The notes beneath the pieces are model-generated. The model saw only the letters and a program-made list of their open reading frames with translations. It was not told where the DNA came from and ran no database searches. Below are positions 1 to 41,622 of a stretch of DNA of 41,622 nucleotides, one piece after another. The DNA is from Deltaproteobacteria bacterium. GTDB lineage: Bacteria; JAMCPX01. The translations under genes and the position numbers were made by a program. How positions within the stretch are numbered: position 1 is the stretch's first letter; the number at the start of each line of letters is the position of its first letter. Location of the stretch: positions 1 through 41,622 of the forward strand of contig JAMCVD010000108.1 in NCBI GenBank assembly GCA_023381995.1, written 5' to 3'.

Positions 1-1
1 T

Positions 2-2851
2 TACAATAAACTCATGCTTACAGTTCCCGGCATTGAAGGAGCAAAGCGTATCCTGAATTTTTACAAGTCCGGCATCTCCGTAAAGTTCGAGAAAGAACAT
101 ACCGTAAGCTATATCCATCTGTTCGATTTCGACAATATCGATAACAACGAGTTTATTGTAACACGGCAGGCAATCTATGACGGAAGAGAACGGATACGGA
201 CAGATCTCATGATGTATGTTAACGGGATTCCTCTTGTAGACATTGAATGCAAGAACCCGGCAAGCATATCAGAAAGCTGGTACAGCGCTTATAATCAGAT
301 CAAGGATTATGAAAAGATAGTACCGGAGCTTTATAAGTATGTTCAGATTGGAGTTGCGGCAGAGTCACAGGCAAAGTATTTTCCGATTGTTCCGTGGCAG
401 GATGATGTTAAAATAAGTGAATGGAAAGAAGAAGGGAAGGATTCCATAGATTCTACAGTCGAAATGTTTTCATGTAGGGGCGAAAGATTTTTCGCCCCTA
501 CGTTATTGGATATACTAAAGAACTTCCTTTTCTTCAGAATAGAACACGGTAATGCCACAAAGGTTATTGCACGGTATATGCAGTACAGGGCTGCAAACAA
601 AATAGTCAATAGGGTAAGGAAATTTATAGAGTCTAAAGAGACCGGAGGTAATGAGTTAAAGAACAAGGGTCTTATATGGCATTGGCAGGGCAGCGGTAAA
701 ACCCTTACTATGATATTTGCAGCGAATAAGTTGTTCCGCTCTTCCAGATTGCTCAAGAACCCTACAATATTTTTTATTGTAGACAGGGTAGAGCTTGAGG
801 ACCAGCTTTCTGACGAATTTAATGCCCTTGATATTGTAAAACCAGAAACTATTGGTTCCGTGTCAGCTCTGAAAGAACTTATAAAGCATGATAACTACAG
901 AGGTAAGCGTGGTATCTTCATAACACTCATTCATAAATTCAGGGAAGAGGAACTGAAAGAATTGCAAAAAGAGATTGGGGCTGTATCAGAAACCAGAGAA
1001 ACCCTTATGAACAGAAAAAACGTCATTGCCTTTATTGATGAAGGTCACAGAACACAGTATGGGTTGCTCGCAGCACAGATGAAAGACTTGCTTAAAGGTG
1101 CATCTTTCTTTGCATTCACCGGTACGCCTATTTCTAAAAAGGGCAGGGATACGTATGTAGAATTTAGCTATCCACCCGATGAAAAATATCTTGATAAATA
1201 TTTTATTACAGATTCAATCAAGGACGGGTTTACGGTTAAAATCATTTACCAGCCAAGGCTCGAAAAAGAGGCACAATTAAATAAAGACATGCTTCAAACA
1301 TTCCTGGATTCAGAGCTTGAAGAGTTTTCAGAAGATATAAAAGATTCTATCGAGGAAAGAGTAAAAAAAAGACTTAACGCTATAAAACTATTTCTTGAAA
1401 ACCCGAATAGAATAAAAATAATTGCAGAAGATATTGCATCTCATTTCAAAGAAAATATAGATGGCAAGTTCAAGGCAATGGTTGTGGCCGGAAGCAGGAA
1501 GGCATGTGCTTACTACAAACAAGAATTAGATAAACACTTACCGGAAAAATATTCCGAAATAATAATGTCCTACCGCGACAGAGAGCCTGAAACTATAATA
1601 CAGAACTCTGCTGCCGAGATAAAAGCTCAGTCATGGGGAAAAAACATCGAAGATATAAGGAAAGAAACTATCGACAAATTCAAAGACGAAGAACTCCCTA
1701 AAATACTAATCGTCACGGACATGCTGCTTGCTGGTTTTGATGCGCCGGAGCTTGAGGTTATGTACCTTGACAAGCCCCTTAAAGAGCACAGGCTTCTTCA
1801 GGCTGTGGCAAGGACAAACAGGCCGTTTAAAGATCTAAAAGAAGCAGGGCTTATAATAGACTATGTGGGTGTTCTTGGTGAACTTAAAAGAGCGTTAGAA
1901 ATGTACAGCAAGGAAGACATAAAGGATGCGCTCATCAGTTATGAAAGCTTTAAGGAAGCATTTGTAGAACTTTTAGAAGAGACCATGAAGGTATTGAAAG
2001 AGGTGCCGGTAGATTATGAAAGAAGCACCTTGCTTAAGGCTGTGGAGGTACTGACAGCAGATAAGGAGAAAGAAAAAGCATTTGTCGAGAAATATAAAAA
2101 CCTGAGAAAGCTATTTGAATTACTCGGTGCTGATGGAGTGAAGATCCAATATCTCGGCGATTTCAGGTGGCTGTCAGCGATATACACATACTATAGAAAG
2201 GTAGTTGTACAAGAGTCTGATTACGAAACCGATATTCAAAAGTACTATGATAAGACAATAAAATTTATTCATGCATCTACTGATATTGCCAAGCTTGAAA
2301 AAAGCCTTCCACAGATAGCCTTCGACGGCTCATACCTTGATAAGCTTGAAGAAAGGATAAAAGACAGGGAAGAGAAGGCTGCCAATATCGTATTCACACT
2401 TAACAAGTTAGTCCTTGTCGAACGGCATATGAATCCTATTTATGAATCGTTGATAGAAAAGGTCGAAAGACTTATGGCTATGTGGCGGGAGAAAACAAGG
2501 GACTATGAAAAAATATATACTGGAGGCGTTAATATACTCCAGAGTATTAATACACTGTTTAAAAGAAAGGAATCACTCGGGTTTTCGGACACCGAATATG
2601 CGATATTGCTTGAACTCGAAAATAAGCTCGGCAAGGAAAGTAATTTTGTCGAAAAGGTAAAAGATATTTCAAAAAGGTTAAAAGAATATATGTTTCCCGG
2701 ATGGATAAATCAGAGCACTGCAAAAAAGGATGTTGAGCGCGAAATGAGAAGGTTCGTCAGAAGTATAAAAAGTGAATATAATCTTTCACTGAAAGATATG
2801 GATGAGCTACACGAAAATCTGATGGAAAGGGTTAAAAACTATGGAGCTTGA
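2..2851 (+). CDS. hsdR: Type I restriction enzyme R subunit (HsdR), 5' partial
   Basis: ATP-dependent translocase and nuclease subunit of a type I restriction-modification system; it cuts unmodified DNA far from the recognition site. The frame is open to the left edge. The first ATG is at 14, but the family normally has roughly 100 more N-terminal residues, so the true start lies outside the window. Counting from that ATG, the PD-(D/E)xK nuclease motif is D64 with E78-x-K80 (in VDIECKNP). The helicase part shows Walker A WHWQGSGKT (about 222-230), Walker B-like FIDEGHR (about 341) and motif III FAFTGTP; motif VI lies in LLQAVARTNRPF. The C-terminal third is helical, as usual. A 28-bp palindrome (474-501) adds about ten residues in frame between nuclease and helicase parts. 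Base composition is clearly more AT-rich than most of the window. hsdM and hsdS are probably left of the window. Confidence 0.95.
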   Translation, partial: YNKLMLTVPGIEGAKRILNFYKSGISVKFEKEHTVSYIHLFDFDNIDNNEFIVTRQAIYDGRERIRTDLMMYVNGIPLVDIECKNPASISESWYSAYNQIKDYEKIVPELYKYVQIGVAAESQAKYFPIVPWQDDVKISEWKEEGKDSIDSTVEMFSCRGERFFAPTLLDILKNFLFFRIEHGNATKVIARYMQYRAANKIVNRVRKFIESKETGGNELKNKGLIWHWQGSGKTLTMIFAANKLFRSSRLLKNPTIFFIVDRVELEDQLSDEFNALDIVKPETIGSVSALKELIKHDNYRGKRGIFITLIHKFREEELKELQKEIGAVSETRETLMNRKNVIAFIDEGHRTQYGLLAAQMKDLLKGASFFAFTGTPISKKGRDTYVEFSYPPDEKYLDKYFITDSIKDGFTVKIIYQPRLEKEAQLNKDMLQTFLDSELEEFSEDIKDSIEERVKKRLNAIKLFLENPNRIKIIAEDIASHFKENIDGKFKAMVVAGSRKACAYYKQELDKHLPEKYSEIIMSYRDREPETIIQNSAAEIKAQSWGKNIEDIRKETIDKFKDEELPKILIVTDMLLAGFDAPELEVMYLDKPLKEHRLLQAVARTNRPFKDLKEAGLIIDYVGVLGELKRALEMYSKEDIKDALISYESFKEAFVELLEETMKVLKEVPVDYERSTLLKAVEVLTADKEKEKAFVEKYKNLRKLFELLGADGVKIQYLGDFRWLSAIYTYYRKVVVQESDYETDIQKYYDKTIKFIHASTDIAKLEKSLPQIAFDGSYLDKLEERIKDREEKAANIVFTLNKLVLVERHMNPIYESLIEKVERLMAMWREKTRDYEKIYTGGVNILQSINTLFKRKESLGFSDTEYAILLELENKLGKESNFVEKVKDISKRLKEYMFPGWINQSTAKKDVEREMRRFVRSIKSEYNLSLKDMDELHENLMERVKNYGA
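474..501. repeat. 28-bp palindromic repeat element inside hsdR
   Basis: Perfect 12-bp inverted arms, GTAGGGGCGAAA and TTTCGCCCCTAC, around a 4-nt spacer. It is translated in frame as part of SCRGERFFAPT within HsdR, where homologues would run directly into the LLDILKNFLFF helix. GTAGGGGCG-type palindromes are known as dispersed short repeats in environmental genomes. A second 28-bp element of the same design lies at 39055-39082. Confidence 0.8.
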
Positions 2852-3371
2852 TAAGCTCATATATACAGTTTCTTACAGAAACATAAAATATCCACGAATA
2901 GAATTCATAACGGGAAGCATGTCGCTTATACTGCCATACGGCTATAATCCTCAGGATATCCTCAATAAGCATAAAGGATGGATACTTAAAAAATTCAGCT
3001 TTATAGAACAGTGTCTTAAAGATTCGTCTAACAAGGCATTGATTCCAAGAACAGACGAAGAATTCAGAAAGCTGGTGCACCATTATATCAGAGATGGTTC
3101 AGAAGTGTTGAAAGTAAGGATTCGGGATGTTTATTTCAGAAAAATGAAAACCAAGTGGGCAAGCATCAGCAGCCGTAAAAATATTACTATGAACAGTCAG
3201 ATGAAACAACTTCCTGAGAGCTTAATAAGGTATGTTGTGTTTCATGAGTTGGTCCACATGATAGAGCACAGACACAGCAAAAGATTTTTTGGAATACTGT
3301 CGGCACAATTTGACAAACATGAAGTGCTGGATCAGGAGCTGTCTATCTATTGGTTCAAGCTGCAAGATTGA
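2841..3371 (+). CDS. YgjP-like (DUF45/M48-type) zinc metallopeptidase
   Basis: 176-residue protein of the YgjP/WLM metallopeptidase group. The zinc site is visible near residue 137 as HELVHMIEHRHSKRF, that is HExxH followed by a further His. The preceding tract KTKWASISSRKNI is also characteristic. The start overlaps the end of hsdR by 11 bp, so the two are translationally coupled, and this gene family is commonly found next to hsdR in type I restriction loci. Its role there is not established; processing of the restriction complex or a housekeeping protease activity are both possible. It shares the AT-rich composition of hsdR, and the composition changes abruptly just after its stop codon. 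Confidence 0.88.
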   Translation: MELDKLIYTVSYRNIKYPRIEFITGSMSLILPYGYNPQDILNKHKGWILKKFSFIEQCLKDSSNKALIPRTDEEFRKLVHHYIRDGSEVLKVRIRDVYFRKMKTKWASISSRKNITMNSQMKQLPESLIRYVVFHELVHMIEHRHSKRFFGILSAQFDKHEVLDQELSIYWFKLQD

Positions 3372-3437
3372 AATGTGCAGTGGCGTTCCCGTGCTCGATG
3401 CTGGGTTCGGTAAGGACGAATAAACGGTGCGTCCGTG

Positions 3438-4655
3438 CTATTCGTACCGCAGTGCCTCGATGGGGTTGAGCTTGGACGCCTTTGTTGCCGGGTACAGCCC
3501 GAAGAACACGCCGACGGCGAACGAGAAGAAAAACGCGATGGCAACGGGCAGTACGTTTATGCTTATCGGTATCTTTATGAATGATGCGGCCGTAAGGCTG
3601 AGTACGGACCCGAGTATGATGCCTATTATGCCGCCTATGGTGCTCAACGTTACGGCCTCGAGCAGGAACTGGAGCAGGATGTCCTTTCTTTTTGCGCCCA
3701 CCGCCATCCGTATGCCGATCTCCCTTGTCCTCTCGGTAACGGAGACGAGCATGATGTTCATGATGCCTATGCCGCCGACGATGAGCGATATGGACGCGAT
3801 GCTTCCGAGAAAGATCGTCAGAAGGCTGGTTATGTTCATGATGGCGGATAGCATGTCTGCGACGTTGCGTATAGTAAAGTCGTCGTCGGAACCTGTCTTT
3901 ATGTTGTGCCTCTGACGCAGGAGCGCCTCTATCTCGTTCTGCGCCGCGTCGACCGACGAGCTCGATATTGCCTTGACGAATATGAAGTTGAGATAGTCTA
4001 TCCCGAGTATCTTCTTCTGGATAGTCGTGTACGGTGCGAGAATCGTATCGTCCTGGTCCTGGCCGAATCCTGCCGTTCCCTTTGGCGCCATGACTGCTAC
4101 CACCCTGAACGGCAGGTTCTTGATCTTGATGATCTTGCCGATCGGGTCGATGCCCCCGAACAACTGCTCCTGTACGACCTGACCTATGGCGCATACGTTT
4201 GCCGCGGCATCCACGTCCTCTTTATCGAAGAAGTTGCCCTCTGCAATGGGCCAGTCCCTTATCATCGGGAAGCTCGACCCGACCCCCATGATCGTCGTGG
4301 CCCAGTTTTGGTTCTGGTACACGGTCTGGCCGATCCACCTGACCCCGGCTGAGACGTACAGCGCATCGGGGACCTGGCTTGCTATTGCATTTGCATCCGA
4401 GGGCATCAGGGTAATGACGGAGCCGAAGCCTCCGTGTATCCCGCCCATCGATGTGCTGCCGGGGAGGACCATGAGCAGGTTGGAGCCGAGGGATGAAATC
4501 TGGTTCTCTATCTTCTTGCTTACGCCCTGTCCTATCGAGACGAGGGCGACGACCGCGGCGATGCCTATGATGACGCCGAGTCCCGTGAGCACGGAGCGCA
4601 TCTTGTTCTTGTAGAGCGCCCTGGTCGATACCTTGATGGCCTCGGGAAAGTTCAC
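3438..4655 (-). CDS. MacB-type ABC transporter permease (FtsX/MacB_PCD)
   Basis: 405-residue inner-membrane permease of a tripartite MacAB-TolC type exporter. One N-terminal membrane segment (about 22-42) precedes a large periplasmic core domain, followed by three C-terminal segments (about 280-305, 335-355 and 365-390). The last residues, [16 protein letters not shown], are typical of the family. Unlike E. coli MacB, ATPase and permease are separate genes. The start codon is GTG and overlaps the ATPase stop codon (GTGA), indicating coupled translation. It is the last gene of a long minus-strand unit. The substrate cannot be read from sequence; macrolides, peptides, lipids or envelope-stress products are all possible. 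Confidence 0.92.
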
Positions 4656-5374
4656 GGCGTCTCCTTCACCGTGTCCGACACCACGAGCCCGTCCTTGAAC
4701 GTTATGATCCGCTGCGCATATTCGGCGATGTCGTGCTCGTGGGTCACGAGTATTATGGTGACGCCCATGTCCTCGTTCAGCCTTTTGAGGATCGCCATGA
4801 TCTCGTAGCTCGTTCTGCTGTCGAGGTTGCCCGTGGGCTCGTCTGCGAGGATGATGCCGGGGTCGTTTACGAGTGCCCGTGCTATTGCGACGCGCTGCTG
4901 CTGTCCCCCTGAGAGCTGCTGGGGGAAATGCTGCTCGAACCCCTTCAGTCCCATCATCTCGAGCAGTCCCAGTGACTTTTCCTGCCTTTCATGCCTCGAC
5001 ACACCCGAGTATACGAGCGGGAGTTCGACGTTCTCCATGGCACTTGTCCGGGCGAGCAGGTTGAAGTTCTGGAATATGAAGCCGATTCTTTCGTTGCGTA
5101 TCCCCGCGAGCCTGTCGGGGCTGAGCGACGAGACGTCCGTGCCCTCGAGCAGGTACTGGCCTTCCGTTGGCTTGTCGAGGCACCCGAGTATGTTCATGAA
5201 GGTCGTTTTCCCGGAGCCGGATGCGCCCGTTATCGAAACGAAAGAGCCTTTGGAAATTTCGAGGTTTACCTCTTTGAGCGCCGGTACTGCGACGTGGTCG
5301 AGAAAATAGGTCTTCTTGAGCGCAACGACCTTTGCGACGATGCCGTTACTCTCCTGCGCGGTACCCTGTGACAA
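4652..5374 (-). CDS. MacB/LolD-type ABC transporter ATP-binding protein
   Basis: 240-residue cytoplasmic ATPase that energises the neighbouring MacB-type permease. Walker A is GASGSGKTT (about 48-56), the signature is [14 protein letters not shown] (about 146-159), and Walker B with the catalytic Glu is ILADEPTG. The H-loop His is in LVTHEHD. The assigned start is TTG at 5374, overlapping the macA 3' end by 29 bp, with a GGGAG-like site about 10 nt upstream; no better ATG is available before the conserved N-terminus. Overlaps on both sides argue for one mRNA with macA and the permease. Confidence 0.93.
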
Positions 5375-6536
5375 CGGAGTCTCCCTCTTTCAAGTTCCCT
5401 TTGACAAGCTCTGTAAAGCTGTTGTTCCTTATGCCCGTCTGTATGGGTATGGGTACGAACTGTCCGTCCCTGTAGGTCCAGACCTTTTGTATGCGGTACC
5501 ATACCCTCCTGTCGGCCTCGGGATTGTCTGTCTGTGCCCAGCCCGGCAGTTTGTGGTGCATGCCGTAGTTCCGTATGATGGTGTCCTGGTCCTTGGGAGC
5601 GAACCTGAGCGCCTGGTTGGGAAGCATCACTATATTGTCCTTCTTGCCGACGTCTATTGTGACATAGGTGGTCATGCCGGGCTTCAGTTTCAACTCCTTG
5701 TTGTCCACATAGATGATCACATCGTAGTTGACGACGTTCTGGATCACGATCGGTGCGTTCCTTATGATGGCAACGGTACCCGTGAATACGGTCGAGGGGT
5801 ATGCGTCTACGGAGAACTCCGCCCTCTGGCCTGCCCCTCACCGCCGGCAGTCAGTCTCGACGACGTTCGTGTCGCTCTCCATCTTCCCAAGGTCTTCCGC
5901 GATGTCGAACAGGTCGGGTGTCTGGAACGCCGCGGCGACCGTCTGTCCTATGTTTATGTTGCGTGATACGACGATCCCGCTGAGGGGCGAGATGATGCGC
6001 GTATGATCGAGATTGAACTGTGCGGTACTGTAGTTTGCCTGTGCCTGTAGGAGTGCTGCCTGTGATGCCGAGAAGTCCGCCGCGGCAGCGTCGTATGTTG
6101 CCTTTGCGGTATCGATGTCCTGCTTCGAGATCAGCTCGGGAGGCAGTGAGCGGTCCCGCTCGTAGGTTGTCATGTCGAGCTCCATCGTTGCCCTGGCCTT
6201 CGCGACCCCGGCCTGTGCGTTCAATAGGCTTGCTTGTGCCTGTGTGAGTGCTGCCTCGAACGGGGTTGGGTCTATCAGCGCGAGCAGTTGTCCCTTTTTC
6301 ACCCTGCTGTTGAAGTCGACATACAGCTTTATGATCTGTCCGGAGACCTGGGTGCCCACCTGAGACTCGACGATGGGGTTGATCTGGCCCGTTGCGGTCA
6401 CCGTCGAGGTGATATCGCCCCTGCCTATCCTTTCGAAGGTAAGCAGGGGCTTCTTTTCCCTTTTTACCAGGACGATTGTTATTACCACTATCACTACCAG
6501 CGCTGTGCCTGCCAGGATCCAGTACTTATTCTTCAT
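5346..6536 (-). pseudogene. macA: MacA-type periplasmic adaptor, interrupted by in-frame TGA
   Basis: Membrane-fusion (HlyD/RND-adaptor) subunit that would bridge the MacB-type ABC pump and TolC. Residues 7-25 form the membrane anchor. They are followed by the first half of the barrel/lipoyl domain (QVGTQVSGQI), a long Ala-rich coiled hairpin (about 85-180) and the second lipoyl half (SPLSGIVVSRNI). An in-frame TGA at 5838-5840 splits the gene after VVETDCRR. The same frame continues with GAGQRAEFSVDAYPSTVF and runs to TAA at 5346 with no further damage. In homologues this spot reads approximately D-x-G-x-V-x-x-G-Q with the same residue count, so the lesion is local: either a nonsense mutation or a pair of compensating base errors in a GC-rich run. 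The gene starts 11 bp inside tolC. It may be a real null allele or a sequence error. Confidence 0.85.
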
Positions 6537-7866
6537 AGTCTTCGCTCCGATTTTCGATCGTATCGCCCGTCACGTATTCGAGGTTCGCCACGGCTATGTT
6601 GTACGACGCAAGTGCTGTTGCATAGGAGGACTGGGCATTCTGGTACGTGCCTACCGCGGTGAGGAAATCGAGGTAGTTGTTGATGCCTGTCGCATAGCCC
6701 TTTTTGACGAGCTCCAGATTCGCCCCGGCCTGACTCAGTGTGTCCCTGGCGACGTCTATGCTTTTTTTCGCCTGCTCGATGTTGTCAAGCGCGGACTGTA
6801 CCGATAGCTCGACCGATAGTTTCTGCTCGTCGATGGTATACTTCATTTTAAGCATCTGTGCCCTCGCGACCTCCATCGCCGATGTATTTTCGAACCCGGA
6901 GAATATGTTGAAATCCAGCTCGAGCCCTATCGCCCAGTTCCATACGAGCGGGAAGTCCTGGCCGGTCCAATTGTAGGACGCATTGCCCGACAGTGTGGGG
7001 AAATAGGTGCTTATGGACTGCCTGTACGAGTATGTAGCGGCATCGAGTTGCCTCTTCAACGACAGGTAGTCGGGCCTGTTGGCCAGTGCCATGTCCACGT
7101 ACGTATCGGCGTCCGTGGTAACGGTCGTCGCAGTCAGCTCTCCCGTGAACTCGATGCCGGCGGTGAGGGGCAGGCCCATGAGCGCCAGGAGATTGAGGGT
7201 GTATATGCTCTTTGAGTTCTCGGCCGTTATGAGGCTCAGCTTGATGTTGCCAAGGCTGGTCTGCGCGCTCAGGACGTCTATCTTTGTTTTGATGCCGGCC
7301 CTGTAGTATGCCCGGGCCTGATCCAGTTGCGTCTCCATCTGTCTCAAGAGATACCCGTCGGCCTCGATGATCATGTTGTATTGCAGTATATTGAAGAAGT
7401 TCTGCCTTACGCTGTAGATCAGGGTGTTGCGCGTATTGATGAAGTTGTACTGTGCGGCGTTTATCGACTCCGATGCCGATCTCATGCCGAAGTAGTCCTT
7501 CCCGAAGCTGAACAGTTGCTGACTGAGCGTTACCGATGCGGTGTAGTACGGGTAGTTCGTGTTGTCGGGCTGCCTGTAGAATACGGAGGCATAGGGACTC
7601 TTCGATGTTACTATGATATTTGAAGTCGTCCTCTGAGCGCCCGCAACGGCGTTTATCTGCGGCAGGAGGACAGACCGCGCCATTCCGTAGTTCCCCCTGC
7701 TCGACATGATGTCCATCTCCGATGCCCTCAACTGGGGGTTGTTCTCGAGTGTGATCTTTATGCAGTCGTCGAGCGTCATTGCATGCTGCTCATCCGCCAT
7801 GACTGGTCCGGAGAGCCGGGCCGATAGGAAAATAATAAAAAAGACGATTGGTACGGTCTTCGGCAT
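6526..7866 (-). CDS. TolC-family outer-membrane efflux protein
   Basis: 446 residues with a Sec signal peptide (about 1-24, ending VMADEQ) and two tandem outer-membrane-efflux-protein repeats (about 30-225 and 240-435). Both repeats are rich in long Ala/Gln helices. The first begins MTLDDCIKITLENNPQL, a typical opening for this family. It would form the outer-membrane exit duct for the MacA/MacB-type pump encoded immediately downstream. Its 3' end overlaps macA by 11 bp and its start lies 19 bp after the Spy-like gene. Confidence 0.93.
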   Translation of the reverse strand: MPKTVPIVFFIIFLSARLSGPVMADEQHAMTLDDCIKITLENNPQLRASEMDIMSSRGNYGMARSVLLPQINAVAGAQRTTSNIIVTSKSPYASVFYRQPDNTNYPYYTASVTLSQQLFSFGKDYFGMRSASESINAAQYNFINTRNTLIYSVRQNFFNILQYNMIIEADGYLLRQMETQLDQARAYYRAGIKTKIDVLSAQTSLGNIKLSLITAENSKSIYTLNLLALMGLPLTAGIEFTGELTATTVTTDADTYVDMALANRPDYLSLKRQLDAATYSYRQSISTYFPTLSGNASYNWTGQDFPLVWNWAIGLELDFNIFSGFENTSAMEVARAQMLKMKYTIDEQKLSVELSVQSALDNIEQAKKSIDVARDTLSQAGANLELVKKGYATGINNYLDFLTAVGTYQNAQSSYATALASYNIAVANLEYVTGDTIENRSEDYEE

Positions 7867-7885
7867 ATCTTCGAATGTCCTGCGA

Positions 7886-8368
7886 TCAGTGACCGTCGTG
7901 GGGGCCCTGTCTGTCCTCTTTCCTTGCCATGAACTTCTCTATCATATCGAAGAACCTTTTCTGCTGGTCCCTATTCAGGAAGGACTTGACCTGGAGTATG
8001 TGGGCAACTATTCTCCTCTGTATGCTTTCCTGCATGTCGCCTATTGCGGAGATGGCCCGATCGATCGCCTTTGTGTCAGGGGTGTCCGAACGCATCAGGT
8101 TGATGAGGGCCATCCTTTTCTGGAACATCTGCTGTTTTGCTCCGACGATGTCCTTGTGGAACAGCCTGCCCTTTTCTTCCATCACCTTTGCCTGATCAGG
8201 ACTCAAAGAAAGCTCCTTTACCAGGAATGCATACCTCCCGTGCTCGCTGCCTCTCCGGAAGACCCGGTATGGTGAATTTTTGTAGTACCGATAGCCTGCC
8301 GTCCCGAGTATGGCTATATTGAGGCTCACGGATACGAGCAGCAGAAATTTCAGTGCGCTACTTTTCAT
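7886..8368 (-). CDS. Spy/CpxP-like periplasmic sensor-chaperone
   Basis: 160 residues with an N-terminal signal/anchor (about 7-25, LKFLLLVSVSLNIAILGTAG) and an all-helical periplasmic part. Two LTxxQ-like motifs are recognisable in divergent form: LSLSPDQ (about 53) and LNRDQQKRFF (about 132). This matches the periplasmic heavy-metal-sensor / Spy family, which binds metals or unfolded envelope proteins. A GGAGGG ribosome-binding site lies 5 nt before the ATG, and the start overlaps the anti-sigma gene by 11 bp. The C-terminal end is His-rich (GPHDGH). It probably senses envelope stress for the efflux operon; this is inference from context. Confidence 0.75.
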   Translation of the reverse strand: MKSSALKFLLLVSVSLNIAILGTAGYRYYKNSPYRVFRRGSEHGRYAFLVKELSLSPDQAKVMEEKGRLFHKDIVGAKQQMFQKRMALINLMRSDTPDTKAIDRAISAIGDMQESIQRRIVAHILQVKSFLNRDQQKRFFDMIEKFMARKEDRQGPHDGH

Positions 8369-8807
8369 CGCTTCCCTCCACCATTGCGATATACGCCCCG
8401 CCTATGGAACGGGGCTGGATCGACTCAAAGTTGTCGAGGTACAGTGACGATACAATGGTCGTTTTCTGTCGTGTGAATGCACCGCCAAGGAAGCTGCCTG
8501 CCTTTGTGCCTATAAGTATGGTTGCGGCTATGACCGCCGCCTCCATGAGCCTTGTAAAGACGGGCGGCAAGAACGGTAGGCTTCCCTGCCTTTCCGCTCT
8601 CCCGGACATTACCCTCGTCGCAAACCCGTACGGTGCAGCGGGTCTCTCTAAACGCGCGAAGCTGCTCTGTATGCCCCGCAGTGCTTCAAGTCGTGAGCCA
8701 CACCTGACACAGTCTTTTATATGGGACTCGATCAGCCCCTTTTGTACGGCTGTGAGCTCGTCGTCTATATAAGGCGATAATAGCTTTCTTGCCTTTGAGC
8801 ATCTCAT
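8358..8807 (-). CDS. Zinc-finger (zf-HC2) anti-sigma factor, orphan
   Basis: Predicted membrane anti-sigma factor of the ZAS type. The N-terminal zf-HC2 module has Cys near position 3 and the H-x3-C-x2-C motif in HIKDCVRCG. One membrane segment (about 88-108) separates it from a short periplasmic tail. The start at 8807 is preferred over the ATG 6 nt upstream, because AAGGAG directly abuts the upstream ATG and sits 6 nt before the chosen one. Such proteins normally follow their ECF sigma factor gene, but here the upstream neighbour is proC and no sigma gene is present. It overlaps the Spy-like gene, with which it likely forms a signalling pair. Confidence 0.8.
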   Translation of the reverse strand: MRCSKARKLLSPYIDDELTAVQKGLIESHIKDCVRCGSRLEALRGIQSSFARLERPAAPYGFATRVMSGRAERQGSLPFLPPVFTRLMEAAVIAATILIGTKAGSFLGGAFTRQKTTIVSSLYLDNFESIQPRSIGGAYIAMVEGSDEK

Positions 8808-8874
8808 ATCCATCTCCTTGATCTGTATAACGATATACCATCATTTTTGTTCCATGGAATGGGACGCCCCCCCC

Positions 8875-9735
8875 TCATCCCCGCGTCTGGCCAATCGTTT
8901 GCTCGGGGTACCCGTCCGGGGGATGGGTCGTCGCGATCTCCCTGGATCTCGTTGTTGCTGCCTTTATTGCCTCGATGATTGCGGAGCGTACGCCCATTTT
9001 CTCGAGGACCGCCAGCGCCTCTGCCGTTGTCCCGGCAGGCGAAATGACGGCCTCTTTCAGGGTAGCGAACGAGAGTTCGGAGCCCTTTGCCATCATCCCG
9101 GCGCCTATGACGGTCTGTGTGGCAAGCCTGTTCGCCACGTCCCTGGACAGTCCCATCCTCACCCCGGCGTCCGAAAGGGCCTCGAGGAACATGAGTATGT
9201 AGGCCGGACCCGAGCCGCTGAGCGCAGTCACCGCATGGAACAGCTCTTCGTCCCGTATCTCTATGACGTCACCGGTGCTCGAGAGCAGCTCTTTGACGAT
9301 GTTGATGTCGGTGGCATCCGCAGCGGTGTTCTTCATAACGACACTCATGCCTTCTGCGACGGTCACGGCTATGTTTGGCATTACCCTTATTATCTTTGTT
9401 TCCTTGTCGAGCAGGCTTTCTATGAATTTGATCTCGATGCCTGCCGCGATCGAGACTATCAGCTTCGACTGTCTAAGTATGGGCTTGCACTGTATAAGCA
9501 CCTCTGCCATATCTTTCGGCTTTACGCTGAGAAAGACTATAGCGCCTTCCTTTGCACATACGACGTTGTCCGGCGTTGATCTGACGTTGTATGTCTCCTC
9601 TATCTCTATGCGCCTTTTATCGTATTTGTCGCTGATGATGACCTGTGCATTGGTTATCTTCTTTGATGAGAGCAGACCGGATATGATTGCCTCTGCCATT
9701 TTTCCAGCACCTATGAAACTTACTGTTTTGTCCAT
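8875..9735 (-). CDS. proC: Pyrroline-5-carboxylate reductase
   Basis: Last step of proline synthesis: NAD(P)H-dependent reduction of pyrroline-5-carboxylate. The N-terminal Rossmann motif is FIGAGKMAEAIISGLL. The conserved C-terminal signature is ALSGSGPAYILMFLEAL, and the dimerisation region follows as GAGMMAKGSELSFATLKEAV. At 286 residues it is slightly long; the last 20 or so residues (HPPDGYPEQTIGQTRG) look like an unconserved tail. It begins 2 bp after yggS, the common yggS-proC pairing. Confidence 0.95.
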   Translation of the reverse strand: MDKTVSFIGAGKMAEAIISGLLSSKKITNAQVIISDKYDKRRIEIEETYNVRSTPDNVVCAKEGAIVFLSVKPKDMAEVLIQCKPILRQSKLIVSIAAGIEIKFIESLLDKETKIIRVMPNIAVTVAEGMSVVMKNTAADATDINIVKELLSSTGDVIEIRDEELFHAVTALSGSGPAYILMFLEALSDAGVRMGLSRDVANRLATQTVIGAGMMAKGSELSFATLKEAVISPAGTTAEALAVLEKMGVRSAIIEAIKAATTRSREIATTHPPDGYPEQTIGQTRG

Positions 9736-9737
9736 AG

Positions 9738-10427
9738 TTACCCCCTTGGACCAAATATTGTTGTGCCTATCCTTATCATAGTTGCCCCTTCTTTTATAGC
9801 AATTTTATAGTCCGTGGACGTTCCCATGGACAGCTCTTTGAATGCGCTGCCGAACACGCCCTGTGCCAGGATCCTGTCCCTCATTTCACGCAGATCGGAA
9901 AAATACCGCGATAGCTGCGTCACACTGTCCGCGGGTGGAGGCATCGTCATGAGTCCCGAGGGCTGTATGTGCTTGAGGGCCCTCAAGGCCCGCAGTGCAT
10001 CGAAAAACTGTCCGGGGCTAAAACCGGACTTTGTGGCCTCTCCCGCGAGGTTGATCTCGAACAGCACAGGTTGGACATGGCCTTTTCGCATGGCCCTTTT
10101 GTCTATTTCCACGGCGACGTCCGTGTTGCCGACGGAGTGTATAAGCTCGAAGGACTCGACGATGTGTTTTACCTTGTTCTTTTGTATGTTGCCTATGAAA
10201 TGCCAGTGGATCGCTGACGGGAATGCGTTTATTTTCTCCATGGCCTCCTGGACATAATTTTCGCCAAACGTATCAAGCCCGGCGTCTATTGCCTGCTGTA
10301 TCTTTCCGATGTCCATGGTCTTGGACACCGCAACGAGCCTGATCCCCTTGATTTCCCTCCCGGACCCCGTGCACACGGCCGCTATGTCCTCTTTGAGCCT
10401 CTTTACATTGTCTTGTATGGTATCCAT
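9738..10427 (-). CDS. yggS: YggS/PLPBP pyridoxal-phosphate homeostasis protein
   Basis: 229-residue PLP-binding protein with the alanine-racemase N-terminal barrel fold but no known enzymatic activity; it buffers PLP and affects amino-acid pools. The PLP lysine is K36 in LVAVSKTMD. Other signatures are HFIGNIQKNK (about 97) and the C-terminal phosphate-binding tract MGTSTDYKIAIKEGATMIRIGT. It is the first gene of the minus-strand unit leading into proC and the efflux genes. Confidence 0.94.
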   Translation of the reverse strand: MDTIQDNVKRLKEDIAAVCTGSGREIKGIRLVAVSKTMDIGKIQQAIDAGLDTFGENYVQEAMEKINAFPSAIHWHFIGNIQKNKVKHIVESFELIHSVGNTDVAVEIDKRAMRKGHVQPVLFEINLAGEATKSGFSPGQFFDALRALRALKHIQPSGLMTMPPPADSVTQLSRYFSDLREMRDRILAQGVFGSAFKELSMGTSTDYKIAIKEGATMIRIGTTIFGPRG

Positions 10428-10529
10428 GGTCCCGGATCGAGCTTAAACAATAAACAATAAAAAGTAAAACCCGCTCAGAGATTTTGAAGTCTTTCGGTCG
10501 TGGCATTGTGGAGCGTTGGCCAAAGGGAC

Positions 10530-11420
10530 TTACTGCCCGTGTGTGTGTCTGGAAGGCACCATGGGCCTTCTCACCTTGAGCGACCTGCTTATCACAGAGT
10601 GGATGTTCTTTTTTTCTGCCTTTAATTGGGTATCTATTTCTGAAGAGATATTTTTTATGTCCTGATTCAGCTCCTGTACTTTTGTAAGCATTGCGGCCTG
10701 GTTTTGCCTTACGATTTGCCCTATCTCTCTGTTCTTCTCTATCCTTTCCGCCTGCAGCTTTTTTAATCTCCGGGTAAATGCGTATACCTCTCTCCTGATT
10801 CCGGCGCTCAGCTTTATCCTTGTTTCTTTTATCAGTCTCCTTATTTTTTGTTCTGTATATTTTATCGGCAGCGTCGGGGGGGTCCCTCCTTCGACCCTGC
10901 TCATCATGCCGTCGATAAGCTTAACCGCCTGTGATGGCTTTTGAAGGACGTTCCACAGGTTTACCCTGCCTTCGATTACGTAGACGTCCGTTGTATTCTT
11001 GTGGGAGGCGTCGACGACGAAGTCCGTACCCCGTATCCCTATTACCGCCGTCGGTGTCTTTATGTCGTACGTCGTGAAGATAGTGGAGAGCTTTGAAACA
11101 AGGAACCTTATTTCCCCCCTTGCCATGGACAGGAGCACTTCTCTCTTTGAAGGCGCCAATATGTATTTACCTATGGCTATGTCAGAACCGCCCCCTATGT
11201 TTATGACGCTGTTGTCTATAAAGAGTATCCGGACCTTCCCGTCATGCCCGGTCAGAATGGTGTCGTCTTTGAGAATCCCGGTCCCTATGTCGGGTGGTAG
11301 TACGTTGTGGTCCCTTACGAGCTTCACTGTACCCGTTGCAGAGACGAGATAGCCGACGGGCCGGGCGATGGCCCGTATCGGCAAGCATACTACGACGAAT
11401 GTAATAATCAGACGCTTCAT
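10530..11420 (-). CDS. Secreted FecR-domain protein with coiled-coil tail
   Basis: The start at 11420 is chosen because MKRLIITFVVVCLPIRAIA is a clean signal peptide; an in-frame GTG at 11510 would add 30 residues before it. After cleavage, a FecR domain spans about 25-165, with the motifs GTGILKDDTILTG, DNSVINIGGGSDI and the strongly conserved TPTAVIGIRGTDFVV. The last 90 or so residues are charged and helical, probably a coiled coil (KKLQAERIEKNREIGQI). Unlike true FecR there is no cytoplasmic anti-sigma part and no FecI neighbour, so this is a periplasmic or surface FecR-fold protein of unknown role. It is transcribed divergently from hemB. Confidence 0.8.
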   Translation of the reverse strand: MKRLIITFVVVCLPIRAIARPVGYLVSATGTVKLVRDHNVLPPDIGTGILKDDTILTGHDGKVRILFIDNSVINIGGGSDIAIGKYILAPSKREVLLSMARGEIRFLVSKLSTIFTTYDIKTPTAVIGIRGTDFVVDASHKNTTDVYVIEGRVNLWNVLQKPSQAVKLIDGMMSRVEGGTPPTLPIKYTEQKIRRLIKETRIKLSAGIRREVYAFTRRLKKLQAERIEKNREIGQIVRQNQAAMLTKVQELNQDIKNISSEIDTQLKAEKKNIHSVISRSLKVRRPMVPSRHTHGQ

Positions 11421-11548
11421 ATAGTGTATGAGATGATACCTGTCCAGCCTACCATAGAAAGGGGCTTTCAACAAAGGAAATCGATCGGTGCGATCTATTG
11501 TCTTTTTCACGGAAGGAGTATTATATTTTTCCTAAAGGAGTTTGGTCT

Positions 11549-12538
11549 ATGGCCGTATATCCCATACACAGAGGCAGGAGAATAAGATCGTCGAAGCAGG
11601 TACGCAGTCTTGTCGCGGAGACGCGCCTTGACACGGGTGATTTCATATACCCCCTTTTTATCACCCACGAGAGGCATGTCCAGAAGGAAATCCCATCGAT
11701 GCCGGGGTGTTATCAGGAGTCCATCGATTATGCGGTGGCCGATGCGCAGGAGGCGAAAGAGATCGGCATACCCGCGGTGATACTGTTCGGAATCCCGAAA
11801 GCCAAAGACGCCGCAGGCTCCGATGCCTCTTCCGAGACGGGCGTCGTTCAGGAGGCGATCAGGGAGATAAAGAACAAGGTCAAGGACATCGTTGTCGTTG
11901 CCGATCTGTGCATGTGCGAGTACACGTCGCACGGTCACTGCGGCATCGTCGAGGGCGGTGAGGTGGACAACGACAGGACCCTGGAGTACCTTGCCAGGAT
12001 AGCGGTTGCCCAGGCAAAGGCTGGCGTCGACATCGTTGCGCCCTCTGGCATGATGGACGGTATGGTACAGGCGATAAGGAATGCGCTGGACAAAAATGGC
12101 TTCGTCGGTATGCCGATCATGAGCTACTCGTCGAAGTATGCGAGCAGCTTCTATGGACCGTTCAGGGACGCTGTCGAGTCGAGCCCCCAGTTTGGAGACA
12201 GGCGCTCGTATCAGATGGACTACAGGAATGCGCGGGAGGCCGTCGGCGAGGCCATGACCGACGCAGAGGAGGGCGCCGATATCGTCATGGTGAAGCCGGC
12301 CCTGAGTTATCTCGACGTCATTTACAGGGTCAGGCAGGCGACCAATCTGCCCGTTGCTGCCTACAGCGTGAGCGGCGAGTACTCCATGATAAAGGCCGCC
12401 TCAAGACTTGGATGGCTTGACGAGAAGTCGGCCATGATGGAGGTCCTCTACTCGATAAAGAGGGCAGGGGCGGACATGATAGTGACGTACTTTGCCAAGC
12501 AGGCGGCGAAGGAGCTCCGGAGCATGGTGGCAGGATAG
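11549..12538 (+). CDS. hemB: Delta-aminolevulinic acid dehydratase (porphobilinogen synthase)
   Basis: Condenses two 5-aminolevulinate molecules to porphobilinogen, the first common step to all tetrapyrroles. The start at 11549 has AAAGGAG 8 nt upstream and gives a normal 329-residue protein. Schiff-base lysines are K196 in SYSSKYASS and K249 in MVKPALSY. The metal site near residues 119-131 is [14 protein letters not shown], the cysteine-rich zinc type rather than the Asp/Mg type. A radical-SAM haem synthase candidate follows, which suggests the pair serves haem formation. Confidence 0.97.
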
Positions 12539-12670
12539 GACGTTTGCAGGCGAGATGTTTTTCGGATCCTGCGGATGGACTGAACGATCTAAGCCCTTAC
12601 CAATTAATCCCCTCCCAGTGGAGCCTTGCAAAGAGTGCGGCAGTCCGATGGAGGAGCGGGGCTTATTGGG

Positions 12671-12700
12671 TTGCAACGGTGTGAAATTGTATGCTATCAT
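12671..12700 (+). promoter_or_regulatory. Possible sigma-70 promoter before the ahbD-like gene
   Basis: TTGCAA at 12671-12676 and TATCAT at 12695-12700 are separated by 18 bp, 25 bp before the ATG at 12725. The 186-bp hemB-ahbD gap otherwise holds no convincing gene. Match is moderate and only read by eye. Confidence 0.3.
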
Positions 12701-12724
12701 CGACACGGTAAGGAAGGGGAAAAT

Positions 12725-13828
12725 ATGCAGATGAGACACGTACCGAGATTGATATTCTGGGAGTTGACCGCCCAGTGTAATCTGAAATGCATACACTGCA
12801 GGGCGGTCGCAATGCCGGAAAAGATGAAGGGTGAGCTTACGACCGGCGAGATATTCGGGATCATAGACGATATAGCGAGGGTCTACAAGCCCATCCTCGT
12901 CTTGACGGGTGGAGAGCCGCTGTACAGGGAGGACATCTTCGATATCGCCTCGCACGCCGTATCGAGGGGCCTGCGGGTCGCACTCGCCACGAACGGGACG
13001 CTGATCGACGAGAGGATCGCACAGAGGATAAAGGCCGCAGGGGTCTTGCGGGTCGCGATCAGTATCGACGGCGGCGATGCGAATGTCCATGACAGCTTCA
13101 GGGCACTCCCCGGCTCTTTCGATGCCGCGATCAACGGACTGAGGCTGGTACAGAAGGCCGGGATCGAGATACAGATAAACAGTACGATCGCGAGACATAA
13201 CGTGCATCAGGTTGGTGACATATTCAGGCTTGCGCTGGATATGAAGGCGAACGCGGTGCATTATTTCATGCTCGTGCCCGTGGGCTGCGGCGTGATGATC
13301 GCGGACAGCGAGATGTTGCCGGCGCAGCAGTATGAGGACGTCCTCAACTGGATGTACGATCAGTTCAGGGCCCACGGGGAGATCGAGCTCAAAGCGACGT
13401 GCGCCCCGCATTATTACAGGATCATACGACAGAGGGCCAGGCAGGACGGTATCAGGCTGAGCTTTGAGACACACGGCATGGCCGCGATGACGAAGGGCTG
13501 TCTCGCGGGCAGCGCGGTGGCATTCATCTCGAGGCTGGGCGTCGTGCAGCCGTGCGGCTATCTGCCGGTCGCTGCCGGCAACCTGAAGGTCCATGCCTTT
13601 GAAGAGGTGTGGGAGCATTCGAAGGTCTTTCAGGATATGAGGGACCCATCCCTGCTCAGGGACAAGTGCGGTGCCTGCGAGTACAGGGCCGTCTGTGCGG
13701 GATGCAGGGCGAGGGCGTACTACCAGACGGGCAATTACCTCGATGAGGAGCCGTACTGCATCTATGTGCCGGAAGGGTATGCAAAGACGTCCATCGGCAG
13801 GGGCGTAAAGGCCGCCACGGGAATCTGA
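12725..13828 (+). CDS. ahbD: Radical SAM/SPASM protein, likely haem b synthase AhbD
   Basis: 367 residues from the ATG at 12725, preceded by AAGGAAGGGG. The radical-SAM cluster motif is C18-N-L-K-C22-I-H-C25 within FWELTAQCNLKCIHCRA, and TGGEPL follows near residue 59. The C-terminal half has a SPASM-type cluster region: GCLAGS, VVQPCGYLPVAAGN, then CGACEYRAVCAGCRARAY and EEPYC. This arrangement and the opening PRLIFWELT resemble AhbD, which converts iron-coproporphyrin III to haem b by two oxidative decarboxylations in the sirohaem-dependent pathway. hemB directly upstream supports a tetrapyrrole role. Alternatives are other NirJ/AhbC/PqqE-like SPASM enzymes. ahbA-C are not in the window. 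Confidence 0.8.
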   Translation: MQMRHVPRLIFWELTAQCNLKCIHCRAVAMPEKMKGELTTGEIFGIIDDIARVYKPILVLTGGEPLYREDIFDIASHAVSRGLRVALATNGTLIDERIAQRIKAAGVLRVAISIDGGDANVHDSFRALPGSFDAAINGLRLVQKAGIEIQINSTIARHNVHQVGDIFRLALDMKANAVHYFMLVPVGCGVMIADSEMLPAQQYEDVLNWMYDQFRAHGEIELKATCAPHYYRIIRQRARQDGIRLSFETHGMAAMTKGCLAGSAVAFISRLGVVQPCGYLPVAAGNLKVHAFEEVWEHSKVFQDMRDPSLLRDKCGACEYRAVCAGCRARAYYQTGNYLDEEPYCIYVPEGYAKTSIGRGVKAATGI

Positions 13829-13845
13829 ACGGTACACAGAGCTCC

Positions 13846-14034
13846 ATGGGTAATCCCGAATACAAGGTTGTTGAAGTAAGCATGGTGACGGACACGGAGA
13901 TAGAGACGGTACTCAATGAATGGAGTAGAAGGGGGTGGGAGTTGGAAAGGATAACCTATGCGATGAGAGAGAGCCAGAAAAGGCCTTCGATGGCTTTTGT
14001 GATATTCACCCGTAAGGCGGACGCCGGGAAATGA
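13846..14034 (+). CDS. Small DUF4177-like protein
   Basis: 62 residues. The pattern EYKVVEVSMVTDTEIETVL followed by RRGWELERIT matches the DUF4177 type (a Tyr-Lys-Val strand, then a Gly-Trp-Glu-Leu turn). Its function is unknown. It starts 17 bp after the ahbD-like gene, and its stop overlaps the RDD start (ATGA), so it belongs to the same transcription unit. Confidence 0.7.
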   Translation: MGNPEYKVVEVSMVTDTEIETVLNEWSRRGWELERITYAMRESQKRPSMAFVIFTRKADAGK

Positions 14035-14438
14035 CCAGAGCTACTTTTCTCGAGAGGGCGTCGGCGAAGTTCATCGACGGAACGTTTGCACTCATACTCG
14101 CAAGCGTCCTGTCGCCGATAGGTCCTGCGGCCGGCCTTGTCTACAGCCTCATAGCGGACGGACTCATGGAAGGCAGGTCCGTCGGAAAGGCCCTCGTGGG
14201 GATACGGGTCGTAGAGAAGGACACCTCCAGGCCGTGTTCCATACATAAGTCCGTGCTCAGAAACATCCCGTTCGGCTTCGCAATCCTGATGTTTATCGTA
14301 CCCGTCATCGGTATGTTTTTATTCATATTCATCGGCCTCGGCATCATAGGGGTCGAGACCTATTTCCTCTATACCGATCTCGAAGGCGTGCGCATAGGGG
14401 ACAGCCTCGCGGATACGATTGTTGTCAGGAAAGGGTGA
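14031..14438 (+). CDS. RDD-family membrane protein
   Basis: 135 residues. The N-terminal R-x3-KFIDG (about 9-17) has the RDD-type Arg/Asp placement, the first hydrophobic segment follows (about 18-44), and GRSVGKALVGIRVV is the typical cytosolic loop. A further hydrophobic stretch (about 84-115) completes the fold. RDD proteins are small inner-membrane proteins, some of which act in ion exchange; no specific role can be assigned. It overlaps the DUF4177 gene by 4 bp. Confidence 0.8.
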   Translation: MTRATFLERASAKFIDGTFALILASVLSPIGPAAGLVYSLIADGLMEGRSVGKALVGIRVVEKDTSRPCSIHKSVLRNIPFGFAILMFIVPVIGMFLFIFIGLGIIGVETYFLYTDLEGVRIGDSLADTIVVRKG

Positions 14439-14494
14439 GCGGCGGCCCCGGTATGATCGATGAATCTTACGGGCCGGATGCAGGGTGATCTTCT

Positions 14495-15667
14495 ATGGAG
14501 CATACACCCCGCAATGTAGTGCTGATCGATGTCAACAGGCAGAGACTGAAGACGTACATAAACGATGCGGACGATGCCTCGCTGCTCCAGTCCTGCGTAC
14601 TCGATCCACCGGGATTCGTGCGGACTGCCGAGGGACTGTTCTTGAGGAGGTTCACAGGCATCATACTGTTCGATCTTGCCGATGCGCAGAAGGTCGTGTA
14701 TATAAAGAGCGGCGAGGTTGTCTTTGCGAGGTCGAGTATAAATGACGAGAGGCTCGGCGAGACATTGTGCAGGATGGGCAAGCTGACGGTCGGCGAGCTC
14801 GATAGGGCTTCCAAGGAGATTACTCCACAGAGAAAGCTCGGGAAGATACTCATAGAGAACGGGCACATCACGTCCAGGGACTTATGGCTTGGAGTGAGAA
14901 GGCAGATATTCGAGATATGGGGGAGCTATGTACTGCGGCAGACCCATGGGGACAGCCCATGGTTCCATATCATAGAGTGCGCTATAGACGACTCGAGCGT
15001 CGTAAAGCCCACCGGTAACATGCTCGATAGTCTTTTTGAATTCCTGAGGGAGAGGCTCGGGTCGGGCGACATGCCCGCCGGCCCGGCGATTGGGGAAGAC
15101 GATACGATTTGCTTGAACTACCTGACCAATGCCGTGTCCACGTTCAATCCCATCGAGAAGGCGATAATAAAGCAGCTCCTCACGTCCAACAATGCAACGG
15201 TGTCGAAGCTGGCAAAGGATATAAGGGTGGACGTCCCGACCGTAAGGAACACAGTGAGGCCGCTGGTGTATGCGGGCATGCTGGACGCAAGGAAACAATC
15301 GCACAGGGTGGAAGGCAAGACCGAGGACGTGAAGTTCGAAGAGCTGCTGACTCTCACGAACGCAATAATGACGAGCATCGCCGAGATAATGGGTAAAAAG
15401 GCGTCGCACATTGATTTTAAAACGAACGTGAGAAACTATATAAAGCTGTCCGACAGCGTGTTCAGGGACTGCTCGATAAACGAAAACGGCTGTTTCGATA
15501 TCGATAGGATGATATCCGTGTATAAGGGTTCACGGCTCCTCTCGCCGTACGACGAGTTGGTTGCCTTCATCAAGGAGCTCATACAGTTCGAGCTTTTTGA
15601 GATCAAAAATTATCTTTCAGAGGACCAGACATCGGAGCTCGAGGACATCAGTGCCGCTCTGGGATGA
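14495..15667 (+). CDS. DUF4388 (PatA N-terminal-like) protein, copy 1
   Basis: 390 residues. Residues about 35-140 form a DUF4388/PatA-N-like domain: FTGIILFDLADAQKVVYIKSG, then FARSSINDERLGETLCRMGK and RKLGKILIENGHIT. A middle region (about 205-265) resembles a winged-helix repeat with a TVRPLVYAGML turn, and the C-terminus is helical. DUF4388 proteins are frequent in gliding and signalling loci of delta-type bacteria, but no biochemical function is established. The following gene is a paralogue with the same domain order and is coupled by a 4-bp overlap. Confidence 0.75.
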   Translation: MEHTPRNVVLIDVNRQRLKTYINDADDASLLQSCVLDPPGFVRTAEGLFLRRFTGIILFDLADAQKVVYIKSGEVVFARSSINDERLGETLCRMGKLTVGELDRASKEITPQRKLGKILIENGHITSRDLWLGVRRQIFEIWGSYVLRQTHGDSPWFHIIECAIDDSSVVKPTGNMLDSLFEFLRERLGSGDMPAGPAIGEDDTICLNYLTNAVSTFNPIEKAIIKQLLTSNNATVSKLAKDIRVDVPTVRNTVRPLVYAGMLDARKQSHRVEGKTEDVKFEELLTLTNAIMTSIAEIMGKKASHIDFKTNVRNYIKLSDSVFRDCSINENGCFDIDRMISVYKGSRLLSPYDELVAFIKELIQFELFEIKNYLSEDQTSELEDISAALG

Positions 15668-16980
15668 ACATGGCCACGAAATACAGTTTGGAAAATTTCA
15701 TAAAGATTGTAAACAACATCAACTTCGACAGTTTCCTGAGACAGAAGTCCGACTTCGAGCTTGAGAGTACCACGCACGTCGACATAACGAGCTTTAGCAA
15801 TGCGTTCATCGTTATCAAGAAGTCGGCGGACAATTCGGAGAATTCCGTAAAGCCTGTTTTCATGGGCAACCTGAACTATCTGAACATTGCGGACGTCTTC
15901 TCGATGTTGAACATGCTGCAGAAGACAGGCATGCTCATAATCAAGTCGGGTAACAAGGTAAAGAGCGTTTACTTTATGAAGGGGGAGATTACGTTCGCCT
16001 CGTCGAATCAGCCCGAGGACAGGCTCGGCCACCTGCTCTACAAGACAGGTAAGCTTACGAAGAAGCAGTGGGAAGACGCCGAAAGGAAGATGAGCCCGGA
16101 CACCAGATTCGGCACGGTGCTTTTGAAGAACGATCTGATCTCTCCGAAGAACCTGTGGTGGGGAGTGAAGTACCAGATAGAGGAGATCATCTACAGCATC
16201 TTCGCCATTACGCTGGGGGAATTCTTTTTCCTTGAGGGCGCCATACCGGAAGAGGACCTCGTACGGTTCTCTCTGAATACCCAGAATATGCTCATGGAAG
16301 GCTACCGGAGGCTCGATGAATGGAAGCTCATCAAGGACAAGATACCATCCGATGACGCATTGGTAAGGCTTGCGGCCAATACGCCGAACGTAGAGCTGAC
16401 CCAGAACATGCAGGCGATCGTACGGATAATAAAAGACGATATGTCCATCGCAGAGGTGATACGGCAGAGCCAGATCGGCAGGTTCAATACCTACAAGATA
16501 CTCTACGCCCTCTTGAACACGGGATTTATCGAGATCGTGGGCGTGCAGAAGCAGGAGCAGACCGTCGACGAGACGACGATAAAGACCCTTATCCTGATAC
16601 GGAAGTACAACAGCATGTTCAAAAAGCTGTTCAACGTCATCAAGTCTACCAATCCGAAGTTCAACCACAATGAGCTGCTCGATAATTTTGTTTCCGAACT
16701 GTCGGACAGGCTGAAGAAGCTGTACGAGAACGTCGACATAAGTACGGTCGGAGAGCTCGATGAGTCGAAGCTGCTCATGAACATAGACGCGATGAAGCTT
16801 ACGGAGGCGGACTCCTTGAACAGGGTGGTGGGGCTGGCGGACCTCCTGCTTTCACAGCTCATGCTCGAGGGTATGAACGAGTTCCTGAACTATGAGATAT
16901 TCATGGCCAAGAACCTTTTGCAGCCGGAGGCATTCGAGACGATAAATAGAGAGATACGGGCGATCCAGAATGAGAGCTGA
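15664..16980 (+). CDS. DUF4388 (PatA N-terminal-like) protein, copy 2
   Basis: 438 residues, same architecture as the gene before it. The DUF4388 region (about 58-190) contains NLNYLNIADVFSMLNMLQKTG, VYFMKGEITFASSNQPEDRLG and the shared LWWGVKYQIEEIIYSIF motif, comparable to LWLGVRRQIFEIWGSYV in copy 1. A winged-helix-like middle (QSQIGRFNTYKILYALLNTG) and a helical C-terminus follow. The two genes overlap (ATGA), so their products may form a heteromeric complex; this is inference. The 3' end overlaps pyrF by 11 bp. Confidence 0.77.
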   Translation: MNMATKYSLENFIKIVNNINFDSFLRQKSDFELESTTHVDITSFSNAFIVIKKSADNSENSVKPVFMGNLNYLNIADVFSMLNMLQKTGMLIIKSGNKVKSVYFMKGEITFASSNQPEDRLGHLLYKTGKLTKKQWEDAERKMSPDTRFGTVLLKNDLISPKNLWWGVKYQIEEIIYSIFAITLGEFFFLEGAIPEEDLVRFSLNTQNMLMEGYRRLDEWKLIKDKIPSDDALVRLAANTPNVELTQNMQAIVRIIKDDMSIAEVIRQSQIGRFNTYKILYALLNTGFIEIVGVQKQEQTVDETTIKTLILIRKYNSMFKKLFNVIKSTNPKFNHNELLDNFVSELSDRLKKLYENVDISTVGELDESKLLMNIDAMKLTEADSLNRVVGLADLLLSQLMLEGMNEFLNYEIFMAKNLLQPEAFETINREIRAIQNES

Positions 16981-17674
16981 TACGACGTTTTCGGACAGGA
17001 TCATTCTGGCGATCGATGACACGTCCCTCGACAAGATACGATGGGTGATGAGGGAGACTTCGCCGCTCATAAGGACGTACAAGATCGGCAGTATCTCATT
17101 CACCGCATTTGGTCCCAGGCTGATAGACGAGGTGATGTCTTTTGGCAAAGACGTGTTCCTCGACCTGAAGTACTTTGATATACCAAACACGGTCTACAGG
17201 GCCGTCAGGCAGGCGGCATCGTTCGGCGTGAAGATGGCCACCCTCCACACGCTGGGGGGTCGGGAGATGCTGAAAAGGTCACTGGAGGCATCGGATGGCA
17301 GGGTGATGCTGCTCGGTGTTACGCTGCTGACGAGCATGGACGCAGAGGAGGCCGATGGCGTGGGGCTCAGGGGCGGCGTTCAGGACATTGTCGGAAGGCT
17401 TGCGTCCCTCGCCGTACAGGCGGGCCTGCACGGACTTGTTGCGTCCGGACACGAGGTCCCCCGGCTGAAGGAGGAGTTCGGCGGCCTGACGATCGTGGTG
17501 CCGGGTATACGGCCCCGGGAGCGCGGGGCGCCGGCGGACGATCAAAAAAGGGTCGTTACACCGCGGCAGGCGTTCGAGTCGGGCGCTGACTATATCGTGA
17601 TAGGGAGGCCCGTAACGGAGAACGACGATCCTGCACGGGTCTTGAGCGAGATATGCGATGGCCTGAGGAAGTAG
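16970..17674 (+). CDS. pyrF: Orotidine 5'-phosphate decarboxylase
   Basis: Final step of UMP synthesis, decarboxylation of OMP. 234 residues, normal for the bacterial class. The catalytic Asp-Lys-Asp tetrad motif is VFLDLKYFDIPNTV (about 63); most homologues have HD where this one has FD. The phosphate site is VVPGIRPR near residue 177 and the C-terminal IVIGRPVTEN binds the phosphate. It overlaps the preceding DUF4388 gene by 11 bp, so it appears to be co-translated with genes of unrelated function. Confidence 0.95.
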   Translation: MRADTTFSDRIILAIDDTSLDKIRWVMRETSPLIRTYKIGSISFTAFGPRLIDEVMSFGKDVFLDLKYFDIPNTVYRAVRQAASFGVKMATLHTLGGREMLKRSLEASDGRVMLLGVTLLTSMDAEEADGVGLRGGVQDIVGRLASLAVQAGLHGLVASGHEVPRLKEEFGGLTIVVPGIRPRERGAPADDQKRVVTPRQAFESGADYIVIGRPVTENDDPARVLSEICDGLRK

Positions 17675-17762
17675 AAGGGCACGGTTGCGGTATCCGCCGG
17701 CGTTGATTTGGATGTGGCGCGAGCTGTACGTGCGTGGATGAATTAAAAAGAAAGGACAGAGT

Positions 17763-18011
17763 ATGATTTACGAGTTTCAATGCGATGAGTGCAATAGTGT
17801 ATTTGAAGTGAGGGCGTCACTGGCGGAAAAAGAGAAGGGACTGAAGCCGGAGTGCCCTGAGTGCCATTCGCGGAAGGCCCGCCGGCTTATGACCGCGTTT
17901 GCCGTGGGCGCCCCGGGGCATGATTCGGCTTACGGCGGTTCCGGTGGGTCGGATCACGCGCACGGATGCTCCGGCTGCTCGTCTGGCTCGTGCTCCTCCT
18001 GCGGACATTGA
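17763..18011 (+). CDS. FmdB-type zinc-ribbon regulatory protein
   Basis: 82 residues. An N-terminal zinc ribbon has YEFQCDECNSVFE and PECPECHSRKARRLM (two CxxC knuckles), typical of the FmdB/CxxC-CxxC-SSSS family. The tail is Gly/Ser-rich with His and further Cys (HAHGCSGC, CSSCGH), perhaps a second metal site. Function is poorly defined. AAAGGA lies 6 nt before the ATG. It stands alone between pyrF and the ATP synthase operon. Confidence 0.82.
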   Translation: MIYEFQCDECNSVFEVRASLAEKEKGLKPECPECHSRKARRLMTAFAVGAPGHDSAYGGSGGSDHAHGCSGCSSGSCSSCGH

Positions 18012-18057
18012 TCATATTGCATGGTGTATACAGGAAGAACAGCGTTTGTAAAAAGCC

Positions 18058-18084
18058 TTGACAAGGCCTGTCCTATTCTATAAC
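18058..18084 (+). promoter_or_regulatory. Possible promoter of the ATP synthase operon
   Basis: A perfect TTGACA (18058-18063) is followed after 15 bp by TATAAC (18079-18084), about 40 bp before the atpF' ATG at 18125. The spacing is short for sigma-70, so the -10 may be offset by a base or two. It lies in the 113-bp gap after fmdB. Confidence 0.35.
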
Positions 18085-18124
18085 ACAAAACAAAAAAGAA
18101 AAATAATAGAAGAGATATATACCA

Positions 18125-18544
18125 ATGCATGTAAACATACACTTATTATTGATACAACTGGCTGTATTCTGTGCAGTGTGGTTTTTGCTGAGCCGGATAT
18201 TTTTCAGACCCTTTTCCATGATTTATGAGAAGAGGAGCTCGAAGACCACGAAGGCAATCGAGGAGGCCAGACTTCTCAACAAGGAGTCCGAGGACATGGA
18301 GGGCGAGCTGAGGACGAAGATAAACGAGGCCGTCAGGACGGCCGACAACCTCAGGAAGTCCGGCGTGGAAGAGGCGAAGAAGAGGCGCGAAGATATGCTG
18401 AGGCAGGCCAACGAGGCCATGCAGGGACAGCTAAAGTCCATGGTGGAGCGGATCGAGAAGGAGAAGGCCGAGATCTTCGATAGATTAAACGCGGAAATCA
18501 GCCAGTTTATCCCCATGATTTCTAAAAAAATGATGCTGCAATGA
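18125..18544 (+). CDS. atpF': ATP synthase b' subunit (F0 peripheral stalk)
   Basis: 139 residues: one N-terminal membrane helix (about 4-25, LLLIQLAVFCAVWFLLSRIF) and a long charged coiled coil to the end. It is one of two b-type stalk subunits joining F0 to F1; the first of the tandem pair is conventionally b'. Its stop overlaps the next start (ATGA). No a or c subunit gene precedes it. Confidence 0.88.
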   Translation: MHVNIHLLLIQLAVFCAVWFLLSRIFFRPFSMIYEKRSSKTTKAIEEARLLNKESEDMEGELRTKINEAVRTADNLRKSGVEEAKKRREDMLRQANEAMQGQLKSMVERIEKEKAEIFDRLNAEISQFIPMISKKMMLQ

Positions 18545-19086
18545 GGAAGATTCTATTGACTTTGTTTGGTTTGTTTTCGATGCCATCGATAGCGCGGGCA
18601 GGCGAGGGTGGCTTCTTTACCATGAACCTCGCGTGGTCTTTTATAAACTTTATCATCCTTGTCGCCGGCTTCGTGTATCTCTACCGGCGGTTTCACGGGG
18701 AGAAGTTCTTCAAGACGAGGAAGGACAATATCGAGAAGCTGATCAGCGAGGCGATGGACGTGAAACAGAAGGCGGTACAGAGGCACGACGAGATAGTCAA
18801 GCAGTTGAATGCGTTCGGCAGTACCAGGAAGCAAATTATCGACGACATGAACTCCAGGGCAGAGAAAGAGAAGCGTGCAGTCCTCGACGAGGGACAGGAG
18901 ATGATCGAGAGGATAAAAAGGGAAGGGCAGCGCATCGTCGATGCCGAGGTCCAGAAGGCGAAGGGACTGATAAGCGGCTATCTGCAGGCCCGACTGTATG
19001 AGCTTTCAAAAGAACATATAGAGAAGTCGATGGACAGGGATTCGCAGAAGCATGTTGCAGACAGCTTTATCAGGAAGATAAAATGA
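18541..19086 (+). CDS. atpF: ATP synthase b subunit (F0 peripheral stalk)
   Basis: 181 residues: a cleavable signal-like N-terminus (about 1-20, ending IARAGEGG), then the membrane helix (about 28-50, AWSFINFIILVAGFVYLYRR) and a Lys/Glu-rich coiled coil. The extra signal-like segment before the membrane helix is also seen in b subunits of other delta-type bacteria. It overlaps atpF' and atpH by 4 bp each. Confidence 0.92.
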   Translation: MRKILLTLFGLFSMPSIARAGEGGFFTMNLAWSFINFIILVAGFVYLYRRFHGEKFFKTRKDNIEKLISEAMDVKQKAVQRHDEIVKQLNAFGSTRKQIIDDMNSRAEKEKRAVLDEGQEMIERIKREGQRIVDAEVQKAKGLISGYLQARLYELSKEHIEKSMDRDSQKHVADSFIRKIK

Positions 19087-19613
19087 ACGTTGGCATTCGA
19101 TACGCGAAGGCGCTCTTCGAGCTGGCGGAACAGCACGGTACGATCGATCGGTTCATGCAAGAGCTCAGCGAGATACGGGAGCTGTTTTCCGGGAACGAGG
19201 AGCTGGGGGGCATCTTCTATAACCGATTGATCGACAGGACCAGGAAGATCAAGGTCCTGTCCGATGTGTATGATAGGCTGTATCTGTCAAAAGAGGTGAA
19301 GAACCTGCTCGTCCTCCTGATAGATGGGGGCAGGGAAAAAAGTCTTGGCGACGTGGTCGCTGCGTATGAGCAGATGTCCTATGATTATAAAGGCCTCGTA
19401 AAAGCGGAAGTATACAGTGCTTATGACATTACGCCTGAGGAGATGGACGCCCTGAAAGCGAAGATAAAGGCGCTTTTCAACAGGGAGCCGGTACTGTCGG
19501 TAAACAGGGACAGCTCGGTCATCGGCGGTATAAAACTAAAGGTCGGCTGGACGGTATACGACGGGACCATCAGGACGAACTTGATGGGCTTTATGGGCTC
19601 GATCAAGGTATAG
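19083..19613 (+). CDS. atpH: ATP synthase delta subunit
   Basis: 176-residue F1 delta (OSCP) subunit that caps the alpha3beta3 head and binds the b stalk. The N-terminal helical domain starts VGIRYAKALFELAEQHG, and the C-terminal signature is VNRDSSVIGGIKLKVGWTVYD, diagnostic for the family. It overlaps atpF by 4 bp and is followed 28 bp later by atpA. Confidence 0.95.
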   Translation: MNVGIRYAKALFELAEQHGTIDRFMQELSEIRELFSGNEELGGIFYNRLIDRTRKIKVLSDVYDRLYLSKEVKNLLVLLIDGGREKSLGDVVAAYEQMSYDYKGLVKAEVYSAYDITPEEMDALKAKIKALFNREPVLSVNRDSSVIGGIKLKVGWTVYDGTIRTNLMGFMGSIKV

Positions 19614-19641
19614 ATGATACGACGAGCATAAGGAGATAAAG

Positions 19642-21162
19642 ATGGCTTTAGGAATACGGTATGATGAGATAACGAGTATTATAAAAGAGCGGCTCGAAGG
19701 CTATGACTACAGGGTCGAGAAGGCCGAGATAGGCACGGTGATATCCGTGGGAGACGGCATCGTGAGGGCCTACGGGCTCGAAAAGGTCATGGCGGGCGAG
19801 CTGGTCGAATTCGAAGACGGCACAAAAGGGCTTGTCCTTAACCTCGAGGAGGAAAGCGTCGGCATATCGGTCATGGGGGAGGTAACGGGCATCAAGGAAG
19901 GCCAGACCGTAAAAAGGCTTTCCAGGATAATGGAGGTGCCCGTGGGCGACGATATGATCGGGAGGGTGATCAATCCGCTCGGAGAGCCCATAGACGGGAA
20001 AGGCCCCATACGGTCGAAGGAGCGCAGGAAGGTCGAGATAAAGGCACCGGGCATTGTCATGCGTCAGCATGTCAAGGAGCCGCTCCAGACGGGCATAAAG
20101 GCCATAGACTCGATGATCCCCATAGGGAGAGGGCAGAGGGAGCTCATCATAGGAGACAGGCAGACAGGCAAGACCGCGGTCGTCCTCGATACCATCATAA
20201 ACCAGAAGGGCAAGAACATCGTCTGTATCTATGTGGCGATAGGCCAGAAGCAGTCCACGGTCGCTCAGGTGGTTGACAAGCTGGCGCAGTACGGTGCAAT
20301 GGACTATACGATCATCGTTTCCGCCACGGCGAGCGAGCCCGCCCCGCTCCAGTACATAGCGCCGTACTCCGGGTGCACCATCGGCGAGCATTACAGGGAC
20401 AACGGCAGGCATGCCGTCATATTCTACGACGACCTCTCGAAGCACGCGGTGGCGTATCGGCAGCTTTCCCTGCTCCTCAGGAGGCCCCCGGGAAGAGAGG
20501 CGTTTCCGGGCGACGTGTTCTATCTGCACTCGCGTCTTCTTGAGAGGGCCGCGAAGCTCTCGGACAAGCGGGGAGGGGGCTCGTTGACGGCGATACCCAT
20601 AATCGAGACGCAGGCGGGCGATGTCTCCGCCTATATCCCGACGAACGTGATCTCCATAACCGACGGACAAATATTTCTTGAGACGGACCTGTTCTATGCA
20701 GGCATAAGGCCAGCGGTCAATGTCGGGATATCAGTATCGAGGGTCGGCGGCGATGCACAGGTCAAGGCCATGAAGCAGGTCGCAGGCAGGCTGAGGCTCG
20801 AGCTCGCGCAGTACAGGGAGATGGCGGCGTTCTCGCAGTTTGCGTCCGACCTCGACAAGGCCACCCAGATGCAGTTGAACCGCGGCGCCCGGCTTACGGA
20901 ACTCCTGAAGCAGTCCCAGTATAAACCCGTTGCGGTCGAGGAGCAGATACTCAGCATCTTTTCAGGGACGAACGGCTATCTCGATGGCTATCCGGTCGAA
21001 GCGGTCGGCAGGTACGAGAGAGAGATGCTGGCATTCGTCCGGGCGAAGTACCCGGACATACTGAAGACGATCGCGGACAAGAAGTCACTCGATGACAACC
21101 TCAGGAAATCGATACAGGAAGCACTCGATAAGTTCAAGTCGGAGTTCGACCCCAAGGGATAG
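19642..21162 (+). CDS. atpA: ATP synthase alpha subunit
   Basis: 506-residue non-catalytic nucleotide-binding F1 subunit. Walker A is GDRQTGKTA (about 170-178), and the signature [17 protein letters not shown] (about 356) is the conserved F1 alpha motif including the arginine finger. AAGGAG precedes the ATG. Length and motifs are complete. Confidence 0.98.
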
Positions 21163-21164
21163 AG

Positions 21165-23473
<2,309 letters not shown>

Positions 23474-23474
23474 C

Positions 23475-23894
23475 ATGTCTTTGAGATTGACGATCATAAC
23501 ACCGGAGAAGGTGATAATAGACAGAGACGTCGACGAGGTCATCGCACCAGGGTGGCTCGGGGAATTCGGTGTGCTGCCCGGGCATGCACGGTTTATAACC
23601 CTGTTAAGGATCGGCGAACTCATCTACCGGTTCGGCCCCGAGGAGAAGCACCTCGCTTTAAATTGGGGGTTTGCCGAGGTAAATCAGGCCAGAATGACGG
23701 TGCTTGTGGAGACCGCTGAGTTCGATCAGGACATCGACTACAAGCGCGCGCTCGCGGCAAGGCAGCGGGCGGAGGAAGAGCTCAAGAAGATCACCACCAT
23801 GACGGACGCACAGTACGAGGCCATCGAGGCCGCCCTGAAGAGGGCATTGCTCAGGCTGGAAATATATCAGAAGTACAGCAAACGTCCGCAGTGA
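23475..23894 (+). CDS. atpC: ATP synthase epsilon subunit
   Basis: 139-residue regulatory F1 subunit. The N-terminal beta sandwich contains ITPEKVIIDRDVDEVIAPG and LGEFGVLPGHARFITLL; the C-terminal helical hairpin is Ala/Glu-rich (RALAARQRAEEELKK). It begins 1 bp after atpD and is the last gene before a strong terminator. Confidence 0.96.
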   Translation: MSLRLTIITPEKVIIDRDVDEVIAPGWLGEFGVLPGHARFITLLRIGELIYRFGPEEKHLALNWGFAEVNQARMTVLVETAEFDQDIDYKRALAARQRAEEELKKITTMTDAQYEAIEAALKRALLRLEIYQKYSKRPQ

Positions 23895-23929
23895 TGAAGG
23901 GCGAAGATAGAAGTCCTGGTGGACGGCAC

Positions 23930-23954
23930 GCCCCTTTCGCTGAAAGGGGCTTTG
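23930..23954 (+). terminator. Rho-independent terminator after atpC
   Basis: Perfect 9-bp stem GCCCCTTTC / GAAAGGGGC with loop GCT, followed by TTTG. It lies 36 bp after the atpC stop and closes the ATP synthase operon. Confidence 0.8.
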
Positions 23955-24034
23955 TCCGACCAGGCCTCCCCGGGGAACCAGCAATAATAATCTGTTGACA
24001 GGTGGCGATTTACAGTATTACATAAACAATTCAA

Positions 24035-24727
24035 ATGGATACGTCGAGCTTAAAAGAATTTATTTTGCTCATACCCGTCATACTGTTTTCTCTGACCGTG
24101 CATGAGGTATCGCACGGCTACATGGCCGACAGGTACGGCGATCCCACTGCACGGGCGACGGGCAGGCTGACCCTTAATCCCATTGCGCACCTGGATCCTA
24201 TAGGCACACTCCTGCTTTTCATAGCGCATTTCGGCTGGGCCAAGCCTGTTATGGTCAACCCTTACAACCTGAACGACCCTAAGAAGGACATGATATGGAT
24301 ATCCCTTGCCGGGCCGGGGGCAAACTTCGCTCTCGCACTGGTAGCGGGGATCATTATCAGGATCACGCTACCGCACCTTGGCATGATCGACCCATCGAAC
24401 CTGCTGACGTCGTCCCTGTACTCCATACTCATACTTACGCTGCAGATAAACCTTGCACTCGGACTATTTAATCTTATCCCGATACCACCCCTCGACGGGG
24501 CGAAGGTGCTGTTCGGCCTATTGCCGTATCACATGGAAGATAAATTCGCATGGCTCGAAAGGTACGGGATGGTCGTTCTGCTTGCGCTGTTCGTCCTCGA
24601 CAGCTTTACCCCTATAAAGATCATTACGCTCCTGATATGGCTGCCGGCCGATCTACTTTCCTACCTCTTTTCCGGGCGATCGCTTTTTTACCTGTTAAAC
24701 ATACTCAGTGTGCTGTTGGGCGCATAG
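24035..24727 (+). CDS. Site-2 protease family (M50) membrane metalloprotease
   Basis: 230-residue multi-pass membrane protein. The zinc motif HEVSHG (about 23-28, HExxH) lies in the first hydrophobic segment and is followed by YGDPTARATGRLTLNPIAHLDPIG. The third ligand region is IPIPPLDGAKVLFGLLP (about 149). This is the compact M50 type without a PDZ domain, which cleaves membrane-embedded substrates; the substrate is unknown. In many delta-type genomes this family sits beside scpA-scpB, as here. No clear ribosome-binding site is seen before the ATG. Confidence 0.9.
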   Translation: MDTSSLKEFILLIPVILFSLTVHEVSHGYMADRYGDPTARATGRLTLNPIAHLDPIGTLLLFIAHFGWAKPVMVNPYNLNDPKKDMIWISLAGPGANFALALVAGIIIRITLPHLGMIDPSNLLTSSLYSILILTLQINLALGLFNLIPIPPLDGAKVLFGLLPYHMEDKFAWLERYGMVVLLALFVLDSFTPIKIITLLIWLPADLLSYLFSGRSLFYLLNILSVLLGA

Positions 24728-24748
24728 CGCTCTGGGGGAATCGTCGGT

Positions 24749-25459
24749 ATGGAGGAAAATTACAGGGTAAAGCTGGAGATATTCGAGGGCCCGCTTGACC
24801 TTCTGCTTTTTCTCATAAAGCGCAACGAGCTCGATATCTATGACATACCGATCTCGTTTATCACGGAGCAGTACCTCGTATATCTCGGTATGATGCAGGT
24901 CCTGAACGTAGAGCTTGCATCGGAATTCCTCGTGATCGCCGCGACGCTGCTCGAGATAAAGGCACGGATGCTCATACCGACCCTTGTGGAGAAGGAGGAC
25001 GAGGCCGAGGACCCGAGGCTCGAGCTTACGAACAGGCTGCTCGAATATCAGCGCTTCAAGAATGCGGCAATCCAGCTCAACAGCCGTGATATGCTGTACA
25101 GAGACACGTTTACGAGGGGCATACACGAGGACGTCGATGCAGACGCCGCACCGCCGAATATAGACGCCGATGTCTACGACCTGCTCGTTGCCTTCAAGTC
25201 GCTCATGGACAGGGCCAGGGGAGAGAAGATAGCCTATATGGCTGTCGAGAGGATAAGCGTCGCACAGAGAATAAATGATATCATGGAGCGGATAGGCATC
25301 GCCAAAAGTGTGGCTTTCGATACGCTGCTGCCCCGGGACTACACACGGATGGACATTGTGATAACCATCCTTGCAATCCTTGAGCTTTTGAGGCTAAGGA
25401 TGCTACGATGCGATCAGAGGGAGCCGTTCGGGCCCATATGGCTGTATATGCAGGAGTAA
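24749..25459 (+). CDS. scpA: Segregation and condensation protein A
   Basis: 236-residue kleisin subunit of the SMC-ScpAB condensin, needed for chromosome compaction and segregation. The N-terminus has the hallmark VKLEIFEGPLDLLLFLIKR, followed by ASEFLVIAATLLEIKARMLI. The C-terminal winged helix (FDTLLPRDYTRMDIVITIL) binds the SMC head. scpB follows 6 bp later. Confidence 0.96.
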   Translation: MEENYRVKLEIFEGPLDLLLFLIKRNELDIYDIPISFITEQYLVYLGMMQVLNVELASEFLVIAATLLEIKARMLIPTLVEKEDEAEDPRLELTNRLLEYQRFKNAAIQLNSRDMLYRDTFTRGIHEDVDADAAPPNIDADVYDLLVAFKSLMDRARGEKIAYMAVERISVAQRINDIMERIGIAKSVAFDTLLPRDYTRMDIVITILAILELLRLRMLRCDQREPFGPIWLYMQE

Positions 25460-25465
25460 GGGGGT

Positions 25466-26080
25466 ATGGAAAAGGACAGACTCATAGCGATAATAGAGGC
25501 GCTCATTTTTGCATCGGACAGGCCGCTGAAGACGAAGTACATCGAGCAGGTTCTGTCCATTGTAGACCTGGGCGACATTACGATCGATGGGCTCATGGAG
25601 GCGCTGAGGACAAGGTATGGCACGGACAGCGCGGGCATTGAGCTTGTAGAGGTCGCAGAAGGGTGGCAGTTCAGGACAAGACCGCAGCTCTCGGATTGGG
25701 TAAAAAGACTGAACATCGTTAAGCCTGCCAAGCTATCGATGCCCGCCGTGGAGACATTGTCCATCGTAGCCTACCGGCAGCCCGTTACGCATGCGGAGAT
25801 CGACTATGTAAGGGGGGTCGACAGCGGCGGGGTAATCAAGACCTTGCTCGATAGAAGGCTCATCAAGATCGTCGGTAAAAAGGAGCTGCCGGGCAGGCCC
25901 CTCGTTTACGGGACGACGCAGGAGTTCCTCGAGGTGTTCGGTCTGAAGGACATTTCGGCGCTCCCCAGCCTGCAGGACATAAAGCAGATTGGCTCCGCGG
26001 AAGAGGAACTCGAGAGAGATCAGGCGGAGCTTCCCCTTGCAGCGAATAAACCGGGCGAAGGGCCGGATGATGAAGAGTAG
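25466..26080 (+). CDS. scpB: Segregation and condensation protein B
   Basis: 204-residue kite subunit that binds ScpA as a dimer. Two winged-helix domains are visible: IEALIFASDRPLKTKYIEQVL (first) and SIVAYRQPVTHAEIDYVRG (second, the family signature). A run of G's (AAGGGGG) just before the ATG serves as ribosome-binding site. The acidic tail ends in GPDDEE. Confidence 0.95.
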   Translation: MEKDRLIAIIEALIFASDRPLKTKYIEQVLSIVDLGDITIDGLMEALRTRYGTDSAGIELVEVAEGWQFRTRPQLSDWVKRLNIVKPAKLSMPAVETLSIVAYRQPVTHAEIDYVRGVDSGGVIKTLLDRRLIKIVGKKELPGRPLVYGTTQEFLEVFGLKDISALPSLQDIKQIGSAEEELERDQAELPLAANKPGEGPDDEE

Positions 26081-26122
26081 GGGAAGTTTACGAACCGCCC
26101 CCCCACAAGACGTCGAATAAAA

Positions 26123-26726
26123 ATGCTGACGGACAAGCGCTATTCGCATATCGCCGGCATAGACGAGGTCGGAAGGGGCCCTCTTGCCGGGCCGGTAGTG
26201 GCGTGCGCGATGGTCATACCGGAACCGCTTCAGGTGCACGCTCGTAAAGGACTCGAAGCTCCTGACCCCGGACGCAAGGATAAAGGCTTATCAGTATCTC
26301 CGAAGGTACGCGGTGTCTTTCGGCATCGGTGTCGTGGACGAGCAGACGATCGACAGGATCAATATAAGGAATGCAACGATGCGCGCGATGGAACAGGCCT
26401 TGTCGATGCTGGGTCATACGGTCGAGATCGTACTGATAGACGGGAACATGGAGATCAATACGGACCTGCCGCAGAAGACCATCATTGACGGGGACAGGCT
26501 GCATTTGAGCATTGCATCGGCATCGATAGTGGCGAAGGTCTACAGGGACTTCATCATGGAAAGGTACGATGCGCTGTATCCCGAGTATGGATTTGCCAGG
26601 CACAAAGGCTATGGGACCAGGGAGCATATGAGCGCGCTCACGAAGTACGGTCCCTGTCCTATCCACAGGAGATCGTTCCTGAAGAAGCTCTTCAGCGGTC
26701 AGCTCGACCTGCCGATGGGCACATAA
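26123..26726 (+). pseudogene. rnhB: Ribonuclease HII with a +1 frameshift
   Basis: Removes RNA from RNA-DNA hybrids and misincorporated ribonucleotides. The first frame (from 26123) encodes the catalytic Asp-Glu motif in [20 protein letters not shown], then loses homology. One base later the adjacent frame reads [19 protein letters not shown] and continues through [21 protein letters not shown] and RHKGYGTREH to TAA at 26726. Removing one C at about 26225-26226 (in the run AACCGC) would restore one protein of 200 residues, a normal length, reading [16 protein letters not shown]. All four catalytic acidic residues are present. A sequencing or assembly error is a serious alternative to a true mutation. 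Confidence 0.88.
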
Positions 26727-26738
26727 TGTTTTCCCTGG

Positions 26739-26770
26739 CTTCCCGGCTTTCCATGCCGAAAGGCGGGAAG
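26739..26770. terminator. Hairpin between convergent rnhB and GH5 genes
   Basis: CTTCCCG/CGGGAAG (7 bp), a G-G mismatch, then CTTTC/GAAAG (5 bp) around a 6-nt loop. It lies in the 87-bp convergent gap and may stop transcription from both sides, but neither flank has a long T run. Confidence 0.4.
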
Positions 26771-26813
26771 GTGATCCATGGATCTGTTCCGGATGAAAAA
26801 TTAGTGCGATGGA

Positions 26814-28370
26814 CTAAAACGAAATGCAGGACGGATTGGCTGGATTGCACGGGGCCACCCGTATGGTGTGTGTGGATTGCGGTCCGCGCGTGTAGCTCAG
26901 GATGTCCGAAGAGGCATCGAAGCTCACGGCCCCGTCCGTGGCTGAGACCGTAAAGCCATCCGGGAAGTGCATCCGCGGCAGGAATATCTCCGTCGTACCA
27001 TGCCCGATACCATCCTCCCTGTAGGTATAGCTAAATGTCGTGGTAGTGAAGGATGCCGGGTCCGTTGTTATCGGATAGCTTATGCTGACAGGCGTTCCAG
27101 CGGTCAGCAATGGATACGGCCTTGAGAGCACATCGATGCCATAGAAAACAGGATTACCGTTCTGATCCACAAGTGACCTCGGTGTGCCGTCCGGGTAATA
27201 GGGACTCATATCAGGTCTGGTGGTATCATAAGGCCCGGCCTCGTAGTCGCCGTCGTACGACCACTCGATCCAGCCCGCTGCATAGGTGTCGAGATCGCCC
27301 AGCAGCGTAAGGAAGTAGTCCGCACTGCCCGGCGTGGTATAGTTCACGCCGAATTCTCCTATGAGCCACGGGACCCCCATTGCGATGCCGAGGGACCTGA
27401 GGGCATCGAGGCCCGCTACGATGGAGGACACATCCACAGGGTCTACGGGATAGAAATGGGGCTCGAACAGCAGGTTCGGGAACTGCCGGGGAAAGGTCGT
27501 CTGACTGATACCGGTCTCGAAGTCGCTGAATACGCTGCAGAGTGGATTGGTTGCCTCGAAGGCGATCACATGGTCGGGATCCACCGTCCTTATGCCCTCT
27601 ACCATCTTTTCATAGAACGGCACGAGCGCCTTCTGCTCGAATTCGGTAGTGAAGAGCGGGTAGAGGCCGGGGTATGGCTCGTTCATGATATCGTACCCGA
27701 GTACATTCGCTGTCGTGCCGAACCTCCGGGCGAGTGCCTGCAGTGCCGTGAGGTAGTGTTCCTGGAGCCCGGTGCCGTCCGGCCCGCTCCTGTCGTCCCA
27801 CAGGTCCTGGAACGACTGCCTCACCTGCGGGAGCGTATAGTTGAGCCCCCACAGCGCCACGTTCGCATTGCTGGTGTCTATAGTGCACTGGCTCACATCG
27901 TAGCCCGCAAGGTCGCACGCCCACGGGGGCGCACCGTCACCGTAGCAGAACGACTCGCTGAAGAGGTCCTGGTGCATATCGAGCAGCACCCACAGGCCGT
28001 TGTCTGCGCACATCTGCACCTCTTTTTGGAGCTGATCGAGGTAGCCTGTATCTATGGTGCCGGGCGTTGGCTCGAGCGCGGCCCAGAACACGAGCAGTCT
28101 CACGGCATCGAGCCCCAGGCCTTTCAATACGGAGAAATACTGGTCTGCCGCCTGATCGCTCATCGCCGTGGTGGTAAATGGCAGGTAGGGCGGATGCTTT
28201 GCGGTCTCGCTCACGTTGACGCCATGGACGATGATCACCCTGCCCTGTGTATCCCGCAGCCACGTACCGTCGGACCATACGGCGCCGTGGCTGCTGCTGG
28301 ACGTTTTGGAACCGGAACAGCCCGAAAAGAGCAACAGTACAGAGAGGAGTACGGGGTATGTATACTTCAT
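26814..28370 (-). CDS. GH5 endoglycoceramidase-like lipoprotein
   Basis: Clan GH-A hydrolase related to endoglycoceramidases and glucosylceramidases of GH5, which release glycans from glycosphingolipids or steryl glycosides. The start at 28370 gives the lipoprotein signal MKYTYPVLLSVLLLFSGCSG (lipobox FSGC). The core shows GRVIIVHGVNVSETAKHPPY, the family-typical LLDMHQDLFSE and GAPPWA, the acid/base Glu in DIMNEPYPG, HFYPVD, and the nucleophile Glu in LIGEFGVNY. The C-terminal beta-sandwich begins near SRPYPLLTAGTPV, as in endoglycoceramidase II. A start 12 nt upstream would overlap the GH1 gene. The start lies 1 bp after the GH1 stop, so the two are coupled. Exact substrate is uncertain. 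Confidence 0.85.
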   Translation of the reverse strand: MKYTYPVLLSVLLLFSGCSGSKTSSSSHGAVWSDGTWLRDTQGRVIIVHGVNVSETAKHPPYLPFTTTAMSDQAADQYFSVLKGLGLDAVRLLVFWAALEPTPGTIDTGYLDQLQKEVQMCADNGLWVLLDMHQDLFSESFCYGDGAPPWACDLAGYDVSQCTIDTSNANVALWGLNYTLPQVRQSFQDLWDDRSGPDGTGLQEHYLTALQALARRFGTTANVLGYDIMNEPYPGLYPLFTTEFEQKALVPFYEKMVEGIRTVDPDHVIAFEATNPLCSVFSDFETGISQTTFPRQFPNLLFEPHFYPVDPVDVSSIVAGLDALRSLGIAMGVPWLIGEFGVNYTTPGSADYFLTLLGDLDTYAAGWIEWSYDGDYEAGPYDTTRPDMSPYYPDGTPRSLVDQNGNPVFYGIDVLSRPYPLLTAGTPVSISYPITTDPASFTTTTFSYTYREDGIGHGTTEIFLPRMHFPDGFTVSATDGAVSFDASSDILSYTRGPQSTHTIRVAPCNPANPSCISF

Positions 28371-28371
28371 T

Positions 28372-29940
28372 TCAATGCCCATACTGGTCTATGATTGTGG
28401 GACTTATGCCGTCCGCAGCGGCTATTGCCGAATAGACGTCCGCGGCAGGGTGTATGGGGATCCTGGTAAAGTCGGTATCGACGGTCGGCTCCGTAAAGGT
28501 AGGGCTGGAAAAGTCGTCCACGTAGAACAGCGCATTGTTCTGCCTGTAGCCGGATGTCCATTCGTAGTCATAGTTCAGGGTCCAGTAGAGGTAGCCGAGG
28601 ATGTCCGCGCCCCGATCGATCGCATCGTGGACAGCCATGATGTTCTGTACGATGAACTTTGTCTTTTCAGCGGCCCCGCCATCGCTGAAATAGCCGTCTG
28701 TGCCGTTTTCAGTTACAAGAATTGGAAGATGATACCGCCTTGCATACTCGAGCAGTATGTCCGTAAATCCCTGTGTTTCGGAAGGGCCCTGTACAGGACA
28801 TTTGAATGATGAAAGTATACCGCTGAGAGCGGTATTGATCTGCGGATCGCACGGTAGTACGTCCACCGGGGACAGCACTCCGGGAACGGAGACCACGTAA
28901 TCGCTGATGTAGTAGTTCAGTCCGATAAAATCCAGCGTGTCTGCCCACTCCGGGTGTACCTCGGTGAAGGTCGTGCCCGTCAATCCATCGTCGAACACTC
29001 CCCTCGTGACCGCGTCCAGGAAAAGCAGATTATAAAAGTGATCGAAGCGGCTTGCCGCCGACTGAGACGAGGGGTTGTCCGGCACGGCGCTGGCAAACAC
29101 CGAATTCTTTGGGAAGCTTACCTCCGCGTCCGGGTCTTCGTCGTGTATCGCATGGTATGCGAGCGCATGCCCGGCGATCATGTTTTTTATCACGTCGACG
29201 ACGCTCGTACCGAACGGGAGGATCGCGGCAGTAAGATCGAGGTCCAGTGGGGCGTATGCCGGAGGGAAATCACCTATGATATAGCCCGAGAGCACATTGG
29301 CCATCGGCTCGTTCTCGGTGAGCCAGTATTTTACGGTGCCGGAAAACTGCTGTGCAATGAACCTCGCATAGCTCGAGAATGCGTACGCCGTAAGCGGGTT
29401 TGTCCAGCCGCCGAGAGAGCCGTCCGAGAATGTCTGTGTGGTAGGGTCGTAGACAGCTTCCGGGTTGTCGTCCCACAAAGGCAATGCATAGTGCAGCAGT
29501 GTAACGACCGGCGTCAGACCGTGGTCGATGAGTGACTGGACCACATCATGATAATGATTGACCACGGCCATATCGACATCGCCTGCAGTCAGGGGCATTC
29601 CGATCGTCTTCGGCGCACGGGGCTCGATCCTTGCCCATTCAAATGTAATCCTGAAGGCGTTGAGGTGCAGCGACTGTGCCTCCGCGCTATCCGTGTCGTA
29701 CAGGACGTACGAATTGTCCGCGAGTCCTATGTCCGGGACCTTGCCCATCTGCTCCCATGCATGATAGTCGTTGCCCGGGCAGTCGCCCTCTGCCTGTATC
29801 GATCCCTGGGACACACCCCACAAAAACCCTTTCGGGAAGCTCAGCGGGGCTGTTCTTTTGCTACTATTTGAGCATGATATTAGGGAAATTCCAAAACAGC
29901 CTATAACCGAAATTATTATAATATTTGTACATTTCCTCAT
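28372..29940 (-). CDS. GH1 beta-glycosidase, lipoprotein
   Basis: 522-residue retaining beta-glycosidase of family GH1. The signal MRKCTNIIIISVIGCFGISL ends in lipobox LISC, so it is predicted to be membrane-anchored outside the cytoplasm, unusual for GH1. Entry motif: FPKGFLWGVSQGSIQAEG. Acid/base Glu: LTENEPMANV (TxNEP type). Nucleophile Glu: PILVTENGTDGYF (TENG type). The C-terminal WTLNYDYEWTSGY stands in for the usual W-SL-DN-EW aglycone motif. It lies between a GH5 and an agarase-type gene on the same strand; a joint role in trimming external glycosides or glycolipids is inferred. Confidence 0.9.
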   Translation of the reverse strand: MRKCTNIIIISVIGCFGISLISCSNSSKRTAPLSFPKGFLWGVSQGSIQAEGDCPGNDYHAWEQMGKVPDIGLADNSYVLYDTDSAEAQSLHLNAFRITFEWARIEPRAPKTIGMPLTAGDVDMAVVNHYHDVVQSLIDHGLTPVVTLLHYALPLWDDNPEAVYDPTTQTFSDGSLGGWTNPLTAYAFSSYARFIAQQFSGTVKYWLTENEPMANVLSGYIIGDFPPAYAPLDLDLTAAILPFGTSVVDVIKNMIAGHALAYHAIHDEDPDAEVSFPKNSVFASAVPDNPSSQSAASRFDHFYNLLFLDAVTRGVFDDGLTGTTFTEVHPEWADTLDFIGLNYYISDYVVSVPGVLSPVDVLPCDPQINTALSGILSSFKCPVQGPSETQGFTDILLEYARRYHLPILVTENGTDGYFSDGGAAEKTKFIVQNIMAVHDAIDRGADILGYLYWTLNYDYEWTSGYRQNNALFYVDDFSSPTFTEPTVDTDFTRIPIHPAADVYSAIAAADGISPTIIDQYGH

Positions 29941-29978
29941 ATCGACTCTCGGTAAAAGGAACTCCGACCATTATGATC

Positions 29979-32309
29979 CTAATCTTTTACATTGTCCAGA
30001 TAAAAAACAATTCTCTGATCCCACGGTATGTCGCTTGCGTGTGCATCAATATAAAACACAGGAGTCACCTCGGTGAAGGCTGAACCTGAAACAGAAATTC
30101 CAACAGTTGACCAAGAATATGGTGGTAAGGATGACGGCAGGGGGCTGTCGTAAACTGTTGTGCCGTTGCCGAACAGTCTGATGTGCACAAAGTCCGTCGC
30201 ACTCCTGTATTGGCCCGATGGCGTATATACGACCTCAGGATACACATCAAAGGATAATGTATTCGTACCATCGAGGGGTATGGGCTGATTCATCCCCATG
30301 GTAACGATTGCACTCACAGGCAGCCCTGCCTGAAACGCGAGGCTGTTGAGCGTAAATGTAACCTTACCGGAGCCTGTACCTTGATCCCGTATAGCCTGTT
30401 CCGGCAAAACAAACCCGTCGCCAATCGCGTTGTCTGGATTGGGAAAGGTATCCGGGATATTGTTTACAAAACACCCGAGATTATCCATTGCCATACATGA
30501 TTGAATATCCGGAGCAGTGACGGTTACCGAAAAGCTTGCCGGCGTGATATAATCGCCTTGAATGCCGTTCAAACCGAGTGCCTTGACATCGAACCACCAT
30601 CTGCCCTGAGGGAGCTGATATGGGATCACAAAATTGTTTGTCGTAATATCGGTAAATGTGAGTGTAAACCTTTCTGGCATGCTTCTGTACGGAGAGAGTA
30701 TGACCGTATAACTGCCGGCACCGCTGACAGCCGTCCAGCTCAATGCTACTAATCCATTGTTGCCGCTCGTTGCTGTAATAAAATCAACAGGATTCAACAC
30801 AGAACCGTACGCCCCGGCAAGTGTTGACATGAGCGTCTTTGTCGCATCGGCAATATTGCTGAAGAATGTGGCATAAGGCTCGTCTTTTATGTTTACAAAT
30901 CCGTAGTTGCTGTTTTCTCCGTCAAACCTGCCTGTTGCAGGCTCATCCGACCATTCGAACCAGTGAAAGCCTGCAAGGAACGTCACCCCGCTTACCTTTA
31001 TACCGAGCAGTCTATTGACATCACTCTTGTAATAATCAGCCCGCTCATTCTGTGTCTTGACGGTCCAGCCCGCACCTCTTTCGTTTGGCAGACCGGAATC
31101 CTGTGCCCTAATGCCGAACTCAGATTGGATGAACGGCTTGCCATAAGTATTGTCCATCATGCTCAGTGTAAAAAACCGTGTCCATCTTTTTACTGGATCA
31201 CCCAATGTTGCGTTGGATATACTGTTATCGAGCGTGTAATAATCATTGACGCTTATCACATCGCAGTACTGCGATGCAGCCTCAATTACCTGATCCGGCG
31301 CATCCGACGCAAACCTCGCACACAGGTTCAGATGGTTCGGATCAACGGATTTGATGGCAGCGTTTGTAACAGAAAAATAGGTTGATGCTATATCATAGAT
31401 AAATGCCTGCTTGTCTGTCTGTATCTGTGGATATTGTGTGCTGTTTGCAAGCTTTGTCGCGTTCAGGACATCCGTCCAGTTCGCGAATGTCGTACCATAG
31501 AGCTGATTAAGTCTGTCAAGCGTATAACCTAATTTTTGTCGTAGAAAAACGTTTACCCAGTACTGCTTGCCCGCGTACGTAGGCGGTAGAGCGATGAAGT
31601 CATCCGCCAGCGTATAGGCAGGATTGTACAAAAACTGGGCGCCTCCAAACCAGTTTATCTCGTTGTCCGTAAAATAGCCTATGAGCCACGGGTCCTGCAC
31701 GAGCCCGGGTGTGATCGTCTGTCTGGCATACGCAATGGCATTCTGGGAAAATCTTGGGTCATAGACATCCGGGAAGCTATTCCAATAGCCTTGGTTAACC
31801 ACGGGACAATCATGAGAGCTAAAACTGTCGGCAACGGCCCTGATAAAATCCATCGGGATTGTGTATGGTATCGCATCCTGAAAAACAGTGAGCCCGTTAT
31901 CCGCCCAATTGCCGAGCGTATTGAAGCCAAGCTCTTTATACCTGCTTATGGTCTCCTGGACCCATTGTACCATTGTATACTGTGAAGCGTATGATGGAAA
32001 TAGGGACAATAGATTATGATTATAGGGAGAAAACCCGAACAAAGGCGCATTCCCAGCACCGCCAAAGCCCACTCCATCTGCACCGAGAGAGAGAAACGCA
32101 TGATTGTCAGGATCCACGAACACCCATCTTTTGTTTATAGTCTGTGTTCTGAAGAATCCAGAAGTGTTGTTCCCGGATATATTGCTCAAGCCGCCGTACT
32201 TGTCGAATTGAAGAGGTAACGAGGCGGTACCCGGCTTGTTGCCGGAACAGCCGGCAAAGAACAACACAGGTAACAAGGTAAACAAGATTATTGATCTTGA
32301 AAAACCTAT
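29979..32309 (-). CDS. Agarase-type (GH42/GH50-like) clan-A glycoside hydrolase lipoprotein
   Basis: About 775 residues. The catalytic part (about 25-500) shows NKRWVFVDPDNHAFLSLGAD, GFNTLGNWADNGL, the acid/base Glu in LIGYFTDNEINW, and a probable nucleophile Glu in FIQSEFGIR. These resemble beta-agarase/GH50 and GH42 enzymes; the substrate is not readable. A fibronectin-III-like module (about 505-600) and a C-terminal carbohydrate-binding-like beta domain follow. The N-terminus is a lipoprotein signal ending FFAGCSG. The only standard start is TTG at 32285, which has no ribosome-binding site. The strong AAAAGGAGG at 32314-32322 sits 4 nt before an in-frame ATA at 32307-32309, which would give an ideal signal peptide, so that ATA is used here. 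Confidence 0.8.
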   Translation of the reverse strand: MGFSRSIILFTLLPVLFFAGCSGNKPGTASLPLQFDKYGGLSNISGNNTSGFFRTQTINKRWVFVDPDNHAFLSLGADGVGFGGAGNAPLFGFSPYNHNLLSLFPSYASQYTMVQWVQETISRYKELGFNTLGNWADNGLTVFQDAIPYTIPMDFIRAVADSFSSHDCPVVNQGYWNSFPDVYDPRFSQNAIAYARQTITPGLVQDPWLIGYFTDNEINWFGGAQFLYNPAYTLADDFIALPPTYAGKQYWVNVFLRQKLGYTLDRLNQLYGTTFANWTDVLNATKLANSTQYPQIQTDKQAFIYDIASTYFSVTNAAIKSVDPNHLNLCARFASDAPDQVIEAASQYCDVISVNDYYTLDNSISNATLGDPVKRWTRFFTLSMMDNTYGKPFIQSEFGIRAQDSGLPNERGAGWTVKTQNERADYYKSDVNRLLGIKVSGVTFLAGFHWFEWSDEPATGRFDGENSNYGFVNIKDEPYATFFSNIADATKTLMSTLAGAYGSVLNPVDFITATSGNNGLVALSWTAVSGAGSYTVILSPYRSMPERFTLTFTDITTNNFVIPYQLPQGRWWFDVKALGLNGIQGDYITPASFSVTVTAPDIQSCMAMDNLGCFVNNIPDTFPNPDNAIGDGFVLPEQAIRDQGTGSGKVTFTLNSLAFQAGLPVSAIVTMGMNQPIPLDGTNTLSFDVYPEVVYTPSGQYRSATDFVHIRLFGNGTTVYDSPLPSSLPPYSWSTVGISVSGSAFTEVTPVFYIDAHASDIPWDQRIVFYLDNVKD

Positions 32310-32334
32310 ACGTCCTCCTTTTACTCAAACCTCT

Positions 32335-32850
32335 TTATAGTATCTCCACGATACAGACGACGATCATGACTATCGAGATCGCCCCTTTGAAGATCGTCCC
32401 CTTGAGCCTGCCTATCGCCGAGATCCATCCCTTGTAGAGGGCGTCCGCGGCCGGCTTATTTTCCATGAGCGATACCGTGAAGGCCCCGAGGAAGGCCCCC
32501 AGGACGGCACCCAGAATGGCCCCGATACCAAGCAAGAATGGCGCCAGGGCGATAGAGCCTGCAACCCCGCCTATTATGGACGCAGCTATACCCTTGCGTG
32601 AGACGCCTGCTTTCCTTGAGTCCTTTATTCCAAGCAGCCATTCGCCGAGCTCTGCGACGAGCGTCATGAGCGCGAGAACGGCGACCGTCGTCCAGCCGAT
32701 GAAATGCGCCTTTGTGACGATCACGAACATCAAGACCGCGAGGAACGATACAAGCGTGCCAGGCATACCGAACACGATGGAGATCGTCGATACGGTCATG
32801 ATAAGAAGGAGCAGGATTATCAAGAATATATTGAGTGCCGTCATGTCCAC
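32335..32850 (-). CDS. DUF456 membrane protein
   Basis: 171 residues, almost wholly hydrophobic, with about four to five membrane segments. The central GIKDSRKAGVSRKG loop followed by a Gly/Ala-rich helix pair (GGVAGSIALAPFLLGIGAIL) is typical of DUF456. Function is unknown. It is the first gene reading leftwards from the divergent gap before plsX, upstream of the hydrolase genes. Confidence 0.8.
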   Translation of the reverse strand: MDMTALNIFLIILLLLIMTVSTISIVFGMPGTLVSFLAVLMFVIVTKAHFIGWTTVAVLALMTLVAELGEWLLGIKDSRKAGVSRKGIAASIIGGVAGSIALAPFLLGIGAILGAVLGAFLGAFTVSLMENKPAADALYKGWISAIGRLKGTIFKGAISIVMIVVCIVEIL

Positions 32851-33021
32851 ATCCGTCTTCGGTATTTATTTTTCGTCGGTCCACCGGCTGTCAGATAACG
32901 CTGTTTCAATGCCCGGTACCTCCTGTCTCTCTCTATCCTTTGTTGACCACGGATGTCAAGCGGCAAATGCGAGGTTGCCGTGAAGTTGTATTTTTCTATC
33001 GTCTGTAGTATAGGGAGCGTT

Positions 33022-34047
33022 ATGACGGTAATAGCGCTTGATGCAATGGGAGGAGACTTCGCGCCCGACGACGTCGTAAAGGGTGCCGCATGGATAAGCC
33101 TGGACACCACTATCGACGTCATCATCGTGGGCGACGAGAAGAAGATTACCGACAGGCTGAAGGAGCTGAAGCACAACCCGGAGCACCTCTCCGTCTGCCA
33201 TGCGTCGCAGTCCATAAAGATGGACGAGTCTCCCAAGGACGCCATAGAGAAGAAGCCCGATGCGTCCATCCTTGTGGCCGCAAGGCTCGTCAAGGAAGGG
33301 AAGGCCGAGGCTCTTGTGAGCGCGGGGAACACCGGCGCCTGCATCATGGCGTGCGCAAAGACCTTCACGAAAATCCCGGGCATCCATAAGGCCGCCCTGG
33401 CCTCGGTCTATCCCACAGAGACCAGGCGCGGCAGGAAGAACGACCCCTTCTCTCTGATACTGGACGTGGGCGCTACGATAAATGTTACCGCAAACGACCT
33501 CGTGACATTCGCCATCATGGGGAGCTCGTATGCCTCGCGCATAAGCAAGAACCCGAAGCCGCGGGTTGCCATACTGTCGAACGGCACGGAGGAGATAAAG
33601 GGCACCGCGGAGATAGTGGACGCCTACAGGATGCTGAAAGACTATAAGAGGATAAACTTCGTAGGGAACATCGAGGGCATCGATATCCCGAAGGGGACCG
33701 CCGACGTGGTCGTGTGCAGCGGCTTTACCGGAAATATCGTTCTGAAGATGCTCGAGGGCGTGTCAGAGACGGTCATGGAGCTTGCGAAGTATGCGTACAA
33801 GACGAGCTACCTGTGGAAACTCGGACTGGTGATGCTGAGGGGAGCCATATCGCAGTTGAAGGACATAACCGACTGGGAGCAGTACGGCGGCGCTCCATTG
33901 CTCGGGTTCGAGAGCCTCTTTATAAAGGCCCATGGCAGGTCGAAGGCTAGGGCCACTGCCAATGCCATAAAGGTGGCGGCAAAGGCGGCAAGCAGCGGAC
34001 TCATTAAAGACATATCGACGACGATCAAGGACTTCTCGTTTGTTTAA
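33022..34047 (+). CDS. plsX: Phosphate acyltransferase PlsX
   Basis: Makes acyl-phosphate from acyl-ACP for phosphatidate synthesis with PlsY. The ATG at 33022 is chosen because MTVIALDAMGGDFAPDDVV is the canonical N-terminus; an upstream ATG at 32953 would add 23 unrelated residues. Other hallmarks are LVSAGNTGA (about 100), VVCSGFTGNIVLKMLEG (about 229) and YGGAPLLG near the end. 341 residues is normal. The usual neighbours rpmF and fabH are absent; instead an App1-like phosphatase gene starts directly after the stop codon. Confidence 0.96.
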   Translation: MTVIALDAMGGDFAPDDVVKGAAWISLDTTIDVIIVGDEKKITDRLKELKHNPEHLSVCHASQSIKMDESPKDAIEKKPDASILVAARLVKEGKAEALVSAGNTGACIMACAKTFTKIPGIHKAALASVYPTETRRGRKNDPFSLILDVGATINVTANDLVTFAIMGSSYASRISKNPKPRVAILSNGTEEIKGTAEIVDAYRMLKDYKRINFVGNIEGIDIPKGTADVVVCSGFTGNIVLKMLEGVSETVMELAKYAYKTSYLWKLGLVMLRGAISQLKDITDWEQYGGAPLLGFESLFIKAHGRSKARATANAIKVAAKAASSGLIKDISTTIKDFSFV

Positions 34048-35082
34048 ATGGAGCACATAATATACAGATGGGACCTCGATAAAACCTATCTGAGAACGGA
34101 GTTCGAGACAGTCAAGGGGCTCATAAGGACCGCCTTCCAGTCCGCGGAGGAGAAAGAGAGCGTCCCGGGCGCGCCGTCTCTGTTAAAAGAACTGCAGAAG
34201 GACGAGGCAAACAGCGTATACTTTATATCCGGAAGCCCCAAGCAGATGCGCAAGGTCCTCGAGAAGAAGCTCAGGATCGACGGTATCAACTGGACGGAGC
34301 TCGTCTTGAAGCCAAACCTCCAGAACCTCCTGCACGGGAGGTTCCACGCACTGAGGGAACAGATCGGGTATAAACTGCCCGTCTTGCTCGAAGACAGGGT
34401 GAAGTCAGGACAGAGGAACAGGGAGGTCCTGTTCGGCGACGATGCAGAATCCGATGCGTACATATACTCCCTGTACGCCGATACGATTGCCGGAAAGGTG
34501 GGCGAAGGGACGATAGAGGAGATCATGGATCTCGCCCGTGTGCCTTCGGCCAATAGAAAGAAGTCTTTCCACGCCGTCGGGCGTCTGGAGCATTCCGATG
34601 CGGTCGGGAGGATATTCATCTACCTTGAGAAGAGGTCGCCCCCCAAGGGGTTCGATGTATACGGGAGCAGGGTCGTCCCGATATACAACTATTTTCAGGC
34701 CGTGTTGATTCTCTATAGGGAGAAGCTTATGGGGATGACATCCGTGATAAGGGTCATACTGGACCTCGTCTTCGAGCACAGGACCCCGCCGTCGGTCTTC
34801 GCCAACTCGTTCCAGGACCTGCTGAGAAGGGGCGTGATCGATATGTCCAAGTCTGTGGAGATCATTGACGGGATACGGCGCAATCTGAACCAGAAGATCA
34901 TTCCCTTACCGCAGAATTTTTATGAGGACCTGATGGCCATGCTCGATGCCCTGAAAGAGGTCGAAAACAAAGACGTCGCAGTTAGCGTAGCGGAACCGAT
35001 AGACTATGTCGGGCTTTACATAGATCAGCACAGGAAGCTGGCAAGACAAAGGAAGTCCATGTTCGACAGGCTGTTCGGCTGA
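34048..35082 (+). CDS. App1-like (DUF2183) HAD phosphatase
   Basis: 344 residues. The HAD nucleophile motif is RWDLDKTYL (D-x-D-x-T, residues 9-13), FISGSP (about 58-63) is HAD motif II, and FGDDAESDAYIY (about 130) is the terminal acidic motif. This pattern matches the phosphatidate phosphatase App1/DUF2183 group. It abuts plsX with no gap, supporting a role in phosphatidate turnover, though activity on other phosphates cannot be excluded. The C-terminal 170 residues are helical with no recognised domain. Confidence 0.72.
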   Translation: MEHIIYRWDLDKTYLRTEFETVKGLIRTAFQSAEEKESVPGAPSLLKELQKDEANSVYFISGSPKQMRKVLEKKLRIDGINWTELVLKPNLQNLLHGRFHALREQIGYKLPVLLEDRVKSGQRNREVLFGDDAESDAYIYSLYADTIAGKVGEGTIEEIMDLARVPSANRKKSFHAVGRLEHSDAVGRIFIYLEKRSPPKGFDVYGSRVVPIYNYFQAVLILYREKLMGMTSVIRVILDLVFEHRTPPSVFANSFQDLLRRGVIDMSKSVEIIDGIRRNLNQKIIPLPQNFYEDLMAMLDALKEVENKDVAVSVAEPIDYVGLYIDQHRKLARQRKSMFDRLFG

Positions 35083-35096
35083 ACGGACGGGAACGC

Positions 35097-36026
35097 ATGG
35101 ATGAGAAGCCAAGGGTAGTCATTATAGCCGGGCCCACCGCTGCCGGGAAGACGACATGCAGCATAGAGCTTGCCCTGTCTTTCCATGGAGAGGTCGTTAA
35201 CTGTGATTCCAGGCAGGTGTATGAATATATGGATATAGGCACCGCCAAGCCCGATCCTTTGCAATTGCATACCGTACAGCATCATATGATAGATATCGTC
35301 GAGCCGTCCGTACGCTTTAATGCGGCGAGATATGTGGACATGGCGGATAAGTGCATCGATGCCATAGGCGGGGCTGGACACGTCCCGTTTATTGTCGGCG
35401 GGACAGGGCTCTACATAAAGGCCCTGATGTACGGCCTCGCACCGGTCCCTCCTATAGACGGTGCCGTGAGAAACGACATACGGGAGCAGCACAGGCTGTA
35501 CGGCAACGAGGCATTGTATGAGAGGCTCAAGCGGATCGATCCTGAGGACGCGTCCCGCATAAGGGCAACAGACAGCTACAGGATTATAAGGGCGCTCGAG
35601 GTATTCACTGCCACGGGCAATCCTCTGCATACGTATGTTGCACGGCATGGGTTCTCGCAGAAAAGGTACAGATATGTATATATCGTCCTTTATAATCCCG
35701 ATAGGCGTCGATACCATGCCGCTATAGACAGACGTACCGAAAGCATGATTGAAAAGGGGCTGATAGATGAGGTTAAGTGGTTGATCGATAAGGGATATGG
35801 TGCGGATCTCCCGGCGATGAAGACCGTAGGCTATGCGGAGACCATTGATTATCTCGATAAGAAGACAGACCTTAATACCACGGTGAATCTCATCAAGAGA
35901 CACACGAAGGCCTACGCTAAAAGACAGCTCACCTGGTTTAAAGGCATAAAAGATGCATTATGGATAGATATGCAGGACGGGAAAGAAAGATTGAATGAGC
36001 TTATAAAGAGGGCGATATATGCCTAA
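35097..36026 (+). CDS. miaA: tRNA dimethylallyltransferase
   Basis: Transfers an isoprenyl group to N6 of A37 in tRNAs reading UNN codons. The P-loop is IIAGPTAAGKTT (residues 7-18). Further signatures are VVNCDSRQVYEYMDIGTAKP, VGGTGLYIKAL (about 101) and the C-terminal RHTKAYAKRQLTWFKG. 309 residues is a normal length. Its last 8 bp overlap the nifA-like gene, so the two may be translationally coupled. Confidence 0.97.
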   Translation: MDEKPRVVIIAGPTAAGKTTCSIELALSFHGEVVNCDSRQVYEYMDIGTAKPDPLQLHTVQHHMIDIVEPSVRFNAARYVDMADKCIDAIGGAGHVPFIVGGTGLYIKALMYGLAPVPPIDGAVRNDIREQHRLYGNEALYERLKRIDPEDASRIRATDSYRIIRALEVFTATGNPLHTYVARHGFSQKRYRYVYIVLYNPDRRRYHAAIDRRTESMIEKGLIDEVKWLIDKGYGADLPAMKTVGYAETIDYLDKKTDLNTTVNLIKRHTKAYAKRQLTWFKGIKDALWIDMQDGKERLNELIKRAIYA

Positions 36027-37417
36027 GACGGCCACCGGGTTTATAAAACAGTTGAACAATAAGAAGAAGCAGCTTACGGTGCTCTACGAGGTAAGCAAGC
36101 AGCTTGCGTCCACGATAGATTTCAGTGCGTCCATACATTCAAGCCTGAAGCTGATTGCGACGTACCTCGACATCCAGAGGATAGCCCTGTTCGTGTTCGA
36201 GCCCGAGACGGAAGAGTTTGTCATACACTACGCCTACGGCTTTACGCAGGAAGAGAGGGAGAAAGGCAGATACAGACTGGGCGAAGGGATAACGGGCAAG
36301 GTGGGGAAGAGCGGGGTGCCCATCGTGCTACCCGATGTGAAGGACGAGCCGATGTTCATGAACAAGACGGGCAAGGCGCTCAGGAAGGACAATCTGTCGT
36401 ACATTGCGGTGCCCGTGAAGATGGACAGGAAGGTCGTGGGTGTCCTGAGCGTACAGAGGCCGCTTACGGACGACAGCTCTTTCGAAGAGGACGTGAACCT
36501 CCTGTCCATGACGGCAGCGCTCATAGGCCAGGCCATGAGCCTGAACAGCGTCATAGAGAAGCAGCGCGCGGACATGGAGCACGAGATGGCCGGGCTGCGA
36601 AAGGAAGATGAACTGCGCAGCGCTGCCGGACACGCTGCTCGAGAGCGAGCTGTTCGGTCACGAAAAGGGCGCTTTTACCGGGGCATTCGAGACGAAGAAG
36701 GGTAGGTTCGAGCTTGCCAACGAGGGCACGATCTTCCTCGACGAGATAGGCGAGATAAGCCCCTCCACGCAGACGAAGCTCCTCAGGGTCATCCAGGAGA
36801 AGCGCTTTGAAAGACTTGGCGGGACAAAGACGATAGAGTCCGATGTGAGGATTATAGCCGCTACCAACAGCGACCTCGAGAAAGGGATAAAGGAAAGAAG
36901 GTTCAGGGAAGACCTGTACTACAGGTTGAACGTCGTGCCCATCTTTATGCCGCCCCTGCGCGGACGTAAAGAGGACATCCCTCTGCTCGTCGAGCATTTC
37001 CTGAGAAGGTTCAACAAGGAGCACAACAAGTCTCTTGTACTGTCCGAGCGCGCGATGGAATTTATAATAAACTATAATTGGCCGGGCAATGTCCGGGAGC
37101 TCGAGAACATGGTGGAGCGTGCGGTCATAATGACGAAGGGCAACATAATCGACATAAAGGACATTCCGCTGCCGGTCGTGAGCGGCGAGCCGGCAAAGGC
37201 AGACGACGTCGCATCGAAGCAGGCGATCTTCGAGCATTACAAGCTCGACTCCATTATCGAGGACATAGAGAAGAGCAGGATCATGGATGCGCTCAAGAAG
37301 ACCAGCGGCGTCAAGGCAAAGGCCGCACGGCTGCTCGGTATTACGCAGAGACAGCTTGGCTACAAGATACAGAAGTACAGGATCTCGATCGAGATAGATG
37401 CCACCGTCGACGCATAA
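36019..37417 (+). pseudogene. nifA: NifA-like sigma-54 activator with internal deletion
   Basis: Enhancer-binding activator of nitrogen genes. Frame 1 (36019-36705) encodes a GAF domain (about 20-175: LYEVSKQLASTIDFSASIH ... LGEGITGKVGKSGVPIV) and a coiled linker ending [11 protein letters not shown] different frame, from about 36608 to 37417, then begins abruptly inside the AAA+ domain at [17 protein letters not shown]. It has intact [31 protein letters not shown] and a Fis-type helix-turn-helix ([18 protein letters not shown]). The roughly 80-90 residues normally between these parts, including the Walker A motif GESGTGKE, are missing, and the junction also shifts frame. The GAF and DNA-binding ends are typical of NifA. 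Either a real inactivating deletion or an assembly collapse. Confidence 0.85.
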
Positions 37418-37437
37418 GACATGGACAGCGCATATGT

Positions 37438-37472
37438 GTTACAATTATGTTGCCGAAGTACATAATTGTAAC
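37438..37472. promoter_or_regulatory. Large inverted repeat upstream of glnA (operator/enhancer candidate)
   Basis: Perfect 13-bp arms, GTTACAATTATGT and ACATAATTGTAAC, flank a 9-nt spacer. The right arm contains a TACA-N4-TGTA palindrome (37459-37470) and the left arm a one-mismatch version (37440-37451). The same motif lies in front of both amtB genes. It is about 105 bp upstream of the sigma-54 promoter, a suitable distance for an enhancer. Confidence 0.6.
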
Positions 37473-37574
37473 CATAGTGCAACAAAAATGTGGCCTTTGT
37501 GATTCGGGCCCGGATCCTATTCCCGCATTTACAGATCGAGGAGCGACCGTGCAATTAGTTGTTGACATATAGTG

Positions 37575-37592
37575 TTGGCATGCTATTTGCTT
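37575..37592 (+). promoter_or_regulatory. Sigma-54 promoter of glnA
   Basis: TTGGCATG-CTAT-TTGCTT matches the -24/-12 consensus, with GG at 37577-37578 and GC at 37589-37590, the required 12-bp phasing. It predicts a start near 37601, 20 nt before the glnA ATG at 37623, which has AGGAGG at 37613-37618. Confidence 0.85.
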
Positions 37593-37622
37593 TTAAAACT
37601 TATATAAAAATTAGGAGGCAAT

Positions 37623-39035
37623 ATGACACCAAAAGACGTTTTGAAGTTTATCGAGGAGCAAAAGATAAGCTATATAGACCTGAAGTTCCTCGACTTCGTG
37701 GGGACATGGCAGCATTTCACGATACCCGTGCATGAATTGAAAGAGGATGTCTTTGAAGAAGGGCTCGGGTTCGACGGCAGCAGTATAAGGGGCTGGCAGC
37801 CGATACACGCAAGCGATATGCTCGTGATACCTGATGCAGCGACGGCGGTCATAGACCCTTTTATTCATGAACCCACCCTGAGCATCATCTGCAATATTCA
37901 GGACCCTATAACAAAGGAATACTATACGAGGGACCCGAGGAACATAGCGAGGAAGGCGGAAAATTATTTGAAATCGACGGGCATAGGCGATGTGGCATAT
38001 TTCGGCCCGGAGCTCGAGTTCTTTATATTCGATGACATCCGCTATGACCAGACCGTCAATGCCGGATACTACTATATTGATTCCGTGGAAGGGCAGTGGA
38101 ACACGGGCAGGATAGAGAACCCCAACCTCGGCTACAAGCCGCGCTACAAGGAGGGCTATTTCCCGGTGTCCCCGACCGATTCCCAGACCGACATCAGGAG
38201 CGAGATCGTAACGACGATGGAGAACATAGGACTCAGGATAGAGAAGCACCACCATGAGGTTGCGACCGGCGGGCAGGCAGAGATAGACATGGTCTTCGAC
38301 TCGCTGCTGGGCATGGGCGATAAGGTGATGTGGTATAAACATATCGTCAAGAATGTGGCCAAGAAGAACGGCAGGACTGCGACATTCATGCCCAAGCCAC
38401 TGTTCGGCGACAACGGCTCCGGCATGCACACGCACCAGAGCATATGGAAGGGGGGCAAGCCTTTGTTTGCGGGGAACGGCTACGGCGGCATGAGTGATCT
38501 TGCGATGCACTATATAGGGGGCATATTGAAGCATGCACCAGCAATCTGCGCCTTTACGAACCCCACCACGAACTCTTACAGAAGACTGGTCCCGGGCTTC
38601 GAGGCACCCGTAAACCTTGCCTACTCAAGCAGGAACAGGTCCGCGTCCATAAGGATCCCGATGTATTCCCCGAGCCCCAAGTCGAAGAGGATAGAGGTAA
38701 GGTTCCCGGATCCTGCGTCGAACAGCTATCTCGCGTTCTCGGCCATGCTCATGGCCGGACTCGACGGCATACAGAACAAGCTCAAGCCCGGCGACCCGCT
38801 CGATAAGGACATATACGGCCTTTCCCCGGAAGAGCTGAAGAACGTTCCAAGTACCCCCGGCAGCCTGGAAGAGGCGCTCAATGCGCTGAAAAAGGACCAC
38901 GAGTTCCTGCTGAAGGGCGATGTGTTCACATCCGATGTTATCGAGACATGGATCGAATACAAGACCAGGGCGGAGATCAACGCGGTCAAGCTAAGGCCGG
39001 TCCCGCTTGAGTTCAGTCTGTACTTCGACGCGTAA
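37623..39035 (+). CDS. glnA: Glutamine synthetase type I
   Basis: ATP-dependent amidation of glutamate, the main entry of ammonium into metabolism. 470 residues, GSI type. Visible hallmarks: [15 protein letters not shown] (about 48), the metal-site tract [23 protein letters not shown] (about 264), [11 protein letters not shown] and the R-x-E-x-R-x-PD tract ([14 protein letters not shown]). Tyr398 in [11 protein letters not shown] occupies the adenylylation loop, so GSI-beta type covalent control is likely. It is preceded by a sigma-54 promoter and a strong ribosome-binding site. Confidence 0.98.
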
Positions 39036-39054
39036 ACCGGAATCCGTAGTGCAG

Positions 39055-39082
39055 GCAGGGACGGTTCGCAAACCGCCCCTGC
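39055..39082. repeat. 28-bp palindromic repeat before the amidotransferase gene
   Basis: Arms GCAGGGACGGTT and AACCGCCCCTGC pair at 11 of 12 positions around a 4-nt loop. It has the same length and layout as the element in hsdR (474-501). It ends 4 nt before the next start codon, occupying the place of the ribosome-binding site, and could also act as an intercistronic hairpin after glnA. It lacks a T run. Confidence 0.7.
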
Positions 39083-39086
39083 AGCT

Positions 39087-39806
39087 ATGAAGAAACCTAT
39101 CGCGGTCATACGACACATAGGCGTTGAAGGCCTTGGTACCATAGAGGATGTTTTAAAGCGGATCGGTCGTGCATACGGCTATATCGATACGTGGAAAGAC
39201 ACACTACCGCAGAAGGTGTCCGACTACAGTGCCATAATAGTCCTTGGAGGACCGATGGGTGTCTATGAGCGGGACAGGTACCCGTTTATTGAAAAGGAGC
39301 TCTCGCTCATCAGGAAAGCGCGGGACGGAGGGCTGCCCGTTATCGGAATATGCCTTGGTTCTCAAATGATAGCTCAGGCGATGGGTGGCAGGGTGTACAA
39401 GGGACGTACGAAGGAGATCGGCTGGTACGGCGTACGTCTTACGCAAGAGGCATCGGAGGACAGGCTTTTTGCAGAGATAGGTCCTGCCAGAGACGGGCCC
39501 GGTGCCGTTCGGGTGTTTCAATGGCATGGCGACACCTTCGACCTGCCGGATGATGCCGTGGTACTCGCAAGTTCGGAACTATATCAAAACCAGGCATTCA
39601 GGATAGACAATATCTATGGACTCCAGTTCCATATCGAGGTAAAAGAGGCTGATATCAGGAGCTGGGTCAATGAGTATAAATCGGAGCTGGATACTTTGCG
39701 ATCAAGCATAAATATCGGCAAGATACTCGACGATACAAAAATAAATATAGACCAATTAAACAAAATGAGCATACGGATATTCTCTGCATTCTTTTCCCTT
39801 CTGTAA
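39087..39806 (+). CDS. Class I glutamine amidotransferase (GMP synthase GATase-like)
   Basis: 239 residues. The nucleophile elbow is GICLGSQMIAQAMGG with Cys89. His and Glu of the triad are in GLQFHIEVKE, and VLGGPMGVYE is the typical oxyanion strand. This is a free-standing type 1 glutaminase domain with a roughly 50-residue helical tail. It would hydrolyse glutamine or a gamma-glutamyl compound; the partner or acceptor is unknown. Its location between glnA and amtB links it to nitrogen metabolism. No ribosome-binding site is apparent because a palindrome sits immediately upstream. Confidence 0.87.
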   Translation: MKKPIAVIRHIGVEGLGTIEDVLKRIGRAYGYIDTWKDTLPQKVSDYSAIIVLGGPMGVYERDRYPFIEKELSLIRKARDGGLPVIGICLGSQMIAQAMGGRVYKGRTKEIGWYGVRLTQEASEDRLFAEIGPARDGPGAVRVFQWHGDTFDLPDDAVVLASSELYQNQAFRIDNIYGLQFHIEVKEADIRSWVNEYKSELDTLRSSINIGKILDDTKINIDQLNKMSIRIFSAFFSLL

Positions 39807-39838
39807 TCAATCGTTTTTAGCCTTTAATGTTGTGTCCA

Positions 39839-39872
39839 TACAAATTTGTATACTTAAAGATACAAATTTGTA
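39839..39872. promoter_or_regulatory. Paired TACAAATTTGTA palindromes upstream of amtB1
   Basis: Two identical perfect 12-bp palindromes TACAAATTTGTA at 39839-39850 and 39861-39872, start-to-start spacing 22 bp (about two helical turns). The first extends to a 14-bp palindrome with flanking A and T. They lie 36-69 bp upstream of the -24 GG, where an activator or repressor dimer pair could bind on one face of the DNA. Confidence 0.7.
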
Positions 39873-39905
39873 ACACAAAATAGTCCCATACGGACATAAA
39901 GGGTA

Positions 39906-39922
39906 TTGGCATACAAAATGCT
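39906..39922 (+). promoter_or_regulatory. Sigma-54 promoter of amtB1
   Basis: TTGGCATA-CAAA-ATGCT, with GG at 39908-39909 and GC at 39920-39921 (12-bp phasing). Predicted start near 39932. The 16-bp core GGCATACAAAATGCTC recurs before the second amtB. Confidence 0.75.
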
Positions 39923-39924
39923 CG

Positions 39925-39936
39925 TACAATTTTGTA
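39925..39936. promoter_or_regulatory. Third TACA-N4-TGTA site at the amtB1 transcription start
   Basis: TACAATTTTGTA covers the predicted start point of the sigma-54 promoter, a position expected for repression. It also forms an 8-bp inverted repeat (TACAAAAT ... ATTTTGTA) with the promoter spacer. The matching place before amtB2 is degenerate (TACCATTTTGCT). Confidence 0.45.
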
Positions 39937-39962
39937 AGAGTTTATGGTTACAGGAGAATAAC

Positions 39963-41291
39963 ATGAGAAGGTTTTTGCCGTATACAGTCTTGTCGTTTGT
40001 TTCCCTATCTTTTGTTTCACTGATGGCGCCTGTGGCGGCATGGGCGCATACCGCCGACTCGGTCCAGAAGATCAATACCGGGGATACCGCATTCGTGCTC
40101 GTCGCGACGGCGCTCGTCATGCTGATGACGCCGGGGCTCGCGCTGTTTTACGGCGGTATGGTACGGAAAAAGAACGTCCTCTCCACCATCATGCAGAGCT
40201 TTATACTCCTTGCGGTCATAAGTATCCAATGGGTGCTGTGGGGGTACAGCCTCTCGTTCGGTCCGGACATCCACGGTATCATAGGGAGCCTGAGATGGTT
40301 CGGGCTGAACCACGTCGGTTTCGCACCCAACCCGGACTATGCGCCCACGATACCCCACCAGGCATTTATGATATTCCAGATGATGTTTGCGGTAATAACG
40401 CCGGGGCTCATAACCGGGGCGTTCGCCGAAAGAATGAAGTTCAGCACGTTCCTGTTGTTTACGGTCCTGTGGGCGACGCTCGTGTACGATCCCATAACCC
40501 ATTGGGTATGGGGGGCCGGGGGCTGGCTGAAATCCATGGGTGTTCTCGATTTTGCAGGGGGACTGGTCGTACACCTTAGCTCGGGTGTGTCCGCATTGGC
40601 GGCGGTACTTATCATCGGCAAAAGGCACAACTATGGCAAGGAGCCGTACATGCCGCATAATCTCACGATGACCCTTCTTGGAACGGCGCTGCTGTGGTTC
40701 GGCTGGTTCGGATTCAATGCCGGCAGCGCACTGTCAGCGGGCCCGCTTGCGGTGTCCGCATTTGTTGTGACGAATATAGCGGGTGCTGCGGGGACCCTGG
40801 GCTGGGTCGTTTTTGAATGGATGAAGAACGGAAGGCCGACCATGCTTGGCGCGGCGAGCGGTGCCATAGCGGGCCTTGCGACCATTACGCCGGCATCCGG
40901 GTTTGTTACGCCCGTGGCCGCCATCATAATCGGGTTCGGCGCAGGCACGTTCTGCTACTATGCGGTGGCCCTCAAATTCAAGCTCGGATACGATGATGCG
41001 CTGGACGTCGTGGGTGTCCATGGCGCGGGCGGTGTGCTCGGCGTACTGGCGACGGGACTGTTTGCGAGTCTGGCGTTGAACCCAAACGGTGCGAACGGAC
41101 TGTTCTATGGCAATGCGAAGTTTTTCCTCCTCCAGCTCCTCGCTGTTTCGGTCGTGATAGTTTACTGCTTCGTCCTGACGGTGGTAATTCTGAAAGTGCT
41201 TGAGAGGGTAATGACGTTAAGGGTATCGCATGAGGACGAGATATCGGGACTGGATATAACGCAGCACGGCGAAGAGGGATACAACATGTGA
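39963..41291 (+). CDS. amtB: Ammonium transporter AmtB, copy 1
   Basis: Trimeric inner-membrane ammonium channel. The start at 39963 has AGGAGA 5 nt upstream and gives a signal peptide (MRRFLPYTVLSFVSLSFVSL, cleavage near AWAHT) before eleven expected membrane segments; 442 residues. The twin pore histidines are H204 in VVHLSSGVSAL and H353 in VGVHGAGGVLG. LMTPGLALFYGGMVRKKN and DFAGGLVVH are family hallmarks. The C-terminal tail (about 25 residues, ending EEGYNM) would bind the PII protein GlnK. It is preceded by a sigma-54 promoter and paired palindromes. Confidence 0.97.
   Translation: MRRFLPYTVLSFVSLSFVSLMAPVAAWAHTADSVQKINTGDTAFVLVATALVMLMTPGLALFYGGMVRKKNVLSTIMQSFILLAVISIQWVLWGYSLSFGPDIHGIIGSLRWFGLNHVGFAPNPDYAPTIPHQAFMIFQMMFAVITPGLITGAFAERMKFSTFLLFTVLWATLVYDPITHWVWGAGGWLKSMGVLDFAGGLVVHLSSGVSALAAVLIIGKRHNYGKEPYMPHNLTMTLLGTALLWFGWFGFNAGSALSAGPLAVSAFVVTNIAGAAGTLGWVVFEWMKNGRPTMLGAASGAIAGLATITPASGFVTPVAAIIIGFGAGTFCYYAVALKFKLGYDDALDVVGVHGAGGVLGVLATGLFASLALNPNGANGLFYGNAKFFLLQLLAVSVVIVYCFVLTVVILKVLERVMTLRVSHEDEISGLDITQHGEEGYNM
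40083..40162 (+). repeat. 80-bp segment identical to the end of the window
   Basis: Base-for-base identical to 41543-41622. It encodes the first membrane region of AmtB (DTAFVLVATALVMLMTPGLA onward). Identity begins one base after a G/C difference and continues to the last base of the window. Confidence 0.9.
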
Positions 41292-41324
41292 CCATTTCTT
41301 CTCTGTTCTATTCTGTTATACTTC

Positions 41325-41358
41325 TACAAACTTGTAGACGTAATGATACACAATTGTA
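41325..41358. promoter_or_regulatory. Paired TACA-N4-TGTA palindromes upstream of amtB2
   Basis: TACAAACTTGTA (41325-41336) and TACACAATTGTA (41347-41358), start-to-start spacing 22 bp, the same as before amtB1. The outer TACA and TGTA half-sites are invariant while the central four bases vary, which suggests selection on the half-sites. Confidence 0.7.
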
Positions 41359-41378
41359 GCATACCAGCGTAAAAGGCG

Positions 41379-41395
41379 GTGGCATACAAAATGCT
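41379..41395 (+). promoter_or_regulatory. Sigma-54 promoter of amtB2
   Basis: GTGGCATA-CAAA-ATGCT, with GG at 41381-41382 and GC at 41393-41394 (12-bp phasing). It lies 54 nt before the amtB2 ATG, compared with 55 nt in amtB1. Confidence 0.72.
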
Positions 41396-41434
41396 CTTAC
41401 CATTTTGCTATAAACCGTATTCACAGGAGAGAAC

Positions 41435-41622
41435 ATGAAGAGACTTTTGTCCAACACACTTGTATTTTTTATCACGCTGCTCGTGCCTGTCGTGGCATGT
41501 GCGGATGTGGTGGGTAGTACTGCGCACAAGATTAGCTCGGGCGATACCGCATTCGTGCTCGTCGCGACGGCGCTCGTCATGCTGATGACGCCGGGGCTCG
41601 CGCTGTTTTACGGCGGTATGGT
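41435..41622 (+). CDS. amtB: Ammonium transporter AmtB, copy 2 (3' partial)
   Basis: Second ammonium transporter gene, cut by the window end after about 62 codons. ATG at 41435 with AGGAGA upstream. The signal peptide MKRLLSNTLVFFITLLVPVV (cleavage near ACAD) differs from copy 1, but from the GDTAF motif onward the protein is identical and the DNA is identical over the last 80 bp. The upstream region is also a diverged copy of that of amtB1. A glnK/PII gene may follow outside the window. Confidence 0.9.
   Translation, partial: MKRLLSNTLVFFITLLVPVVACADVVGSTAHKISSGDTAFVLVATALVMLMTPGLALFYGGM
41543..41622 (+). repeat. 80-bp segment identical to amtB1 interior
   Basis: Second copy of 40083-40162, running to the last base of the window. 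The sequence ends inside an exact repeat, as expected where an assembler stops at an unresolved duplicate. Confidence 0.9.

Follow-up and report, generated by a model that had tools for sequence, protein, structure and literature searches.

Paired palindromes at the sigma-54 promoters of amtB and glnA are probable operators of a NifA-family activator

The closest described operators belong to the regulators of alternative nitrogenases. AnfA of Rhodobacter capsulatus binds two TAC-N6-GTA sites before a sigma-54 promoter (PMC7294313), and the sites of VnfA, GT(T/A)C-N6-GTAC, mostly occur in two copies (PMC9542535). AnfA is inhibited by PII, apparently via its GAF domain (PMC12093980), and for some Desulfovibrio activators TGT/ACA half-sites 9, 11 or 12 bp apart have been inferred (PMC4641369). 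The stretch of DNA that we analyzed, 41.6 kb in its entirety and referred to here as the window, carries palindromes of this general type before genes of ammonium assimilation (Table 1).

A pattern search of the window finds a TACA-N4-TGTA pair before each of two amtB genes, with the two sites 22 bp apart start to start and with the centers AATT and AATT at amtB1 and AACT and CAAT at amtB2. An earlier note on this DNA had described these pairs and placed them before the sigma-54 promoters of both genes, and its coordinates and centers are exact. Both promoters show the GG-N10-GC spacing in a TGGCA/TGC context, and the genome contains an rpoN gene. The offsets of the pairs from the -24 GG differ (GG-69/-47 at amtB1, GG-56/-34 at amtB2), and the spacer sequences are unlike. 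The note had also reported a third site at the amtB1 start that is degenerate in amtB2; this holds, as the amtB1 copy is exact and its amtB2 counterpart matches at 5/8 positions. Its failure to see NtrC or NifA sites by eye is borne out by search, which finds neither TGT-N10-ACA nor the NtrC palindrome (TGCAC..GTGCA or GCACC-N5-GGTGC) in nine amtB promoters, the window's two and seven related ones. Near their 5' ends amtB1 and amtB2 have a long identical stretch (40083-40162 and 41543-41622), and the contig stops inside it.

Exact TACA-N4-TGTA sites number seven in the window against 0.3 expected, a count reached in 0 of 100 shuffles; the seventh (35667-35678) falls within the miaA frame. The pair pattern occurs genome-wide (2.1 Mb) only at the two amtB places, and the reversed control gives 0. 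The paired palindromes before the amtB genes are real and far above chance. Single exact sites show no enrichment genome-wide (25, versus 23 for the control), and we therefore claim no wider regulon for this genome; eight other single sites that we examined in it all fall inside open frames or at their margins.

Additionally, the gap before glnA (37418-37622) contains three ACA-N4-TGT sites, starting at 37440, 37459 and 37481 with spacings of 19 and 22 bp, which the earlier note had missed. Between miaA and glnA, a gene at 36019-37417 encodes an activator of GAF-AAA+-Fis architecture. With this gene directly 5' of glnA and with the glnA sites, operator, regulator and three targets come to lie within 5.5 kb. 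Elsewhere in the window (26814-32285), three large lipoprotein-like frames of 522, 522 and 768 aa follow one another on the minus strand, and the openings of the first two resemble glycoside hydrolases.

Table 1 Predicted operator sites, promoters and genes of the window, and stand-alone HTH loci of Nitrospirota.
Feature	Sequence	Position	Strand	Remarks
NifA-like activator, GAF part		36019..36705	+	PF01590; frame break near 36605
NifA-like activator, AAA+ remainder without Walker A, and Fis-type HTH		36608..37417	+	PF00158 from profile position 56, HTH_8
glnA operator site 1 (predicted)	TACAATTATGTT	37440..37451	.	7/8 match; 19 bp to site 2
glnA operator site 2 (predicted)	TACATAATTGTA	37459..37470	.	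exact TACA-N4-TGTA
glnA operator site 3 (predicted)	AACAAAAATGTG	37481..37492	.	core ACA-N4-TGT; 22 bp past site 2
glnA sigma-54 promoter	TGGCATGCTATTTGCT	37576..37591	+	motif match
glnA, type I glutamine synthetase		37623..39035	+	TIGR00653, 680 bits
Class I glutamine amidotransferase, glnA-amtB1 interval		39087..39806	+	PF00117
amtB1 operator site 1 (predicted)	TACAAATTTGTA	39839..39850	.	exact match; start 69 bp 5' of -24 GG
amtB1 operator site 2 (predicted)	TACAAATTTGTA	39861..39872	.	exact; 22 bp past site 1
amtB1 sigma-54 promoter	TGGCATACAAAATGCT	39907..39922	+	motif match; sigma-54 gene in genome
Third operator site (predicted), inferred amtB1 start point	TACAATTTTGTA	39925..39936	.	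exact match
amtB1, ammonium transporter		39963..41291	+	PF00909, TIGR00836
amtB2 operator site 1 (predicted)	TACAAACTTGTA	41325..41336	.	exact; start at GG-56
amtB2 operator site 2 (predicted)	TACACAATTGTA	41347..41358	.	exact; GG-34, 22 bp past site 1
amtB2 sigma-54 promoter	TGGCATACAAAATGCT	41380..41395	+	motif match; element identical to that of amtB1
amtB2, 5' part; extends past contig end		41435..41622	+	remainder probably on G000:C18
Stand-alone HTH loci (Nitrospirota)	consensus AARKLGITERMIGYKIKKYGI	L031:8631, L045:6894, L046:8925, L050:1735, L066:9006, L087:8891, L104:7811 and twelve more

The candidate phylum of the window is small, and our scans within it cover nine genomes of one family, so that the comparison depends mainly on Nitrospirota. 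In six genomes of the phylum, seven amtB promoters have the sites at GG-56 and GG-34, with two promoters one base off; at amtB1 of the window and in G008a, both sites lie ~13 bp farther upstream with a spacing that is still 21-22 bp (21 in G008). When sister amtB promoters are aligned on the sigma-54 element and identity is scored between promoter pairs, the half-site cores reach 98%, against 74% for the centers, 45% for the 10-bp spacer and 39% for the stretch from site 2 to the -24 element, in agreement with the earlier proposal that conservation is on the half-sites. Across 31 family sites the ACA/TGT core is nearly invariant, and the outer letter is mostly T or G. The third site (GG+17/18) matches at no fewer than 7/8 positions in 4 of the 9 promoters versus 0 of 1431 background positions; G003 and G005 have an exact copy, like the window, and G002 has one that matches at 7/8. 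This supports the start-point site as a genuine conserved element, and it may act in repression, as the note had suggested. Before glnA, G006 and G009 have triple sites at 19 + 22 bp and G007 has them at 23/19 (contig orientation), in all three within the activator-glnA gap. The gene order miaA - activator - glnA - amtB is kept in L026 and L028. The class I glutamine amidotransferase gene of the glnA-amtB1 interval is present there in L028 and missing in L026.

The same palindrome recurs outside the phylum. Among 80 amtB loci of named genomes there are 66 intergenic and 8 genic matches, with 1-10 intergenic matches for each of eleven composition-matched control palindromes, and almost all of the matches lie in Nitrospirota amtB-glnK clusters. 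Pairs in these clusters are mostly 17-19 bp apart, and the sites mostly start 57-59, 65-68 or 74-77 bp before the GG. At least two sites occur at 33 sigma-54 promoters, versus at most 10 for the best unrelated control half-site, and the three outer-letter variants do about equally well (27, 22 and 22 loci), as would be expected if ACA-N4-TGT is the core. A scan of relatives for pairs near sigma-54 promoters, as the earlier note had recommended, thus supports a conserved nitrogen operator. The note's argument that the spacing places two dimers on the same DNA face does not generalize: 22 bp is about two turns, but relatives use 17, 18, 19 and 20 bp, so that no single helical face is needed.

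Look-alike pairs with other outer letters or spacings were assigned to other activators and kept out of this claim. Near locus position 1501, L172, L174 and L175 (G058, G080 and G067) have pairs of GACA-N4-TGTC with a spacing of 19 bp, and a sigma-54-like element follows ~110-165 bp farther on; this is an operator of like shape, possibly that of a PEP-CTERM-type response regulator. At about the same locus position (1501), L168-L171 (G074, G039, G043 and G040) have TACA-N4-TGTC-N8-GACA-N4-TGTA, which includes TGT-N10-ACA; the gene of another sigma-54 activator lies directly 5' of it, and a sigma-54-like element follows beyond.

Judging from sequence comparison, the palindromes are probably operators of the NifA-family activator (GAF-AAA+-Fis) whose gene is flanked by miaA and glnA. 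Intact orthologs (L026, L028, L034, L045 and L058) pass TIGR01817 (nifA) with 554-593 bits against a cut-off of 528.85, and orthologs, where present, number one per genome, at 773-969 bits, with the next activator at ~440. The window's own copy is broken: relative to the gene of L026, which encodes 529 aa, 191 bp are missing at 36605, the frame is shifted and the Walker A segment is gone. Neither the missing piece nor an intact copy was found elsewhere in the assembly (genome 84% complete). Seven sister genomes, G001-G006 and G008, have open frames of 533-541 aa with the same HTH, and the frame in G007 is only 242 aa. The gap may be an assembly error (collapse), or it may be a true recent deletion that makes the gene a pseudogene; the conserved operators argue for a collapse or a very recent event.

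The activator and the motif tend to occur together. A full-length ortholog is present in 19 of the 23 genomes with the motif at amtB loci, with a fragment in a 20th, versus 11 of 50 other amtB genomes. A uniform, stricter promoter rule gives counts of 17/4/14/38 (Fisher p = 4.5e-5), an association that kinship inflates. Four motif-bearing Nitrospirota genomes have no recognizable ortholog. The deltaproteobacterial orthologs of G040, G056, G061, G063 and G066, genomes with no motif near amtB, have an unlike recognition helix (TERVISYSVKKF or TQRIINYKIDRY, otherwise TxRQxGYKxxKY). A search confined to nifH finds none over the cut-off in the 9 phylum genomes, the window's included; nifH is present in 9 of 43 genomes tested, each of which is a relative from another phylum. 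The earlier note had named NifA-like, NtrC, TetR and GntR proteins as candidates for binding assays. The NifA-like candidate stands, and since its gene is in the same window, TetR and GntR regulators are not needed.

We propose that each 12-bp palindrome (core ACA-N4-TGT) would bind one Fis-type HTH dimer, and that two or three dimers ~50-160 bp upstream of the start would lead to assembly of the AAA+ ring. Under a shortage of fixed nitrogen, the ring would then open the three sigma-54 promoters, those of amtB1, amtB2 and glnA. By analogy to NifA and AnfA, the GAF domain may sense nitrogen status, perhaps via PII, an input suggested by the inhibition of AnfA by PII (PMC12093980). The start-point site at amtB1 could limit expression when the activator is abundant. 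A site type of AnfA and VnfA, which are NifA paralogs, would here have been turned to use in ammonium assimilation, in a lineage that has no nifH.

In nineteen clusters of Nitrospirota, a small protein of ~55-75 aa consists of a Fis-type HTH that stands alone; its gene is mostly the first of the amtB operon, and in nearly all of the 19 sigma-54 promoters ahead of this gene the sites lie within 1-2 bases of GG-57 and GG-76. Among NCBIfam models, the protein fits the DNA-binding end of NifA best (~40 bits, versus at most 25 for others). Such a small repressor or architectural protein could itself occupy the sites, either closing the promoters or competing with the activator, a reading that gains from the small HTH being found in every motif-bearing Nitrospirota genome that has no NifA-like activator, from the sites before its own gene, from its NifA match and from the start-point site, which suits a repressor. 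As the explanation of the sites we nevertheless consider it unlikely, because the window's phylum has no such gene, the best matches there being the NifA-like activator's own HTH, because the protein alone cannot open a sigma-54 promoter, and because the sites are mostly at activator distances. It is possible that the stand-alone HTH is a natural antagonist of the NifA-like activator.

The window's genome encodes six other intact sigma-54 activators, five of response-regulator types and a receiver-less one (L007), and one of these might bind the sites instead. This is improbable, as none passes the ntrC model (best 434 versus 558.6), none is linked to the sites in the way that the NifA-like gene is, and their recognition helices differ from the 12-residue helix of the NifA-like activator.

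It could also be argued that the two inner half-sites, TGT-N12-ACA, form the true element as a stretched NifA box, and that the palindromes are incidental. The Desulfovibrio half-sites 9, 11 or 12 bp apart (PMC4641369) provide a precedent, and nifH promoters also speak for it: in nine Nitrospirota relatives (L199-L207) they contain two ACA-N4-TGT palindromes, some of them degenerate, 20 bp apart (19 in one), and TGT-N10-ACA therefore often arises between them, as the inner halves of a 20-bp pair are the classical box. However, classical nif promoters on plasmids (Rahnella, Rhizobium, Sinorhizobium and Bradyrhizobium) have TGT-N10-ACA boxes that lack the outer half-sites, the pair spacing varies (14, 17, 18, 19, 20 and 22 bp) while the palindrome is constant, and single palindromes also occur. 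The stretched box is hence quite improbable, and the nifH palindromes, together with the classical boxes that lack outer halves, make the 12-bp palindrome look like the binding unit of this lineage. It counts against the activator as the binder that the recognition helix of classical NifA is nearly identical to that of the activator, though its site is TGT-N10-ACA; our activator tree left out AnfA and VnfA and has classical NifA on long branches, with its placement unsure. Lastly, that the amtB promoters are copies whose sites arose by chance or duplication and were inherited without function is scarcely credible: amtB1 and amtB2 do have long identical stretches in common, but site offsets and spacers are unlike between their promoters, and glnA, the sister genomes and another phylum carry the sites.

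Literature searches with the exact 12-mers returned unrelated papers only, and searches for nitrogen regulation in Nitrospirota or for Fis-family genes with amtB returned nothing relevant. The earlier suggestion of an undescribed nitrogen operator is therefore upheld in part: we found no description of its use at amtB, glnK or glnA, but the dyad is that of the published AnfA site, and VnfA is close. Thus, this type of site has precedents among the regulators of alternative nitrogenases, and its use on ammonium-assimilation genes appears to be new. More speculatively, a NifA-family activator might have replaced NtrC as the general assimilation regulator in a nitrogenase-free phylum and in part of the Nitrospirota, with AnfA-type dyads at amtB, glnK and glnA, with one protein reading assimilation and fixation promoters by dimer spacing, and with the Nitrospirota HTH as a built-in antagonist; we put this forward as a tentative idea that may well prove wrong. 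Since the palindrome at 20-bp spacing gives the NifA box at nifH, one protein could read both promoter classes.

For Nitrospirota and a nearby uncultured phylum, in which we found no nitrogen operator described, these results offer an operator code of nitrogen control that can be tested. They suggest that ammonium assimilation can be under NifA-family activators where nitrogenase is lacking, a point relevant to whether NifA originated as a general nitrogen regulator. Furthermore, the nifH promoters of the relatives suggest a connection between the NifA box and the AnfA/VnfA dyad, as two dyads 20 bp apart contain TGT-N10-ACA.

Among known systems, NtrC of Proteobacteria resembles the predicted regulator in being a sigma-54 activator with paired enhancer sites before glnA and amtB (glnA and amtB-glnK promoters), but it has another binding site, the predicted regulator has no receiver domain, and the window's genome has no activator that fits the NtrC model. 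With NifA, the same regulator family is involved (TIGR01817 is passed) and TGT-N10-ACA occurs at nifH of the relatives; however, this upstream activating sequence is absent at the amtB promoters of the family, and the phylum genomes have no nifH. The operator of VnfA (Azotobacter vinelandii) likewise places two palindromes of similar GTA/TAC geometry ahead of sigma-54 promoters, with binding proposed to be cooperative (PMC9542535), but its outer G/C letters are unlike, and VnfA targets vanadium-nitrogenase genes. The AnfA operator is most similar: its TAC-N6-GTA dyad contains TACA-N4-TGTA, two sites precede a sigma-54 promoter (PMC7294313), and AnfA, itself a NifA paralog, has the GAF, AAA+ and Fis-type HTH domains that the predicted regulator also has. 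AnfA, however, controls the iron-only nitrogenase genes anfHDGK, whereas here the targets are amtB and glnA, there is no nifH, and a third site lies at the start point. The locus has the 12-bp TAC-N6-GTA dyad and the two sites 5' of a sigma-54 promoter that characterize AnfA and VnfA operators, and its targets are amtB and glnA in place of an alternative nitrogenase. The fit to the AnfA/VnfA dyad, rather than to NifA spacing, points to a putative AnfA-type operator that serves nitrogen assimilation.
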